The notes under the pieces are model-generated. The model saw only the letters and a program-made list of their open reading frames with translations, ran no database searches and was not told where the DNA came from. The translations under genes were made by a program, and so were the position numbers. 64,000 nt of DNA from Pontibacter qinzhouensis (GTDB taxonomy: Bacteria; Bacteroidota; Bacteroidia; Cytophagales; Hymenobacteraceae): NCBI RefSeq assembly GCF_008017455.1, contig NZ_VRTY01000008.1, positions 1 to 64,000 of the forward strand. Direction: 5' to 3'. Of this stretch, positions 1-64,000 are shown piece by piece (within the stretch, counting starts at the first letter, position 1; each line of letters begins with the position of its first letter).

Positions 1-1487
1 GAAAGCTCCTCGTAAATGCAATCTGTTAGTTGGGCGCTCAGGCTAAAGTCCCCGAAAATTGGCCGGAAGTCGAAGAAGATAGAAGCATTCAGCAGCGCCT
101 GCTCCGTAGGCTCCTGTATCCAGCTGTGGTAATATTTTTTCCAGACCGACAGTGGCTGGCACCACAGAGGGTTAGTAGCCATCATGTTAGCGCGGCATTT
201 GTAAAAACCACACTGCTCCAGCACCTGCTGCACCATGTCGGCCAGTTGCAGAAAATACGTCTGCACTTCCTTTACGGCTGCAGCCGGTACATCCTCAAAA
301 ATGAGCATGTTATCCTGGTCGGTTCGCAGCAACTGCTCTTCGCGCCCCTCACTCCCGATCGAGAGCCAGCAATACGGCACCGGCGGCTCGCCCAGCACTT
401 CTTCGGCATGCTGCAGCGCCCGCACCATTATAGCATCGTTTATTTCGGTGATGATGCCCGCTATAAACGAGATCTTTACTTCTTGCTCCAGGTATTTCTG
501 CAGCAGTTCTTCGGCCCGCTCGCGTATACCCGGCAGGTTTTCTACGTTTGTTTGCCGTATTTCCCACACCAGCACCGCCGGGTTGTTGCCCTGCGTCAGC
601 AGCAGGTCGTGCTCTGTCAGAACTGCCTCTGCCTTGCTTTTGGGAGTTCCGTCGGCAGTTACGCAAATATGCTTTACCCGGTTCCGGATCATTCGGATGA
701 GGGCATCGGCCATGGCTGGTTCCGGGGCAATGGTTATAACCGGGCTGGTCATGATGGCTGTAACGGGTTCTTCTATGCCCACGCGCCCGGTTACCACTCT
801 TTTGCGCATGTCGGTATCGGTTACAATGCCGATTGGCCGCTGCTGCGCATCCCATACCAACATAAAGCTGGAGTTTTTGGTGGTCATGCGTTGGGCAGCT
901 TCCTGAATGGGAGTGTCCGGCAGGCACGCCAGCAGGTCTTTGTCGGCGGCCACTTTTACCAGTTCTTCCAGGCGCTGCGGATGCACAGCACCAGCACCTT
1001 TGCGCAAGCCAACACGGGCTTTCTGCGTGTGAGTCATGGTGCGGCGCAAGGCAGAGGCACCCGCTGCAAAGCCTGCCGCGAAGTAAAGTTCTACTTCTTC
1101 GTTTTCGGCCAGAATGTGTTCGAAAGGTTTGCTCGGAATAGCATACAAGAGGGTTTCCTCGCCGGCTACAGCCGTAGAAGAATAGCTTTTACGCACAATA
1201 AGCGCCCGTACGCCAAACACATCGCCTTCATCGCAAACATCGAGGAGCAAAATCTGCCCTATGCGCTCAGGGTCCTGCAGTTCGAGCCGCACAGAACCTT
1301 GCCGCACCACATAAAAATAATCATGTGCGGCATCGCCCTGCGCAAAAAGCACCTGCTCCGGCTCCATATACAACACCCGCACCTGTTGGGCAATGGCTCG
1401 CAGCTCTTCCTCCTTTACCAGGCTAAAGGGTGGGTATTGCTTCAGGAACTCGTGCACCCGCTCCTGTATGGTATTGGTTGCTTGCAT
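1..1487 (-). CDS. cNMP-binding / CBS-pair / DUF294 nucleotidyltransferase-like signalling protein (3' end cut by window)
   Basis: The minus-strand frame from the ATG at 1487 stays open to the window edge (495 codons), so the C-terminus is missing. Domains in order: a cyclic-nucleotide-binding-like domain (about residues 10-130), a CBS pair (about 185-310) and a DUF294 nucleotidyltransferase domain. The last carries GSEGREEQLLRTDQDN near residues 376-391, which is the family's active-site motif. Such proteins are thought to be GlnD-like regulators, and they are often encoded near acetate permease genes, as here (acs and the symporter follow within 11 kb). The substrate is unknown. The architecture is clear; the biological role is inferred from family and context. 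Confidence 0.9.
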   Translation of the reverse strand, partial: MQATNTIQERVHEFLKQYPPFSLVKEEELRAIAQQVRVLYMEPEQVLFAQGDAAHDYFYVVRQGSVRLELQDPERIGQILLLDVCDEGDVFGVRALIVRKSYSSTAVAGEETLLYAIPSKPFEHILAENEEVELYFAAGFAAGASALRRTMTHTQKARVGLRKGAGAVHPQRLEELVKVAADKDLLACLPDTPIQEAAQRMTTKNSSFMLVWDAQQRPIGIVTDTDMRKRVVTGRVGIEEPVTAIMTSPVITIAPEPAMADALIRMIRNRVKHICVTADGTPKSKAEAVLTEHDLLLTQGNNPAVLVWEIRQTNVENLPGIRERAEELLQKYLEQEVKISFIAGIITEINDAIMVRALQHAEEVLGEPPVPYCWLSIGSEGREEQLLRTDQDNMLIFEDVPAAAVKEVQTYFLQLADMVQQVLEQCGFYKCRANMMATNPLWCQPLSVWKKYYHSWIQEPTEQALLNASIFFDFRPIFGDFSLSAQLTDCIYEEL

Positions 1488-1697
1488 GTGCGCTTAGTTT
1501 AGAAGTTTGAAATTACAGCTTTGGCGGGGGCTTTGCAAGGAGAGTGCTTACAACTGTTCTTTTAAAATGGCAGATGTCTGCTGGTAAGCAATACAAGAGC
1601 CAGGTTGTCTACTATTTTCTTCATCAGACATTCCAAACCTTTTCATATTCAGACTCCTTACGCAATCCTTTAACCAATGAACAATTGAGTAAACAGC

Positions 1698-1754
1698 AAT
1701 TATTCTAATGAAAAAGTCCTTCAGAAGGATTAGATAAGAAATTATGCCAAGGTT
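1698..1754 (+). repeat. 57-bp dispersed intergenic element, copy 1
   Basis: Starts AATTATTCTAATGAAAAA, has the hairpin core TCCTTCAGAAGGA, and ends CAAGGTT (consensus CAAGGGT). It lies in a divergent spacer, so no gene 3' end is adjacent. Confidence 0.85.
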
Positions 1755-1916
1755 CGTGCAACTACTTTTCTGGCAGGCACTTCTCCCCTTCTCTAAAAGT
1801 GCGTTCCAGTAATCTTACAATCGAAGTCTATGATTCAGAAATCTTCAACTTTTCAAGTTTTCTCATTAAAAGCTGCCTCGCCTGCTGCGCATTTATAAAA
1901 AAATAACTCTCCTGAT

Positions 1917-1961
1917 TTGCAACATACTTGCATTAAGTTTATACTTGCAACATTGTTTCAA
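1917..1961 (+). promoter_or_regulatory. candidate Bacteroidota promoter with overlapping palindromic operator
   Basis: TTG at 1917-1919 is followed after 20 bp by TATACTTG (1940-1947), one mismatch from the Bacteroidota -7 element TAnnTTTG. Overlapping it is an imperfect palindrome, TTGCAACATTGTTTCAA (1945-1961), with 6 of 7 arm positions matching around a 3-bp centre. It ends 13 bp before the ATG at 1975. Because the gene looks like a metal-binding lipoprotein, a metalloregulator site is plausible, but this is inference. Confidence 0.4.
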
Positions 1962-1974
1962 TTAAATACAACAT

Positions 1975-3177
1975 ATGAGAGCCTCTTTTTACAAACTGTT
2001 CCTTTCTTTTTTAGCAGTCGCAGCCTTTTCTTCCTGCGATAAGAATGACCCCGAAATTGCGGAACCCGCCACAGAATTCAGGTACGTGCGACTGCTCGTT
2101 GCTGATGGCACGGCCAACACCATTACGCAAGTAAACCCGTATGATGGCACTACCTCCACTTTTGAAGCACCTTATGCCAACGCCAATCTTTACAGCACGG
2201 CATCGGGCCGTTTTGCCGCTATGCTCTTCGGTAGCCAGAATCATGTGCAGTTTTTCGATACCGGCCTGGAGTACCACGGCGACCATGTAGATGTAAAGGG
2301 AACGCCTAAGTTTGGTGCCATGACCAGCAGTGGCAGCAGACCGTCGCACTTCAAATCAGAAGGAACAGAATCTATTGTTTTTAACGATGGCGATGGTACG
2401 CTAAGTGTAGGCAGCGAAGCAGACTTTCATACGCCCGGAGCCACTATGCGGGTCATTCAGGCTGGAGTTGCGCCCCACCACGGAGCTATGGCCAAGTTCA
2501 GCAACGGCAACTACGCCATTACGCTCACCGACCCTGCTTCTTCGCTGTCGGGCCCACATGGAGTTAAAATCATAAATTCTGCCGGTGCTACGGTTCATGC
2601 CTCATCGCTGCCTGTAAGCCGCTTGCATGGCAATGCCACAGATGGTAGCAACGCTGTTTTTGGTGTAGAGGGAGGTGCTTTGGTGGTAACGCAAGCCGGT
2701 CAGCAGCGCCTGATCCCGAACCCGGAGGGCTGGGGTACTACGCGTGTAGGCACCGTGCTGTATGCCAAAGGAGCAAATAAATTTATCGGGTACACAAACC
2801 TAAAGGGCGCTTATTTTATCGATCTTGCCTCCAACAGGTTTACTCCCATTATCGAGAATACCGATATTATGCAGTGCAAACTTGATGCAGCCGGCAAAAA
2901 CCTGCTGGCGCTGCTGCACGATGGCACATTAAAGGTATATGACCTGGCTTCCGGAAACCTGAAGAAAGAAGGAAATGTGATAGCCCCAACCAATACAGCT
3001 GACACCTTTAAGCCTGTTTTGGAAGCTACTGCCAAGTATGCCTACATCGCAGTGCCTGCCTTAGGAGAAGTACATCAGATCAGTCTGACTAATTTCTCGC
3101 AGGTGCAGAAACACACTGTTTCCGGGCAGCCTACTAAGCTCGCCGTGCTGGGCTACGAAACAAACGAATCGCATTAA
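1975..3177 (+). CDS. beta-propeller-like lipoprotein, possibly AztD-like metal chaperone
   Basis: A 400-residue protein with a lipoprotein signal peptide: a hydrophobic stretch ending FSSC, cysteine at about residue 21. The body shows short repeated strand-turn units like a seven-bladed propeller. Segments such as GVAPHHGAM and SRLHGNATDG place histidines in loops and resemble AztD zinc metallochaperones; that resemblance is from memory and not verified. A signal-anchored propeller is well supported; metal binding is inference. A palindrome overlaps its promoter, and a terminator follows the stop by about 40 bp, so it appears monocistronic. Alternative: a generic YncE-like surface propeller. 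Confidence 0.75.
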   Translation: MRASFYKLFLSFLAVAAFSSCDKNDPEIAEPATEFRYVRLLVADGTANTITQVNPYDGTTSTFEAPYANANLYSTASGRFAAMLFGSQNHVQFFDTGLEYHGDHVDVKGTPKFGAMTSSGSRPSHFKSEGTESIVFNDGDGTLSVGSEADFHTPGATMRVIQAGVAPHHGAMAKFSNGNYAITLTDPASSLSGPHGVKIINSAGATVHASSLPVSRLHGNATDGSNAVFGVEGGALVVTQAGQQRLIPNPEGWGTTRVGTVLYAKGANKFIGYTNLKGAYFIDLASNRFTPIIENTDIMQCKLDAAGKNLLALLHDGTLKVYDLASGNLKKEGNVIAPTNTADTFKPVLEATAKYAYIAVPALGEVHQISLTNFSQVQKHTVSGQPTKLAVLGYETNESH

Positions 3178-3214
3178 GTTTTTTAAGATGGATTACCTTT
3201 AGTTGTTTACTTGT

Positions 3215-3248
3215 AAAGGGAGTGGTTTGTGCCACTCCTTTTTATTTT
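3215..3248 (+). terminator. intrinsic terminator of the propeller lipoprotein gene
   Basis: GGAGTGG (3219-3225) pairs with CCACTCC (3232-3238) across a 6-nt loop and is followed by a T-rich run to 3248. It sits 38 bp past the stop of the plus-strand gene. Confidence 0.75.
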
Positions 3249-3486
3249 CCATATAATTGCACAGATCGAGCTGCAGCCTCACAAAGGCCAAAATCCGCTT
3301 CGTTGGCCCACTCCGTGGTATTAAAGCTTTTTCTTACAGTTTTGACAAGGCACTCATCTTACAGTTCCTGAAATATTCCTAAATGAAGATAGGGCTTCAC
3401 ACCAAATTGACTTTTTCTCGATTTTCAATAGTCAACAATAAACGATAGTCGGCATGAGCTTTTACATCTTTAACCGCTAAGTACAT
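3242..3486 (-). pseudogene. DUF2442 protein, disrupted
   Basis: Reading the minus strand from ATG at 3486 gives MYLAVKDVKAHADYRLLL, a typical DUF2442 start, and the frame stops after 29 codons. In the neighbouring frame the family continues without a gap (VKPYLHLGIFQEL, then DECLVKTVRKSFNTTEW, then ANEADF) but is interrupted by one in-frame TAA at 3359-3361. The gene therefore carries a frameshift and a nonsense codon, and its distorted C-terminus runs to a stop at 3242. Intact homologues of about 80 residues often sit in toxin-antitoxin or mobile contexts. It follows the truncated methylase fragment by 6 bp. Confidence 0.8.
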
Positions 3487-3492
3487 AGTCGT

Positions 3493-3633
3493 TTATTTTA
3501 AAGGATTAATCTGAAATGCCCATTCCTGCAAACCCAGGACGTCGTTTACCAGGTTAGGCGGCGTAAAAACTTCGTTGTTGCTTAAATTGGCAAGGCAGAA
3601 TAATACGCCGGGGTTATAGTTAGTTTGTATCAT
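3493..3633 (-). pseudogene. N-terminal remnant of a restriction-modification methylase
   Basis: A 46-codon minus-strand frame overlaps the last bases of the upstream DUF1016 gene. Its first 33 residues, including NPGVLFCLANLSNNEVFTPP, match the conserved start of Eco57I/type II-like restriction enzyme-methylase proteins, which are normally many hundreds of residues long. It then runs into an unrelated tail (LQEWAFQINPLK) and stops. I infer a large internal deletion. Together with the DUF1016 gene upstream and the broken DUF2442 downstream it looks like the scar of a restriction-modification island. Confidence 0.65.
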
Positions 3634-4627
3634 CTTCTAACAATTTTTCAAGCTCCGCCGATAGCTCCGCTTTATCTGGCAGGTAAAGCTGGTACTTGCT
3701 TACAAATAGCTGGTTACTGATATTCTCTGTGGCGTATTCGACCAAAATATGATCTTTGTAAGCGCCTAAAACAATACCAATTGGCGGGTTGTCGCCTTCC
3801 ACGTTTTCTTCTCTGGCAAAATAGTTCAGGTACAGGTTCATCTGCCCAATGTCGTTATGCTCTATTTCGCCCCGTTTCAGGTCAATTAATACAAAGCATT
3901 TAAGAATGCGGTGGTAAAAAACCAGGTCTACAAAGAAATGCCGGTTAGCCAGACTTATTCTATATTGCCGGCCAATAAAAGCAAAGCCTTTGCCTAGTTC
4001 CAACAGAAACTCTTCTAAATTCCGGATCAGTTTTTCTTCCAGTTCGCCTTCTTTATAGTGGAACTGCTGCGAAATGCCCAAAAACTCAAATACATAAGGG
4101 TCTTTAATAATATCGGCAGGCTTTTGAATTTCGGCTCCCTGTTCTGCTATCTGCAACACGCCAGCTTTGTCTTTGCTCAATGCCAGCCTGTGAAACAGCA
4201 TGCTTTTCATCTGGCGTTTCAGCTCACGCACGCTCCAGTTTTCCTTTTCGCATTGCCTGGCATAAAAGCTGATCTCCAGGTCATTGTCAGCTTTTAGTAT
4301 TTCAGTGTAATGGCTCCAGCTTAATTGTCCAGACAGTGTCTGGACTTTTGGAAACCGGCTATAGAATTGCCTGATTTGAAACAAATTTGACCGACTGAAG
4401 CCTTTGCCGAACTCCAAGGTCAAGTCTTTCGATAAACGGTCTAACAGTTCAGCTCCGTATTCCGCTTTCGCTTTGCCTCCCTGCTCAAATTCTACAATGT
4501 GTTTGCCTATTTGCCAATAGGTTTGTACCAGAATGGTATTAATAGCCCGCCCGGCCTGTTCCCGCCCGGTTTTAAGCAGCTCTCCAATTTGCCGAATCAG
4601 GCCGTTATATGGTTGCATTTCTTTCAT
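3620..4627 (-). CDS. DUF1016 / YhcG-family PD-(D/E)XK nuclease-domain protein
   Basis: A 335-residue protein with the DUF1016 N-terminal helical domain (about 10-150, including YWQIGKHIVEFEQ and GKGFSRSNLFQIRQFY) and a C-terminal PD-(D/E)XK-like domain (about 170-320). The latter shows FFVDLVFYHR followed by VLIDLKRG, the expected D...(D/E)xK arrangement with D in the second acidic position. The family is common in mobile or restriction-modification neighbourhoods and its role is not settled. Length is close to the family norm and the frame is intact. It overlaps the start of the methylase remnant by 14 bp, as in an operon. Confidence 0.88.
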   Translation of the reverse strand: MKEMQPYNGLIRQIGELLKTGREQAGRAINTILVQTYWQIGKHIVEFEQGGKAKAEYGAELLDRLSKDLTLEFGKGFSRSNLFQIRQFYSRFPKVQTLSGQLSWSHYTEILKADNDLEISFYARQCEKENWSVRELKRQMKSMLFHRLALSKDKAGVLQIAEQGAEIQKPADIIKDPYVFEFLGISQQFHYKEGELEEKLIRNLEEFLLELGKGFAFIGRQYRISLANRHFFVDLVFYHRILKCFVLIDLKRGEIEHNDIGQMNLYLNYFAREENVEGDNPPIGIVLGAYKDHILVEYATENISNQLFVSKYQLYLPDKAELSAELEKLLEDDTN

Positions 4628-4862
4628 TCAGTTTCTTCGCCCAGTTTTAGAAAGTGAGTTAGCTTGATTGTCTGTCTTTCATTATGGTGTCAGGTCGTTC
4701 ACTTTACATTTTAATCCAACAATACGTTTTTGTTTTCTATCCTCTGTGTTAAGGTATTAGCAAAATGGCATGTTAAAGCAAGGTTTGTTCAGTATTGCCG
4801 CACAACGGACTTGGCTTTGCCATGGCGAAGCTATAGTAAATGTGTGGTTATCTAATTTAGTT

Positions 4863-5324
4863 TTATTTTCCTTTTAAAAAGTACTCCACATGAACTTTGT
4901 ATTCCCTATTATATGGAATTGCAGGGTTAGTATAAATTGCAGTCCATTGCTTCAATACAGAGTCTCCTTTTACGATGCTTTGTTGATGGGTATTAAACTT
5001 AATATACCCTGTATCACCTACTACCACTGCATTCACACCATTCTTCAAGACTTCTTCATAGGATGCACTAGCTGGAAGAAATTTTACTACTGTACTGTCA
5101 GAATATTCCGAGGGAATAGAGTGATTGACTAAAAACACTTTTGCTCTGTACCAATCACCATTTTTAAGTCTGGTTCTTTCACGAAAAGCAAACAGAAAAG
5201 GGTCCGTATTATCTTGTCTTAATGCTTGTTCTTGCTTAGGCTCACAAAACTCAAATTCATTCAGAAGTTCATTATCCTTTGGCTTACACGAGAGAAGAAA
5301 AAGTACAAGTAACATGTTCTTCAT
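4863..5324 (-). CDS. hypothetical lipoprotein
   Basis: A 153-residue protein beginning MKNMLLVLFLLSC, a short but plausible lipoprotein signal with cysteine at residue 13. The remainder is soluble, predicted mostly beta, and not recognised as a named family. The gene stands alone on the minus strand between the DUF1016 gene and acs. Spacers of about 235 bp and 540 bp flank it, so it is probably transcribed on its own. It may belong to the same accessory segment as the DUF1016 gene, but nothing in the sequence proves that. Confidence 0.65.
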   Translation of the reverse strand: MKNMLLVLFLLSCKPKDNELLNEFEFCEPKQEQALRQDNTDPFLFAFRERTRLKNGDWYRAKVFLVNHSIPSEYSDSTVVKFLPASASYEEVLKNGVNAVVVGDTGYIKFNTHQQSIVKGDSVLKQWTAIYTNPAIPYNREYKVHVEYFLKGK

Positions 5325-5548
5325 TAACTTCCTATTTTAGATAACTAGATCATAAACCAAATATTCGGCTTATCTGCACTATGTATGAAGATAGCATTCA
5401 CCAGTATTGCGAGAGAAAAGCCATCGCAGCTCAATAAAATGAATTATAAACAATTCTCCTATAGATCCAATTAATAAAGTAAAATCCTAAACAGAATAGA
5501 AGCTATATAACCACAGCCGCCCCAACTCCTCCCCCTTCCAAAGCAAAT

Positions 5549-5691
5549 TAATGCCACTTCATATTAAAGCTCTTCCAAGGCATTTCCTCATCTCTTTTCG
5601 CAATCATTCATGGTTCTCGCCTACAAGATCTTTCCAAGATGACAGAAAAATAGATGTAGTTAGGGAAAGAAGTTGATGCGATTTGGTATTA
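5549..5691 (+). mobile_element. 143-bp MITE-like element, copy 1
   Basis: This copy aligns almost end to end with 43498-43640, and both are 143 bp. The right end reads GCGATTTGGTATTA, and the left end (TAATGCCACTTCATATTAAA) is an imperfect inverted version of it. The interior shares ACAAGATCTTTCCAAGATGA and GAAAAATAGATG with copy 2. It contains no ORF. Its right end abuts a 57-bp dispersed element. I interpret it as a non-autonomous inverted-repeat element. Confidence 0.7.
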
Positions 5692-5743
5692 TTCTAATGA
5701 AAAAGGCCTTCCGAAGCTTATTTTGCTTTTTAGGCACAAGGGT
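5687..5743 (+). repeat. 57-bp dispersed intergenic element, copy 2
   Basis: TATTATTCTAATGAAAAA, core GGCCTTCCGAAGC, end CAAGGGT. Its CAAGGGT end points to the acs stop codon. Its left end overlaps the MITE-like element by 5 bp. Confidence 0.85.
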
Positions 5744-5786
5744 AGTTTCTGGTTTATCACGTTTATTTCCAGCCAGAAACCAGCAA

Positions 5787-5822
5787 ACAAAAAGCTCCTG
5801 CAGCACGAACTGCAGGAGCTTT
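5787..5822 (-). terminator. intrinsic terminator of acs
   Basis: A perfect 13-bp inverted repeat, AAAGCTCCTGCAG (5791-5803) and its complement (5810-5822), with a 6-nt loop. Read on the minus strand it continues into TTGTTTG. It lies 43 bp past the acs stop. Confidence 0.85.
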
Positions 5823-5864
5823 CCATAAAAAATTAAAAGCCTGTGTCCTGTGTCTTGCGTCCTT

Positions 5865-7763
5865 TTACAGAGCACCTTTCACAATTTCATCTACAATGTC
5901 CGGGTCGAGGAGCGTGGCGGTGTCGCCGAGGTTAGAGGTGTCGCCTTCGGCTACTTTGCGCAGGATGCGGCGCATAATCTTGCCGGAACGTGTTTTGGGC
6001 AGGCCAGACACAATCTGAATTTTGTCGGGTTTGGCAATTTTACCAATCTTTTTGGCTACAGTCTCTACTATTTCAGCACGTAGATGGTCTACATTTCTGG
6101 GAGGTTCGTTGCAGATAACGAAAGCATAGATTCCCTGCCCTTTTACATCGTGCGGATATCCGACCACCGCCGACTCCACCACATGCTTGTTGTGGTTAAT
6201 GGCCTCTTCTATTTCAGCAGTGCCAAAGCGGTGGCCTGATACGTTAATAACATCATCTACACGGCCTATAATACGGTACAGGCCGTCTTTGTTGCGCTTG
6301 GCACCGTCGCCGGTAAAATAATAGCCTTTGTAGGTCGAGAAGTAGCTCAGGCGGCAGCGCTCGTGGTCACCGTAGGTGGTCCGGATCATGCCGGGCCACG
6401 GGAATTTCATGCACAGGTAGCCTTCTACTTCATTGTCTGTAATCTCTTTGCCGTCGCTGTCGAGCAGCACGGGCTGTATGCCGGGCAAAGGAAAAGCGGC
6501 ATGGCTCGGTTTGGTAGGTGTAACACCTGCAAGCGAGGAAATCATGATGCCGCCTGTTTCGGTTTGCCACCAGGTATCTACCAGCGGACATTCTTCTTTG
6601 CCCACATGGATGTAGTACCAATACCAGGCTTCCTCGTTTATCGGCTCCCCCACTGAGCCCAGCACCTTGAGCGAGTCGAGGCTGTAGGAAAGCACGTGGT
6701 CTTCGCCGGCTCCCATAAGCGACCGTATGGCTGTAGGCGCTGTGTAGAAAATGTTCACACCAAACTTATCGACCACCTGCCAGAAACGGCCGGCATCGGG
6801 ATAAGTCGGAATGCCTTCGAACATAAGCGTGGTGGTACCGTTCAGTAGCGGGCCGTAAAGCAGGTAAGTGTGCCCTGTAATCCAGCCAATATCGGCCGTA
6901 CACCAGAACACATCGCTTTCTTCCGGCTGAAACACATTACTAAAGCTGTATTGCGAATACACCATATAGCCGCCCACTGTGTGCACCACGCCTTTCGGTT
7001 TGCCAGTGGAGCCCGAAGTGTAGAGAATAAACAGTATGTCTTCCGCATCCATCTCTTCTGCCGGACACTCTTTAGCTGCATTCACAACCTCTTCGTGGTA
7101 CCATACATCACGGCCTTCTACCATGTTCACGGCCCAGCCCAGACGCTCCACCACAATTACTTTTTTTACGGAAGGGCAGGTCTGCAGTGCCTCGTCTACC
7201 ACCCTTTTTACCGGTATCTGCTTGGCACCTCGGTTCAGGCCATCAGAGGTAAGCACCATAGAGCAGTCGGCATCCTGAATACGATCGGCCATAGACGCTG
7301 CAGAGAAACCGGCAAACACCACCGAGTGCACGGCCCCAATACGGGCACAGGCCAGCACGGCAATAGCCAGTTCAGGAATCATGGGCATGTAAATGCAGAT
7401 ACGGTCGCCTTTTTTGGCACCGTTGTTTTTAAGCACATTGGCAAACTGACACACCTTCTCATGCAGCTCCCGGTACGTGTAGCGGATAAACCGTTCCTTT
7501 GGGTCGTTCGATTCCCAGATAAGGGCCAGCTTGTTGCCCCTAGTCTTCAGGTGGCGGTCGAGGCAGTTTTCGGTAATGTTGAGTTTAGCACCTACAAACC
7601 ATTTCACGTCTGGCTTTTCAAAGTCCCATTCCAATACGGTGTTCCACTTTTTGTGCCACTTAAAGGTGCCGGCAATGTCTGCCCAGAACCCGGCAGGATC
7701 CTCCACGCTTGCTTTATAGGCTTCCTGGTAATCTTCAAATGTCTTTATCTGGTAATTTGTCAT
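5865..7763 (-). CDS. acs: acetyl-CoA synthetase (acetate-CoA ligase)
   Basis: A 632-residue ANL-superfamily enzyme that converts acetate, ATP and CoA to acetyl-CoA via acetyl-AMP in the cytosol. The P-loop-like motif YTSGSTGKPKGVVH lies near residues 248-261. The C-terminal PKTRSGKIMRR carries the lysine (about residue 595) that is catalytic and the usual acetylation target. I chose the ATG at 7763 because MTNYQIKTFEDYQEAY matches the family start; the upstream 15 in-frame codons look non-coding. Downstream lie a strong terminator and a dispersed element. Its neighbours, a receiver protein and an acetate-type symporter, support an acetate-use module. Confidence 0.97.
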   Translation of the reverse strand: MTNYQIKTFEDYQEAYKASVEDPAGFWADIAGTFKWHKKWNTVLEWDFEKPDVKWFVGAKLNITENCLDRHLKTRGNKLALIWESNDPKERFIRYTYRELHEKVCQFANVLKNNGAKKGDRICIYMPMIPELAIAVLACARIGAVHSVVFAGFSAASMADRIQDADCSMVLTSDGLNRGAKQIPVKRVVDEALQTCPSVKKVIVVERLGWAVNMVEGRDVWYHEEVVNAAKECPAEEMDAEDILFILYTSGSTGKPKGVVHTVGGYMVYSQYSFSNVFQPEESDVFWCTADIGWITGHTYLLYGPLLNGTTTLMFEGIPTYPDAGRFWQVVDKFGVNIFYTAPTAIRSLMGAGEDHVLSYSLDSLKVLGSVGEPINEEAWYWYYIHVGKEECPLVDTWWQTETGGIMISSLAGVTPTKPSHAAFPLPGIQPVLLDSDGKEITDNEVEGYLCMKFPWPGMIRTTYGDHERCRLSYFSTYKGYYFTGDGAKRNKDGLYRIIGRVDDVINVSGHRFGTAEIEEAINHNKHVVESAVVGYPHDVKGQGIYAFVICNEPPRNVDHLRAEIVETVAKKIGKIAKPDKIQIVSGLPKTRSGKIMRRILRKVAEGDTSNLGDTATLLDPDIVDEIVKGAL

Positions 7764-7873
7764 GGTCGTAAATAATAGTGTGGTTGTTGAATTCAGTATT
7801 AATACCAATTTAACACGGTTCAGAAATAAAAGTTAGGACATCGTTTTTGAATTTACAGCTATCTGGCTCAGAA

Positions 7874-8251
7874 TCAGGCTACCAGCTCCTTTACTTTTTC
7901 TACCAACTGGCGCGTTGAGAATGGCTTTGGCAGGTACATATCGGCTCCGGCAGCATAGGCTTTCTGCATGTCTTCTTCTTTTGTTTTGGCACTGATGATG
8001 ATCACTTTGGCCTGTCCCATTTCCTTTTTCCGGCGCAGGTAGCGGCACACTTCATATCCATCCACGTCGGGCATCATCAGGTCGAGCACTACCACCTGCG
8101 GCAGCTCCTTGTCTATGCTTTCCATAGCCTCTGTGCCGTTGCAGGCGATGTACACCTCATAGCCGCTCTTGCGCATCAGGAACTCCAGCGGCATCAGAAT
8201 TCCCGGCTCATTGTCCACAATCAGCACTTTCAGCTTCTCATTCTCTTTCAT
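7874..8251 (-). CDS. single-domain response regulator (receiver only)
   Basis: A 125-residue CheY-like receiver with no output domain. The acidic pair lies in VDNEPG (about 13), the phosphoacceptor Asp in VVVLDLMMPD (about 55), and the conserved Lys in YLPKPFS (about 107). It sits between acs (110 bp downstream) and the acetate-type symporter on the same strand, so it may act in acetate sensing, perhaps receiving phosphate from a kinase outside this window. That link is inferred from position only. With no DNA-binding domain it must act through protein contacts. Confidence 0.93.
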   Translation of the reverse strand: MKENEKLKVLIVDNEPGILMPLEFLMRKSGYEVYIACNGTEAMESIDKELPQVVVLDLMMPDVDGYEVCRYLRRKKEMGQAKVIIISAKTKEEDMQKAYAAGADMYLPKPFSTRQLVEKVKELVA

Positions 8252-8478
8252 AGACTTTTCTGCGAAGGGACTTCGCCAAATTAAAAATTAGAAATGTCAG
8301 AAAATATGCTCAAATGACAGCCGTAGAAAAATTTTTCACCTGTTTCCTATTTGTGAGTTGCTGATCTGTTCAGGACAGCTTTACTAAGGCTCTTCCAACT
8401 GTCTTTTCATTTAATTTTTCCCCTGATGTTAATAATTGCCAGGCTACCGGCAATGGTGTATGGTGGTTCCGGATCAGC

Positions 8479-8533
8479 AATTATTCTAATGAAAATGGCC
8501 TTCCGGAGGCATTTTGGGACGTAAGACACAGGA
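8479..8533 (+). repeat. dispersed intergenic element, copy 3
   Basis: AATTATTCTAATGAAAAT with core GGCCTTCCGGAGGC. The right end is degenerate (CACAGGA for CAAGGGT). It lies upstream of the receiver gene and downstream of the symporter stop, pointing toward that stop. Confidence 0.8.
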
Positions 8534-8645
8534 TTTTTTTAGTTAAGAGTTTTCATACATTCATCCTCTCATTCACTCAATAAAATTCCTCCATCTTCAA
8601 ATTTCCAAATCAACTATTTAACCATTAAGCCATTTAACAATCAGC

Positions 8646-8690
8646 AATTATTTGAATGAGAATGGCCTTCCGGAGGTATTTTGATGTTTG
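8646..8690 (+). repeat. dispersed intergenic element, copy 4 (shortened)
   Basis: AATTATTTGAATGAGAAT with core GGCCTTCCGGAGG. No clear CAAGGGT end remains. It lies 70 bp before the symporter stop, in the same orientation as copy 3. TTAACCATT/GCCATTTAACAATC words precede it (8614-8642). Confidence 0.75.
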
Positions 8691-8698
8691 GGGGCATG

Positions 8699-8719
8699 AG
8701 CACCCGCGAGGGGTGCGGC
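8699..8719. repeat. REP-like small hairpin
   Basis: GCACCC (8700-8705) and GGGTGC (8711-8716) form a 6-bp stem with loop GCGAG, just downstream of the symporter gene. It may also help end the symporter transcript. There is no T-run. Confidence 0.5.
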
Positions 8720-8759
8720 TACAGGGGGCATGTTCAAAATATTAATTTCTAATTAAACA

Positions 8760-10451
8760 TCAGTGGTGCACGGCTTCTCCTGCGCCTCTTGGTATCCGGA
8801 TATCTTCAACCAGCTCCTGAATGTGCAGGGGCGGCGGCGGCGTGAACCTCGATACCACGGTGCAGACTACAAAATTCAGCAGCATACCTAATGTACCGAT
8901 TCCTTCCGGCGAAATCCTGAAGATCCAGTTTTCGGGTACGTTGGCGGCCGGGTTAATAAATTTAAAGTACAGAATATAACCGATCGTGAAGAGCAGGCCT
9001 GTGATCATACCCCAGATGGCCCCTTCCTTATTCATACGTGTGGAGAAAATACCCATGATGATAACCGGGAAGAAAGAAGCAGCCGCCAGACCAAAGGCAA
9101 AGGCCACCACTTCGGCCACAAAGCCGGGCGGATTAATGCCGAAGTAGCCAGCTATAACCACAGCGGCTGTAGCAGCCACACGCGCCGCTACCAACTCCTG
9201 TTTTTCTGAGATGCCCGTCATAACCGATTTTTTGAGCAGGTCGTGAGAAATAGCGCTGGAGATAACCAGCAACAGGCCGGCTGCAGTAGAAAGCGCCGCT
9301 GCCAGTCCGCCAGCTGCTACCAGGGCCACTACCCAGTTTGGCAATCGGGCAATTTCAGGGTTGGCCAGCACCATAATGTCTTTGTCTATCATCAGTTCGT
9401 TCCGCTCCGCGTCCTGCACATACTGAATTATGCCATCCGCATTTTTATCGTTTACACCAATCAGACCGGTTTTTTGCCAGTTCTCTACCCACTGCGGCAT
9501 AGAGGCGATAGGCTGGTTGCTGGTGGTGCTGAGCATGTTGTACATCCCGAAGGCTCCTACGGCAGGTGCTGTGGTGTATAGAATGGCAATAAAAAGCAGC
9601 GCAAACCCGGCAGAGCGACGCGCATCTTTTACCCGTGGCACCGTAAAGAAGCGCACAATTACGTGCGGCAAACCAGCTGTGCCTACCATAAGGGCAGCCG
9701 TAATAAAAAACACATCTATCTTAGCTTTGCTGCCGCTGGTGTAGGCACCAAAACCAAGCTCGGTGAGCAGGCCATCCAGCCGGTCGAGCAGATAACCGCT
9801 TCCATCAGTTAGCTCGCTGCCTAAACCTATTTGCGGAATAGGAGTACCCACCAGCATAATGGAGATAAAGATGGCAGGCACCATGTAGGCAATAATCAGG
9901 ACACAGAACTGTGCCACCTGGGTGTAGGTAATACCTTTCATGCCGCCAAGCACAGAATAAAAAAGCACGATAATCATACCGATAATCACGCCAGTCTCGA
10001 TCTCTACTTCCAGGAAGCGGGAGAACACGATGCCCACGCCCCGCATCTGGCCTGCCACATAGGTAAAGGAAATAAAGATGGCACATATTACGGCCACCAA
10101 GCGGGCCGTTTTGGAGTAGTAGCGGTCGCCTACAAAATCGGGAACGGTAAACTTGCCGAACTTGCGCAGGTACGGGGCCAGCAGCAAAGCCAGTAGCACG
10201 TAACCGCCTGTCCAGCCCATCAGGTACACCGAGCCATCGTAGCCCATAAACGAGATAAGGCCCGCCATAGAGATAAAGGAGGCAGCCGACATCCAGTCAG
10301 CAGCTGTGGCCAGACCGTTGGCAAGCGGAGAAACACCGCCCCCGGCCACGTAGAACTCTTTTGTTGATCCGGCTCTGGACCAGATGGCGATGCCGATATA
10401 AATAGCAAATGTAATCCCGACGATAATGTAGGTCCAGGTTAATATTCCCAT
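8760..10451 (-). CDS. sodium:solute symporter, VC_2705 (ActP-like acetate) family
   Basis: A 563-residue inner-membrane protein with about 13 hydrophobic segments and the SSS-family start (GILTWTYIIVGITFAIYIGIA, then FYVAGGGVSPLANGLATAADWMSAASF). It lacks any fused kinase. I moved the start to the ATG at 10451; the longer in-frame extension upstream is basic and non-hydrophobic and overlaps the preceding gene. It is encoded 32 bp after a DUF4212 small subunit, the usual partner of this subfamily, and near acs, so acetate or short-chain monocarboxylate uptake is the likely role. Confidence 0.92.
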   Translation of the reverse strand: MGILTWTYIIVGITFAIYIGIAIWSRAGSTKEFYVAGGGVSPLANGLATAADWMSAASFISMAGLISFMGYDGSVYLMGWTGGYVLLALLLAPYLRKFGKFTVPDFVGDRYYSKTARLVAVICAIFISFTYVAGQMRGVGIVFSRFLEVEIETGVIIGMIIVLFYSVLGGMKGITYTQVAQFCVLIIAYMVPAIFISIMLVGTPIPQIGLGSELTDGSGYLLDRLDGLLTELGFGAYTSGSKAKIDVFFITAALMVGTAGLPHVIVRFFTVPRVKDARRSAGFALLFIAILYTTAPAVGAFGMYNMLSTTSNQPIASMPQWVENWQKTGLIGVNDKNADGIIQYVQDAERNELMIDKDIMVLANPEIARLPNWVVALVAAGGLAAALSTAAGLLLVISSAISHDLLKKSVMTGISEKQELVAARVAATAAVVIAGYFGINPPGFVAEVVAFAFGLAAASFFPVIIMGIFSTRMNKEGAIWGMITGLLFTIGYILYFKFINPAANVPENWIFRISPEGIGTLGMLLNFVVCTVVSRFTPPPPLHIQELVEDIRIPRGAGEAVHH

Positions 10452-10483
10452 GGGTCTGTTCTGTTTCTTGTTGCGTTTAACAA

Positions 10484-10747
10484 TTAATCTTCGTGCACAT
10501 CGAATTCGCGGTCGAGCCGGTTCATGAGCCACACGTACACAAAAATGATGAGCACAAACGCGTAGATAGCGCCTTGCTGCGCAAACCAGAAACCTAGTTT
10601 AAAGCCTGCAAACCGGAACTGGTTTAGCTCCTCTGCGAACAATATGCCGCAGCCAAACGATACAATAAACCAAATACTGAGCAGTATGATCAGGATCCGG
10701 ACATTGCGCCGCCAATACTCTTTCATTCTCGCTTTGTTATTTTCCAT
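10484..10747 (-). CDS. DUF4212 small subunit of the sodium:solute symporter
   Basis: An 87-residue protein with a basic N-terminus, two transmembrane helices (about 17-37 and 52-73) and the family pattern EYWRRNVRI...LIxWFxVSFGxGILFAEELN. DUF4212 proteins are typically encoded immediately upstream of VC_2705-type symporters and probably form part of the transporter. The 32-bp gap and shared strand agree with that. Start and length fit the family. Confidence 0.92.
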   Translation of the reverse strand: MENNKARMKEYWRRNVRILIILLSIWFIVSFGCGILFAEELNQFRFAGFKLGFWFAQQGAIYAFVLIIFVYVWLMNRLDREFDVHED

Positions 10748-10858
10748 TTTTATAGATGCTGGGTGTTAGATGCTCGATTTTAGATATTAGGTTTTAGATA
10801 CATACTGCTTGTGCTGCCGAACCTAAATGTAGGTGATGTACGACAATCAAAATTCAAA

Positions 10859-10873
10859 GCGGCCAAAGGCCGC
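10859..10873. repeat. REP-like palindrome in a 337-bp spacer
   Basis: GCGGCC AAA GGCCGC forms a perfect 6-bp stem with a 3-nt loop. The surrounding spacer (10748-11084) is otherwise AT-rich, with TTTTGAATTTTAAATT-type words near 10920-10940, and no gene is visible. Confidence 0.5.
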
Positions 10874-11084
10874 AGAATAGAGGTCACGAGCGAGGACGTT
10901 CGCGCCATGTTAATCTCTAATTTTGAATTTTAAATTCTGAATCAGCTATAAGTATAGGCAGGTTTGGAGAGAAAGACGATTCGCGTGTATACAAATGCTA
11001 ATTAACTATAGCTGCCTGCAATATAGGTTCGCTAAGGTGGAGAGAAGTGAGTATAGTAGTGCTTAGGCAGAACCTAAACCGCAG

Positions 11085-11504
11085 TTATTCTTTAAAGCGT
11101 TTCCACTTAATCATCATGTATTTGTCGCCGAGTTCTGTTATCATCATACCAGCGCCTTGCAGGTTTTTAGCCGACTGCATGTGTGCTACCAGCTCGCTGT
11201 GGCTCAACACTTTGTAGGAGGGGTGGTACTCCGTTTGCTCCGGTTGCTTTACCTTGTATTTCCGCACCCAGTTCATAACCGACACATGGCTTACCCCCAG
11301 AATGCGTTCTATTTCGCGGTAACTCACCCCTTCTATGTACAGCTGCAGCGCTTTTGTAACATAGTAGCTATCGATGTTCTTGCCAAGTTTGCTTACGGTA
11401 AAATAATAGCTGCACTTTTTGCAGCGATACCGTTGCCTTTCGTTTATGATACCACTTTTTACAACATGTTGCGCTTCGCAGCGGGGGCATAGAGGGTGCT
11501 TCAT
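11085..11504 (-). CDS. IS1/InsA-like zinc-ribbon plus HTH protein, possibly domesticated
   Basis: A 139-residue protein. The N-terminus has four cysteines in two CxxC pairs (CPRC near residue 5, CKKC near 28), as in the IS1/IS1595 N-terminal zinc ribbon. A helix-turn-helix follows (about 50-85: ALQLYIEGVSYREIERILGV then SHVSVMNWVRKY). The C-terminal third (about 100-139) is not transposase catalytic sequence and ends GDKYMMIKWKRFK. There is no InsB partner, no catalytic domain and no visible terminal inverted repeats. I infer a stand-alone DNA-binding protein derived from an insertion sequence; a remnant is the alternative. Confidence 0.75.
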   Translation of the reverse strand: MKHPLCPRCEAQHVVKSGIINERQRYRCKKCSYYFTVSKLGKNIDSYYVTKALQLYIEGVSYREIERILGVSHVSVMNWVRKYKVKQPEQTEYHPSYKVLSHSELVAHMQSAKNLQGAGMMITELGDKYMMIKWKRFKE

Positions 11505-11671
11505 AAGTAGTTCCGGCTTTTTCTATCTAACTTACATTTGTTAGTGCAAACATATAGTATTTTAGCATATATATACCATTTTAGCAAAAATAGTTTACAA
11601 GGCAGCTTTTGTGGTCCCTGCAAAGGCTTCTGAGCAATAACCAGTTTAACAATCAGCATCTATTAATCATC

Positions 11672-11728
11672 GATTATGCTAATGAAAATGACCTTCAAAA
11701 GGAATTTGGGCAGAAAATGGTCAAGGGT
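11672..11728 (+). repeat. 57-bp dispersed intergenic element, copy 5
   Basis: GATTATGCTAATGAAAAT, degenerate core ACCTTCAAAAGG, end CAAGGGT facing the stop of the SDR gene. It lies in a 352-bp spacer that otherwise holds only the SDR terminator. Confidence 0.8.
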
Positions 11729-11795
11729 TGTAGAAGGCTAAGATAAACCATTCGGACTGTTCAAGAACTCTGGCAAAGTAACTGATAACTTATAA

Positions 11796-11826
11796 CCAAA
11801 AAAGCGCTGCCTTTGCGGCAGCGCTT
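11796..11826 (-). terminator. intrinsic terminator of the SDR gene
   Basis: A perfect 10-bp stem, AAGCGCTGCC (11802-11811) and GGCAGCGCTT (11817-11826), with a 5-nt loop. On the minus strand it continues into TTTTTGG. It lies 31 bp past the SDR stop. Confidence 0.85.
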
Positions 11827-11856
11827 CCTCGTGAACAGGTAAACTTCAAGTTAAAA

Positions 11857-12585
11857 TCACATATCTCTTACCGATAAAATAATGTCATCATACTTGTCGG
11901 TCTCATGCAGGAACTTCACGATTTTCTGACCTACTGCCTCTGGTGCAGATAACTCGCCACTTGTTTTGTATTGCCTGAATTTTTCTACAGCGCTAAACTG
12001 CGTGGCATTCGACTCTCTTATCTGCTCCTGCATGCCTGTGTCTACCACACCCGGCGATAGCGAAAACACTTTTACTTTAGCATGGCGCACCTCCTGCTCT
12101 TTCTGCACAGTGAGCGAAAGCATGTCGAGGGCGGCTTTGGAGGCACAGTAACTGGCCCAGCCATCGATGGGGTATTTGCCTGCTCCGGAACTGATGTTGA
12201 CAATAACTTTAGGGCAAGGCTGCTTGTGGTACACCTGCAGAAAAGTGTTCATAAAAATAGCCGGCACCACCACATTTACATCCATCACGAATTTAAACAA
12301 GTCGTTGGGTAGTTGCTCACCCACATAACCTATATCGCCGAGCACACCCGCATTGTTGATCAGCACAAGCCGGTCTGCATCTTTTAAAGGCGTAAAAATT
12401 TTATGCAGGTTATGCTCCACTCCTTCCAGGTCCGAAAAATCGAGCGGTTGAAAACGGTAATTTTTGTGGTTGATGCTGTTCGTGCGGGATACCCCGATCA
12501 CATAGTTACTTTCATCTTGCAAAAGTTCTTCTGCTATTGCCTTGCCTATGCCTTTGCTGGCCCCTGTTATAATGTAGTAGTTCAT
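11857..12585 (-). CDS. short-chain dehydrogenase/reductase, sepiapterin/benzil reductase-like
   Basis: A 242-residue classical SDR. It shows the nucleotide-binding TGASKGIG (residues 7-14), the NNAG motif (about 77-80), a catalytic Ser in VNISSGAG (about 132) and YCASK (about 146-150). The arginine after the second strand (GVSRTN) suggests an NADPH preference. The overall pattern resembles YueD-type benzil reductases and sepiapterin reductases. The substrate cannot be read from sequence. The gene is apparently monocistronic with its own terminator. Confidence 0.9.
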   Translation of the reverse strand: MNYYIITGASKGIGKAIAEELLQDESNYVIGVSRTNSINHKNYRFQPLDFSDLEGVEHNLHKIFTPLKDADRLVLINNAGVLGDIGYVGEQLPNDLFKFVMDVNVVVPAIFMNTFLQVYHKQPCPKVIVNISSGAGKYPIDGWASYCASKAALDMLSLTVQKEQEVRHAKVKVFSLSPGVVDTGMQEQIRESNATQFSAVEKFRQYKTSGELSAPEAVGQKIVKFLHETDKYDDIILSVRDM

Positions 12586-12648
12586 GCTGCTAATATATAG
12601 AACGATAAAGTATAGATTACGAAAGATAGTAGTTTGCAGATGCTCCGG

Positions 12649-12924
12649 CTATTTGTTTAAGTATGTGTTCAGGTACAGCAACAGCACGAAAAAGATAAGC
12701 AACAGCAAAGCCAGGGAGAGTAAAAATCCTGTGATGGCTGTTTTAGCAAAATAAAGTGAGGCTAGAGTGGTGACAGTTACGGCAGCCTGAGCCGCTGTCA
12801 CGTTTCTGCCTTGCGCCCTTAACGAGTCTTTCTGCTGCAGCGCCCGGTACACAGCCACCAGCAGCAACAGGTAACTACCAGCCAGCAAAAGCAGCAGCAC
12901 GATATCTGGCAAGGCGGTGGGCAT
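12649..12924 (-). CDS. small hypothetical membrane protein
   Basis: A 91-residue, leucine-rich protein with an N-terminal membrane helix (about 6-28), a short polar loop (QQKDSLRAQGRN), and one or two further helices (about 44-60 and 64-86). No family was recognised. It lies 63 bp upstream of the SDR gene on the same strand and could be cotranscribed. The coding call rests on a coherent hydrophobicity pattern and an uninterrupted frame. Confidence 0.6.
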   Translation of the reverse strand: MPTALPDIVLLLLLAGSYLLLLVAVYRALQQKDSLRAQGRNVTAAQAAVTVTTLASLYFAKTAITGFLLSLALLLLIFFVLLLYLNTYLNK

Positions 12925-13072
12925 TGTTTTTATACGAATAGAAGGCTTTTACTGCACGATCTCATACTCTTTACAAACGCATCAGACTTCATAAGGTATA
13001 AATTTCGAGTGAGTGAATGGGAGAATAAACAATTGCCCCAACATCTAATCATTGACTCCTGTAAATCGTTCT

Positions 13073-13101
13073 GTAGCGGCGTTATAGTATAACGCCGCTA
13101 C
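13073..13101. repeat. REP-like long perfect palindrome
   Basis: GTAGCGGCGTTAT (13073-13085), a 3-nt loop, then its exact complement (13089-13101). The GTAG at the stem base is the tetranucleotide typical of REP sequences mobilised by RAYT (IS200/IS605-like) transposases in other phyla. No RAYT gene is seen here. It lies in the 362-bp spacer upstream of the small membrane gene and downstream of hslU. Confidence 0.7.
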
Positions 13102-13188
13102 TGCGGACACAGCCTCTGATGAGGCAAAACAGCAATTGCCTCCTTAAACCCTTTAGAATATACTCATGTAAGCAAAGGCATCAGCAAC

Positions 13189-13226
13189 AAAAAAACAGGA
13201 GCCCCTGCCACAGCAAAAGCTCCTGT
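13189..13226 (-). terminator. probable terminator of hslU
   Basis: ACAGGAGC (13195-13202) pairs with GCTCCTGT (13219-13226). On the minus strand the stem is followed by a T-run (TTTTTTTG). The 16-nt loop is longer than usual. It lies 61 bp past the hslU stop. Confidence 0.7.
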
Positions 13227-13286
13227 CCTATAAAATCGAAAGCAGAAAATCTAACTTTTAACTCTCTAACTTTCTAACTCTTTAAC

Positions 13287-14678
13287 TCACAAAATATACT
13301 GGCTAAGGTCGCGGTTGCGAACCATATCAGATAATCTTTCGAGCACCATTTCGCGGGTTACCAGTATTTTGGCGTTGGCTCCTATTTTATCCGGCACATC
13401 GAACAAAATCTCGTTTAGCAAGCGGCTCATAACGGTGTGCAGCCTACGGGCACCTATGTTTTCTACTTCTGCGTTTACTTCAAAGGCAATAGAAGCTATT
13501 TCGTCCAGGGCTTCGTCGGCAAAGGTTAGCTCTACGTCTTCTGCGGCCAACAAGGCTTCGTACTGCTTGGTGAGCGCGTTTTTCGGGAACTTCAGGATCT
13601 GGTAGAAGTCCTCTTTGGTCAGGCTTTGCAGCTCCACACGAATCGGGAAGCGGCCCTGCAACTCCGGAATCAGGTCGGATGGTTTGGCCACGTGAAACGC
13701 ACCGGCTGCGATAAACAGGATATGGTCGGTGTTGATGATGCCGTATTTGGTGTTCACAGCGCTGCCCTCTACAATCGGGAGCAGGTCGCGCTGCACGCCT
13801 TCGCGGCTCACGTCGGGGCCACCGCTTTTCTTGCTGGAACTGGCTACTTTGTCGATCTCATCTATAAAGATCACGCCTGCGTTCTCTGCCTTAAAAATCG
13901 CCTCTTCCTTCACCTCGTCCATATCGATTAGTTTGGCGGCTTCTTCTTCGAGCAGAATTTTGCGGGCTTCCGCAATGGTCACTTTGCGCTTTTTGGTTTT
14001 CTTGGGCATCATGCCACTGATCATCTCCTGGATGTTCATCATAGAAGCTTCGTCCATGCCGGGGCCCATAACGCCTACACCTGGCAAAGCGCTCTGCTGC
14101 ACCCTTATCTCAATCTTGCGGTCTTCGAGCTCACCATTGCGGATTTTCTCTCTGAATTTTTCGCGGGTGCGCTCGTTAAGTTCGTAATCGGTATCGGGCA
14201 TCGCGTTAGCGTCGGAGCTAAAAGACACAGGCGCTGCACCACGGCTCTGTATTGGCGGTATAAGGGCATCTAATATGATGTCTTCTACCACCTCTGCCGC
14301 TTTCTGCTTTACCTCTTCTTTTTTGGCAGCCTTCACCATGTTCACCGACTGCTCTACCAGGTCGCGTACCATGCTCTCCACATCGCGGCCTACATAGCCA
14401 ACCTCCGTAAATTTAGAGGCTTCTACTTTGGTAAAAGGAGCATCGGCAATTTTGGCCAGCCGGCGGGCAATTTCTGTTTTACCCACACCTGTTGCACCAA
14501 TCATCAGAATATTGTTCGGCACTATTTCGCGCCTGATGTTCTCATCGGCATTCATTCTGCGCCAGCGGTTTCGGAGCGCAATGGCTACATTTCGCTTGGC
14601 ATCTTTCTGACCTATAATATATTTATCCAGTTCTGCTACTATCTGAGCCGGGGTTAAGTGTTCTAAGGACTCTAACAT
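13287..14678 (-). CDS. hslU: ATP-dependent protease ATPase subunit HslU (ClpY)
   Basis: A 463-residue AAA+ unfoldase that feeds substrates to the HslV peptidase. The start LTPAQIVAELDKYIIGQKDAKRNVAIALRNRWRR is diagnostic in pattern. Walker A GATGVGKTE lies near residues 57-65, Walker B VIFIDEID near 268-275, and the C-terminal tail DLSQYIL is the part that docks into HslV. The intermediate I-domain is present (about 110-235). hslV is not adjacent; the upstream gene is porQ, 190 bp away. The AT-rich spacer 14679-14868 has TTCTAATTTTTAATTT words and no gene. Confidence 0.97.
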   Translation of the reverse strand: MLESLEHLTPAQIVAELDKYIIGQKDAKRNVAIALRNRWRRMNADENIRREIVPNNILMIGATGVGKTEIARRLAKIADAPFTKVEASKFTEVGYVGRDVESMVRDLVEQSVNMVKAAKKEEVKQKAAEVVEDIILDALIPPIQSRGAAPVSFSSDANAMPDTDYELNERTREKFREKIRNGELEDRKIEIRVQQSALPGVGVMGPGMDEASMMNIQEMISGMMPKKTKKRKVTIAEARKILLEEEAAKLIDMDEVKEEAIFKAENAGVIFIDEIDKVASSSKKSGGPDVSREGVQRDLLPIVEGSAVNTKYGIINTDHILFIAAGAFHVAKPSDLIPELQGRFPIRVELQSLTKEDFYQILKFPKNALTKQYEALLAAEDVELTFADEALDEIASIAFEVNAEVENIGARRLHTVMSRLLNEILFDVPDKIGANAKILVTREMVLERLSDMVRNRDLSQYIL

Positions 14679-14868
14679 TTCAATTGGTTGTTAATTTGAA
14701 ATCTCATTTATTTATCTGTCGGTCTTTATAACAGCTTTGTAAAGCGGTCATAAAGGCTTCAGCAACTCAAAAATTAGAAACCCTGAAAATCGCTTCTATA
14801 AATGATTTGAAGCAGTATTTTAAACATTCCTAATTTTTAATTTCTAATTTTTAATTTAGCGCAGCTCT

Positions 14869-15915
14869 TCAACTGCTTTTCCGTTTCAGGAAGGTGCTTG
14901 TATTGGTACTTACGGTAATATAGTGGCTTCCGCCGGACGGGTGGAAGAAGGCAGCTCCATAATTCAGCTCAAAGGACCGAACCCGCAACATGGCACCCAA
15001 CGAAAGGCCTGCACCACCAGAGGCCGTATCTAGCCGAAGTTCCTTACGGCGCAGGTGGTTATACCCCGCCCGCAGCTGAAAGTTCTTACTGAAAACAAAC
15101 TCTGCACCTGCCACAAAGTGGCGGGCTATTTTATCGCCCAGTTTTTTCTCTTCTTTTATCTCCTCGCCGTTCTCATCGAGTGCTCCCCGCTCATTTGGGT
15201 CGAGGTACACAATGTCGAACTGGTAAAGCCGGTGCGCGGTAAGCGACAGCCGCACGGGCATGTGCTCTGGCTTGTAGCTCAGGCCTAGTTGCGCATCAAA
15301 AGGCATTGGTTGCCTCTCACCGCCATCGAAGGGCTTTAGCTGGTAGCCAATGTTCTTAAAAGCGAGGCCAACCGTAAAATCTTCTTCCGGGTGTTTAAAA
15401 CTGCCACCCACATCGGCCAGCACACCTACTGCTTTGTCGCCAGCCATACTCGACACAGCCATTTTAAGGGTAGCCCCGATTGTGAAGGCCTCTGTTTGCC
15501 GGGCATGGCTCAGGCTAAAGGTATAGTCGTTCACCGAAAAAGTGCCAAGCTCCATGCCATTAGCATCTCGCCTGATAAAGTTGCCGTAGTTAATGTAATT
15601 CAAACCTACTGTATAGCGGCCAAACTTCTCGTTGTGGAAGCCATACATCAGGTTGCTGTGGGTTATATCGCCTAAGTAGCCGGTGTAGCTAAGCGAGAGC
15701 TGGTTATCCATTTCGGACTGGAGCAGGCCAGGGTTAGCTGCTACCATGTTTACATCGTGGCTCCAGGAGCTTACGTTTACGCCGCCCAGTGCTGCCAGCT
15801 TCGCGTTAGAAGGCAACTCCAGAAAGGAGAAGGTCCGCTGCCCTCCCAGCTGCGCATTGGCTCCCATTACCACACCCAGGAGCAAGGCCATAACTGCACT
15901 TACTTTTTTTACCAT
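14869..15915 (-). CDS. porQ: type IX secretion system protein PorQ
   Basis: A 348-residue outer-membrane protein with a cleavable signal peptide (MVKKVSAVMALLLGVVMGANAQ). It has the PorQ opening FSFLELPSNAKLAALGG followed by NVSSWSHDVNMVAANPGLL, and repeated amphipathic strands of a PorV/FadL-like barrel. In Porphyromonas PorQ works with PorZ in the attachment complex that anchors T9SS cargo to A-LPS. PorZ is not seen here. The gene is on the minus strand upstream of hslU. A porE-like gene lies 3 kb away and a T9SS cargo gene 20 kb away. Confidence 0.9.
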   Translation of the reverse strand: MVKKVSAVMALLLGVVMGANAQLGGQRTFSFLELPSNAKLAALGGVNVSSWSHDVNMVAANPGLLQSEMDNQLSLSYTGYLGDITHSNLMYGFHNEKFGRYTVGLNYINYGNFIRRDANGMELGTFSVNDYTFSLSHARQTEAFTIGATLKMAVSSMAGDKAVGVLADVGGSFKHPEEDFTVGLAFKNIGYQLKPFDGGERQPMPFDAQLGLSYKPEHMPVRLSLTAHRLYQFDIVYLDPNERGALDENGEEIKEEKKLGDKIARHFVAGAEFVFSKNFQLRAGYNHLRRKELRLDTASGGAGLSLGAMLRVRSFELNYGAAFFHPSGGSHYITVSTNTSTFLKRKSS

Positions 15916-16118
15916 GCCCTTAAGTTAAGCAGCTCTTTTTAAATTGTTTAATGGTTAAATGGCTAAATTGTTATCCTTTATATACATAGATGCAGGAGGA
16001 GAAACTTCTCGTGAGTTAAAAGCTATTATCCCAGCCAAAGTGCAGCTTCTCCCCTATCTTCTAACTTTCAACTAAAAAATCAGCACCTCAGAATATTTAA
16101 CCATTAACGCGTTAATCA

Positions 16119-16176
16119 AATTATTCTAATGGAAATAGCCTTCCGAAGGCTATTTCCATTAAATAGGGTCAAGGGT
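16119..16176 (+). repeat. 58-bp dispersed element, copy 6, with extended perfect palindrome
   Basis: AATTATTCTAATGG start and CAAGGGT end. In this copy the stem is a perfect 16-bp inverted repeat, AATGGAAATAGCCTTC and its complement around a single base (16128-16160). It lies downstream of lon with the CAAGGGT end toward the lon stop. The rest of spacer 15916-16260 holds TTTAATGGTTAAATGGC words and no gene. Confidence 0.85.
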
Positions 16177-16260
16177 ATGCAAGAGCTTGCGGCCACACTT
16201 TTACCAGAACGTAATAAACTTCAGTTTCTGATAGTCTGCTTAAACAAAACGGCTCTTCTG

Positions 16261-18747
16261 CTACTCCACCACCGGCTTCTCTTCTGTTACCGTTAGCTTT
16301 AGCGGGTATTTCACTTTCTCTTTCAGCAGGGCCAGCTTTACCACATCATCCACGCGGTCAACATAATGTATTTTCAGGCCTTTAATGTAGTTCTCCGGAA
16401 TTTCGTTTATGTCTTTGCGGTTTTTCTGGCATAGAATAATGTCAGAGATGCCGGCACGGCGTGCAGCCAAAATCTTCTCTTTTATACCGCCTACAGGTAG
16501 CACTTTACCCCGTAAGGTAATCTCACCGGTCATAGCCAGGCGTGCACGAACCTTGCGCTGCGTAAACACCGAGGCAATAGAAGTAAAAATAGCGATACCC
16601 GCAGATGGTCCGTCTTTCGGAACAGCACCTTCCGGGAAGTGAATGTGCAGGTCGTACTGGTCGAAAAGCCTGTAATCGATATCCAGGAGTTCAGCATGTG
16701 CCTTCAGGTAAGAAATAGCCGTCATAGCCGACTCTTTCATTACATCGCCCAATTGCCCCGATAAGGTAAGTTTGCCTTTGCCTCTGCTCAGAATAGACTC
16801 GATGAAGAGGATATCCCCTCCTACCGATGTCCAGGCCAGGCCGGTTACCACGCCAGCTGTGTCTATGTCCTGGTAAATTTCTTTGTCGAAGATCTCCGAT
16901 CCCAGAATCTTCACCACATCTTCTGGCTTAATGGCAGGAGTAAACTCCTCCTCCATGGCCTTCAGCTTGGCCGTGTTCCGAACCAGTTGCCCGATTTTGC
17001 GCTCCAGGCTCCGCACACCAGATTCGCGGGTGTAATCTTCTATTACCTTCTGAATGGTTGCTTTCGGCACCTTCACGTCTTCCTCCTTTAAACCATGCTC
17101 GCTTACCTGCTTCGGCACCAGGTGACGCCTGGCAATCTCGGTTTTCTCTTCCAGAGTATAGCCGGTCAGCTCAATTATCTCCATCCGGTCGCGCAGGGCA
17201 GGCTGTATGGTATCTAAAGAGTTGGCAGTCGCAATAAAGAGCACCTTCGAGAGGTCGTACTCCACATCCAGGTAATTGTCCAGGAAGGTGTGGTTCTGCT
17301 CCGGGTCCAGCACCTCGAGCAGAGCCGAAGACGGGTCACCACGGAAATCGGAAGCCAGCTTGTCGATCTCATCCAGAATGATAACCGGGTTAGATGAACC
17401 TATTTTCTTGATCTGGTTGATGATCTTTCCCGGCATGGCCCCCACATAGGTGCGCCGGTGCCCGCGAATTTCTGCCTCATCGCGCACACCTCCTAATGAC
17501 ATCCTGACATACTCGCGGCCCAATGCCTTGGCAACCGAACGACCAAGCGACGTTTTACCTACGCCCGGAGGTCCGTAAAGGCACAGAATCGGCGCTTTCA
17601 TGTCCTGCTTCAGTTTCAACACGGCCAGGTATTCTATAATCCTGTCTTTCACCTTCTCGAGGCCGTAATGGTCGGCATCCAGAATTTTTTTAGTGCGCTT
17701 CAGGTTAAAATTGTCTTTGGTATACTCGTTCCATGGCAGGTCGAGCAGGAACTCAAGGTAGTTTACCGCCACCGGATACTCAGCCGCCTGCGGATTTACT
17801 CGCGCCAGCCTTTCTATCTCCTTGCTAAAGTGCTTGGCAACTGGCTCAGGCCATTTCTTTTTGGCGGCACGCTCTCTGAACCTGGCAATCTCCTGGTCGG
17901 GTCCCTCCTGCCCCAGTTCATCCTGCAGCACCTTTATCTGCTGCCGCAGAAAATAGTCGCGCTGCTGCTGGTCTATATCGGTGTGTACTTTGGTATGGAT
18001 CTCCTGCTTTAGCTCCAGCAACTGTATTTCGCGCAGCATCAGTTCCAACAGCTGGGTGCCACGCTCTGCCCCGTCGTTTACCTCTAAGAGCTGCTGCTTC
18101 TGGGCCACCTCCACATTCAGGTTCGACGACAGAAAGTGCGTCAGAAAGCTAGGGCTATCTATATTATCGAGGGCTACCTGCGCCTCCTGCGGAATTTCAG
18201 GGCTGAGTTTCAGCATTTTAGCCGCCGCATCTTTCAGCGACTGCACCAGTGCCTTTACCTCTTTGCTCTTTTTGTTTGGGAACGTTTCGGTGCAGTAGCT
18301 GATGCGAGCCTGCAGAAAAGGATCTTCTTGGGTAATTTCCTCTATCTTAAAGCGGCTCTGCCCTTGAATTATAATGGTGGTATTACCATCTGGCAGCACC
18401 AGCATTTTCAGGATTTTAGCTACCGTGCCTACCTCAAACAGGTCTTCTGCGGCAGGCTCATCGCTGGTCATGTTTTTCTGGGCCACAACACCAATGGTTT
18501 TATCGCCCTTATGAGCTTTACGCACCAGCCTCACCGATTTTTTGCGGCTTACCGTAATCGGCAGCACCACGCCCGGAAACAGCACTGTGTTTCGGACAGC
18601 TAAAATAGGCAACTCATCAGGCAAGTCTTCAGTTGAAACATTCTCGTCCGGATCCAATGTGATAATTGGAATCATGTCATCATTTTCTTCTCCGGTGATA
18701 TCGCTCATCAAAAGCTGGTGTAAAAAGTTATTGGAATTATATGTCAT
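16261..18747 (-). CDS. lon: ATP-dependent protease Lon
   Basis: Up to 828 residues. The N-terminal LON substrate-binding domain (about 45-240, LPILAVRNTVLFPGVVLPI) is followed by a coiled linker, an AAA+ domain with Walker A GPPGVGKTS near residue 390 and ILDEIDK near 455, and a C-terminal protease domain. PKDGPSAGIAI near residue 713 supplies the catalytic Ser, with a Lys about 43 residues further on. It degrades misfolded and regulatory proteins in the cytosol. The start could also be the ATG at 18708 (MSDITGEE), which fits family length equally well. It appears monocistronic. Confidence 0.96.
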   Translation of the reverse strand: MTYNSNNFLHQLLMSDITGEENDDMIPIITLDPDENVSTEDLPDELPILAVRNTVLFPGVVLPITVSRKKSVRLVRKAHKGDKTIGVVAQKNMTSDEPAAEDLFEVGTVAKILKMLVLPDGNTTIIIQGQSRFKIEEITQEDPFLQARISYCTETFPNKKSKEVKALVQSLKDAAAKMLKLSPEIPQEAQVALDNIDSPSFLTHFLSSNLNVEVAQKQQLLEVNDGAERGTQLLELMLREIQLLELKQEIHTKVHTDIDQQQRDYFLRQQIKVLQDELGQEGPDQEIARFRERAAKKKWPEPVAKHFSKEIERLARVNPQAAEYPVAVNYLEFLLDLPWNEYTKDNFNLKRTKKILDADHYGLEKVKDRIIEYLAVLKLKQDMKAPILCLYGPPGVGKTSLGRSVAKALGREYVRMSLGGVRDEAEIRGHRRTYVGAMPGKIINQIKKIGSSNPVIILDEIDKLASDFRGDPSSALLEVLDPEQNHTFLDNYLDVEYDLSKVLFIATANSLDTIQPALRDRMEIIELTGYTLEEKTEIARRHLVPKQVSEHGLKEEDVKVPKATIQKVIEDYTRESGVRSLERKIGQLVRNTAKLKAMEEEFTPAIKPEDVVKILGSEIFDKEIYQDIDTAGVVTGLAWTSVGGDILFIESILSRGKGKLTLSGQLGDVMKESAMTAISYLKAHAELLDIDYRLFDQYDLHIHFPEGAVPKDGPSAGIAIFTSIASVFTQRKVRARLAMTGEITLRGKVLPVGGIKEKILAARRAGISDIILCQKNRKDINEIPENYIKGLKIHYVDRVDDVVKLALLKEKVKYPLKLTVTEEKPVVE

Positions 18748-19076
18748 AAGTCAGATTAGTGCCAGTTTGACAGAAAATAGCAGCAGTATGCTTTCTCTGT
18801 AAGTAGTACGTGTATAGTCAAGACCTGTGCCAAGCCTGCAGTTTATGGCAGGCAACCGCACAACAATTGTAGTTTTAATTTCTGATGGTCGCCTTTAATT
18901 CAGCCTGCAGCACAAGCTGCGGAATTTAGTTGTAAGCTACAGCCGAGGCAATTCTCTAATTAAAACCCTGGAGTCTTCTTTTCTTCAAAAAATAAATACT
19001 TAGAGAGTGATTGTTGTTATCAAATTTATTTGCTAAAAACAATATCTTTGAGCCTATAGTAAATGTATACGGGTTA

Positions 19077-21059
19077 ATGAAGTTCAATTCCCTTTTCGGG
19101 TTCTTTTTGTCTTTTTTTCTGTTGCCATTCCTCAGCGCAGGGCAGTATCAGCATGTCCCGTTGGATTCTGCTCAGACTAAAGTTCACAAAAATACCCCAT
19201 CTGTCGGTTTTCAACTACAATTTTCTAATATTAATGTAATTTCTTATTACAACGACCGCAAAGCATTAGCTACTATCCAGAAGCTTGAGAAACGGAAACA
19301 ATACAAACAGGTACTGCCGCTACTGGAGAAATATGTTAAAAACTTCGCCATCGAAAATTTTTACAAAGATACGCACCTGCTCTGGCGATTAGGGCAGCTT
19401 TATGAGCGGCAGGGGCAAAAGGAGAAGGCCGTTGCCATGTTTAGGCTCGTTCTGAAGCACCACCGCTCCGATGCCCGCCGGGTGCAATCCTATTACGACT
19501 CGCTGGAGCAAAACACCAAAGATTTTTACGTACCCCTCGACTACTACTATGAGCTGGTAGAGTACCGCAAAAAGATTACTACGTTTAAGCCGCCAAAAGG
19601 TGTTTACCTGAACATGGGGAATGCCATCAATTCTGCTTATGAAGATTACGGCCCGGCGCTGAGCAAAGACAATGAGCTTCTGATATTTACATCGAAACGC
19701 AACATACAGGGCATACACGGCAAGTCGAACGAAGACTTGTTTTACTCCAGGCAGGTAAACGGCCACTGGCAGGATGCCAAAGCGTTTGGCAAACCCCTTA
19801 ACAGCATTTATAACGAAGGATCGGCGTGCCTGACCCGCGATGGCAAAACCATGTATTTTGCCCGTTGCGAAGCACCAGATGGACTGGGCAACTGCGACAT
19901 TTACTCGGCCATCCTGCAACCCGATGGCACCTGGGGCCAGATAAAAAACCTCGGAGCTAATGTAAACAGCTACGCCTGGGACTCACAGCCTAGCCTTTCG
20001 ACAACAGAAGATACCCTTTACTTTGCCTCCGACCGCCTGGGAGGGTTCGGCCTCTCCGACATATACTTTACCTACAAGCGCAAAAGCGGCGACTGGGCTC
20101 CGGCCAAGAACATGGGCCCAGTTATAAACACCCGCGAGAGTGAGGTTAGTCCTTTTTTCCACCCCCTCTACCAGGTGCTGTATTTTAGCTCCAGGGGGCA
20201 GCTTTTTAATTTCGGCGATTTCGATATTTATAAAACCTATAAGGTTAAAGGGAAGTGGCAGGAACCCATGAACATTGGTCCGTTGGTAAACGGTAAGGGC
20301 AGCGAATACTATTTTACGATAGATACCGACTCCAAAAACCTCTACTACGCCCGCTCCGAAGCCGACAACATCGAGAACCTGGATCTGTTTTCTTTTCCGT
20401 TGCCCATGGAGGCGCACCCGCTAGCTGTAACCAAAGTAGAGGGTACGCTGGTAGATTCAGTCACGCAGAAGCCACTTTCGGGCGTTATTTCCGTTATCGA
20501 CCTGGAAAATGGCATCGAAATTTCCTCTAAATACATTCGGCCCGATGGTTCTTTTGAATTTAACCTCATCGACCATTCGCGCTACATGATCATTATTCAG
20601 AGCCCTGACTTTTTTACCATTGAGCGGGAGTTATCGCTGCAGAACGACACGTCGCTGCAGGTGATGACCACGCTCATAGATTACAACATTCCGCTGGTGT
20701 TCGAGAACATCGAATTTGACCCCATGGAATCGGATATCAAAAAAGAAATGGAGCCTATTCTGGATGAAGTTGCTTTTTTCCTGATTGACCACCCCACCTA
20801 TATGCTCGAGATTTCGGGCCATACAGATGGTGCCGGAAATGCCGATTTCAACCAGGAACTGTCTCAGGACCGGGCGAATGCTATACGCCGCTACATAGAA
20901 CAGAAAGTGAACCTGCAGGAAGGTCGTATAATAGCCATTGGCTATGGCAGCAGCAAACCCCTGCGCGAAGAAAAAACCGACGAAGACAAACGTATTAACC
21001 GCCGGGTAGAGTTTAGGGTAGAGAAACCAGACAGGCCAAAACCGGGGGCTGGCAGGTAA
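19077..21059 (+). CDS. PorE-like OmpA-family protein (TPR, PD40 propeller, carboxypeptidase-like and OmpA domains)
   Basis: A 660-residue periplasmic/outer-membrane protein with a signal peptide (MKFNSLFGFFLSFFLLPFLSAGQ). Order: TPR-like helices (about 55-135), PD40/WD40-like propeller repeats (about 185-440, such as YGPALSKDNELLIFTSKR), a carboxypeptidase-regulatory-like domain (about 450-530), and an OmpA C-terminal peptidoglycan-binding domain (about 540-650, with ISGHTDGAGNADFNQ and the closing INRRVEFRV). This order is that described for PorE of the type IX secretion system, but paralogues with the same plan exist, so no symbol is given. I start at the ATG at 19077 because the signal peptide begins there. 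Confidence 0.87.
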   Translation: MKFNSLFGFFLSFFLLPFLSAGQYQHVPLDSAQTKVHKNTPSVGFQLQFSNINVISYYNDRKALATIQKLEKRKQYKQVLPLLEKYVKNFAIENFYKDTHLLWRLGQLYERQGQKEKAVAMFRLVLKHHRSDARRVQSYYDSLEQNTKDFYVPLDYYYELVEYRKKITTFKPPKGVYLNMGNAINSAYEDYGPALSKDNELLIFTSKRNIQGIHGKSNEDLFYSRQVNGHWQDAKAFGKPLNSIYNEGSACLTRDGKTMYFARCEAPDGLGNCDIYSAILQPDGTWGQIKNLGANVNSYAWDSQPSLSTTEDTLYFASDRLGGFGLSDIYFTYKRKSGDWAPAKNMGPVINTRESEVSPFFHPLYQVLYFSSRGQLFNFGDFDIYKTYKVKGKWQEPMNIGPLVNGKGSEYYFTIDTDSKNLYYARSEADNIENLDLFSFPLPMEAHPLAVTKVEGTLVDSVTQKPLSGVISVIDLENGIEISSKYIRPDGSFEFNLIDHSRYMIIIQSPDFFTIERELSLQNDTSLQVMTTLIDYNIPLVFENIEFDPMESDIKKEMEPILDEVAFFLIDHPTYMLEISGHTDGAGNADFNQELSQDRANAIRRYIEQKVNLQEGRIIAIGYGSSKPLREEKTDEDKRINRRVEFRVEKPDRPKPGAGR

Positions 21060-21118
21060 TTTATGGCTGTGCCAAATTAGCAATCAGTTTGCCTTAGCAA
21101 TGAGCTTTAACCTCTCAA

Positions 21119-21175
21119 ACCCTTGAGCCGATTTTCCCAAAAATCCTTCTGAAGGCCATTTTCATTAGCATAATT
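21119..21175 (-). repeat. 57-bp dispersed element, copy 7
   Basis: On the plus strand it reads ACCCTTG, then TCCTTCTGAAGG, then CATTTTCATTAGCATAATT. It lies between two convergent genes, with the CAAGGGT end toward the stop of the PorE-like gene. Read from that gene it is a hairpin followed by a T-rich stretch. Confidence 0.87.
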
Positions 21176-21304
21176 GCTGAATCACAGATTAACTGGCTTT
21201 TACCCCTACCTCACAACTTAACATAGCTTACCTTTCCAGATAGCGAAATAGGAGCAAAACCTTTTAATCTGTGATCCAGAGAATAGGGTTGGTTTACTTT
21301 TCTG

Positions 21305-22030
21305 TTATCCCCGCTTCATAGCTTTTTCCAGCTCCTCATAATTGGTAAGGTCCAGGCGTAGCGGCGTAATAGAAACGTAGCCGTGGTCCATGGCCCAGCG
21401 ATCAGTACCGTCTTCTGTCTCTTCCACTGGTATTACCGTGAACCAAAAGTGTTCGCGGCCCATGGGGTCGGTGCCCGGTACTACCTTGCCATCGTAGTGC
21501 CGGAGCGACTGGCGTGTCCATTTAATGCCTTTGGCCTGAACCGGAATATTCACGTTGAGCAGTGTCAGGTCGTTTTGGGGCAAGAGCAGTTCCAGGGTTT
21601 CGCGCACAAATGGCTTTATCAGGTCAAAATCTGGCTCGTCGCGGGTAACGGGTGTGCTGAAGGCAATGCCTCTGGTGCCAAACAATGCCGCCTGCTTGGC
21701 TGCAGCCAACGTGCCTGAGTGCCAGGCCGAGTTACCCAAATTTGTACCCAGGTTAATACCCGACAGCACAATATCGACCTGCTGCTCCCAATGAAAAAGT
21801 CCCATGGCCACACAGTCTGCCGGAGTACCGTTAACGCGGTACGCCTCAAAATCGCCGATAGGCGTGGGCCGGTACGAGAGCGGGCGGGTTGCCGTAATGG
21901 CATGCCCCATCGAAGATTGTTCCACATCAGGGGCCACAATGCGCACCTGTCCAAATTCCGAAGCCACCTCGGCAAGAGCCAGAATGCCCGGGCTATAAAT
22001 TCCGTCGTCGTTTGCTATTAAAATTCGCAT
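21305..22030 (-). CDS. surE: 5'/3'-nucleotidase SurE
   Basis: A 241-residue metal-dependent survival-protein phosphatase that dephosphorylates nucleoside monophosphates. The metal-binding NDDG (residues 7-10), a Ser in EQSSMGHAIT (about 39-41) and SGINLGTNLG (about 90-99) with a downstream Asn are all present. The family's C-terminal SITPLRLDLTNYEEL is also seen. It converges with the PorE-like gene and is divergent from the lipid-kinase-like gene. Confidence 0.96.
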   Translation of the reverse strand: MRILIANDDGIYSPGILALAEVASEFGQVRIVAPDVEQSSMGHAITATRPLSYRPTPIGDFEAYRVNGTPADCVAMGLFHWEQQVDIVLSGINLGTNLGNSAWHSGTLAAAKQAALFGTRGIAFSTPVTRDEPDFDLIKPFVRETLELLLPQNDLTLLNVNIPVQAKGIKWTRQSLRHYDGKVVPGTDPMGREHFWFTVIPVEETEDGTDRWAMDHGYVSITPLRLDLTNYEELEKAMKRG

Positions 22031-22126
22031 AGTCTGTTCTGTTATTTAAAAAGCTGTTTTCAGATAACTAACTTCTTCACTTGTCCGTTATGTGTGAGCG
22101 AGTTAATCCTTACTAGATACTGTTTT

Positions 22127-23005
22127 ATGCCTGCACGTGTTACCTTATTGCACAATCCGGGAGCCGGCTTTGAGCAATACACCCCCGAAGAGTTGATACA
22201 TGAGCTGAAGAAAAAAGGCTACGATGTTCACTACGCCTCCACCAAAGAAGACGATTACGAACAGTACCTGCATGCTCCGGGCGAGTTGGTGATAGTAGCA
22301 GGAGGTGATGGCACCGTTCAGAAAATTTCAAAATACCTGGTAGGCCGCGACATCCCGATCGGGCTGCTGCCACTAGGCACTGCCAACAACATTGCCACCA
22401 CGTTAGGCATAAAAGGCCAACCTGCCGAAATTATTGCCAGCTGGGATCTAAATAGAAAAAAGCTATTTGATGTGGGCATTCTGGATGGGCCAAAAGGCAG
22501 GAAATATTTCGTGGAGGCCGTGGGTTTGGGTATCTTCCCGAAGCTCATCCAAAAACGCGAAAAAGATGATGAAGAATTCGACAGCCGCGAAGAAGAGCTA
22601 CAGGACGCACTGGAGCATCAGCAGGAAATCTTAGAGAAAGCCTCTTCTTTTAAAGCCACCCTACAACTCGATGAGGAGCACTTGGAAGACGATTACCTGC
22701 TGGTCGAGATCATGAACATAAAATTTACGGGCCCGAACATGGACCTTGCACCGAAAGCCGACCCAGGCGATGGTTGGTTCGATGTAGTAGTAGTAAAAGA
22801 GCACGAGCGAAAAAAATTCTCTGCCTACCTGGATGCGTGCCTACGAGGCATTGAAAATTCAGACCAATTTAAAGTGCATCGCGCTAAGAATATTGAGGTG
22901 ACAACCGAATGTTCCCATTACCACATAGACGATGACACACAGAAAAACAAAGAAAATAGATTAAACATAGAACTGGTGCCGCATGGGCTGCAGTTTCTGG
23001 TCTAA
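22127..23005 (+). CDS. diacylglycerol kinase-family (lipid/sphingosine kinase-like) protein
   Basis: A 292-residue cytosolic or membrane-associated kinase-fold protein. It has LLHNPGAG near the N-terminus, the ATP-binding AGGDGTVQKI (about 60-70) and PLGTANNIA (about 85-93), all hallmarks of the DAGK catalytic domain. The C-terminal beta-rich lobe is present. I start at the ATG at 22127, where MPARVTLLHNPGAG matches family starts, instead of a GTG 33 bp upstream. The lipid substrate is unknown. Confidence 0.9.
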   Translation: MPARVTLLHNPGAGFEQYTPEELIHELKKKGYDVHYASTKEDDYEQYLHAPGELVIVAGGDGTVQKISKYLVGRDIPIGLLPLGTANNIATTLGIKGQPAEIIASWDLNRKKLFDVGILDGPKGRKYFVEAVGLGIFPKLIQKREKDDEEFDSREEELQDALEHQQEILEKASSFKATLQLDEEHLEDDYLLVEIMNIKFTGPNMDLAPKADPGDGWFDVVVVKEHERKKFSAYLDACLRGIENSDQFKVHRAKNIEVTTECSHYHIDDDTQKNKENRLNIELVPHGLQFLV

Positions 23006-23243
23006 GTCTCTTTCTTACTCAGCCATCCTGATAAAAATTAACTAGCAAGCAATACGGTAGCTAGTGCAGCGTCGGGTATGGTTTGGTCCTGAACAAGTAA
23101 AGCTGCCAACTTAGACCGACTCTGAACTTATTGGTATCAGAAAATGCATCATCTTCAAAAAAACGACACACAGTTTTTTGATTTGTAGAACAAGTAAAAA
23201 AGTCTCATAGCCTGTGCCGCTACCATCAAAACATGATGAGTTG

Positions 23244-23300
23244 ACCCTTGGCAGAACTCTCAGAAAAAACCTTCCGGAGGCTGTTTCTATTAGAATAATT
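23244..23300 (-). repeat. 57-bp dispersed element, copy 8
   Basis: The plus strand reads ACCCTTG, then CCTTCCGGAGG, then CTATTAGAATAATT. The CAAGGGT end faces the stop of the kinase-like gene at 23005, although 239 bp away. Confidence 0.85.
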
Positions 23301-23390
23301 CCTCCTGTGCAAAAAGTAAAGATTACTGTTTGGAGTATTTCGTAGGAGCATGTCGAGCGGTTTGTTGAAATTGGAAGTATCCTACTCTCA

Positions 23391-23451
23391 CAGCCATGGC
23401 AGCACTTATACAAAGAGCTGCCATGGCTGATGGATCTTGCCTACAAGATCC
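23391..23451. repeat. two adjacent perfect inverted repeats in the 586-bp convergent spacer
   Basis: CAGCCATGGCAGC (23391-23403) has its exact complement at 23417-23429. Immediately after, GGATCTTG (23432-23439) pairs with CAAGATCC (23444-23451). The second hairpin and its downstream flank (ACAAGATCC, GGGATGACA) look like a decayed relative of the 143-bp MITE interior. No T-run follows either hairpin. No credible gene lies in 23006-23591. Confidence 0.6.
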
Positions 23452-23516
23452 CAAAGGGATGACAAAAGGAGAGATGATGGAGTACAAATCGTTATGAGAC
23501 GACTACTGCACAAATA

Positions 23517-23573
23517 AATTATTCCAATAAAAAGGCCCTTCAGAAGAAAAAACAGGCTTTTGGTTTCAAGGGT
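23517..23573 (+). repeat. 57-bp dispersed element, copy 9
   Basis: AATTATTCCAATAAAAAG, core GCCCTTCAGAAG, end CAAGGGT facing the DUF6702 stop 19 bp away. Confidence 0.83.
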
Positions 23574-23591
23574 TTGAAAGGCCTGCCGTTG

Positions 23592-24086
23592 CTACAGGTT
23601 TACTTTTTTGGGGCGGTCGTTTTTCTGAAAAAGCAAACTGTTGGTTTTGCCTTTGGAGTTGATATTGACTATGTTCATCTGGTCGTTGAACAGCTCCATT
23701 AACACAGTGTTGTGCACCAGAAGTGGCAGGGTCGCATGCTGAACAGGCACCTCCACATAAGCCCATACAGCATCTGTCTCTGCTTCTGACCCCAGGAAAT
23801 GGTGCTGCAATGGTTTTCCTTTTTCCTGCTCAAACACCAGGTGCTGTTGCAGGTATGCCTGCAGGTGCTGCTGCACATGCGCTGCCTTGCTATAAACAAT
23901 CTTGCCCTTCGTTTTTTTGGAGAGAGCATCTTCCAGGTCGTCCATAAACACTTTTATGGCTACCTCCAGGCGCTGCGTCTTGGGGTTATAGGAAATATCG
24001 GTTATGCTGGCATGGTAATCATGTGCTGAAGTTTGCAAGCTCAGCAGCAAGGAAAAAAGGAAAAACAGAGTGCGAAATAACTTCAT
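23592..24086 (-). CDS. DUF6702 family secreted protein
   Basis: A 164-residue protein with a signal peptide (MKLFRTLFFLFSLLLSLQTSAHDYHAS). It shows the family pattern HDYHASITDISYNPKTQRLEVAIKVF then DDLEDAL at the N-terminal side and a tract around NTVLMELFNDQMNIVNI near the C-terminus. Its function is unknown; it is probably periplasmic. It starts 5 bp after the LysM gene on the same strand, so they share a transcript. Confidence 0.85.
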   Translation of the reverse strand: MKLFRTLFFLFSLLLSLQTSAHDYHASITDISYNPKTQRLEVAIKVFMDDLEDALSKKTKGKIVYSKAAHVQQHLQAYLQQHLVFEQEKGKPLQHHFLGSEAETDAVWAYVEVPVQHATLPLLVHNTVLMELFNDQMNIVNINSKGKTNSLLFQKNDRPKKVNL

Positions 24087-24091
24087 ATTAA

Positions 24092-25210
24092 TTATTCGGC
24101 TGGTGGCAGATCTGCCATCACACGCCGGGCCATGCTGGGCATGGTATCACTCACAATGCGTTGTACATCGTTTATATTTGATTCGTAAGGCACATTTACC
24201 TTGTTACCCGATATCAGTTTCCCGGAGCTGTCGTAGATCGAATAGTGAACCAAAAAATCACGCTGATAGTTTTGTGCCGCCCTGTCCAGGCAATTCTCGT
24301 AAATTGTTTTTACCTCAAACTGGTTTATGAAAACATAGTAATCGATATCGTAGGCGCTGTTGTAGCGATCAAAGAAAGAAGCATCTTTTACCGTAACGCC
24401 GTAGTGCTTGCTCTGATCTTTGGCTACCGGTGTAGGTCCTGCTTCTTTGTTGGTTATCTTCTCTTTCTGCTTCTTAAGCCAGTCTGTTGGCGATTGCTTG
24501 TCGTTTGTATTCACCGCAGGCTGCCTGTTGTACTTCGACTGTTTGTTGTCCTGATAGCTGTAGTGCAACGATTTGTAGACACTGCTCATTTCATTTACAC
24601 TGTCGCGGTATACATCGCCGAGCAGGTGTATGGTTTCGTACTCGCGGCTCGCCATCAAGGCATCGAGGCGGTTCCGGAAGGCATACCGGATGTTCGGACG
24701 CGGTATCCGCGATTTTTGTGCAATCTCATCATCGGCATCCGAAAAGTACAGGTAAGGGTCGAAAGGGATCACCATAATCCGGCTTTTGGTTTTGGTGGCT
24801 GCAGGGGCTGGTGAGGCCGAAGCGGTAGTACTGTTTACGCCTGCTCCGGTTGTGTACTGGCTGGTGGCACGGTCACCTGTAGCCGGCGCTGGGACAGTTT
24901 GATTTTGGCTATTATCCCCTGACCCAGCTTTTTTCTGTGTAGCCGCTACTCTGGAGGTCAGGTAAAGTGTTTGCCCGATCTGCAGCTTGTTCTCGTTCCA
25001 CTGCTGCAGCGAGTCAAGCGGAATGTTAAACCTCCGTGAAAGACTATAATACGTATCGCCCTGCTGCACTACATACACACTATCAGACACAGCCGCTTGC
25101 TGCACGTTGGCGGCACCTAAAGCTACTGGAGCCGCCTCTGAACTTGTAGATACAAAAACTAAAAAAGTAAAAATTAACAGGGCAAACGTTGTAATAGCTC
25201 TCATCAGCAA
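24092..25210 (-). CDS. LysM-domain secreted protein
   Basis: A 372-residue protein with a signal peptide (about residues 1-27) and one LysM domain (about 45-88: YVVQQGDTYYSLSRRFNIPL then NKLQIGQTLYL), which binds peptidoglycan or chitin-like glycans. A Ser/Thr/Ala-rich linker (about 95-140) and a C-terminal domain of unknown type with FDPYLYFSDADDEIAQ follow. It sits 6 bp after rseP and 5 bp before DUF6702, an apparent three-gene operon on the minus strand. The start could be the second Met, 2 codons in. Confidence 0.85.
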   Translation of the reverse strand: MLMRAITTFALLIFTFLVFVSTSSEAAPVALGAANVQQAAVSDSVYVVQQGDTYYSLSRRFNIPLDSLQQWNENKLQIGQTLYLTSRVAATQKKAGSGDNSQNQTVPAPATGDRATSQYTTGAGVNSTTASASPAPAATKTKSRIMVIPFDPYLYFSDADDEIAQKSRIPRPNIRYAFRNRLDALMASREYETIHLLGDVYRDSVNEMSSVYKSLHYSYQDNKQSKYNRQPAVNTNDKQSPTDWLKKQKEKITNKEAGPTPVAKDQSKHYGVTVKDASFFDRYNSAYDIDYYVFINQFEVKTIYENCLDRAAQNYQRDFLVHYSIYDSSGKLISGNKVNVPYESNINDVQRIVSDTMPSMARRVMADLPPAE

Positions 25211-25216
25211 ATCTTT

Positions 25217-26530
25217 TTAGAAGATCATCTTAAACACATCGTTAAAGATAGCAAAAGCCATTAAGCCGAGCAATATCACCATTCCCACTTTCTGGGCATT
25301 CTCCAAAAAGTTATCAGATGGTTTACGTCCCGACACAATTTCGTATGTTAAAAATGCTACATGCCCACCATCTAGCGCAGGTATCGGCAAGAAGTTCATA
25401 AACGCTAATACCATAGACAACATGCCTACAATCGACCAGAATTTGTACCAGTTAAACGTATCGCCAAAGATCTGGGCAATGCCAATCGGGCCGCTTAACG
25501 ATTTAGAAGCCGACACCTCGCCACGGAAAATCTTGCCGAAACCTTTCAGGTTAGCCGTAATAACACCAAAGGCCTGGTTAGTACCGGCCGGTATAGCTTC
25601 GCCGAGGCTGTAGTCGCGGGTAGCGTACTCCAGCAGCGGCTTGTGGTAAAAGCCTAGTGTGCCATCTTCGTTTACCTGAGCAGTCAGCGGCTGAATTTTG
25701 CCTTCCCGCTCAACTTCTATCGGCACTTTTTTGCCGGAATTCTTTTGCAGCGCCTCCTGTAGTTCGTTAAAGAATGTTACATTTTCACCTGCGATTTTCT
25801 TAAACACATCGCCTTTCTGTATGCCTGCCTTGGCTGCGGCGCTGTTCGAAATTACCTCGCCTACCTCAAAAGGAACACGTGGCTGCACAAACAGCATGCG
25901 CTCTTTGTTGTCGGCTACTTTATCCATCAGGTCGGCTGGCACTTTCAGGTCGATGCGCTGGCCGTTGCGATCTACGGTATAGTAGGCATCGCGGCCAAGG
26001 AGCATATCCATCGAGTACACATCTTCAAACTTCTCCAGCTCTTTGCCATTCACGGCCACAATTTTGTCGCCGGTCTGGAAGCCGATTTCCCGGCCTATTT
26101 CGTTAGCTACCACACCAAATTTGGCCTGAGATGCTGGCAGGTAGCTTTCGCCGTAGTTATAGGTAAGGGCCACGTAAATAACAATACCTGTAATAACATT
26201 TACGATGATACCACCCATCATCACGATCAGGCGCTGCCAGGCTGGTTTGGCCCGAAACTCCCAGGGCTGCGGCTCCTGCTTCAGGGTTTCAGTGTCTAAA
26301 GACTCATCTACCATGCCCGATATTTTCACGAAACCGCCCAGTGGAATTAACCCGAGCATGTATTCTGTTTCACCTATTTTCTTACTCAGCACTTTCGGCG
26401 GGAAGCCTATGGCATATTTCTCAACGCGCATCCCGAACCATTTAGCAGCCAGCATGTGGCCCAACTCGTGCAGACCAACCAGAATTGTCAAGCCCAAGAT
26501 GAGCTGGCCTGCCATTATTAAAATATCCAT
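25217..26530 (-). CDS. rseP: RIP metalloprotease RseP (site-2 protease)
   Basis: A 437-residue inner-membrane M50 zinc protease that cleaves anti-sigma factors within the membrane. Active-site HELGH lies in the first helix (about residues 21-25), and the third zinc ligand is in PALDGGHVAF near residue 385. Two PDZ-like regions are present (about 115-200 and 205-290, with GIQKGDVFKKIAGENV). It follows dxr by 69 bp on the same strand, a common linkage. A LysM protein and DUF6702 follow it. Confidence 0.95.
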   Translation of the reverse strand: MDILIMAGQLILGLTILVGLHELGHMLAAKWFGMRVEKYAIGFPPKVLSKKIGETEYMLGLIPLGGFVKISGMVDESLDTETLKQEPQPWEFRAKPAWQRLIVMMGGIIVNVITGIVIYVALTYNYGESYLPASQAKFGVVANEIGREIGFQTGDKIVAVNGKELEKFEDVYSMDMLLGRDAYYTVDRNGQRIDLKVPADLMDKVADNKERMLFVQPRVPFEVGEVISNSAAAKAGIQKGDVFKKIAGENVTFFNELQEALQKNSGKKVPIEVEREGKIQPLTAQVNEDGTLGFYHKPLLEYATRDYSLGEAIPAGTNQAFGVITANLKGFGKIFRGEVSASKSLSGPIGIAQIFGDTFNWYKFWSIVGMLSMVLAFMNFLPIPALDGGHVAFLTYEIVSGRKPSDNFLENAQKVGMVILLGLMAFAIFNDVFKMIF

Positions 26531-26599
26531 TGATAAAATTTAAAAAGTATGCTTTTTTAAAACGGCAGAAACCCTGCCTAACCTTTACTTAATGTATTT

Positions 26600-27754
26600 T
26601 TATTTACTCACCAGCTCCAGAGAGCGTGCACGGGCTTCTTTATCGGTTTGAACATAGTCGTCTAAAGAAGGATTCGCAATATACGCAACTTTCGCCATAC
26701 AACTTTCTATGATATCAGACATCTCCAGAAACCCAACTTCTTCGTGCAGAAAAGCGCTTACGGCAACCTCGTTGGCAGCGTTTAAGATGCAAGGCATGTT
26801 ACCGCCCTGCTCCATAGCATTGTAGGCCAGTTGCAGGTTCCGGAAGCTTTCGAGGTCGGGCTGTTCAAAAGTGAGCTGCGGGTAGTTCAGGAAGTTGAAA
26901 CGCGGAAAATCGGATTTTAGTCTGTTGGGGTAACCAAGCGCATACTGGATAGGCAGTTTCATGTCGGGCAATCCGAGCTGGGCTTTTATGGAGCCATCCT
27001 GGAACTGCACCAGCGAGTGCACAATAGACTGCGGGTGCACCACCACCTCTATCTGGTCGTAGCGGAGTCCGAACAGCCACTTTGCCTCTATCACTTCCAA
27101 GCCTTTGTTCATGAGCGAGGCCGAGTCGATGGTAATTTTAGCGCCCATGTCCCAGTTCGGGTGTTTCAGGGCCTGCGCTTTGGTAACGGTGCGGAGGTAG
27201 GCGGTGTCTTTGCCACGGAAGGGGCCACCGGAGGCAGTGAGAATGATCTTCTCGATGGGGTTATGAAACTCACCGGCCAGGCACTGAAAAATAGCGCTGT
27301 GCTCCGAGTCTACGGGGTAAATGTTCACACCCTTCTTCCTTGCCAGCTCTGTAATCAGCTGCCCTGCCACTACCAACGTTTCTTTGTTGGCCAGCGCAAT
27401 TTCTTTACCAGCCTCTATGGCCTTAATAGTAGGCTGCAGACCGGCATAACCCACCATCGCCGTCAGCACCATGTCGACAGTACTCATTTCTACGACCGAG
27501 TTCAGGGCATTAGCTCCGGCATAAACTTTTACGTCTTCCTGCTTCAGGGCATCGCGTACCTTTTCGTAATAGGCTTCGTTGCAGATAACGATGGCGTTTG
27601 GTTTAAAGGCTAGTGCCTGTGCTATTAGCAGGTCTGCGTTGTTGTGTGCCGTAATTACTTCCAGCTCAAAGCTGTCGGGGTTTGCCGCTATCACCTCCAG
27701 CGCCTGCGTGCCGATGGAGCCGGTAGAACCCAGTATGGCGATTCTTTTTCTCAA
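26600..27754 (-). CDS. dxr: 1-deoxy-D-xylulose-5-phosphate reductoisomerase
   Basis: A 384-residue NADPH-dependent enzyme that converts DXP to MEP in the non-mevalonate isoprenoid pathway. GSTGSIG lies near the N-terminus (about 9-15). Substrate and metal regions LANKETLVVAG, YPVDSEHSAIFQCL, ASGGPFRG and MNKGLEVIEA are all intact. It starts an apparent operon with rseP. Confidence 0.97.
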   Translation of the reverse strand: MRKRIAILGSTGSIGTQALEVIAANPDSFELEVITAHNNADLLIAQALAFKPNAIVICNEAYYEKVRDALKQEDVKVYAGANALNSVVEMSTVDMVLTAMVGYAGLQPTIKAIEAGKEIALANKETLVVAGQLITELARKKGVNIYPVDSEHSAIFQCLAGEFHNPIEKIILTASGGPFRGKDTAYLRTVTKAQALKHPNWDMGAKITIDSASLMNKGLEVIEAKWLFGLRYDQIEVVVHPQSIVHSLVQFQDGSIKAQLGLPDMKLPIQYALGYPNRLKSDFPRFNFLNYPQLTFEQPDLESFRNLQLAYNAMEQGGNMPCILNAANEVAVSAFLHEEVGFLEMSDIIESCMAKVAYIANPSLDDYVQTDKEARARSLELVSK

Positions 27755-27807
27755 AATCTGTTTCTCTAAATGGCGATCGTTCCTGTAGCAGTTTGGCTGC
27801 AGAAACG

Positions 27808-27821
27808 AATTATTCTAATGA
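27808..27821 (+). repeat. half copy of the dispersed element overlapping a gene end
   Basis: AATTATTCTAATGA matches the first 14 bp of the 57-bp element, but hairpin and CAAGGGT are absent. On the minus strand it supplies the final codons and the TAA stop (27810-27812) of the Rpn-type gene. Confidence 0.6.
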
Positions 27822-28721
27822 GTTACCCCTCGTTTGTTTTTTTAATGCTTCAATTTGTTCACGTGATAAACCTGTAAACAGAATAATCCTTTCGATTGGC
27901 TCATGCTCCTGTATCATGACACTAGCTACGGCATGCTTTTCTTTCTCTATCCCTTCCTCTATGCCTTTTTCTATTCCCTCTAGCAAACCTTCTTCTCTTG
28001 CCGTATCCAGGGAGTTCTTCAGGTCGCGGTAATATTTCAGGCTGTCTTCGTACGAGCGTACCTGGTCTGGGGTGAACCTGGCTATCTCGGCGGTCTCGAA
28101 CAGCTTTTCAAAGACGCGTTCCCTTAATTTTTCCGGCCTTTTATCTAACCGGTTCAGGTTCCGGATCACGTAGAGCCACTTGTCAAACCTGCTCTCCAGC
28201 TCCTCCACAGCCTTGTTGAACTTGGGCATCTCCAGGTAGATGAAGGTGAGCTTGTTGTAAAACACCTCCTTGGTTTCCGTATCCGTCAATTTTATATCGT
28301 AGCGGAACTTGGCAGTATCGCTTTTGCCCTCGTCAAACACGAAGTCAAGAATGGCAATGGTATAGACGGCTTTCAGCTCGTAGTTCCAGTCGGCCCGTTT
28401 GGCCTGCTCTCTTATGGGGAAGGTGGAGTAGTAGACGGTGCGGTCTTTGAAAAAGTTCTGCTTGGTCTTCTGCAGCTCTACGATGAACTTCTCGCCTCGC
28501 TCATTTTCGCAATACAGGTCGAAGATAGCTTTACGGTCCAGGTCACCGGTTCCCAGATGCTCGCTTTTCAGGTAAGTCAGGTCTTTTATCTCTCCTTGTT
28601 CTTCTTTTAAAAGCACATTCAGAAAGTCAAGCAGCAGGTCTTTGTTGGGCTCCTCGCCGAAGAGCTTCTTAAAGCCATAGTCAGTGAAGGGGTTGATGTA
28701 TCTTTCTGTAAATTCTGCCAT
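27810..28721 (-). CDS. Rpn-family PD-(D/E)XK nuclease / putative transposase
   Basis: A 303-residue protein with the PDDEXK_2 pattern: PFTDYGFKKLFG at the N-terminus, IFDLYCENERGEKFIVELQ (about 65-85; D...ExQ active site) and IREQAKRADWNYELKAVY. The C-terminus has GIEKGIEEGIEKE repeats typical of these proteins. Family members are recombination-promoting nucleases that spread as single genes. Its last four codons lie in a half copy of the dispersed element, so the 3' end may be a recombination joint. Confidence 0.88.
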   Translation of the reverse strand: MAEFTERYINPFTDYGFKKLFGEEPNKDLLLDFLNVLLKEEQGEIKDLTYLKSEHLGTGDLDRKAIFDLYCENERGEKFIVELQKTKQNFFKDRTVYYSTFPIREQAKRADWNYELKAVYTIAILDFVFDEGKSDTAKFRYDIKLTDTETKEVFYNKLTFIYLEMPKFNKAVEELESRFDKWLYVIRNLNRLDKRPEKLRERVFEKLFETAEIARFTPDQVRSYEDSLKYYRDLKNSLDTAREEGLLEGIEKGIEEGIEKEKHAVASVMIQEHEPIERIILFTGLSREQIEALKKQTRGNSLE

Positions 28722-28752
28722 TGTCTTGTCTTATACCCAAAGATACTCAATT

Positions 28753-29007
28753 TTAATACCAGCTGTTTTTGTTTTGCAACTCCTGCTTATCCTCTACAAC
28801 CTTCTTTTCATTTTCCACCCGATCCGTTTTCAATAAGTAATTACCCAAAGTAGAAGCCACAGTAACTATAACATAAATGATGATGAACCACTTAAAGGTT
28901 TTCTTCCGATTCACCTTATTTTTCAGAAAAGGATAAAACAGAAAGTAGAGCACCACTCCCCCTACAAATACCAAACTTATTACTTTCAGCATCTTTCTTG
29001 TGTACAC
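28753..29007 (-). CDS. small hypothetical membrane protein downstream of GH3 gene
   Basis: An 84-residue protein with two predicted membrane helices (about 8-27 and 39-58), a basic loop between them (KNKVNRKKTFK) and a charged tail rich in K/E. The gene starts 6 bp after the GH3 stop on the same strand, so it is almost certainly cotranscribed. No family was recognised. Confidence 0.65.
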   Translation of the reverse strand: MYTRKMLKVISLVFVGGVVLYFLFYPFLKNKVNRKKTFKWFIIIYVIVTVASTLGNYLLKTDRVENEKKVVEDKQELQNKNSWY

Positions 29008-29013
29008 AAAGCC

Positions 29014-30510
29014 TTACTTCTGCACTGCCAACAGCCCGTCGGCCAGTGTCCGGTCGTTACTCAGGCGCGGTACCTTGTTCTGGCCACCTAGTTTGCCCTG
29101 TGAGCGCATATAATCTCTAAAGGTTCCGGCTGGCAGAGAAGTAACCTTCAGGTCGGCCAAAATGTTTCCGGTTATCAGGTCGTCGTAGTAGGTGTTGAGC
29201 TGTTGCATCTGCTTGTTCAGTTCCTGCTCAAAACCCTTCAGGTCGTGGGGCTGGCGGGCAAACTCCACCAGCCACTCGTGGTACGATTCGCCTTCATTCT
29301 GGCTCACGTAAGGTGCCACTGTAAACTCAAACAGCTCCACCTCCTGGTGCTTGCTAATGGTGCGCTGCATCGCTTTCTCTACTTCCTCGCCTATTACGTG
29401 CTCGCCAAAAGCCGAAATAAAATGCTTGATGCGGCCACTCACAATTACTTTGTAAGGCTTCAGGGAAGTAAACTTTACTGTATCGCCAATAGAATAGCCC
29501 CAGAGGCCGGCATTGCTGCTCACCACCAGTGCATAATTTACGCCCAGCTCTACCTCCCCGATAGTGAGGCGGGTGGGGTTCTCGTTAAAATATTCTTCTG
29601 TAGGGATAAATTCGTAGAAAATGCCGCTGTTGAGCAGCAGCAGCAGCCCTTTGTCGTTTTGCTCGTTCTGAAACGCAAAAAAGCCTTCTGAGGCCGGAAA
29701 AAGCTCAATAGAATCTATCTGCTTGCCAATCGACTCCATGAGTTTGGGCCGGTAGGGCTCAAAGTTTACGCCGCCGTACACAAACAGCGAAAAATCCGGG
29801 AAAATGTCTTTTATCTGTTTGCCGGTGCGCTTCATCAGCTTGTCGAAATACATCTGCACCCAGGGCGGAATACCCGAGATGAGCGACATCGGCTGGTCTA
29901 TGGTTTCGTCTATAATCTTGTCGAGCTTGGTTTCCCAGTCTTCTATGCAGTTGGTGTCGTAGCTGGGCATCTGGTTGGTGCGCAGGTAGCCGGGTACGTG
30001 GTGGTTCGAGATACCCGACAAACGCCCTGTTTTAATGCCGCCTACCTCTTCCAATACCGGGCTCCCCGACAAAAACATAAGCTTGCCGTTCAGGAACTGC
30101 GCCTTCCCGGTTTCGTGGATGTAGGCCAGCAAAGAGTCGCGGGCACCGTTGATGTGGTTGGAGATAGAGTCGCGGGTAATCGGGATGTACTTGGTGCCGG
30201 AGGTGGTGCCGGAGGTTTTGGCCAGGTATAGCGGTTTTCCGGGCCACAGCACATCTTTCTCCCCTTCTTTTACGCGGTTAAAATAGCTTTTCAGGCCTTC
30301 ATAATCTTTTACGGGAACTGCCTTCACAAAATCGGCATGCGACTTTATGCTGGCAAACTTGTGGTCGCGTCCAAAGTCGGTAGACTGTGCTTTGGCCAGA
30401 ATATGATCAAATACAGCTTTCTGAGCTTCAACCGGATGCTGCATCCACTGCTGATGCTTTTTGTGTATGTACGCTGCGAAAGCCTTACTTAACCATGCTT
30501 TTACACCCAT
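29014..30510 (-). CDS. GH3 auxin-responsive promoter-family acyl-adenylating protein
   Basis: A 498-residue ANL-related protein. The pattern LAKTSGTTSGTKYIPITRDSI (about 105-125) is the GH3 ATP-binding motif, followed by LFPASEGFFAFQ, which contributes to acyl binding, and GEHVIGEEVEKAM near 385. In plants GH3 enzymes join amino acids to acyl hormones. Bacterial homologues are widespread in Bacteroidota with unknown substrates. It is divergent from osmC-like 30678, with a 167-bp shared promoter region. Confidence 0.92.
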   Translation of the reverse strand: MGVKAWLSKAFAAYIHKKHQQWMQHPVEAQKAVFDHILAKAQSTDFGRDHKFASIKSHADFVKAVPVKDYEGLKSYFNRVKEGEKDVLWPGKPLYLAKTSGTTSGTKYIPITRDSISNHINGARDSLLAYIHETGKAQFLNGKLMFLSGSPVLEEVGGIKTGRLSGISNHHVPGYLRTNQMPSYDTNCIEDWETKLDKIIDETIDQPMSLISGIPPWVQMYFDKLMKRTGKQIKDIFPDFSLFVYGGVNFEPYRPKLMESIGKQIDSIELFPASEGFFAFQNEQNDKGLLLLLNSGIFYEFIPTEEYFNENPTRLTIGEVELGVNYALVVSSNAGLWGYSIGDTVKFTSLKPYKVIVSGRIKHFISAFGEHVIGEEVEKAMQRTISKHQEVELFEFTVAPYVSQNEGESYHEWLVEFARQPHDLKGFEQELNKQMQQLNTYYDDLITGNILADLKVTSLPAGTFRDYMRSQGKLGGQNKVPRLSNDRTLADGLLAVQK

Positions 30511-30677
30511 AAAGTTTATGTTAGTCCTGATGTAAAGATAGGCAGATAAAGCCTAATGGCATAAAGGGCCGTAAAGAAAATCAGGAAAGCTCCTGTTTTC
30601 TTTCTATTTCGGTATAATTTTCATAACCTTAGCTCTTCTTATAATGTTATACACTTTATAAAAATCAATCTAAAATT

Positions 30678-31112
30678 ATGAAAGCACACAGAGCATCAGC
30701 CAAATGGAGCAAAGGCCTGAAAGACGGCTCAGGCCAGGTAAAAACAGGAAACGGCACCGTGGAGGCCAACTACACATTTAACACCCGCTTCGGCGACAGC
30801 ACCAGCGGCACTACGCCCGAAGAATTGATAGGAGCCGCTCATGCCGGCTGTTTCTCTATGTTTCTGAGCGCTCTGGCTGGCAACAAAGGCCTTAGCCCGG
30901 AGTATGTTCAAACAGATGCCAAAGTGTATCTGGGCGAAAAAGATGGTGGTCCGCACATCATGAAAATCGAGCTCACCACCGAAGCCAGCATTCCCGGCAT
31001 CTCAGAAGAAGATTTTCAGCAGCTTGCGCAGGAAGCCAAAGCGGGCTGCCCTATCTCTAAGGTGCTCTCTGCTGTACCAGAGATGACATTGAAAGCTTCT
31101 TTAAAAGCGTAA
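30678..31112 (+). CDS. OsmC-family peroxiredoxin
   Basis: A 144-residue protein of the OsmC/Ohr family, which reduces organic hydroperoxides with thiols. The two redox cysteines are at about residue 57 (AAHAGCFSM) and about 123 (AGCPISK). The N-terminal residues MKAHRASAKWSKGLKDGSG resemble OsmC more than Ohr. It is divergent from the GH3 gene and followed by a hairpin terminator candidate before a PH-domain gene. Confidence 0.93.
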   Translation: MKAHRASAKWSKGLKDGSGQVKTGNGTVEANYTFNTRFGDSTSGTTPEELIGAAHAGCFSMFLSALAGNKGLSPEYVQTDAKVYLGEKDGGPHIMKIELTTEASIPGISEEDFQQLAQEAKAGCPISKVLSAVPEMTLKASLKA

Positions 31113-31144
31113 AATCGCTATATTGCAGCCAAGTCAGCGATTTT
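31111..31144 (+). terminator. hairpin between osmC-like and PH-domain genes
   Basis: AAAATCGCT (31111-31119) pairs exactly with AGCGATTTT (31136-31144) across a 16-nt loop, overlapping the osmC-like stop. The downstream side is only moderately T-rich, so this may be an attenuator and not a full terminator. Confidence 0.5.
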
Positions 31145-31172
31145 CGCTTATGTTTTACCTCATATAACCTCT

Positions 31173-31676
31173 ATGTCGCCTACCAGTAACAATGCCAGAT
31201 CTTCTTTAATCGTGCAGCTAAGCCCAACCAGAAATGCCTTGCTTTCTTTTATGGTTCAGTTTACGCTGGCGCTTTTTTGGCTGGGCTGGGCCGTGTACAT
31301 ATTGGCGCAACGAGACCCATTTAGTGAGAGCACACTACTGTACTATGTCTTTTTATTTGCAGCGCTTTCGTTCCTGGTGTACGTGGTGCTCCAGAACACC
31401 TCAGTGTTTGGCGTTCAGTCGTATATTGAGGTAACCTCGGAGTACATTGTGCACAAAGAGGGCGTATTCCGGAAAAAGGAATTGGCGACTATACCGCAAA
31501 TTAAGGCGATTCAGCTAGCGCAGCGTTCTATGCTGATACAGGAGCGCGATGGTTCTGAACTGCTCCTGAACCTGCGGCAAGTCCGCAAGAAGCGCGACAT
31601 AAGACGCCTGAAAGACAAAATACAGGAGCTAGCCGCAAAACATCAGTTCGAAATGAGCACCCTGGATTCTAAATAG
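31173..31676 (+). CDS. membrane protein with bacterial PH-like domain
   Basis: A 167-residue protein with two transmembrane helices (about 23-45 and 53-75) followed by a compact strand-rich region (about 82-150: YIEVTSEYIVHKEGVFRKKE, ATIPQIKAIQLAQRS) that fits a bPH2/YdbS-like domain, and a basic C-terminal helix. Function is unknown. It lies 60 bp after the osmC-like gene and has a very strong terminator. Confidence 0.7.
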   Translation: MSPTSNNARSSLIVQLSPTRNALLSFMVQFTLALFWLGWAVYILAQRDPFSESTLLYYVFLFAALSFLVYVVLQNTSVFGVQSYIEVTSEYIVHKEGVFRKKELATIPQIKAIQLAQRSMLIQERDGSELLLNLRQVRKKRDIRRLKDKIQELAAKHQFEMSTLDSK

Positions 31677-31696
31677 AATGGCTTCGCCAAATTAAG

Positions 31697-31746
31697 AAAA
31701 CAGCAGCCTCTGACTCTCCCAAGAATCAGAGGCTGCTGTTTTTTTG
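31697..31746 (+). terminator. strong intrinsic terminator
   Basis: A perfect 17-bp stem (31697-31713 with 31726-31742; AACAGCAGCCTCTGA in the left arm) with a 12-nt loop, followed by a T-run to 31746. It ends the PH-domain gene, 20 bp past the stop. Confidence 0.93.
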
Positions 31747-31835
31747 GCAGGTTTGTATTTTGGCTGAATCAGAATTTACAAAATGCAAGAATGTACAGAG
31801 TCTTGTTTCCAGCGCCAAAATTGAATCGCTGTGCA

Positions 31836-32027
31836 TAGTTTCCGACTACGCTCTTTCTATAACTAAATTTATTTTTTGTCTTCTTGGAAAGATCTTATGG
31901 GCGAGCACCATTAATGATTGCGATAAGAGATAATAAGGAGCAATGATACCAACAGGCAGTGGCTGACACAAAAGCGGGAGAATGATAAAGCGACTACCAA
32001 CTATAAAAAATGCGTAGTCGGAAACTA
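31836..32027 (-). mobile_element. 192-bp inverted-repeat element with REP-like ends, related to the 143-bp MITE
   Basis: TAGTTTCCGACTACGC (31836-31851) recurs exactly inverted at 32012-32027. Each end can itself fold: CGTAGT-CGGAA-ACTACG is perfect on the right, one mismatch on the left. On the minus strand the interior (31852-31935) carries CGCAATCATT, AAGATCTTTCCAAGA and TTTAGTTATAGAAAGAGCG, matching the 143-bp elements at 5549 and 43498. No ORF. It resembles a paired REP (BIME-like) structure carrying MITE sequence. Confidence 0.65.
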
Positions 32028-32068
32028 CGAACAGCGGATTTTAAATCGGCCAAACAATAATCACAACA

Positions 32069-32125
32069 AATTATTCTAATGAAAACGGCCTCCAGAAAGA
32101 TTTCAGGCTAATTTTACTCAAGGCT
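32069..32125 (+). repeat. 57-bp dispersed element, copy 10
   Basis: AATTATTCTAATGAAAAC, degenerate core GGCCTCCAGAAAG, end CAAGGCT facing the dnaA stop. Confidence 0.82.
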
Positions 32126-32164
32126 AAATTCTGATTTTGAATTTTTAATTTCAAATCAAAAGCC

Positions 32165-33601
32165 CTATCCTGCCTTCGATTTGAATTTCTTTTGCAGTTC
32201 CTGAATACTGGCTTTGAATTTTTTGTCGGTATCGATCATATCAGACACCGTTTGCACCGAGTGGATAACGGTACTGTGGTCGCGGCCGCCGAAGTGGTAA
32301 CCGATGGATTTGAGAGAGTGGCTGGTAAATTCTTTGGCAAAGTACATGGCAACCTGCCGCGCCGTCACGATTTCCTTTTTACGGGTTTTGGCTTTCAGCG
32401 AATCGAGGCTTACCTGGAAGTACTCGGCCACGGTCTTCTGAATAAAGTCGAGGTTTACTTCTGTCTCAACATCTTCAATAATATGTTTCAGGGCCTGCTT
32501 GGCAAGCTCCAGGTCAATTTCCTTGCGGTTCAGCGACGATTGCGCGATAAGCGAGATCAGCACGCCTTCCAGCTCCCGCACGTTGGTATCTACGCTGTAG
32601 GCCAGGTACTCCACCACATTATCCGGAATATCGATACCATCGCTCTGCATCTTTTTCTGGATAATGGCCATACGCGTTTCAAAGTCCGGGCTTTGCAGGT
32701 CGGCGGTGAGGCCCCATTTAAAGCGCGACAATAAACGTTCCTCCAGCCCCTTCAGGTCGCGTGGCGGACAGTCAGAGGTCATCACTATTTGCTTGCCGGA
32801 CTGGTGCAGGTGGTTAAAGATGTGGAAAAACATTTCCTGCGTTTTCTCCTTCCCGCTCAGGAACTGCACATCGTCTATGATCAGGATGTCTACGAGCAGG
32901 TAAAAGTTGGCGAAGTCCTGCACGTTGTTTGTCTTCAGAGATTCGATGAACTGGTTTACGAACTTCTCAGAAGATACATAGAGCACAAACTTATCGGGGT
33001 TGCTGTTCTTGATCTGGTTGCCGATTGCCTGCACCAAATGCGTTTTACCGAGCCCCACGCCACCATACACCATCAGGGGGTTAAACGAAGTGGTACCAGG
33101 CTTGTTGGCTACGGCATAGCCTGCAGAGCGGGCCAGGCGGTTACAGTCTCCTTCAATATAATTTTCGAAAGTATAGGCCCCGTTCAGCTGCGAGTTCAGG
33201 AAATTCCTGTCTATCGTCTTAGACTCGAATGGACTTTTGATGAAGTTTTGCTCAGGCCGGTAAGAGTTAACAACCGCTTGTGGAATTTTTTTGGTCGGAA
33301 TGTTGACAGTCTGTGGCTTGTTAGAGTCGTTACCCCGATCCACGATAATAGAATATTCCAATCTGCCTTCGCTGCCAAGTTCGTGGTAGATGACCTTTTT
33401 TAGCAGACTGACATAGTGCTCCTCCAGCCATTCGTAAAAGAACTGGCTGGGCACTTGTATGGTAAGCACGCTATCGCGCAACGATATAGGCTTTATTGGC
33501 TCGAACCAAGTTTTAAAGCTTTGTTCGCCAATGTTTTCCTTTATCACCTGCAGGCAGTTGCTCCACACAGTTGTACAGTCTTTAATCATCCAATTTTCCA
33601 A
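32165..33601 (-). CDS. dnaA: chromosomal replication initiator DnaA
   Basis: A 478-residue AAA+ initiator that binds 9-bp DnaA boxes and opens oriC. Domain I lies at about 10-90 (LQVIKENIGEQSFKTWFEPI). Domain III has Walker A GGVGLGKTH near residue 182 and IIDDVQFLSGKEKTQ near 242. Domain IV has GGRDHSTVIHS near 443. No dnaN, recF or rpmH lies nearby, as is usual for this phylum. The 94-bp upstream spacer is AT-rich, and one DnaA box lies just beyond it. Confidence 0.98.
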   Translation of the reverse strand: MENWMIKDCTTVWSNCLQVIKENIGEQSFKTWFEPIKPISLRDSVLTIQVPSQFFYEWLEEHYVSLLKKVIYHELGSEGRLEYSIIVDRGNDSNKPQTVNIPTKKIPQAVVNSYRPEQNFIKSPFESKTIDRNFLNSQLNGAYTFENYIEGDCNRLARSAGYAVANKPGTTSFNPLMVYGGVGLGKTHLVQAIGNQIKNSNPDKFVLYVSSEKFVNQFIESLKTNNVQDFANFYLLVDILIIDDVQFLSGKEKTQEMFFHIFNHLHQSGKQIVMTSDCPPRDLKGLEERLLSRFKWGLTADLQSPDFETRMAIIQKKMQSDGIDIPDNVVEYLAYSVDTNVRELEGVLISLIAQSSLNRKEIDLELAKQALKHIIEDVETEVNLDFIQKTVAEYFQVSLDSLKAKTRKKEIVTARQVAMYFAKEFTSHSLKSIGYHFGGRDHSTVIHSVQTVSDMIDTDKKFKASIQELQKKFKSKAG

Positions 33602-33695
33602 AACTCACAAGATTCGTTTGGTGAAACAAACCTCTCCTTTATCGGCAGGGGGGTTACAAATTTGCTCAAATATTTCTAAACAAAAAATTATTTAT

Positions 33696-34631
33696 TTACG
33701 AAGTTAATACAGGGTTATCCACACCCAGAACAGCTGTGCGTACGCCCACTTTTCGCTTTGTTTTTTTCTGAAACGTGAGGTCGATCCGGCCTAAAAAAAG
33801 ACCCGACCAGCCTACCTGGTTAATCATGGTGTCGTGCCCGCTGTCGTGTCTGATCACTTCTGGCTCCTCCATAAAAGTATGGGTATGCCCACCCAGCACG
33901 AGGTCTATTCCGCTTACGCGCTGCGCCAGTTTCCGGTCGTCTATTTTTTCGCCCACATAACTGTAGCCCAGGTGCGAGAGGCATACCACCAAGTGGCATT
34001 TTTCCTGCTCGCGCAGCACCTGCACCATTTCCTGCGCCTTCTGCACCGGGTCGAGGTAAAGGGTTTCGGCGTAATTTTTTTTCCCTACCAGCCCCTCCAG
34101 CTTTATACCCAGACCAAACACCCCGATTCGCAGCCCCTGTTTCTCAAATACCTTGTAAGGTTTAAACTGGCCATTAAGTATGGTGTTGGAAAAATCGTAG
34201 TTCGCACTCAGAAACGGAAAACCGGCATGCGGCAACTGCCTTTGCAGCCCTTCCAGGCCATTGTCGAAGTCGTGGTTGCCCAGGGTGGCGGCATCGTAGC
34301 GCATCTGGGTCATGAGTTTGTATTCCAGTTCTCCCTCAAAAAAGTTAAAATAAGGGGTGCCCTGCCAAATATCGCCGGAGTCGAAGAGGAGCACGTTAGC
34401 CTCCTGCTTCCGAATGTCGGAAATAAGCGTAGCTCTGCGGGCCATGCCACCCATGCCGCCATATTGCCGGCCATCATCAGGAAACGGATCGATGCGGGAA
34501 TGCTGGTCGTTGGTATGGAGTATGGTTAGTTTTATTTCCTGGCTGGCCGCCTCGGTGTTGAACGGAATGCCGAGCAAACTAATACCTGCCACCCCTGCTG
34601 CCGTTGTTTTCAAAAAGTTTCTTCTTTCCAT
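33696..34631 (-). CDS. Tat-exported metallophosphoesterase (5'-nucleotidase N-terminal half)
   Basis: A 311-residue protein beginning MERRNFLKTTAAGVAGISLLG, a twin-arginine-like signal. It has the UshA-type metallophosphatase motifs ILHTNDQHSRIDP, DSGDIWQGTPYF, LGNHDFDNG and VLGGHTHTF. The C-terminal substrate-specificity domain of classical 5'-nucleotidases is missing and is encoded by the gene 9 bp upstream. The pair would form a two-polypeptide periplasmic nucleotidase. It lies just upstream of dnaA on the same strand. Confidence 0.93.
   Translation of the reverse strand: MERRNFLKTTAAGVAGISLLGIPFNTEAASQEIKLTILHTNDQHSRIDPFPDDGRQYGGMGGMARRATLISDIRKQEANVLLFDSGDIWQGTPYFNFFEGELEYKLMTQMRYDAATLGNHDFDNGLEGLQRQLPHAGFPFLSANYDFSNTILNGQFKPYKVFEKQGLRIGVFGLGIKLEGLVGKKNYAETLYLDPVQKAQEMVQVLREQEKCHLVVCLSHLGYSYVGEKIDDRKLAQRVSGIDLVLGGHTHTFMEEPEVIRHDSGHDTMINQVGWSGLFLGRIDLTFQKKTKRKVGVRTAVLGVDNPVLTS
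33715..33723 (+). promoter_or_regulatory. single perfect DnaA box upstream of dnaA
   Basis: TTATCCACA matches the DnaA consensus TTATNCACA exactly. It lies 114 bp upstream of the dnaA start, inside the end of the nucleotidase gene. I found only one perfect box, so autoregulation is more likely than an origin. Confidence 0.45.
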
Positions 34632-34640
34632 GGTCGTGGG

Positions 34641-35399
34641 TTAGGGATGAAAGGTAACACGTGGCGCGGTGTCCTGTTTTATCTTTTTCTGGCTGGCAGT
34701 CAGCTTCCGGATGTGCAGCACAATGAGGTCGCGCATCAGAATACCGACTTTTTCTGATGCCAGTGCTTTACTGAACATGGTCATGTTATCGCCACCGTTT
34801 GCAAGGTAATCTGTTGTAACGACTGTGTATTGTTTTGCCGGGTCAAATGCCTTGCCGCCAATGGTAATGTTGCTTGCTTTGCCTTGCAGGGCGGTATAGG
34901 TGGCGTTGGCCATAGGGGCAATTCTGGTGCGGGCGGCAAAGTCGAAAAGCTCCTGCATGGTTGGACCATCGAGGGTGAGTACCAGCATCTCGTTCTCGAA
35001 AGGCATCAACTCAAACGCATTCCCCATGGTTACCTCACCTGCCGGTATCGGCGACCGGAACCCTCCGTTGGTAGCCACCGCCAGATCGATGGGCTGGTCG
35101 TACAGCACACGCGACTCTTCCAGCAACAGGTCTACTACAAAGTTGCCCAGTGGCGACTCGTAATCGCCTTTGGTAAGCTCTGCCTCCGAATACCCGATTA
35201 CCTCCGACATCTGGGTGGTTACTTTCTCGCGGTAAGGTGCAATGGTAGCTTCGGCAGTGCCATCTTCCGGCAGGTTATGATCTACGGAAATATCTGATTG
35301 CGCTGTGCCAATGCTTGCCTGCCACGCGCGCGGCTGGCAACTGAACAGCAGCAACAAGAGCAGCCATGTGCTGGAACTGGCCCGGTATAGCTTTTTCAT
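34641..35399 (-). CDS. lipoprotein with 5'-nucleotidase C-terminal domain
   Basis: A 252-residue lipoprotein: signal ending LLLLLFSC, cysteine near residue 21. It carries the 5_nucleotid_C domain, with ESPLGNFVVDLLLEESR, DLAVATNGGFRSPIPAGEVTMG and TTDYLANGGDNMTMF. This is the half missing from the metallophosphoesterase encoded 9 bp downstream. I start at the ATG at 35399 because the signal peptide begins there. One half is lipid-anchored and the other Tat-exported, so both must meet outside the cytoplasm. Confidence 0.92.
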   Translation of the reverse strand: MKKLYRASSSTWLLLLLLFSCQPRAWQASIGTAQSDISVDHNLPEDGTAEATIAPYREKVTTQMSEVIGYSEAELTKGDYESPLGNFVVDLLLEESRVLYDQPIDLAVATNGGFRSPIPAGEVTMGNAFELMPFENEMLVLTLDGPTMQELFDFAARTRIAPMANATYTALQGKASNITIGGKAFDPAKQYTVVTTDYLANGGDNMTMFSKALASEKVGILMRDLIVLHIRKLTASQKKIKQDTAPRVTFHP

Positions 35400-35554
35400 G
35401 AATAGAGGTTGAAGGTCGGAAACAAAATGCAAAAATACGCAGATACAACCAGCAGCGCAACCAAGTTTAAGCCATGTTTATACTTAAAGTCTAAACCTTG
35501 TTTTTCATGATTATATTGCTAATTTTATAAAAATTAATCCAAACTGCCACTTCT

Positions 35555-36952
35555 ATGAAACAACTTCTATCGCTCCGGCTTCTCCTGCTGCTTTGCTTTT
35601 GCGGCCTGTGGTTTGCGCCAGCTCAGGCCACACACCTGCGGGGCGGTTATATTACCTATACCACCGATTCGCAGAACCCACGTCAATATCTTTTCAGAAT
35701 GGTGATTTTCAGAGACGTTAGTGGCGTGCAGATCGGGGACAAGGTTTCTATTTTTGATGGTTTGCAGCAGGTAGAGGTATCCAAGCAAGAAGATACAGAC
35801 CTTGGCGATAATATCAGCAGGACGAGTTACACCTGGAGCACCTCCTACCCTGCCGATGGCACCTACACTGTTACCTGGACAGGAATAAATCGTAACAGCA
35901 GCATTATTAATGTTGCGCAGCCATCTGATCAGCATTCTCTTTTGCTCCGCACCACCGTTACAGTTAGCGCCCTGAACCCGGACAGGCATGGCATCAGCTT
36001 TTTAAACCCTTCCAGCTCCGAAGCTTATGTGGGCACTCCTTTTAAATACAACCTGCAAGCCTACGATGCCGATGGCGACAGCCTGGTGTATACCCTCACC
36101 AGTCCCTACAGAATGGGAACCACCGGTACTGGTCAGGCAGTACCAGGCTACACGCTGCCATCGGGTATATCTGTTAACCAATTTGGTGAAATTAACTGGC
36201 CAAACCCAAGCACGCGAGGCGAGTATGCTTTTGCCGTGGAGGTGAAAGCTTACCGGAACAGACGCCTGGTGAGCACCAGCATAAACGACCTGCAGGTATT
36301 GGTGCGCAATGCAGCAGAAGCTCCGGATTTTACGCTTACAAACCAGAACCGGCTAATTACCGCCACAGGTCTGTATATTTTGGCTAAACCCGAATCGCCT
36401 CTAAAGCTCAGCTTCTTTGTTCGGAACCCCACGCAGCAAACACTACAGGTTTTAAACCCGGTAACTGAACTGCAGGAGCCACACCTGGTCAACCAGAGTT
36501 CTCTGCAGGTGATCGAGCGCGACTCGGCAGATGGTATTGTGAAGGAAATTATTTTTACACCAGACAATTCTCTCCGAAGAGGCTGGCCTTATGCCCTGAG
36601 CATCAGAGGCGAACTAAGTTCTTCAGGCAACACCACCACTGCTTACAAACGCGAATTTGTGTACCTGCTCATCGCCGACCAGCTTTCGACCTCGCTGCCC
36701 GACCTGCTCCCCGAGCTGGCGCACCTGCTCTACCCCAACCCGGCCGGCCGCCATTTTATGATTGAGGCTCCCGCTGCCGCAGGTGCTGTTTTCAGGCTCT
36801 ATGCCCTCGATGGCCGGCTTGTGCAGGAGCAGCTACTGCAGCCTGGCAAGAACAAGGTTTTAAGAAAATCAGACCTCAGCACTGGCCTTTATACCTATAG
36901 CATCAGCAGCGAAGGTTACCGGAGCAGAACTGGTAAGCTGTTCTTTAGATGA
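35555..36952 (+). CDS. T9SS type A cargo protein with C-terminal sorting domain
   Basis: A 465-residue secreted protein with a signal peptide (MKQLLSLRLLLLLCFCGLWFAPAQA) directly followed by THLRGGYITY, a start seen in many gliding-type surface proteins of this phylum. Cadherin/Ig-like beta domains lie at about 150-235 (AYDADGDSLVYTL). The C-terminal 75 residues match a type A sorting signal: LYPNPAGRHFMI, FRLYALDGRLV, LSTGLYTYSI, then GKLFFR at the end. It is a likely substrate of the system to which PorQ belongs. Adhesion is possible but not shown. Confidence 0.88.
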   Translation: MKQLLSLRLLLLLCFCGLWFAPAQATHLRGGYITYTTDSQNPRQYLFRMVIFRDVSGVQIGDKVSIFDGLQQVEVSKQEDTDLGDNISRTSYTWSTSYPADGTYTVTWTGINRNSSIINVAQPSDQHSLLLRTTVTVSALNPDRHGISFLNPSSSEAYVGTPFKYNLQAYDADGDSLVYTLTSPYRMGTTGTGQAVPGYTLPSGISVNQFGEINWPNPSTRGEYAFAVEVKAYRNRRLVSTSINDLQVLVRNAAEAPDFTLTNQNRLITATGLYILAKPESPLKLSFFVRNPTQQTLQVLNPVTELQEPHLVNQSSLQVIERDSADGIVKEIIFTPDNSLRRGWPYALSIRGELSSSGNTTTAYKREFVYLLIADQLSTSLPDLLPELAHLLYPNPAGRHFMIEAPAAAGAVFRLYALDGRLVQEQLLQPGKNKVLRKSDLSTGLYTYSISSEGYRSRTGKLFFR

Positions 36953-37070
36953 TAGATGATAGGCTGTAGATTATTCTGTCTGAACCAGGATTTAAAGGAG
37001 AATAGGAGAAGCAGGATGTTCGGCTTTGGCATGAGGTGGCTCTATTGGCTAAGATGAGATTTTCTTATAA

Positions 37071-37129
37071 ACGCCCTGAAGCATTTTTTGGCTCATAACC
37101 TTTAGAAGGGCATATTCATTAGAATGATT
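37071..37129 (-). repeat. 59-bp dispersed element, copy 11
   Basis: The plus strand reads ACGCCCTGAAG (degenerate ACCCTTG), then CCTTTAGAAGGG, then CATTAGAATGATT. Orientation faces the stop of the T9SS cargo gene. First of three copies in the 683-bp convergent spacer 36953-37635. Confidence 0.75.
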
Positions 37130-37285
37130 GCTGGTGGCTGGAAGGCTAAATGGTTAGATTGTTAAATGGCTGATTTTAAGAAGAGCCGGAAAAACCTCGC
37201 AGCGTGTGCAGCTCCTGCGAGTGTCTGCACCAAAACAAGCAGAAGAAAGCTTGAAACCGGTTTCTAAAAAAGTCTGACCTCTTGT

Positions 37286-37343
37286 ACCCTTGAGCCTAAA
37301 ACCTCCCCAAAGGCTTCGGAAGGCCAAATTCATTTAAATAATT
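37286..37343 (-). repeat. 58-bp dispersed element, copy 12
   Basis: The plus strand reads ACCCTTG, then GGCTTCGGAAGGCC, then CATTTAAATAATT. Same orientation as copy 11. Confidence 0.83.
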
Positions 37344-37422
37344 TGCCTGAGCAGTCAGCAACTTAAACCTGGCAGCACCAGGAAAAAGAGTAGTAAAGAA
37401 AATTAAAAGCCGTAGCTATTCC

Positions 37423-37481
37423 GGAAGACGCTCGCAGGTCTGGAAGACGCTCGCAGGTCTGGAAGACGCTGCGAGCGTCTT
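37423..37481. repeat. 19-bp tandem repeat ending in a perfect hairpin
   Basis: The unit GGAAGACGCTCGCAGGTCT occurs exactly at 37423-37441 and 37442-37460. The third unit starts the same but becomes a perfect 8-bp hairpin, AAGACGCT-GCG-AGCGTCTT (37463-37481). Noncoding. Confidence 0.75.
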
Positions 37482-37525
37482 TGGAGCAACTTTAGTAAGT
37501 GCCTGGTTCTACAGAGTAAAGGCGC

Positions 37526-37582
37526 AATTATTCAAATAAAAATACCCTTCAGAAGATTTTTTAACTGAAATTTGCCAAGGGT
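37526..37582 (+). repeat. 57-bp dispersed element, copy 13
   Basis: AATTATTCAAATAAAAAT, core ACCCTTCAGAAG, end CAAGGGT facing the amidohydrolase stop. Confidence 0.83.
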
Positions 37583-37635
37583 CTACTCAACATTAATCTT
37601 TGTAGGCACATAGTTTTAGTTGAGAAAACCACACC

Positions 37636-38964
37636 TCACTTCTTCCCCTTCCCCTCCATATACGCCAGCGTAAGGCTGGTGAGAGCTTTTACGCCGGTTT
37701 TCAGGCTGCTCTCGTCTATGAAAAAGTCGGGGGTGTGGTGGGCTGGAGCGGTTTTAGGGTCCTGGCCTTTGGGCATACCTCCCAGAAAAACAAACAACCC
37801 CGGAATCTGCTGCTGATAAAAGGCAAAATCTTCGGCAATGGTTACGGCTTTCATGGGTACTGCCTTTTTGAGGCCGGCTACGGCTTGCAGCACCGGCAGC
37901 ATCCGCTCTGTTAAGGCCGGGTCGTTGTAGGTAACGGGTGCCATCTTCTGGATGCTAACTTCTGCTGTGGCTCCGGCACTTTCGGCAATTTTGGTGGCAG
38001 TCAGGGTAATTTTGTCGTGGAGCTGCTGTTGCATGGCGGGGTTAAAGGCGCGAATGGTACCCTCCAGCAGCACCTCCTCCGGAATAATGTTGCTGCGCAC
38101 GCCGCCCTGTATCCGACCTATGCTGATAACGGCGGCATCTTCGGTTAGCTGCACCTGGCGGCTCACGATGGTTTGCAGCGCGGTCACGATCTGCGCCGAT
38201 ATGGTTACCGGGTCCACGCCATCCCAGGGGTTGGCACCGTGCACCTGCTTGCCTTTTACTTTTATCTGGAAGTTGTCGGCACTGGCCATAACGCCTCCCG
38301 GCCGGTAGAGCAGCTGCCCCGTTTCTGCCTGCGAGTTCATGTGCAACCCGAAAATTACTTCCGGCTTTGGTCCTTTGCTCAGCACTCCCTCCTTCACCAT
38401 CAGCGAGGCACCGCCTTCTTCACCTAAAGGAGCACCTTCTTCTGCCGGCTGAAAAATAAACTTTACTGTACCGGAAAGGTCAGCTTTCATACTGGCGAGT
38501 ACTTCTGCGGCTGCCATAAGCATGGCCACGTGGGCATCGTGACCGCAGGCATGCATGACGCCCACTTCCTGCCCGTTAAAAGTCGTGCGCTCCTTCGAAG
38601 CGAAGGGCACATCTACCCGCTCTGTTACCGGCAGGGCATCCATATCGGCCCGAAGCGCGACTACCGGTCCCGGCTTGCCTCCTTTTAAAATACCGACCAC
38701 ACCCGTATGTGCCACTCCCGTCTGCACCTCCAGCCCTAGTGCCCGCAGGTGTTGCGCTATTTTTTCGGCTGTTCTGGTTTCGCGGTTGGCCAGCTCCGGA
38801 TGCTGATGGAAATCGCGCCGCCACTCCAACATTTTTGGTTCCAGTTTGTCGGCCATGGCAGTGGCTCTGGCTGCTAATTTGCTGTTTTGGGCAATAGCCG
38901 GAGCTGTAAGTAGGGCAAAAGCAATGGGTAACGTATAGTGGAGGAAAAAGTAACGGTTCTTCAT
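37636..38964 (-). CDS. exported M20D-family amidohydrolase / N-acyl-amino-acid hydrolase
   Basis: A 442-residue protein with a signal peptide (about 1-25, ending APAIAQ). Metal-binding motifs of the M20D group are present: VALRADMDALPV, MHACGHDAHVAML, QPAEEGAPLGEEGGA with the general-base Glu, and GLHMN. Homologues remove acyl groups from amino acids (hippurate or IAA conjugate hydrolases). Substrate unknown. It is divergent from mutA. Confidence 0.93.
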   Translation of the reverse strand: MKNRYFFLHYTLPIAFALLTAPAIAQNSKLAARATAMADKLEPKMLEWRRDFHQHPELANRETRTAEKIAQHLRALGLEVQTGVAHTGVVGILKGGKPGPVVALRADMDALPVTERVDVPFASKERTTFNGQEVGVMHACGHDAHVAMLMAAAEVLASMKADLSGTVKFIFQPAEEGAPLGEEGGASLMVKEGVLSKGPKPEVIFGLHMNSQAETGQLLYRPGGVMASADNFQIKVKGKQVHGANPWDGVDPVTISAQIVTALQTIVSRQVQLTEDAAVISIGRIQGGVRSNIIPEEVLLEGTIRAFNPAMQQQLHDKITLTATKIAESAGATAEVSIQKMAPVTYNDPALTERMLPVLQAVAGLKKAVPMKAVTIAEDFAFYQQQIPGLFVFLGGMPKGQDPKTAPAHHTPDFFIDESSLKTGVKALTSLTLAYMEGKGKK

Positions 38965-39348
38965 GTCTGGCTATGGTAAGATTAGAAAAGGCAAAGTACG
39001 TGATAAGTCTAAAATAACAGAGCTGTTTCTTGTCTGAATCACGGATTTATAGGATTCCGCTGATTGCAAAGATTACTAAAGCAGGCTGTTACCTGCATCA
39101 ATAGAGAACTTGCTCTTATCTGTTATTCAGAAATTATTCTAATGAAAATGGCCTTCCGAAGGCTTTTAGACACTTTTACCGCCAAGGGTTTGCCTGTTCA
39201 CAGATTGTAAAAGATGACATGCATGTTACAGATTTACTTTGCGAGTAGCTAAATCTTCCAAAATTTCAAACCTATAACCCCTCTCCTTGGTTTTTCTGTC
39301 GTACGGTATAATACGTTATCTTTACATAAAAATAGACCGAACCAGAAG
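38965..39348. other. divergent spacer upstream of mutA
   Basis: This 384-bp spacer contains one dispersed element (39132-39189). I see no clear -33/-7 pair for either gene and no small ORF with family-like content. Confidence 0.6.
39132..39189 (+). repeat. 58-bp dispersed element, copy 14
   Basis: AATTATTCTAATGAAAAT, near-ideal core GGCCTTCCGAAGGC, end CAAGGGT. It lies between divergent genes, so no 3' end is adjacent. Confidence 0.87.
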
Positions 39349-41172
39349 ATGGATGATAGCCCGCGATTAAAACACCTTTTTAAGGAGTTCAATCCTGCTC
39401 CTGTGGCTGCCTGGGCCGAAAAAGCACAGCAGGACCTCCGCGACACGCCGCTGGAGAACCTGACCTGGCATACCTCCGAGAGCATCAGCCTAAAGCCTTA
39501 CTTTACGAGCGAAGATACCCGGCAGCTGCCTTTTGTGGGGCAGCGGCCCGGCGATTTCCCGTTTCTGCGCGGACGGAAAACCGGGAACAATAACTGGCTC
39601 ACTATTCAGCAGGTAAAGGCAACAGGCAACGGTACAGCCGCCATCGATAAGGCAGCAAACGCCCTGACGAAAGGAGCAGATGGGATTCATTTCATTCTAA
39701 AAGACCACCAGGAGTTCGACGTGCCCTACCTCGTCCGGACCATTGATTTGTGCAAGCATACTGTTTCTTATACGCTGCACGATTCTCCGCACCTGTTTCT
39801 GGAGCGACTCTACGCACACCTGAGTCAGCAGAAAATTTCGCATCGCAACCTGCAGGGCTTTTTAGACTACGACCCGCTTACCCAGAGCGGCACCCTGGGC
39901 AAAACCGAATTAAAACAGCTTACCAAAACCCTGGAGCTAACCAAAGACAGCAGCGAGCTGTACGGCATTACGGTAAACGGCACCCGCTTCAGCAGCATCG
40001 GAGCCTCCACAGTACAGGAGATCGCCTATACCCTGAGTGCTGCCGTAGAGTATATCGATAACCTGACAACAGCTGGCGAAACGCTTGAATCGGTGCTGCA
40101 CAACATGCAATTGCACCTGGCCTCGGGCACGAACTACTTTTTTGAGGTGGTGAAGCTGCGTGTGGTGCGGCTGCTGTGGGCTGCTGTGGTAGAGGCTTAC
40201 AAAGCTGAACCTGCGCTTGCTGCAAAACTGCGTCTACATGCCTCCAGCTCCAGCTGGCACCAAACCACCCTCGACCCTTACAGCAACGTGCTGCGCGCCA
40301 CCACAGAAGCCATGGCCGCCGTACTGGCAGGTTGCGATTCGCTCACGGTGCTCCCCTTCGACTCCACCTTTAAACAATCAGACGAGTTTTCGGAGCGCAT
40401 TGCCCGTAATATTTCTATTATTCTGAAGGAGGAAGCTTACCTGCACCAGACCATAGATCCTGCTGCCGGCTCTTATTACCTGGAGTCGCTCACCCACGAA
40501 CTGGCTTCTAAAGCCTGGAACCTGTTTCAGGAAGTGGAGGCACTGGGCGGTTTTAAGGCTGCCTACGAACATGGCTTTATCCTGAGATCGATCACAGAGG
40601 TCAGCCGCAAAAAATTTAGTGCATTGGCTATAGGCAAACAGGTACTGGTGGGCACAAACAAATACGTTAACTCGAAAGAGAATATAAACTTTGACCCGGA
40701 ACAGCTTATACAAAGCGTTGATTTCGATACCACACGGGCTGCCTACCCTACCGAAGTGATGCGCATGGCTACCGAGCTGCACCTGCGTAAGCGCAAGCGG
40801 CGCCCCAAAGCCATTGTGGCTATTATCGGGGAGTCGGTACAGCGCCGGTCAGGAGCTACTTTCGCGCAGGAGTTTCTGCGTTGTGCCGGCTTCGAAACAG
40901 AGCTGCAGCCTTACGCAACCGTAGAAGCAGCTTCAGAAAAATTGCAGCAGGCCGAGGCAGAAGTTGTGGTTATATCGTGTGCGGAGGCAGCTTATGCCCG
41001 CGAGTTTGGTCCTACGTTTAAAGCGCACAAAGCCAAACCCATCGTAATTATGGCCGATGACCCCGAGCACATGAAAGAAGACCTGGTGGCAAACGGCCTC
41101 GACGAGTTCCTGTTCGAAGACTGCGACACGGCCACTATTCTGGACCTGCTGCACAAGCGGCTTCTTTCCTGA
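39349..41172 (+). CDS. mutA: methylmalonyl-CoA mutase small (beta) subunit
   Basis: A 607-residue TIM-barrel subunit that pairs with MutB to interconvert succinyl-CoA and (R)-methylmalonyl-CoA. It retains the mutase-fold motifs (SSSSWHQTTLDPYSNVLRATTEAMAAVL and [18 protein letters not shown]). The C-terminal flavodoxin-like domain lacks the DxHxxG cobalamin ligand (here ESVQRRSGATF), as expected for the non-catalytic subunit. mutB follows after 187 bp, and meaB is 16 kb downstream. Confidence 0.95.
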   Translation: MDDSPRLKHLFKEFNPAPVAAWAEKAQQDLRDTPLENLTWHTSESISLKPYFTSEDTRQLPFVGQRPGDFPFLRGRKTGNNNWLTIQQVKATGNGTAAIDKAANALTKGADGIHFILKDHQEFDVPYLVRTIDLCKHTVSYTLHDSPHLFLERLYAHLSQQKISHRNLQGFLDYDPLTQSGTLGKTELKQLTKTLELTKDSSELYGITVNGTRFSSIGASTVQEIAYTLSAAVEYIDNLTTAGETLESVLHNMQLHLASGTNYFFEVVKLRVVRLLWAAVVEAYKAEPALAAKLRLHASSSSWHQTTLDPYSNVLRATTEAMAAVLAGCDSLTVLPFDSTFKQSDEFSERIARNISIILKEEAYLHQTIDPAAGSYYLESLTHELASKAWNLFQEVEALGGFKAAYEHGFILRSITEVSRKKFSALAIGKQVLVGTNKYVNSKENINFDPEQLIQSVDFDTTRAAYPTEVMRMATELHLRKRKRRPKAIVAIIGESVQRRSGATFAQEFLRCAGFETELQPYATVEAASEKLQQAEAEVVVISCAEAAYAREFGPTFKAHKAKPIVIMADDPEHMKEDLVANGLDEFLFEDCDTATILDLLHKRLLS

Positions 41173-41359
41173 ATTTTGAATGAGTGTATGCTTCTGAAAT
41201 TTTGAATGAGTGAATGTTTTTTTACTCTGTCTTAGCTCAACCATAAAAAATTAATAATTATTCAATCATTCTTTAGTGCAGGCCTTCAGATAAACGGATC
41301 ATTTCAAGATCAAAAATTCTTTCACTCATTTACTCATTCATTCAATCAATATTCACTAC
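41173..41359. repeat. mutA-mutB spacer with TGAGTGAATG-type direct and inverted words
   Basis: AATTTTGAATGAGTG occurs twice (about 41173-41190 and 41198-41215). The complementary CACTCATTTACTCATTCATT occurs at about 41320-41342, allowing an extended imperfect stem across the spacer. A degenerate AATTATTCAATCATT...GGCCTTCAG segment (41255-41292) may be a decayed dispersed element. Confidence 0.55.
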
Positions 41360-43495
41360 ATGAAACCAGACTTTTCTACCATAGATTTACAGCAAGTAGC
41401 GGCTGCCACACACGGGCCCAAGGCTCCTTTGCCAGCTGCTACCTGGCAAACGGCAGAGCAGCTGGAACTGAAGAGTTTTTACACAATTGAAGACGTACAG
41501 GAGCTGGAGCACCTCGATTTTGGAGCCGGTCTGCCACCGTACCTGCGCGGACCCTACAGCACCATGTATGTACAAAAACCCTGGACCATTCGGCAGTATG
41601 CCGGTTTCTCTACAGCCGAGGAGTCTAATGCGTTTTACCGGCGCAACCTGGCTGGCGGGCAAAAAGGGCTTTCGGTCGCCTTCGACCTGGCCACGCACCG
41701 TGGCTACGATTCAGACCACCCGCGCGTGGTCGGCGATGTGGGCAAGGCCGGTGTGGCTATTGATTCGGTGGAAGACATGAAGATTCTGTTCGACCAGATT
41801 CCGCTGGACCAGATGTCGGTTTCGATGACCATGAATGGGGCCGTGCTGCCGGTTATGGCTTTTTATATAGTAGCAGCTGAGGAGCAGGGTGTAAAGCCGG
41901 AGCAACTGAGCGGCACCATCCAGAACGATATTCTGAAAGAGTTTATGGTGCGCAACACCTACATTTACCCGCCGGAGCCAAGCATGAAGATTATTGCAGA
42001 CATTTTTGAGTTTACCTCTCAGCACATGCCACGTTTCAACTCTATCTCTATTTCGGGCTACCACATGCAGGAAGCCGGTGCCACCGCCGACATAGAACTG
42101 GCCTACACCCTGGCCGATGGGCTGGAATATGTGCGCACTGGCCTAAAGGCAGGCATGAGCATCGACGATTTTGCACCGCGCCTCTCCTTTTTCTGGGCTA
42201 TCGGCATGAACCATTTTATGGAAATCGCCAAACTGCGCGCTGGCCGGATGCTCTGGGCCAAACTCCTAACACCATTTCATCCTAAAAACCCGAAATCGCT
42301 GGCTTTGCGTACCCATTGCCAGACCTCTGGCTGGAGCCTGACGGAGCAGGACCCGTTTAACAACATAACCCGCACTTGCGTGGAGGCGCTGGCTGCTGCC
42401 TTAGGTGGTACCCAAAGCCTGCACACCAATGCGCTGGATGAGGCCATTGCTCTACCAACCGATTTTTCGGCCCGCATTGCCCGCAACACGCAGCTGTACC
42501 TGCAGGAAGAAACCAATATTACCAAAGTAGTAGACCCCTGGGGTGGCTCTTATTATGTTGAATCGTTGACGCATGAGCTGGCTAATAAAGCTTGGGCTCT
42601 GATAGAGGAAGTAGAGGAACTTGGCGGCATGGCCAAAGCCATTGAAATAGGCTTACCCAAGATGCGAATAGAGGAAGCAGCAGCCCGAAAGCAAGCCCGT
42701 ATCGATTCGGGTAAGGATGTAATAGTGGGTGTGAACAAGTATCGCCCGGAATCAGTACAGGAAATCGATATTCTGGATATTGATAACACTGCGGTGCGTG
42801 AATCGCAGTTGCAGCGGCTGGCACAGGTAAAGGAAACTCGAAACCAGGAGGCAGTGCAAAAGGCTCTGGCAGCCTTAACGGCTGCTGCTCAGACTGGTTC
42901 TGGCAATTTGCTGGCACTGGCAGTAGAAGCTGCCCGCCACCGCGCTACCTTAGGCGAGATATCGGATGCCTTGGAAAAAGTATATGGAAGACATAAAGCC
43001 GTGATACGATCTATTTCAGGAGTTTACGCAGCAGAACTCTCCGACGATGAGAACTTTGCCCGTGCAAAAGCGCTGGCAGACAAATTTGATGCACAGGAAG
43101 GTCGCCGCCCCCGCATGATGGTGGCCAAAATGGGCCAGGACGGCCACGACCGTGGTTCCAAAATAATTGCCACCTCCTTTGCCGACCTCGGCTTCGATGT
43201 AGATATTGGCCCACTGTTCCAGACACCTGCCGAAGTAGCCATGCAAGCCGCCGAAAACGATGTGCACGTGGTGGGGGTATCGTCGTTAGCGGCTGGGCAT
43301 AAAACACTGGTGCCACAACTGATAGAAGAACTCCGCAAACTGGCCCGCGAAGACATTATGGTGATAGTAGGCGGTGTGATTCCGGCCCAGGATTACCAGT
43401 TCCTCTACGATGCCGGAGTAGCTGGCGTGTTCGGCCCGGGCACTATTATTTCGGTAGCCGCACAGGATATTCTGGAGAAGCTGATGAAGGGGTAG
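41360..43495 (+). CDS. mutB: methylmalonyl-CoA mutase large (alpha, catalytic) subunit
   Basis: A 711-residue adenosylcobalamin enzyme. Substrate-barrel segments [20 protein letters not shown] and [15 protein letters not shown] lead to a C-terminal B12-binding domain with [14 protein letters not shown]; the axial-ligand His is near residue 595. It works in propionate/succinate metabolism and pairs with MutA just upstream. Its stop is only 2 bp from the 143-bp MITE-like element, so the downstream transcript runs into that repeat. Confidence 0.97.
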
Positions 43496-43497
43496 TA

Positions 43498-43640
43498 TAA
43501 TACCAAATAGCATAAAGGCACTTCCATAGCATTTGCTCATCTCTTTTCGCGGTCATTTGTGGCTCTCTCCCACAAGATCTTTCCAAGATGACAGAAAAAT
43601 AGATGCAGTTATGGAAAGAGGTTTGTGCGATTTGGTATAA
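43498..43640 (+). mobile_element. 143-bp MITE-like element, copy 2
   Basis: Imperfect terminal inverted repeats of about 28 bp: left TAATACCAAATAGCATAAAG; right, read inverted, TTATACCAAATCGCACAAAC. The interior is shared with 5549-5691 (ACAAGATCTTTCCAAGATGA, GAAAAATAGATG), and both copies are 143 bp. No ORF. It begins 2 bp after the mutB stop. Confidence 0.75.
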
Positions 43641-43656
43641 TTATAACATTTATACT

Positions 43657-43712
43657 GGCGCGGAAGTTACTTCCGTGACCTGCCAATAAAAGCGAGTTTG
43701 TAACTCGCGTGA
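43657..43712. repeat. pair of REP-like hairpins
   Basis: GGAAGTTACTTCC (43662-43674) and GCGAGTTTGTAACTCGC (43692-43708) are each perfect inverted repeats. Both are followed by GTGA-C (GTGACC, GTGAACC), so they look like two units of one family. They lie in the spacer between mutB and the hydrolase gene. Confidence 0.6.
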
Positions 43713-43780
43713 ACCACCACTCACAGCTACTGCTGCTTCCACAAGTACGACTTTATCCGTATCTTCACTTCAAAAAAAGG

Positions 43781-44368
43781 ATGGCATCAGCGTTTGCGCA
43801 TGCTCTGGCGGCAGTCGCCATTGGTAAAGCATATTCCGGCAGGCTTACCTCTGCTAAATTCTGGTTTCTGGGCATCGTGTGTGCTATTGTTCCGGATGCG
43901 GATGTGGTGATGTTTAAGCTGGGAGTACCTTATGAACATGCACTGGGCCACAGAGGCTTTTCTCACTCGTTGGTGTTTGCTTTGCTGTTGGGCATCATCA
44001 TAACAGCTATCTTTTACAGGAATATTAAACTCACTAGCCAAAAGGGTTTACTGCTTATCCTCTTTTTCTCGCTCTGCACGGCTTCCCATATTTTGCTCGA
44101 TGCCTTAACCAATGGAGGCTTAGGGGTTGCCGTATTTGCACCCTTCAATAATACCCGTTATTTTCTGCCCTGGCGGCCAATCCAAGTTTCGCCAATTGGA
44201 GTTGGCAACTTCTTTAGCGAGTGGGGCTGGCGGGTTATTAAAAGTGAACTGGTCTGGGTGGGTATTCCTTCGGCCGTTTATATGCTACTGACCTCATTAC
44301 TAAAATCAAGAAAACTTAAACAAAGGCGCCCAAGCCCTGATAGTCAGATCAGCAACAAATTATTCTAA
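43781..44368 (+). CDS. membrane-bound metal-dependent hydrolase, YdjM/DUF457 family
   Basis: A 195-residue protein with four to five membrane helices. It has the family's His/Asp pattern: MASAFAHALAAVAIGKAY, GIVCAIVPDADV, GHRGFSHSL and SHILLDALTNGG. I chose the ATG at 43781, preceded by AAAAAAAGG; an upstream in-frame GTG would fall inside a REP-like hairpin. The stop TAA is provided by the dispersed element that begins 8 bp before it. Physiological role unclear. Confidence 0.87.
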   Translation: MASAFAHALAAVAIGKAYSGRLTSAKFWFLGIVCAIVPDADVVMFKLGVPYEHALGHRGFSHSLVFALLLGIIITAIFYRNIKLTSQKGLLLILFFSLCTASHILLDALTNGGLGVAVFAPFNNTRYFLPWRPIQVSPIGVGNFFSEWGWRVIKSELVWVGIPSAVYMLLTSLLKSRKLKQRRPSPDSQISNKLF

Positions 44369-44414
44369 TGAAAAGAGCCTTCCAGAGGCAATCTGGCTAG
44401 TTTTGCTCTGGTTC
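44358..44414 (+). repeat. 57-bp dispersed element, copy 15, overlapping a stop codon
   Basis: AATTATTCTAATGAAAAG, core GCCTTCCAGAGGC, degenerate right end CTCTGGTT. The in-frame TAA (44366-44368) of the hydrolase gene lies inside it. Orientation is opposite to the usual rule. Confidence 0.8.
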
Positions 44415-44457
44415 CAAACCCGACAGCCTCATCCTTATCAAACGTTAGATTTCCCTT

Positions 44458-44862
44458 ATGAAAATAAAAACGATTCTTATCCTGATCGCTGCAGCCCTAA
44501 TCATCTGGTTCATTTTCGATTCTTTCTCACAGCCCGGTCCGCAGGATTTGGAGGGTGATTTCAAGGAAATAGCTATGTACCGAAACGAGAACAATACAGG
44601 TCCTATTGTGCGTGTATATGCCATAACAGTAACCGACACGCTGTGGCAGGAAATGCAGCAGTATGGCGACTTTATGCCACACACTAAATACGGCAACACC
44701 AAAGTTTATTTTTTCAGGCAAGGTTCTCCGGTTCCTCAACAGGTAACTCCAGGCGAAGAAAACATAGCAGCTGCCTACCAGGAACATTGCCTGGCCCGTT
44801 ACGAGAAAGACGCCATGGGGCAGGTGTCGTTTGTGAGGCAGCCTTTCCAGCCAAAGAACTAA
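44458..44862 (+). CDS. hypothetical membrane-anchored protein
   Basis: A 134-residue protein with one N-terminal hydrophobic helix (about 4-21, IKTILILIAAALIIWFIF) followed by a soluble domain without recognised motifs (TDTLWQEMQQYGDFMPHTKYG, then VYFFRQGSPVPQQ). It lies 89 bp after the hydrolase gene on the same strand, with a dispersed element on each side. Coding looks real from the coherent signal-anchor plus domain pattern; function unknown. Confidence 0.65.
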   Translation: MKIKTILILIAAALIIWFIFDSFSQPGPQDLEGDFKEIAMYRNENNTGPIVRVYAITVTDTLWQEMQQYGDFMPHTKYGNTKVYFFRQGSPVPQQVTPGEENIAAAYQEHCLARYEKDAMGQVSFVRQPFQPKN

Positions 44863-44882
44863 GCCTGTCTCCGCGTCTACTT

Positions 44883-44939
44883 ACCCTTGGCCTCTAAAGG
44901 AGCAAAAAGCTTCTGGAGGGCATTTTGATTCGAATAATT
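44883..44939 (-). repeat. 57-bp dispersed element, copy 16
   Basis: The plus strand reads ACCCTTG, then GCTTCTGGAGGGC, then CGAATAATT. The CAAGGGT end faces the stop of the preceding gene 20 bp away. Confidence 0.83.
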
Positions 44940-45070
44940 TGATTTTTCATTGCTCCATACCCTCACACACTGCGTCTCTTTTAGAACCTATCGGGCAACT
45001 TGCGTATAATGATAATTAAAATTGCCGCACAGCCTGTATCATGTGCCGCATCAACTTAAAAAGAAATACT

Positions 45071-45328
45071 ATGAAAAATAAACTAAAACTGATATTAGCT
45101 TCACTGTTTATAGGATCCTCGCTTAGCCTGGCATCGTGTGGAGGTACAGGAGGAGATTCTGGCGAAAATGCAAGCATGCCACCAGAATCGCTAGAGGGCG
45201 AAACCCGCGAAACGGGAGCAGACATAACAGGCGACATGCCTGGCACCGGCACCTCCGACACACTCAGCACGAACGCCACCGGCACTGGCACCGACAGTGT
45301 CGGCCTAGGCACTACCACCGGCCAATAA
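45071..45328 (+). CDS. small lipoprotein with Thr/Gly-rich tail
   Basis: An 85-residue protein with a lipoprotein signal (MKNKLKLILASLFIGSSLSLASC, cysteine at residue 23). A low-complexity mature part follows, rich in Gly, Thr, Ser, Asp and Glu (TGTGTDSVGLGTTTGQ). No fold is expected. The start is taken at 45071; the ten codons upstream in frame are not signal-like. A strong bidirectional terminator follows 1 bp after the stop. Confidence 0.7.
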   Translation: MKNKLKLILASLFIGSSLSLASCGGTGGDSGENASMPPESLEGETRETGADITGDMPGTGTSDTLSTNATGTGTDSVGLGTTTGQ

Positions 45329-45329
45329 A

Positions 45330-45373
45330 TCAAAAGAGCGTCTGCCCGACATTGGAGGCAGACGCTCTTTTGA
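45330..45373. terminator. strong bidirectional terminator
   Basis: A perfect 17-bp stem, TCAAAAGAGCGTCTGCC (45330-45346) and its complement (45357-45373), with a 10-nt loop. A-rich and T-rich flanks inside the stem serve both strands. It separates the small lipoprotein gene from the convergent DUF4198 gene. Confidence 0.93.
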
Positions 45374-45402
45374 CTTAGAAATAAATGATAGTAAGCGAGA
45401 CT

Positions 45403-46122
45403 TTATTTAACTTCCAGGTGTCGCGTAGCTATTTTATAGATGGCCTTGTAGGGTTTGCCTCCTATCTCCCCTTCTGCTTCCTCTTTGTGTTGTGCCTCTA
45501 ACAGGTAGTTGCCGCTCCACTCAGGTGTAAATGTGGCCTGCCCTTGCGAGCTGGTTACAATTTGCTTTTGCCAGCCAGCAGGCGCCATAACATTAACACG
45601 CACCTCTTTTGCTGCCTGCTCCTGGTTGTGCACCTGCAAAGTAACGAGCTTGTTCCGGCGAGGCTGCTGCCCGGCTGGCAGGGTCAGCAACAGGTCTTTC
45701 CTAATTGGCGGTTCTGGTGCTACCGATGCTTTATTGCCGACCATTACAAGGGCCGAGCTGTTAAATTCGTATACCGTGGTTCCTGCTACTTCGCCGGTCA
45801 AGTGGTTTACGTGCAGGCGGTACTGGCCCTCTGAGGCAGGCGTAAACGATGCGACAAAATGATTCTCTGCCGCCCACACCTCTACCTCCTGCTGCTTTCC
45901 GTCCGGGTCAGTAAGCCAAAGCTTAAACGTACGCACATCGGCATACCATTCCGAAACAGTCTCAAGAGTGCCGTGCTCAAATTCACCATAAAATATTTTT
46001 ACCTGGTGCGGTTGCCCGGCTTTGCCTGCACCGGCTGTTTCTATCCAGAGGGCATGCGCCGTAGCGGTAGTATGTAGCAACAATAAACCGCAAAGTAAAA
46101 AAGTGCATTTTAGTAGTTTCAT
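45403..46122 (-). CDS. DUF4198 family secreted protein
   Basis: A 239-residue protein with a signal peptide (about 1-23) that exposes the DUF4198 start HALWIETAG. The mature region has two Ig-like beta domains (KLWLTDPDGKQQEVEVWAA..., then LTLPAGQQPRRNKLVTLQV). DUF4198 proteins are often linked to transition-metal uptake. Here the gene follows PepSY, DUF4374 and TonB-receptor genes on the same strand, consistent with iron/metal acquisition. The 191-bp gap to the PepSY gene leaves operon membership uncertain. Confidence 0.85.
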   Translation of the reverse strand: MKLLKCTFLLCGLLLLHTTATAHALWIETAGAGKAGQPHQVKIFYGEFEHGTLETVSEWYADVRTFKLWLTDPDGKQQEVEVWAAENHFVASFTPASEGQYRLHVNHLTGEVAGTTVYEFNSSALVMVGNKASVAPEPPIRKDLLLTLPAGQQPRRNKLVTLQVHNQEQAAKEVRVNVMAPAGWQKQIVTSSQGQATFTPEWSGNYLLEAQHKEEAEGEIGGKPYKAIYKIATRHLEVK

Positions 46123-46313
46123 ATTAATTGTATTTTGAATTTAATTAATTCATGTAAGAGAATGGAATTTATTTGAATCAATACAGGCCAAAAGTCCTAT
46201 TCAGATATAGACAGCGTCACAAATTCCGGAATCCAACGTTTGATTTCTTTAATTTTGATAGAAGGGAAAAAAGTCTAACATCTTATGCCTAGATACTTGT
46301 GCCCTTTTAAAGA

Positions 46314-47552
46314 TTAGGAGCGAACTACTTTTCTGACCCGGCGTTTCGCCGGAGCAGCCGCATCGGCAGTTACCAATTCCCGGTTTTCAGGCATTCTTTC
46401 CTTCTTCCCCCTTAATTTTCCTTTTTTCTTTTTGCCCCACCAGACAATGAAACCGGTAATAGGCAGGCTTCCTGAAATAATACAAGCCAGGAAAGCGATA
46501 ATTTTTGTCCAGATTCCACCAATAGAGCCTACATGGAGATCGTAATTCAGTTGCATGAGTTTGTCGCCTCCGTTGCCATGCGGAAAAGGAGGTTTGGTGT
46601 GCAACTTCTTTAGCGAATGCTGCTCGTAATAATCTGTTTGCGCCAGAAAACGAGTGCCCGGTTTCGGATTTACTTCTACTCCCCAGGCACCCGCCTTACT
46701 AAACGGATATGTGATGCTTACATTATTTGCCTGCAAATCTACTTGCCGTCGCTGCAGCTGGGTAAACAGTACGTCTTCTTCGGCTCCTGCACCTTGGGCT
46801 AGTAGTGTGGTGTCTGACACAGGCCTTTCCAGGGTAAGCGTCTGGCCGCCGGAGCCAACCCAGTACACGGTGTCGGAGAACCATTTCATGCCATAGACCA
46901 TGCCGGTTAAACCCAGCACCAGGGCCACCAGCAGGGCATAAAACCCGAGCACATTGTGCAGGTCGTAATTTATTCGCTTCAGGCTGGCTTTAAAATTCAG
47001 GAAGAAGCTACGGTTTCTGGTAGCAGAAGTCCACTTTTTAGGCCACCATAATACAAGCCCGGTTACCAAGGTAATTACAAAAATAAGGGTACTGTAGGCT
47101 ACCACGGGCTTGCCGATGTTGCGGGGCAGCCATAGCTGGTAATGGCCCATGAGCATAATCCGGAAAAAATCGTCGTTCAGGTGCTGGTTGTGCAGCACTT
47201 CGGCCGTGTAGGGGTTTACATACACCACCTGGTAATCTTTCCGGTTGGCGTAGTAGGGCACAATGGCGCTGCGGGTTCTGCCCTGGTAACTAACCGCGTA
47301 AACCGACGGAAACCCGTATTTATCTTTTACTGCCTGGCTTAGCACAGAAGGCGGCAGAAACTCTTTTCCGGTGTCTGCTACTGTTTGGTAGGGCTGCAGC
47401 CATACCCGCAGTTCGTGTTCAAAGCTAAGGGCAGCAGCCGTTAGGCTCACCACCACCACCACAATACCCGAAATAAGCCCCAGCCAAAGGTGCAGCCAGG
47501 CCGAGATGCGGTAAAACAAGGAGCGGGAGGTTTTTTTCTGTTGCTTCGCCAT
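46314..47552 (-). CDS. PepSY-associated TM (PiuB-like) membrane protein
   Basis: A 412-residue protein with four membrane helices: N-terminal WLHLWLGLISGIVVVVVSLTAAALS, then about 145-170, 205-230 and 345-370. PepSY-like periplasmic regions lie between them, with conserved LMGHYQLWLPRN and LNYDLHVGSIGG segments. The C-terminus is strongly basic. Relatives accompany siderophore receptors and may act as ferric-siderophore reductases or transport helpers. It is located 81 bp after the DUF4374 gene. Confidence 0.9.
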   Translation of the reverse strand: MAKQQKKTSRSLFYRISAWLHLWLGLISGIVVVVVSLTAAALSFEHELRVWLQPYQTVADTGKEFLPPSVLSQAVKDKYGFPSVYAVSYQGRTRSAIVPYYANRKDYQVVYVNPYTAEVLHNQHLNDDFFRIMLMGHYQLWLPRNIGKPVVAYSTLIFVITLVTGLVLWWPKKWTSATRNRSFFLNFKASLKRINYDLHNVLGFYALLVALVLGLTGMVYGMKWFSDTVYWVGSGGQTLTLERPVSDTTLLAQGAGAEEDVLFTQLQRRQVDLQANNVSITYPFSKAGAWGVEVNPKPGTRFLAQTDYYEQHSLKKLHTKPPFPHGNGGDKLMQLNYDLHVGSIGGIWTKIIAFLACIISGSLPITGFIVWWGKKKKGKLRGKKERMPENRELVTADAAAPAKRRVRKVVRS

Positions 47553-47633
47553 GGCGTGTATTAATTTATAAGTATACTGGTGGCCTATCCGGGATTAGCT
47601 TTTAGAGCCTCTTCCTGAAAACGGTACAGGAGG

Positions 47634-48860
47634 TTAGTAGCTGAGCTTGCTGATGGCTGTAATTTTGCCACCGTCCACTTTTATACCTTGTGTGGCAGTG
47701 GCAGCACCGGCATCGAACTTATACACATAACTGCCTTCGGCGGTGGTAATACCAATGTAGGCAATACCATCTTCCACTACCAGGTTGTTGGTGGTTACAT
47801 CTGTAATAGCAGTAGCCTCTGGTGCTCCCTGCACCCAGGTAAATGTTTTGGCATACACATCGGCCACGGCAAATCGTTTTCCTACACCGTAGGCATTTTT
47901 CACATCAGACATCATCAGGATAAATTTACCGTTGCCAGCATAGTTCTGGGCCGTTATGTGATAGCCGCCGGAAGCCTGCTCCAGGTCAAAGTAATAAATT
48001 TGGTCAAACTCCGTTTGTCCTTTGTTAATTTTGAGTACCGCCGATGGCTTAGAAGAAGTATAGTTGCCGCTGCTGGTCGCCACCGATGATGAAAAAGCAT
48101 AAGCATCGCCTTTCTCATCGGCTACAAGGCCATTGGTAAAATAGCGACCAACAAAGCTGATGCGATCATCTTTTATAACTTTTTCGAGGGCCATGTCGGG
48201 GTAAGAGAACACGGCTACCCAGCTGCTATCAGGGTATTGCGTTCCGAAGGCATCGCTGCAGCAGCCTTTTATGCTCATGTAGGGGGCGTATACTTTGTCG
48301 CCAACCTGTGTAAGCCACGTAAAGTGTGCCCGTTCTCCGTTGCCAGCCAGCTTCACGATGTTTACTTTGCCTTCGCCTACTATTTGCATCTGCTCTGCGT
48401 TTACCCGGTACCACGATGCGTTTTCGTCTCCGCTGCGAGGTATTTTCATCATCAGGATGTCGTCGTTTACGGCTGCAAAAGCCTGCACTGCTTCTGACTG
48501 GAAGTTAGACAGTTTGGTGAGTTTGCCTTGCCCGTTCAGTTCGTAGGTGGTTACAGCTCCCGGGTTGCCCTGCCCGTACAACAAGCTGAAGAACCTGTTT
48601 TTGTTTGTAACATAGTAGCGATAAGTACCATCCTGCTCTATGCCATTGCCCACTGTGCTTATAGTGCCGGTTGTCAGGTCGTCGGTGGTGAGCAGGTAGT
48701 CGGCTACTCCTTCGGAGGCAGTGGGCGTAGAGGTGATGATGTATTTGGTCGTGCCGGTGGTTTCTTCTACAGCCGGAATGGGATCGTCTTCGTTACAAGA
48801 GGTGGTGAACAACATGCTCAGGAACAGGTAAGCAGCAAGTAAAATTTTGTTATTTTTCAC
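47634..48860 (-). CDS. DUF4374 family lipoprotein
   Basis: A 408-residue propeller-like lipoprotein (signal MKNNKILLAAYLFLSMLFTTSC, cysteine at 22). It shows the family pattern YIITSTPTASEGVADYLLTTDDLTTG. The family is typically encoded beside TonB receptors for siderophores and with PepSY proteins, as here (37 bp after the receptor stop, 81 bp before PepSY). It is probably a surface or periplasmic binding partner. The frame is intact although the receptor upstream is interrupted. Confidence 0.9.
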   Translation of the reverse strand: MKNNKILLAAYLFLSMLFTTSCNEDDPIPAVEETTGTTKYIITSTPTASEGVADYLLTTDDLTTGTISTVGNGIEQDGTYRYYVTNKNRFFSLLYGQGNPGAVTTYELNGQGKLTKLSNFQSEAVQAFAAVNDDILMMKIPRSGDENASWYRVNAEQMQIVGEGKVNIVKLAGNGERAHFTWLTQVGDKVYAPYMSIKGCCSDAFGTQYPDSSWVAVFSYPDMALEKVIKDDRISFVGRYFTNGLVADEKGDAYAFSSSVATSSGNYTSSKPSAVLKINKGQTEFDQIYYFDLEQASGGYHITAQNYAGNGKFILMMSDVKNAYGVGKRFAVADVYAKTFTWVQGAPEATAITDVTTNNLVVEDGIAYIGITTAEGSYVYKFDAGAATATQGIKVDGGKITAISKLSY

Positions 48861-48897
48861 GTTTATAAAATTGGTTTATGTAAGATGGATTAACTGA

Positions 48898-51276
48898 TTA
48901 GCGATTCATGAAATATCTTAGCTTCACGGCAAAGCTTCTGCCCGGCTTCTGCAGACTAAAGTTGTCGTAGAGCTTGGCGTTTGCCAGGTTTCTGCATTCC
49001 AGGGTCAGGTTGTATTTGCCGCCACCCAGGGCATAAGTAAAGTTCAGGTCGTGCGAGAGCTGCCTCGGAATATCGAGCTTGTCGGAGCCAAGGCTGGGCC
49101 AGTACAGGTAGAAAGCGTGCACATAAAGCAGGTTGTAGCCTAAGGTCAGATGGTTGCCTTTCTTCAGGAGGTCGCGCAGGAAAAGTGACAGGTCCGCGTT
49201 GCCAAAAAGAAAAGGCATGTTCGGTATGCGGTCGCGGTACACCACGCTCTCGGTTGCCTGGTCCTCATCGTAGTGGGTGTTGTTGCGCAGGTTCTGGTAA
49301 GTAAAGTTTACGCCTGCAGAAAGCAGCTTTTTGTAGAAGTACCTGATCTCGCCATCAACGCCGGCATTGGTTACGTTAAAGAGGTTATCCATTACCTGCA
49401 TGGTTTGGTTGTTGTTCAGCCTGGCCCTTATAAAGTCACGGGCATCGCGGTACATCATGTTACCGGCCAGGCTGAACTGGTGCACCGTGCCCGGGTTTGT
49501 TTCGTAGCTGATGCCCAGGTTATAGTTATGGCTGGTTTCCGGGTCGAGAGCGATGTTACCCTGCAGGTTTATCAGGTCGCCGTACAGTTCCTCGGTTTCG
49601 GGCAGACGGTAGCTTTTTTCGTAAGAGGCTTTTACCTGAACGTTGGGCGTTATGTAATAGGTAGAGGCAGCACCATACCCCAACTTGCTGAACTTGTTTT
49701 CCTGCTCCAGGTAGGCTACATCGCCCCAGTTGCCACTCGGGTTAACAGACTGGCTGTACCTGTTGGTCTGGGCTTAGTGTTTTACAAAAGCAGTTGAACT
49801 CCAGCGCTCGTTATAGTCGAACTTATAGCCAAAGCCGGTAATGTTTTTAAGGCTCTTTCTGGGTTGCTCGTAGCTGTTGTTTTCCGGGTAAAGCTCATCG
49901 CTGCCTTTCCGGTCGAAGGTGTTGTACACGTGGTTCAGCGACAGGGTCTGCTTTTGGCCGAGCTGGTAGTTCAGGTTTGCGGTCAGCAGGCCGTTGTTGT
50001 TGCTGTATTTGTACATAGACCTGGAGCGCTCGCTACCGGCACCTTCGTACTGTTTATAGTCTCCGAACCAGTTGTAACGGCGGTACACCGTGTCTATGTT
50101 CTGCTCTGTTCCAAGGTTGTAGTTGGCATTTAATGTTACATCGAGGCCTTTGGTGAGCAGGTTACGCTTCTGGTACTGCAGCGTGGGCATTACAATGTTG
50201 CCTTTTCTGTGCCAGTCGCCGAACACACTTACCAGGCGGGCTCCTGTCTGAATTTCGGAGTAGTTCTGCCCCAGGGTTACACCCAGAAAAAGTTTATCGG
50301 CGTAAGGCTTTCCGACCACTCCCACCTTGGCTATAACTGTTTCGTTGTGGTAAGTGTTGTGGAATCTCCTTACCCGCTGGTTCGGGTAATATTTACCGGT
50401 GTTGATGTCTGCCACATCTACATCTACCCAGTAGTTGTTGTCGGAGTAGTTCTGAAAAGCGTTAACCTGCAGCGTGAAGCCTGAGTTCGCAACATAACCA
50501 GCATTTAGCACCGACCGGTGTGTGTTGAAAGAACCGAAGGAGTAGGAAGCATCGAGGTAAGAGCGGGGAGCACTGCTGGTTACAATATTTACAGCGCCTC
50601 CCAAGGCATCAGAACCGAGCCAAATCGGCACCACGCCTTTGTACACCTCAATGCGCTCGGCCAGGTTTACCGGTATGTTGTTCAGCTGAAACGAGGAGCC
50701 AAAGTTATCCATGGGCACGCCATCCAGAAAAAACTTTACCTGCCTGCCCGTAAAGCCGTTCAGCGAGAAATTCATGCTGGAACCGACACCTCCTGTTTCG
50801 CGCACCCGCACACCGGCTACTTTATCGAGGGCGTGGCTTAGGTCGAGGGTAGAGTTGTGGAGTTTGGTGGCATCGATGGCGGTAACGTTATAGGCCTGCT
50901 CCCTGATCTGGTTTATTTCGGTTTTGCCTACAACCGTTACGCCTTTAATGAGATGGGCATTTTCTTTCAGTTCGAAATCGAGGCGAAGCTGCTGGCCGTT
51001 TTTCAGGGTAACTTCCTTTTGCTGCGCTACCTGCCCTACTGCCGTAACATGAATGGTAATGGGAGTACCGGCAGGCACCGACAAGGCATAAGCTCCCTCT
51101 GGATCGGTAACAGCGCCTGTAGTAGTTCCGGCAACGCGAATGGTTGCGCCTGCAAATGGCTCACCTGTTGGGTAAGTCACCTTTCCGGCAATAGTACCTG
51201 ATGCACCCTGTTGGGCGTGCGCTAATAAGCTAAGGGCACAGAGTATGCCCAACAGCAAAATTTTGTTAACTTGCAT
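48898..51276 (-). pseudogene. TonB-dependent receptor interrupted by a single in-frame TAA
   Basis: The frame from ATG 51276 to the stop at 48898 spans 793 codons and is open except for one TAA at 49774-49776. Reading through gives STAFVKH-stop-AQTNRYSQSVNPSGNWG with no frameshift. The N-terminus has a signal peptide and a carboxypeptidase-regulatory-like domain (GTIAGKVTYPTGEPFAGATIRV). The plug follows (about 120-230: LSHALDKVAGVRVRETGGVG, KFFLDGVPMDNFGSSF), then barrel strands, and the C-terminal LECRNLANAKLYDN...VKLRYFMNR is normal. It is either a recent nonsense mutation, a read error or recoding. Neighbours suggest iron-siderophore import. Confidence 0.85.
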
Positions 51277-51313
51277 ATACTTTTTCTCGAAAGTACCCGG
51301 CGAAAGCTGGGTT

Positions 51314-51350
51314 GAGCTACACAGTTGGCGCTGTGTAGCTCTATTTTTTA
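51314..51350 (+). terminator. strong hairpin plus T-run in the leader of the TonB receptor gene
   Basis: GAGCTACACAG (51314-51324), loop TTGGCG, exact complement (51331-51341), then TATTTTTTA. It has the shape of an intrinsic terminator on the plus strand, antisense to the receptor. In the receptor mRNA it would be a leader hairpin 38 nt before the ATG. Confidence 0.6.
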
Positions 51351-51390
51351 ACAGTACCAGGTACAGCTGTACCAAATACATCTGCAAATG

Positions 51391-51417
51391 TAGACTTATT
51401 TAGAATAAGTCCAAATA
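51391..51417. promoter_or_regulatory. Fur-like overlapping palindromes upstream of the TonB receptor
   Basis: GACTTATT-TAG-AATAAGTC (perfect 8-bp arms, 51393-51411) overlaps TATTTAG...CCAAATA (6 of 7 arm positions). Overlapping short AT-rich palindromes are how Fur-type boxes usually look. The site lies about 115 bp before the receptor ATG. Iron control is inferred from this and the neighbouring genes. Confidence 0.45.
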
Positions 51418-51576
51418 AAAATTAAAACCATGGAACATTCTTTCATGCGTAATTGTCTGCATTCTCTTTTCATATAGTGGCACAACTAACACCTGTTATA
51501 TAACAAAAAAGCGCTGACACAGCTATGTGAGCGCAAAAGGAGTTTGTTCAATAAGATTTCAGGAAGTAACTGGTGT

Positions 51577-51620
51577 GTCTCACCTCCTGTTTATAAAGGA
51601 TCATAAACAAGAGGTGAGAC
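51577..51620. repeat. long inverted repeat between receptor and DUF5723 gene
   Basis: GTCTCACCTC and TGTTTAT on the left (51577-51594) pair with ATAAACA and GAGGTGAGAC on the right (51603-51620), with one mismatched base and an 8-nt loop. No T-run follows. A weaker inverted repeat, GCGCTGACA/TGTGAGCGC, lies 70 bp to the left. Confidence 0.6.
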
Positions 51621-51645
51621 ATCTGGTAATCATCAAATAGTTTTT

Positions 51646-51703
51646 ACCCTTGGATGCTAAGGAGCCTCAAAACCTTTGGAAGGGGTATTCCATTAGAATA
51701 ATT
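51646..51703 (-). repeat. 58-bp dispersed element, copy 17
   Basis: The plus strand reads ACCCTTG, then CCTTTGGAAGGGG, then CCATTAGAATAATT. It lies 36 bp from the DUF5723 stop, but its CAAGGGT end faces away from it, an exception to the orientation rule. Confidence 0.83.
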
Positions 51704-51738
51704 GGGAATTCTAAATCTGCTATAGGGCTTAACCAAGC

Positions 51739-53133
51739 TTACCTTACGGCTTTGCCGATCTTAAACCGCAGAAAGCCCATGGCAAACGAAGCGCCCGGAT
51801 TATTTTCGGAGAAGGGGGCTACAATATCGCGAGTGGCAATACCGAACTCATAAACCGGTGTAACTACAGAGAAACCCAGCGGCAGGTTAAATTTTTCGCC
51901 GGCACCTGTAGAGAGGCCCGAACTTAAGCGGATAAACCGAACCGGCATAAAATCTACGCCCAGCCCTACAAAGCTCGATGCCAAATTACCTGGCGCTTTG
52001 TTTAAGGGTGCCACAAAATCCAGCCCGACTTCTACTCTTTTTCCTAACTGCATACCAACACCTGCGCGCAGGCGAGTGGGCAGGCTGGTTTGTATCTGAT
52101 CTACAGGAGTAAATGTAAAAGCGCTGTCGACTACGTTCTGGGCAATGTCTATAAACTCATCCCAGTAATCGTCGTTGTTTCTGTCTCCTCTTGGTGGTAG
52201 CCTGAAACCATTGTCCTGGCCTTGGAGCAGGTTTTCGTTCCAGGTTATTTTTCCGATATCGGTCACAGAGAGAGCGGCCTTCACCATTTTATTTATTTCA
52301 GCTGAAATGCCCAGGTCGAAACCATGCCCATGCCCTACCGGGCGCAACAAGCCTCCTGTTCCTTTATAATTAAAACCAGGGCTGTTGATGTACTCGCTGT
52401 AATCGATATCCAGTACAGGAGCAGCGGCGTTATAGGCTTTTACGTTACCATCAAGGGCGCTGAACTCATAAATGGCCATGCCTTGCAGGTACTTATAGCC
52501 AACACCGGCATACAAATCGAGCAGGGGCAACTCCAGCAGTTTGCGCCCATAGGCCAGGTTCCACTCGTTCAGCCACGATGCTTTTATGGCAGTACCATCA
52601 AACACATCAGACACATACACTATATCGCCTGAATTTACTTCGTCGTAAATAGGGGCATCGTCGCCCAGAAAAGCCAACTCTGCAAAGTTTTTATTGAAGG
52701 CCACATTGCCCAGCATACGCTGCCGGTTACTGAAAGCAAAGCTACCCAAATGGCCCAGGTTAGCTGAAATGGCAAATGTGTTCAGATCGGCACCAATGTT
52801 CAGCACGTTGTTGCTTGCAAAAGCTCTGGCAAACTGCTGCCGGTCGGCCATAGAAATACTCTGCGCATCCGAGATGTTCAGGAATTGTCGTAAGGTTTGC
52901 CTGGTAAAGGTTTTTGAACTCACCGCGGCACCACCCTCAAACACCGTAAATGCCACCAAGTTGGAGCCTCTGGCAAGGTTAGATGGATTCACGCCAATGG
53001 CCTGGTAATCGGACACAAACGTGTTCATAACACCGCCACGGCCTGTCGCTGAAAAGCTGCTTAGCTCTACCTGTGCCAGCACCTGCACCTGGCTCAGGAG
53101 CAGAAATAAGAAAAACAGTATAATTCTATGCAT
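51739..53133 (-). CDS. DUF5723 family outer-membrane protein
   Basis: A 464-residue protein with a signal peptide (MHRIILFFLFLLLSQVQVLAQ). It has the DUF5723 opening, including YQAIGVNPSNLA near residue 45, and repeated amphipathic strands as in PorV-like/FadL-like barrels. The family is Bacteroidota-specific with unknown role. I start at 53133 where the signal peptide begins; the 16 codons upstream in frame are not signal-like. A 171-bp spacer with no evident features separates it from the DUF4249 gene. Confidence 0.85.
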   Translation of the reverse strand: MHRIILFFLFLLLSQVQVLAQVELSSFSATGRGGVMNTFVSDYQAIGVNPSNLARGSNLVAFTVFEGGAAVSSKTFTRQTLRQFLNISDAQSISMADRQQFARAFASNNVLNIGADLNTFAISANLGHLGSFAFSNRQRMLGNVAFNKNFAELAFLGDDAPIYDEVNSGDIVYVSDVFDGTAIKASWLNEWNLAYGRKLLELPLLDLYAGVGYKYLQGMAIYEFSALDGNVKAYNAAAPVLDIDYSEYINSPGFNYKGTGGLLRPVGHGHGFDLGISAEINKMVKAALSVTDIGKITWNENLLQGQDNGFRLPPRGDRNNDDYWDEFIDIAQNVVDSAFTFTPVDQIQTSLPTRLRAGVGMQLGKRVEVGLDFVAPLNKAPGNLASSFVGLGVDFMPVRFIRLSSGLSTGAGEKFNLPLGFSVVTPVYEFGIATRDIVAPFSENNPGASFAMGFLRFKIGKAVR

Positions 53134-53304
53134 AGTTGTTCGTAAAGGTTCTTTAGAAATGTAATGCAGGAAGCCGAACACAGCTGCTTCTACAGCATCA
53201 ACCTCAAAGATAGAAGTTGGCTGCCTTTGTTGTACGACTTTTTATATCGGCAAAAGGCTATATCCGATTATATTTTTGTAAAACCTGCCTTACTCCATCA
53301 GAAC

Positions 53305-54114
53305 TTACTCTACCACTACATTTCTTCGCTGCACCGTGTGCGCACTAAAATATCCTAAAGCACCACCCGTAATGTTAGTTACCGGGTTACCCGGAGCAGC
53401 CGCATTCTGGCCAATGGTCTGGTTCAGGCTATAGAAGTAGTCGTAAACAGGGCGCTCTATCGATTGCATTTCTACCAGAATGTTATCGCCCGGTTTAATG
53501 TCATCTTCGTCGTCGCCAAAGCGGGGCAAAGATCGCCGTACGGTTCTGCCATTGTTATACTGGTCGCGGCTTATAAAAATGTTGTTTACCTTCTGGTTGT
53601 TGATGTACAGCTCGTAGCGGTAAAAATTATCTTCTTCGGCCGGATCGTTAAAGAGGGCATAAGGCACCAGGCGCCCATCGCCGAAAGTAGTTACTTCTTC
53701 TACATACAAGCTATCGAAAGGAACAGGTGTGGGCATAGTAGAAACAGCGCTAAACGTTTCGTCGCCGATAGTGACCACCATATGGTAAGATCTGCCCGGC
53801 ACGCCAGCCAGGCTGCTAACTGTGTAAATGCCCGGGCTTTGCTGCGTTAGTGTTTCGGTTGTGCCAGCGTTATCAGAAATAGTAACAACAGCATTACTGA
53901 TGCCTTCGAACACATTATTATCAGAAAAGTTTTTGGTACGGGTAATGGTTACCTGGCCCGGGTTTTCGCCGTTGGTCAGGTAGCCTTCTATAACATAGCG
54001 CGGCGAGGTTGTGTTTAAGTCGATATCTACTACGCGTTCGCAGGCGGTCAGAAATTGGGTTAAGAGTGCGGCAGCAAGCAGAAGGAGCAGGTAGCGCATT
54101 TGATATAGTTTCAT
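53305..54114 (-). CDS. DUF4249 family lipoprotein
   Basis: A 269-residue lipoprotein (hydrophobic signal ending LLTQFLTAC, cysteine near residue 25). It has the DUF4249 start VVDIDLNTTSPRYVIEGYL followed by Ig-like beta segments. Proteins of this family are encoded next to one class of TonB receptors and are thought to be their surface partners, analogous to SusD. The gene begins 14 bp after the receptor stop, so the two form an operon. Confidence 0.9.
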   Translation of the reverse strand: MKLYQMRYLLLLLAAALLTQFLTACERVVDIDLNTTSPRYVIEGYLTNGENPGQVTITRTKNFSDNNVFEGISNAVVTISDNAGTTETLTQQSPGIYTVSSLAGVPGRSYHMVVTIGDETFSAVSTMPTPVPFDSLYVEEVTTFGDGRLVPYALFNDPAEEDNFYRYELYINNQKVNNIFISRDQYNNGRTVRRSLPRFGDDEDDIKPGDNILVEMQSIERPVYDYFYSLNQTIGQNAAAPGNPVTNITGGALGYFSAHTVQRRNVVVE

Positions 54115-54128
54115 CTGGAGCGACTGGT

Positions 54129-56486
54129 TTAGAATCTGAAATTATAGGAGATGGAAGGCACCATTTTAAAGAGAGCAATCTGGTAAGCTTCCGTTCTGGA
54201 GGGGTCTACTTCGTTTTCTCTGAAGTTGATCAGGAAAGCGTTTTCGCGGCCATACACGTTGTAAATGCTGAAGACCAGCTCCGAAGAGTATTTTTCAGTG
54301 TCTTTCAGGGTTTTGGTGGCACCTATATCCATGCGGTGGTAATCGGGCATGCGGTAGCCGTTACGCTCGGTGTAGTAAAACACTACCTGGTCGTCTACGC
54401 GGTACTTCCCACTCGGAAAGGTAACAGCGTTGCCAGTGTTGTACACCCAGTTACCCGAAAGCGTCCATTTTTCTGAAAGCTGGTAAATACCTACAATAGA
54501 AATATCGTGGGTTCGGTCTTGCCTGGCAGCATACCAGTTGTTGTTGTTGATGCCCTCTATTAATCGTTCGGAGCGCGAGAGTGTGTAGCCGATCCAGCCA
54601 TTAAACCGGCCGTATTTCTTTTTCAGGAAAAACTCTACGCCATACGCGCGGCCCTTGCCGAAGAGCAGCTCCGTCTCCACTATATCGCTGTTGGTAATGT
54701 TAGCACCGTCCTTATAGTCGATCTGGTTTTGCATGTGCTTGTAGTAACCTTCCACACCAAACTCATACAGGTTATCGGAGAAGTTACGGAAGTAACCCAA
54801 CGATACCTGGTCGGCAAGCCCCGGCTTTATGTTGTTGGAGCTTGGCACCCACCTGTCGGTGGGGTTGGTGGTGGTGGAGTTTGAGAGCAGGTGCAGGTAC
54901 TGGCTGGTGCGGGCATAAGAGGCCTTCAGCGACGATGTTTCGTTAAGCTGGTACGCTCCTGACAGGCGCGGCTCCAGGTTAAAATAAGTCTTCACAATTT
55001 CGCCGGAGCCATAACTGGTAAATCCTGTTACCTCACGATTTTGGTTAAGGGTATAAAAATCGCCTTTGCCAAAAATGCTGAACGAGGTAACCCGCAACCC
55101 ATAAATAAGGCTGAGTCGCTCGTTGGCTGTCCAGGTGTTGGTGATATAGGCAGCATTCTCAAGCGAATATCTTTCCTGAAGGGCACTTGGGTTTATATTC
55201 GACTCGCCGGTTACTGATATCTCGCCGGGCACAACCTTGTGGTAAATAGCGTTTATCCCGAATTTGATCGCATTTTGCGGATTAGGGAAAAAATCGAATT
55301 CCTGCTTCAGGTTCAGGTCCTGAATGCGCGAGGTAATTTCGAAGTTATTATTATTTGTGTTGATGCCGATTTTGTAACTGTAATCGCTGAAGATAAAGGA
55401 GGTGTTGGAGAAAAGGCGGTCGCTGATCAGGTGGCTCCAGCGCACAGTGCCGGTGGCATTTCCCCAGTCAATGCCAAACTGATCTCTGAAACCCAGCTTA
55501 TCGCGGCCAAAGTAACCCGACACAAAAAGCCTGTCTTTTTCCGATAAGGTATAGCTGAGTTTGGCATTGAGGTCGTAAAAGTAAAGGGAGCTGTTCCTGA
55601 AGTTATCGTCGCCGCTCAGTTTCAGAAAGGTGTCGGCATAAGTTCTGCGTCCGCTTATCAGAAACGACGATTTATCTTTTTGAATAGGACCTTCTACATT
55701 AAGCCTGGCCGAGATAAGCCCGATGCCACCACTCACTTTATAATCCTGGTTGTTGCCATCGTTCATCTTAATATCCAGCACCGACGACAGCCTGCCACCG
55801 TACTCCGCAGGCATACCGCCTTTGTACACGGTCACATCTTTTATGGCATCGGAGTTAAAAGTGGAGAAAAAACCGAGTAAATGAGAGGCATTATAAACAG
55901 GCGCATCGTCGAGCAGAATCAGGTTCTGGTCGGCCCCTCCTCCTCTTACATAAAATCCGGCATTGCCCTCGCCCGCCGATTTAATGCCCGGCAGCAGTTG
56001 CACCGTTTTCAGCACATCGCGTTCGCCCATGAGCACGGGCAGCAGGTTAATTTCCTGCATATCGAGCTTCTCCACCCCCGCCTGCGGGCTTCTTACGTTC
56101 TGGTCGGCACGCGTAGATGTTACCACTACCTCGCTTAGCTGCCTGCTCTGCGACTCCAGCCCAATAGTTAACCGCAAACTTTTGTCGAGGTTTACCTGCT
56201 GCTGCTGTTGCTGAAACCCTACATAATCGATCAGGAGCGTATAGGAAGCAGCCGGAAGTGTGATTGAGAAATTACCGAACTCATTGGTAGCGGCCCCTGT
56301 TCCGGGCAGTTCTGCCACCCGCACGGTTGCCCCGATCAGGGTCTCGCCACTGGCTTTATTTTTTATGGTGCCGCTGATGGTATATTTGGTTGCCTGAGCG
56401 ACAGCATGCTGTGATAACTGCACCAGGCAAAAGAGCAAAGGTGCAAACAAACGAATTGCATTGGTACAAGTAGAGGTAAAGAGCAT
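54129..56486 (-). CDS. TonB-dependent receptor (DUF4249-linked class)
   Basis: A 785-residue outer-membrane receptor. It has a signal peptide (about 1-31), a carboxypeptidase-regulatory-like domain (about 35-115: YTISGTIKNKASGETLIGATV), a plug (about 120-230: ERDVLKTVQLLPGIKSAGEG, GFYVRGGGADQNLILLDDAPV) and a 22-strand type barrel ending SISYNFRF. Transported ligand unknown. The frame is intact, unlike the receptor at 48898-51276. No Fur-like box was noticed upstream. Confidence 0.94.
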   Translation of the reverse strand: MLFTSTCTNAIRLFAPLLFCLVQLSQHAVAQATKYTISGTIKNKASGETLIGATVRVAELPGTGAATNEFGNFSITLPAASYTLLIDYVGFQQQQQQVNLDKSLRLTIGLESQSRQLSEVVVTSTRADQNVRSPQAGVEKLDMQEINLLPVLMGERDVLKTVQLLPGIKSAGEGNAGFYVRGGGADQNLILLDDAPVYNASHLLGFFSTFNSDAIKDVTVYKGGMPAEYGGRLSSVLDIKMNDGNNQDYKVSGGIGLISARLNVEGPIQKDKSSFLISGRRTYADTFLKLSGDDNFRNSSLYFYDLNAKLSYTLSEKDRLFVSGYFGRDKLGFRDQFGIDWGNATGTVRWSHLISDRLFSNTSFIFSDYSYKIGINTNNNNFEITSRIQDLNLKQEFDFFPNPQNAIKFGINAIYHKVVPGEISVTGESNINPSALQERYSLENAAYITNTWTANERLSLIYGLRVTSFSIFGKGDFYTLNQNREVTGFTSYGSGEIVKTYFNLEPRLSGAYQLNETSSLKASYARTSQYLHLLSNSTTTNPTDRWVPSSNNIKPGLADQVSLGYFRNFSDNLYEFGVEGYYKHMQNQIDYKDGANITNSDIVETELLFGKGRAYGVEFFLKKKYGRFNGWIGYTLSRSERLIEGINNNNWYAARQDRTHDISIVGIYQLSEKWTLSGNWVYNTGNAVTFPSGKYRVDDQVVFYYTERNGYRMPDYHRMDIGATKTLKDTEKYSSELVFSIYNVYGRENAFLINFRENEVDPSRTEAYQIALFKMVPSISYNFRF

Positions 56487-57046
56487 TCTTTTAATTGGTT
56501 TTAATAGTTCAGATCTAAATGAACTACTGTATTTAGAACTTCAACGTGTGTTCTGTAGAACTGCGTATATATAGGTTATAAAAAATATTTAACAGGCAGC
56601 AGATCGTTATGTTTTCGGGGGCAGTCACTTTTTTTAGAATGGTATGCTATAGGTACTGTTTCCCCGCCAGAGCCTCTCAGTTACCAGTTTTCGCGTATCT
56701 TGCCAAAGGCAGTAGACCACCAGCATCAGAACTTCAAAATTAAAGATTATGCCCGGAAGTCCTGAAGGTTTACCGTAACGAGTAGGTTAAATTTATTGAG
56801 GCATAGCTGCAGCGGCGTGTTTCCGGACTTTTTAGTTGCCTGCTGCACAACATTAAAAACGTGAGCACCAGCAGCATGGGAGCTTAGTGGGAGGGGCGCA
56901 TCAATTATTCAAATAAAAATACCCTTCCAAAGGCATTTTGTCGCTTTTGGTGTCAAGGGTATGTTCAGGAAGGTCCTGAATTTACCGTGCGCTTAATCCG
57001 GATATGTTCCTTAATTTTGTATCAGAACCTATCATTACTACCCATA
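56487..57046. other. divergent spacer between TonB receptor and small gene
   Basis: This 560-bp spacer holds one dispersed element (56903-56960). The rest contains no recognised gene, RNA or strong hairpin that I could support. A longer in-frame extension of the 57047 gene back to 56987 does not look coding. Confidence 0.6.
56903..56960 (+). repeat. 58-bp dispersed element, copy 18
   Basis: AATTATTCAAATAAAAAT, core ACCCTTCCAAAGGC, end CAAGGGT. It lies between divergent genes. Confidence 0.85.
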
Positions 57047-57490
57047 ATGACACGAGATAAACAGGCTATACAACAGCTTTACGATAAAGTGCTGCCGGTG
57101 CTGGCAGAGCAGCTACACAGAAACCTGGAGGCTATTATCCCGATGTTTCACGATTTCCACCTGGAGCGCGTATTGGATACCTGGACGAAAGGAACTGCTG
57201 CCGACACAACAGAAGAAATCAGCCTCGAAAAAGGCAATGTGCAGCAGCTTGGGCTGCGGCTGCGGCTGGAGGGCTTTCAGCGGGCAGGCGTGCCGGCTTT
57301 CGACCTGGCCAAAGACCTGCTCTTTAAGCTGCACATCGATTTTTACGAGGTTGGCCCCGACAAAACCAAAACATGGCTCGAAAAGCAGTACCCGCAAGTC
57401 TGGACTAAAAACGAATACGAGACTATTGCCACCCGCTGGACCGACGAACTGATAGAGACCCTGACGGAGAAGCTGCAAAGCCTGGGCTAA
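57047..57490 (+). CDS. hypothetical cytosolic helical protein
   Basis: A 147-residue protein with no signal peptide or membrane segment, predicted largely helical and rich in charged residues (KQAIQQLYDKVLPVLAEQL at the start, RWTDELIETLTEKLQS at the end). No family was recognised. I start at ATG 57047 because the 20 codons upstream in frame are not conserved-looking. It converges with the GHL10 gene with only 12 bp between stops. Confidence 0.65.
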   Translation: MTRDKQAIQQLYDKVLPVLAEQLHRNLEAIIPMFHDFHLERVLDTWTKGTAADTTEEISLEKGNVQQLGLRLRLEGFQRAGVPAFDLAKDLLFKLHIDFYEVGPDKTKTWLEKQYPQVWTKNEYETIATRWTDELIETLTEKLQSLG

Positions 57491-57502
57491 GGCAAACCAG
57501 GC

Positions 57503-59383
57503 TTAGTTCAGCATTATCTTTTTAATAGATTGCTTGTTGTTGATGGTCAGCACCAGCAGGTTCTCGCCTGCTTCGAGCTTGCTTCTGTCGATGCTGAGGG
57601 TATAAACACCCGACTTGAATTTTCGCTTCATCACCTCGGTTTTCACGGTCCGGTCCAGCGACATGAGCATCACTTTTACCTCCGCCTTTTTCTTTAGCTT
57701 CACATCGAGGTAATACGGTGTGGAAACGGTAGCCACTTTGCTTTTTTGAGAATCGAAAACAGCATTTGGTGCCGCTACATTTTTTATCTGCTGAATGGCT
57801 CTGGCATGTAAAGGTTCGAGGAGTTCAGGAGCAGCATCAGGTTCTGGAGAAGGCGCTGGTAACTGTTGCGCAATAGCGCCTCCCCTACCTAATATTACAA
57901 AATTACTCAGTTCGCTTTCGATGTTGTTGGGGCCCAGTTCGGTAATGGCCCAATACGTGGTTTGCAATGGCACCTGCGAGGCCGGCACCGTAAACGACTC
58001 CGACACTGGTATGGCGCGCAAGGCACCGGCTGGTAGCTCGGCAACATTGGTTACAGGAGCAAAAGAACTGTAGAGCATGTAGCGTTTAAAGCTATGCTTG
58101 TTCCTGGCGGGCCGTTTCCAGCTAACATGGTAATCGCCGGTTTTCTCGTTTTTCACCATCGTAAAATCTGTGGGTGCGGCAGGTTTAGCACCGGGCTTCC
58201 AGGGCATGGCCGGAGGAGCTGCAGGTGCCATAAAGGTAGTTGCCTTTAGGGAGGTGTGGCTTTGCAAGGTGTTGCTGGTAAGGTTGGTTGCCCTGAAAAT
58301 AACAGAGCCCAGCGCATTGTGGTGCTGGTTGGCCCGCGAGATGGCAATCTGGTTTGGCAGTTCCAGTTCTGTTGCACCTTTGGCAAGTAAGCTGTGCCCT
58401 GCATACAAATGCCGCGAGGAACTGTAGGTTTTATCAGACCACCACTCCAACAGCTTCCGGTAATCCTGGTTGCCGCCAATAACCCAGTAAAGCTGTGGCG
58501 ACAGGTAATCTACATACTGCTTCTCGAGCCAGGCAAGCGGATCGGCGTAAATGTCGTTGTAGGCATCCATTCCTTTTATGCCTGCTGGTACGTTTGTTTT
58601 CCAGATACCGAATGGGCTTACACCAAACCGCGCTTCGGGCTTTGTCGCCTTCAGGGCCTGGTGCACCAGCCGCATGGTTTCGTTTACGTTATCGCGCCTC
58701 CAGTCTTTTATGTCTTTAAAGTTTTTGCCGTATTTTGCAAAAGTGGCTGCATCTTCGGAGGCAATACCTTTAAAGGAGCCTTCGGGGTACGGGTAAAAAT
58801 AATCGTCGAAGTGCACGCCATCTATAGTATAGTGCTGCGCCACTTCCCGCACCACCTGGGCCACATACTCCCGCACCTCCGGCAGACCGGGGTTCAGAAT
58901 CTTTTTACCGTTGGCAAAGCTTAGCAGCCACTCCGGCTTCGTTTTAGAGATGTGGTTATCGGCAAATACTGTTTTGGAATCGGTGCTGGAGTTAACGCGG
59001 TATGGGTTAAACCAGGCGTGCAGCTCCAGGCCTCTTTTATGCGCTTCTTCTATGGCAAAGGCTAATGGGTCGTATTCGGGCACAATGCCCTGCTTACCGG
59101 TCAGGTACCGTGACCAGGGCTCCCGGCTCGATTTGTAAAAAGCATCGCACTCGGTACGCACCTGAAACAACACCACGTTCAGGTTAGCGTCTTTAATTTT
59201 ATCGAAAAGCCGCTGCAGGGCCAGCTTTTGGTTAGCGGCAGAGTCGCCTTGTTTTGGCCAGTCGAGGTTTGCCACAGTAGCTACCCACACCCCTCTGAAC
59301 TCCCGGTTTGGCTGCTCCTGCGCCTTAACACGCACACACAGAAAAACACTTAGAAACAGGCAGAGGAGAAACTTAAAATTCAT
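57503..59383 (-). CDS. exported GHL10-family glycoside hydrolase-like protein
   Basis: A 626-residue protein with a signal peptide (MNFKFLLCLFLSVFLCVRVKA). The GHL10 (DUF187/YngK-like) TIM barrel follows at about 28-340: REFRGVWVATVANLDWP, QVRTECDAFYKS, ELHAWFNPYRVN, GVHFDDYFYPYPEGSF (likely catalytic acidic residues), GVSPFGIWK and YLSPQLYW. A fibronectin-III-like segment (about 395-490) and a short beta C-terminal domain come next. It probably cleaves cell-wall or extracellular glycans; substrate unknown. Confidence 0.92.
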   Translation of the reverse strand: MNFKFLLCLFLSVFLCVRVKAQEQPNREFRGVWVATVANLDWPKQGDSAANQKLALQRLFDKIKDANLNVVLFQVRTECDAFYKSSREPWSRYLTGKQGIVPEYDPLAFAIEEAHKRGLELHAWFNPYRVNSSTDSKTVFADNHISKTKPEWLLSFANGKKILNPGLPEVREYVAQVVREVAQHYTIDGVHFDDYFYPYPEGSFKGIASEDAATFAKYGKNFKDIKDWRRDNVNETMRLVHQALKATKPEARFGVSPFGIWKTNVPAGIKGMDAYNDIYADPLAWLEKQYVDYLSPQLYWVIGGNQDYRKLLEWWSDKTYSSSRHLYAGHSLLAKGATELELPNQIAISRANQHHNALGSVIFRATNLTSNTLQSHTSLKATTFMAPAAPPAMPWKPGAKPAAPTDFTMVKNEKTGDYHVSWKRPARNKHSFKRYMLYSSFAPVTNVAELPAGALRAIPVSESFTVPASQVPLQTTYWAITELGPNNIESELSNFVILGRGGAIAQQLPAPSPEPDAAPELLEPLHARAIQQIKNVAAPNAVFDSQKSKVATVSTPYYLDVKLKKKAEVKVMLMSLDRTVKTEVMKRKFKSGVYTLSIDRSKLEAGENLLVLTINNKQSIKKIMLN

Positions 59384-59871
59384 GAAAGCTGAAAAAGAGA
59401 GGTTTAAAACAAAAAAGCCGGATCAGCGAACTCAAAGACCTGAAATATAGTAATTTCTATATTATCAAGACCTGCTGTAGCCGTTCTGTTCATCAAAATT
59501 ACAGAGCCAAACTGTATCTGGCAACGGTTGTTCCGGATTTAATTCGTTCTGGCAAAAAGGCTGTTAAACCCCGCCTCCAACCCTTGACACTTTCAGGCCA
59601 CAAAACCTTTTGGAGGCCGGTTTCATTTGAATAATTTCTGGTTGCTGATTATTGGTTGCCAATTGGCTTAATTGTTAAATGGTTTAATGGTTAATTTGGA
59701 AATTTGTAAGATAGAGGCAAGAAATTTTGAGTGAATGAAAATCACTATTGAACAAAAACCAACTTTTAACTCATAACTTTTAACTCTTAACTAATAAAGG
59801 TCTACCATCTAAAAAAGATTAAATTTGTGAGCATTACGCTCCCAGATTCGTACTCTTAAACTAAACTTCTT
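59384..59871. other. divergent spacer between GHL10 gene and meaB
   Basis: This 488-bp spacer contains a dispersed element (59580-59636), then GGCTTAATTGTTAAATGG and TTTAATGGTTAATTT words (59661-59695), a TTTTGAGTGAATGA word (about 59727-59740) and AACTTTTAACTCATAACTTT-type repeats (about 59760-59795). No gene was seen. It shows that several spacer word families co-occur. Confidence 0.65.
59580..59636 (-). repeat. 57-bp dispersed element, copy 19
   Basis: The plus strand reads ACCCTTG, then CCTTTTGGAGGCC, then CATTTGAATAATT. It lies between divergent genes. Confidence 0.84.
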
Positions 59872-60852
59872 TTGGCAAAACGATTTAGTGCAGAAACCTA
59901 TGTAGCAGGCATTTTGGCCGGCGACCGTATGATGCTCAGTCGTGCCATTACGCTCGTAGAGAGCAGGTTAGCATCAGACCAGGAGCTGGCGCAGCAGGTT
60001 ATAAACCAGGTACTGCCACACACAGGTAACTCGTTCCGTATTGGTATTACCGGCGTACCCGGTGTTGGCAAAAGCACGTTTATAGAAGCCTTCGGGAATT
60101 ACCTGATTGAGCAGCAAGACAAAAAGCTGGCAGTACTGGCCATAGACCCCACCAGCCAGCGCACCGGCGGTAGCATACTCGGCGATAAAACCCGCATGGA
60201 GTCGCTGTCGCACCACCCGCATGCGTTTATCAGGCCTTCTCCGGCTGGCAAGTCGCTGGGGGGCGTTACCAAGAGCACCCGCGAAACCATTCTGCTCTGC
60301 GAGGCAGCCGGTTACGATGCCATTTTTGTGGAAACGGTGGGGGTGGGCCAATCGGAGACGGCAGTGCACGGCATGGTCGACTTTTTTCTGCTCCTGATGC
60401 TGGCCGGGGCTGGCGATGAACTGCAGGGAATAAAGCGCGGCATTATGGAGATGGCAGATGCCATTGCCATAACCAAAGCCGATAGCAACAACCAGCTTAA
60501 AGCAAAAGCTGCCAAAGCAGAATACCAGAATGCGCTGCACCTGTATCCGCTTCCGGCCTCTGGCTGGCTACCCCGTGTATCGGTGTGTTCTGCGCTAAAA
60601 GAAACAGGCCTGGAGCAGATCTGGCAAACCATGGCCGACTACCTGGAGCACACACAGCAGAACGGATTTTTTGAACAGAAGCGGCGCGAGCAGAACCTGC
60701 AGTGGCTTTTCGAAACCATCAGGCAATCGTTAGAAGAAAAGTTTTATGCGCAGCCAGGGGTGCAGCAGGCATTACCAGACATTATGCGCCAGGTAAAAGA
60801 GGGCGAGCAATCGGCTTTTGCAGCTGCCGCAGCACTGCTTCGGTTAAGCTAG
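59872..60852 (+). CDS. meaB: methylmalonyl-CoA mutase-associated GTPase MeaB
   Basis: A 326-residue G3E P-loop GTPase that loads and protects adenosylcobalamin on methylmalonyl-CoA mutase. Walker A GITGVPGVGKSTF lies near residues 58-70, LAIDPTSQRTGGSILGDKTRM near 95-115, VETVGVGQSE near 165, and the base-specificity segment ITKAD near 205. The start is a TTG at 59872: an in-frame stop lies 12 bp upstream and MAKRFSAETYVAGIL fits the family. It is 16 kb from mutAB but on the same strand. Confidence 0.95.
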   Translation: MAKRFSAETYVAGILAGDRMMLSRAITLVESRLASDQELAQQVINQVLPHTGNSFRIGITGVPGVGKSTFIEAFGNYLIEQQDKKLAVLAIDPTSQRTGGSILGDKTRMESLSHHPHAFIRPSPAGKSLGGVTKSTRETILLCEAAGYDAIFVETVGVGQSETAVHGMVDFFLLLMLAGAGDELQGIKRGIMEMADAIAITKADSNNQLKAKAAKAEYQNALHLYPLPASGWLPRVSVCSALKETGLEQIWQTMADYLEHTQQNGFFEQKRREQNLQWLFETIRQSLEEKFYAQPGVQQALPDIMRQVKEGEQSAFAAAAALLRLS

Positions 60853-60870
60853 CAGGCTTAGCCGGTTTAG

Positions 60871-61299
60871 CTACCCCACCTCCTCCGGATACCTGGCCTG
60901 CAGCATTTCTACGGTGTGCTGCATAAGCCTCTCCAGCACACTTACATTTACATCGGCTAGTTTGTTTATGTAGAGGCAGCCTTTTCCTGCCTTATGTTTA
61001 CCAAGTTCGGCCAATAACTCCTCCTGGCTCTGCAGACCTGGCAACAGGTACAGCGAAAAATTCTGTTTCCGTGGCGAAAAGCCTAGTAGAGGGGCATCTC
61101 CTTCGTGGCCGCTATCATATCTGTAATGGTACCGTCCAAAGCCCACGATGCTGCTCCCCCACATAACAGGCTCTTTGCCGGTAACCTTTTTCATTAGCTC
61201 CAGAAGCAGATAACTATCGGTTCGCTTTTTCTCGTTTTCGGGTAAGTTCAGGAAAGTACTTACCTGCTCATCTGTTGGTTTGGTTTTAGGCTCTTTCAT
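60871..61299 (-). CDS. DUF1801 family protein
   Basis: A 142-residue cytosolic protein with the DUF1801 pattern: YLLLELMKKVTGKEPVMWGSSIVGFGRYHY, then PLLGFSPRKQNFSLYLLPG, and GKGCLYINKLADVNVSVLERL. The fold is frataxin-like in solved relatives; the function is unsettled. I start at ATG 61299 (MKEPKTKPTDEQV), not 13 codons upstream. It converges with meaB, leaving only 18 bp. Confidence 0.88.
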   Translation of the reverse strand: MKEPKTKPTDEQVSTFLNLPENEKKRTDSYLLLELMKKVTGKEPVMWGSSIVGFGRYHYRYDSGHEGDAPLLGFSPRKQNFSLYLLPGLQSQEELLAELGKHKAGKGCLYINKLADVNVSVLERLMQHTVEMLQARYPEEVG

Positions 61300-61917
61300 A
61301 TAGAACAGTTGCTTTTGGTTGCGGCTGAGTGAAGGCATTTCTAATTTTACAAGACCGAAATTTACGTCTTTTTCCGGTACCAGCTAGTTCTATGGTAGCA
61401 GCAGTTACTTGTGCATAGCCCTTTTCTTTCCGAAAGATTAAATTTAGATTAATACCCATCGTACAAATTGTAAAAGTATGGTAAATTTGCACCGCTTCAT
61501 CTTAAGCTTAATGCTTCTTTTCACCACAACACCGCCCTCTGAGCCACGTATGGCCATTTTCTTTTATGGAAGAAAATAAACCGACACATGGCTGCAGCAA
61601 AACAAACACAATAAAAAAAACACTTATTTTATTTTTTTCTGGCTCTTGCAGCACTACAAGGAGGTATCAGTTTTGCCACCTAAAATTTAGTGTTACAGGC
61701 ACTTGCGGGATGCAAGGTTGCTAAAGCAGGGGCAGCTGGTAGTTGCCTGCAGGTACCCTGGTTAAAAACCATTATCTACAGATGAAACTGTAAACCAAAA
61801 TCCGGTGTTCGCTTACAACGCAACAGCTCTAGAGAGCCTGTGTGTTCGGCAACACCATACAAAACTATTTAACTAAGTTAACAGTAGCTCCTGGCCACGC
61901 AAGCAGCTAAACACCTT
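61300..61917. other. 618-bp spacer with an isolated promoter-like element
   Basis: TAAATTTG at 61483-61490 matches the Bacteroidota -7 consensus exactly on the plus strand, although no TTG sits at the ideal upstream spacing. The following 430 bp contain no convincing ORF and could be a long leader for the 61918 gene or a noncoding RNA. I do not see signatures of tmRNA, RNase P RNA or SRP RNA. Confidence 0.4.
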
Positions 61918-62271
61918 ATGAACGCAACTCAGGTAGATTTTCAGCAAATCCGGATTAAACATATTCTGTTTAAGTCCAAGGTTCGTTCTGTGCTGTACGG
62001 TGGCAAAAAAGACAATGCTTTTTTTGCCCTGGAAGGACCTATAAACACCTGGTTTAATACTATTGGCCTAATCCGCTACGGCGAAACTTCTGAAATGCGT
62101 GCACTTGCCGCTGTTCAGAAAGAGTTAAACGCTACGGCTGCCTTGCTTTTCAGCTTGTACGATAGCGGCAAAATAGAGCAGTCGCTGCAGGGGCTGGAGC
62201 AAGTGGAGGCTAACTCAGTGCAATTCCTGAAACTACTCAACCAGTTGGAAGAAAAGCTGAAAGATAAATAG
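61918..62271 (+). CDS. small CZB-domain-like protein lacking most zinc ligands
   Basis: A 117-residue all-helical protein. Its layout resembles chemoreceptor zinc-binding (CZB) domains: KHILFKSKVRSVLYGG first helix, a GPINTWF element where CZB has its Cys-x-Leu-Gly-Lys-Trp, a middle helix, and LEQVEANSVQFLKLLNQLEE last. Only the first His is obvious; the Cys and the paired His of the third helix appear replaced (VQKELNATAALL). I infer a degenerate stand-alone CZB-like sensor or structural protein, with low certainty on zinc binding. Confidence 0.6.
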   Translation: MNATQVDFQQIRIKHILFKSKVRSVLYGGKKDNAFFALEGPINTWFNTIGLIRYGETSEMRALAAVQKELNATAALLFSLYDSGKIEQSLQGLEQVEANSVQFLKLLNQLEEKLKDK

Positions 62272-62357
62272 CATTTCTTTCAACAACTCCCGTTACTGTT
62301 GCTCCCAATGTCCTCTCCTGGTAAAGAACAGGATACCTGCCTGCGTCATTATAGTCT

Positions 62358-63539
62358 TTATTTTTGATAAGTTATTCGGTAAACGGCGTTGTTTTTGTCG
62401 TCAGAAACCAGCAGCGCTCCATCGGGCATCACCAGCACATCTACGGGGCGGCCCCAGTCGTCGGTGCCATTTTGCAGCCAGCCTTCAGCAAAGGGTTCGT
62501 AAGCGGTTACATTGCCTGAGCCATCCAGTGAGGCCAGCATAAGCCGGTAACCAATTTTATCGGAACGGTTCCAGGAGCCATGTTCGGCAATAAAAATCTG
62601 GTGGCGGTACCTCTCCGGAAACATGCTGCCAGTGTAGAACTTCATACCCAAAGAGGCTCCATGCGGACTTAAGGTTCGGGCTGGCTTAACAAAATCGAGG
62701 CAGTTACGCTCGCTGCCAAACTCAGGATCTGATATGGTGCCGGCATGGCAGTAAGGGTAGCCAAAATGCAATCCTTTCTGGGGAGCACGGTTCAGCTCAT
62801 CGGGTGGCAGGTTATCGCCCAGCATGTCGCGACCATTATCGGTGAACCATAGTTCTTTTGTGTCGGGGTGCCAGTCGAAACCAACAGAGTTGCGTACGCC
62901 TTCTGCAAAAATCTCCAGGCCGGAGCCGTCTGGGTTAATGTGGGTAATGGTGGCGTAAATGGGTTTCTCGGGTTTGCAGATGTTGCAGGGTGCCCCCACC
63001 GGCACATATAGTTTGCTATCGGGCCCAAAGGCAATATATTTCCAGCCATGGTGCTGGTCGGTAGGGTATTTATCGGTCACGACTTCGTACTGAGGCTTGT
63101 TCCGGAAAGTCTGCTCTATGTTGGGGTAACGCAAAATGCGGCCAACCTCTGCTACATAAAGCGCTCCTTCATGATAGGCCACACCGTTTGGAGTGTCTAA
63201 ACCAGTGGCGACTTCCACCACATCTTCCGCCTGTCCGTCACCGTCGCGGTCAACCAGGGCGTATACTTTGTCGTTGCTGCGCGTGCCTACAAACACAATT
63301 CCGGAAGGGCTGATAGCCATAGAACGGGCATCGGTTACGTTGCGGGCATAATAATCTATCCGGAAGCCTTCGGGTAACTTTAACCTTTGGAGGTCTTCGT
63401 GCAGGGCAGCGGCAGGCCGGTTGGCTTCTGGCGCACTATCGGCCTGTGCTGTTTCGTCTGGCTTTCTGTCGGAGGAGCAGGCGGCCGTGAGCAGCAGCAG
63501 CGAAAGAGCAGAAACAAATGACCGGAATGGTACTTTCAT
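62358..63539 (-). CDS. sorbosone dehydrogenase-like lipoprotein (PQQ-type sugar dehydrogenase superfamily)
   Basis: A 393-residue lipoprotein (signal ending LLLLTAAC, cysteine near 21). The mature part is a six-bladed propeller of the soluble glucose/sorbosone dehydrogenase type: GFRIDYYARNVTDARSMAISPSG, VYALVDRDGDGQAEDV, GLDTPNGVAYHEGALYVAE, GVRNSVGFDWHPDTKELWFTDNGRD and FIAEHGSWNRS. PQQ and calcium binding are expected from the family but not proven. It appears monocistronic. Confidence 0.9.
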   Translation of the reverse strand: MKVPFRSFVSALSLLLLTAACSSDRKPDETAQADSAPEANRPAAALHEDLQRLKLPEGFRIDYYARNVTDARSMAISPSGIVFVGTRSNDKVYALVDRDGDGQAEDVVEVATGLDTPNGVAYHEGALYVAEVGRILRYPNIEQTFRNKPQYEVVTDKYPTDQHHGWKYIAFGPDSKLYVPVGAPCNICKPEKPIYATITHINPDGSGLEIFAEGVRNSVGFDWHPDTKELWFTDNGRDMLGDNLPPDELNRAPQKGLHFGYPYCHAGTISDPEFGSERNCLDFVKPARTLSPHGASLGMKFYTGSMFPERYRHQIFIAEHGSWNRSDKIGYRLMLASLDGSGNVTAYEPFAEGWLQNGTDDWGRPVDVLVMPDGALLVSDDKNNAVYRITYQK

Positions 63540-63769
63540 AGGCAGTATTTAAGGAGTTCGGAGGTAAAGGAAAAACATTTACAGAAGTACGCACAAGCTG
63601 CACCGGCAGGTTCAGAAAAAACTCAGGCGAACAGCAGTGCAAATATAAGTTTCTTTTAACCAATACAGGAAACGCAGCAGCAGACAAAATGATGTTCGTA
63701 CACAAAAACCGGAGACAATAGCCCTTAGCGTTTTTGCCTTATAAGGCTTCAGAAGGCTGATGTGCTTCA

Positions 63770-63826
63770 AATTATTCTAATCAAATCAGCCTTCCAAAGC
63801 TTTTTGAGCTGATTTTACTCAAGGGT
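63770..63826 (+). repeat. 57-bp dispersed element, copy 20
   Basis: AATTATTCTAATCAAATC, core GCCTTCCAAAGC, end CAAGGGT facing the alpha/beta-hydrolase stop 5 bp away. Confidence 0.85.
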
Positions 63827-63830
63827 GCTT

Positions 63831-64000
63831 CTAGCGTTGTGAGGTGTTTGTGCGTTGCTGCCGCAGGAGCTTTGCCACCTCCTGCAACAGGTGCGTGTGG
63901 CCTGTTTGCAGCACCTTCAGTTTGCCCTTGTCCAATGCCTGCACAAAGGCTTCGAACCGTTTGGGTGCTATTACCTTGTCGAACTGGCCCAGGTAGACCG
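63831..64000 (-). CDS. alpha/beta-hydrolase, C-terminal fragment (cut by window)
   Basis: The last 55 codons of a minus-strand gene entering from the right edge. YLGQFDKVIAPKRFEAFV carries the catalytic Asp position, and QTGHTHLLQEV the catalytic His, of an alpha/beta-hydrolase, ending KLLRQQRTNTSQR. The family is assigned from these two C-terminal motifs only, so substrate class is unknown. Confidence 0.65.
   Translation of the reverse strand, partial: VYLGQFDKVIAPKRFEAFVQALDKGKLKVLQTGHTHLLQEVAKLLRQQRTNTSQR

Follow-up and report, generated by a model that had tools for sequence, protein, structure and literature searches.

A short repeat family of Pontibacter, probably a MITE of an IS630-like element with a 3-bp TWA footprint

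Introduction

The RUP repeat of Streptococcus pneumoniae is 107 bp long with ends like those of IS630-Spn1; it occurs in many copies, is accompanied by target duplications, and is proposed to move in trans (PMC3049150). RUP with IS630-Spn1 of the pneumococcus is the system to which the Pontibacter MITE described here is closest in kind. Both are short repeats whose ends resemble those of a co-resident IS630-family element and for which mobility in trans is proposed (PMC3049150); the Pontibacter MITE differs in its sequence, in its 3-bp TWA duplication, and in a palindromic core in its middle that is common to other repeats. The IS630 and ISY100 elements insert at and duplicate TA and possess single transposase genes (PMC2170065). 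The partner element of the Pontibacter MITE, on contig C158 of the same genome, resembles them in its N-terminal helix-turn-helix, C-terminal DDE domain, terminal inverted repeats, and expected cut-and-paste movement (PMC2170065). Its lineage diverges from this description by duplicating TWA, by splitting its coding region into two ORFs that meet at an A run, and by a presumed D–E spacing of 31 residues. Further afield, the eukaryotic Tourist-type MITEs of PIF/Harbinger elements combine a TWA duplication with a short palindromic body, as the Pontibacter MITE does, and use another type of transposase. No Pontibacter MITE was found in the titles and abstract openings of the top-ranked open-licence papers, and a text search of a review of prokaryotic MITEs (PMC10969869) gave 0 occurrences of IS630.

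A sequence-only reading of the window (the whole 64,000-nucleotide stretch of Pontibacter qinzhouensis DNA that was analysed) had singled out two 143-bp copies as a non-autonomous element moved by a transposase encoded elsewhere. The observation is real, and the proposal is now supported by further copies and by a transposase-bearing element with matching ends. The best explanation, to which we assign a probability of about 0.92, is that the 143-bp repeats are non-autonomous MITEs that depend on an IS630-like element, whose transposase mobilizes them in trans at TWA. The family is short and noncoding, has terminal inverted repeats and a target-site duplication, and its ends match those of an autonomous element.

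Two copies in the window

Both 143-bp copies are present where they had been placed (Table 1), and they align at 81.9% identity, against a mean of 45.7% and a maximum of 52.6% in 200 shuffles. The reported length of 143 bp holds exactly for copy 2, which comprises 137 bp of element and 6 bp of duplication; copy 1 amounts to 138 plus 6 bp and starts at 5548, one base earlier than had been read. Likewise, the inverted ends are borne out in copy 2 (75% over 32 nt), while in copy 1 the repeat finder returned an inner 12-nt pair only, so the left end of this copy is regarded as decayed; it now reads ATGCC, against TACC. The family codes for nothing, as had been noted, and no ORF of at least 80 aa overlaps copy 1; an 84-aa antisense ORF from mutB extends into copy 2. 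With its duplication, copy 2 indeed begins 2 bp past the mutB stop codon. The TA duplication that had been guessed gives way to TTA around copy 1 and TAA around copy 2, that is, TWA. Window positions 31827-32036 hold 35-nt inverted arms (86%) with GTTTCCGACTACG, around or beside the truncated third copy, which apparently represent another palindrome family.

Table 1. Positions of the two MITE copies, their parts, and neighbouring features in the window.
Feature	Position	Strand	Remarks
MITE copy 1	5551..5688	+	138 bp; alignment and junction analysis
Left terminal repeat, copy 1	about 5551-5579		decayed
Right terminal repeat, copy 1	5661-5688		17-20/28 against insertion-sequence ends
Palindromic core, copy 1	5618..5644	+	
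Left target-site duplication, copy 1	5548..5550		TTA; junction analysis
Right target-site duplication, copy 1	5689..5691		TTA; shared with the interrupted dispersed repeat TTATTCTAATGAAAAAGGCCTTCCGAA
MITE copy 2	43501..43637	+	137 bp; single long imperfect hairpin
Left terminal inverted repeat, copy 2	43501..43528	+	23/28 against left end of C158 insertion sequence
Right terminal inverted repeat, copy 2	43610..43637	-	22/28 against the same C158 left end
Palindromic core, copy 2	43567..43593	+	
Left target-site duplication, copy 2	43498..43500		TAA
Right target-site duplication, copy 2	43638..43640		TAA
Truncated third copy	31851..31936	-	no recognizable ends
mutB (methylmalonyl-CoA mutase)	41360..43495	+	context just upstream of copy 2, outside the element

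Further copies and their age

The additional copies anticipated by the sequence-only reading exist both in the genome of origin and in a second genome of the genus, G028, which holds 27 terminal-repeat matches and at least 67 matches to the element model. A similarity search of the window's own genome (6.2 Mb, 220 contigs) with copy 1 recovered copy 2 (E = 1.2e-36), another three long copies on contigs C151, C214, and C146, the truncated minus-strand copy in the window (matched over 31852-31931), and eleven short mid-element matches. With copy 2 as the query and a looser limit, 42 matches were obtained, which mostly cover just this core of 30-40 bp and in a few cases an end; most element-model matches in this genome are also core-only, among the matches listed. 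The MITE is few-copied in the window genome and has spread to dozens in G028. Pairwise identity is 70.5-80.1% among four own-genome copies as bounded in the alignment, and averages 74.1% (range 58.5-97%) among 20 elements of G028. Judged by its sequences, the family has a long history in both genomes, although G028 also contains some younger pairs. At five places in G028 (contigs C5, C17, C21, C31, and C54), two element matches of opposite orientation overlap, as would be expected had one of them inserted at the end of its partner.

A likely parent on contig C158

A terminal-repeat pattern was built from the left end of copy 2 together with single ends on C158, on C202, and in G028. Allowing up to three mismatches across 41 genomes of the genus, it matches only in the own genome (four times) and in G028, and the reversed pattern yields no match in the same 41. 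Two inverted matches of the own genome bound an element of 1,160 bp (C158:34885-36044) that carries two minus-strand ORFs in different frames. ORF A (164 aa; PF13565) contains HTH_32 and HTH_23 and ORF B contains DDE_3 (PF13358, 72.5 bits); the two correspond to the two halves of the IS630 transposase model NF033545 of NCBIfam, ORF B scoring 114.4 bits and ORF A 66.5 bits, the latter alone below the cutoff of 100. They meet at TTTAAAAAAAAC, an A8 run, and in the relatives of genomes G040 and G216 a run stands at the same place, as A8 in 12 of 14 copies and as A7 in two (L176 and L167). This constancy argues for slippage or frameshifting and against decay. ORF B is shortened in two other G040 copies, L172 and L178. 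The presumed second D and the E of the C158-type transposase are separated by 31 residues; the usual value is 34.

The DDE ORF is rare. At E <= 1e-10 it is found in the own genome alone among the 41 of the genus, and a further match there (on C8) is only 32% identical; G028, the richest in MITEs, has no transposase of the C158 type at this threshold. At E <= 1e-30, six of 390 genomes of the order have a match. Its close relatives outside the own genome lie in G216, from another genus of the family (three copies, 74%), and in G040, from another family (eight copies, 71%). A full transposon with the same termini, which the sequence-only reading had proposed to look for, is found on C158 as well as in G040 and G216.

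Insertion sequences and MITEs alike have bipartite 28-bp ends, with an outer TACCAAATAG and an inner CTTCCATA at positions 21-28. Compared with six insertion-sequence ends, those of copy 2 agree at 19-23 of 28 positions (Table 1 gives the right end of copy 1). Nothing else in common was noticed between the MITE and the insertion sequence, so the MITE does not appear to be a simple deletion product. The C158 element is the likely parent of the MITE family.

The TWA footprint

Complete copies of the insertion sequence are best represented in G040, where 11 of 12 end matches belong to such copies (1,160-1,161 bp, eight of them identical); the twelfth, L177, has no second end and was left out. With three more from G216 (1,157-1,158 bp), all 14 complete copies span TACC to GGTA, and all 14 are flanked by an equal triplet, either TTA or TAA. 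The footprint is hence a 3-bp TWA duplication in 14 of 14 complete copies and not the 2-bp TA duplication of IS630. A TA duplication next to symmetric ends was considered and rejected, since the middle base of the triplet is the same to the left and right of elements. As the copies were checked for a TA duplication and do not show one, the partner is named IS630-like, a variant lineage rather than a plain IS630 member; it should nevertheless work like one. The flanks of the C158 element itself are unequal (TAA and TTA). No 3-bp duplication for any IS630 element was found in the titles and abstract openings of the top-ranked open-licence papers.

The MITEs bear the same mark. Equal flanking triplets are present in 15 of 24 two-ended MITEs (14 TAA or TTA, one TGA; p = 8e-5 by 100,000 permutations of the right-hand triplets) and unequal ones in the other nine; L133, misbounded by the script, reads CAA/TAA by eye and is also unequal. 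These 24, of which 23 are from G028 and one is copy 2 of the window, are what remains of 30 loci after removal of two C158 ends, the chimera L118, and L127, L129, and L140, which are cut by an IS110-like end.

Insertion sites, filled and empty

Copy 1 had been described as abutting a dispersed element; reconstruction of the empty site instead places it within a dispersed repeat. Removing 5551-5688 and one TTA rebuilds GCAAATTATTCTAATGAAAAAGGCCTTCCGAA, a 32-mer that 14 other uninterrupted stretches of the window match at 24 or more positions, and that has no match in the window when reversed. The left side of this site consists of just eight bases, TTA included, of which the 14 stretches match five to eight, all ending in ATTA; without the duplication the left side comes down to five bases, of which at least four are matched by 2.1% of the 5-mers in the window. 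With the reserve that its left side is tested by eight bases, copy 1 appears to have landed inside the dispersed repeat at TTA. This repeat, (C)AAATTATTCTAATGAAAATGGCCTTCCGAAGGC, occurs at 15 places in the window (such as 1695, 8476, 16116, 39129, 44355, and 63767), has no Rfam match, and is often found terminating, on the right, a longer mosaic repeat that belongs to the own genome.

For copy 2, the neighbouring YdjM-type hydrolase (window 43709-44365) led to 17 loci, six of them from Pontibacter at 72-84% identity, above all others, and in all six the hydrolase lies directly downstream of mutB, as in the window. The mutB–hydrolase interval contains neither an element end (best 14-16/28) nor the core (12-15/27) in any of these six records; the same comparison on the window interval gives 28 and 28 for the ends and 27 for the core. 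Alignment with the relatives' mutB interval did not yield an exact empty site for copy 2, and joined flanks (n = 23) compared with 50 genomes gave no clean empty site in another species, among the few candidates scored per genome and listed. One G028 element has a related, weak empty site within a minisatellite of the same genome. The interval of the Pontibacter records holds other palindromes, and in L095 (1859-2413) an IS200-like ORF (Y1_Tnp, 28.5 bits); similar palindromes (GGCGCGGAAGTTACTTCCG) occupy window positions 43652-43705, where no IS200-like ORF was seen. Sigma-70-like matches lie on the plus strand at 43473-43501 and 43612-43641, where the ends of copy 2 together with TAA make TATAAT. 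Two were found against 0.7 expected, the second after TG. They possibly constitute an outward promoter, though promoters of this genus may be of another type.

A core separable from the ends

The palindromic core, CTCCCACAAGATCTTTCCAAGATGACA in copy 2, is present in most elements examined, altered in L115, and missing from L135. As L135 keeps the family ends and TTA/TTA flanks, the ends define the mobile unit. Most cores of the own genome sit in a different, longer mosaic repeat, and in C202 the left half of this repeat is joined to the right end of a MITE. Together with L135, these arrangements indicate that ends and core are separable modules. The mosaic repeat, which accounts for most of L015-L038, runs from a hairpin GTTCTTTTTGTATCAAGACAAAAAGAAC through GCTATGCGAACTTAGACTA, the core, and TTGGCTACCGCACAACTT to the dispersed repeat.

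The occurrence of the core across the genus is a point in favour of a quite improbable rival, namely, that the family consists of REP-like palindromes moved by a tyrosine transposase (RAYT or IS200-like), in which case the core would be what moves and the ends would be incidental. The core pattern GCCCACAAGATC-N2-14-GATGACA is present in 17 of 59 genomes, comprising 17 of 37 from the genus and 0 of 22 others, and its control has no match in the 59. Fifteen of the 17 have no terminal-repeat match, though in G026 the element model does find diverged matches of full length. In the core stem, 94.0% of cells pair (88.2% in shuffles) and 13 cells show double changes (4.8 in shuffles), values reached by none of 500 shuffles. 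The pairs with double changes (two) and the pair types (four) are no more numerous than in shuffles (260 and 383 of 500), which means that only two pairs account for the covariation; one set of core variants took 26-base forms only, leaving out longer ones. An IS200-like ORF is confirmed once in the genus, in L095. To our knowledge, tyrosine transposition of REPs is expected to produce neither target duplications nor terminal inverted repeats. Against this expectation, the MITE shares transposon-type ends and duplications with the DDE element, and L135 retains both without a core. The REP-like rival may explain the core-only copies.

Slightly less probable again is that the element has been retained for its role as a functional RNA or 3′-end structure, such as a terminator or processing site, and is no transposon relic. 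Copy 2 folds into one long hairpin (-43.8 kcal/mol, z -3.96) directly after mutB, where the six relatives have, by eye, a GC-rich hairpin missing from the window. Such a palindrome follows from inverted repeats alone, however, and copy 1 folds no better than shuffles (z -0.70). RNAalifold predicts no pair across 25 aligned elements, in a gappy alignment; the window has no Rfam family at gathering score, and the mutB strand shows no terminator-like site between 43440 and 43720. There is no strong case for an RNA function.

Least probable is a parent of PIF/Harbinger or IS5 type, with the likeness of the MITE ends to those of the IS630-like element being secondary: TWA triplets, a signature of PIF/Harbinger (TNA in some IS5 groups), do flank MITEs and complete insertion sequences and had led to a first guess of an IS5/Harbinger parent, which was dropped because the elements with the same ends encode HTH and DDE_3 proteins that match the IS630 model, and no IS5-type domain is among the Pfam matches.

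The core and an IS110-like element

Nine contig ends of G028 (loci L231, L242, L246, L250, and L251-L255) share the same 131 bp. All nine read ...AAGACAGTAC|CTTGTGGGC (GTAC|CTTGTGGGC) and so interrupt the core at GCCCACAAG; what follows is MITE-like sequence, of which L255 keeps only part. One end of the element in G028 is visible; a similar end (79%) in the own genome adjoins an IS110-family transposase (PF02371, 80.3 bits; PF01548, 74.4 bits), from which we infer that the G028 element is IS110-like. As nine of nine ends fall at the same core base, the MITE core looks like a landing site of this element. IS110 elements pick their targets, palindromic repeats included, by means of a guide RNA. 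A broader proposal combines these strands: the IS630-like lineage would have shifted from TA to a 3-bp TWA stagger, and its MITEs, by carrying a core that is an IS110-family landing site, would spread targets for a second, probably RNA-guided, element. We put this forward tentatively, as the odds are somewhat against it.

Implications

Under the preferred reading of an IS630-like MITE, the sequences predict the following course. The transposase would be made as an ORF A–B fusion by a change of frame at the conserved A run, would bind the bipartite terminal repeats of the MITE as its predicted binding site, and would excise the MITE and insert it at TWA by way of a 3-bp staggered cut; the MITE would thereby move in trans through the enzyme of the larger element.

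Although the family is a MITE of an ordinary sort, its ends, footprint, and empty site link it to its likely parent. Two features are out of the ordinary, namely, the TWA footprint and the apparent use of the core by an IS110-like element. The partner departs from insertion at TA, a trait treated as fixed in IS630/Tc1/mariner elements, and it thus represents a natural case in which to study how a DDE transposase comes by its stagger length. The breakage of the core by one IS110-like end in nine of nine cases suggests, in turn, how target sites for one mobile element may be supplied by another.
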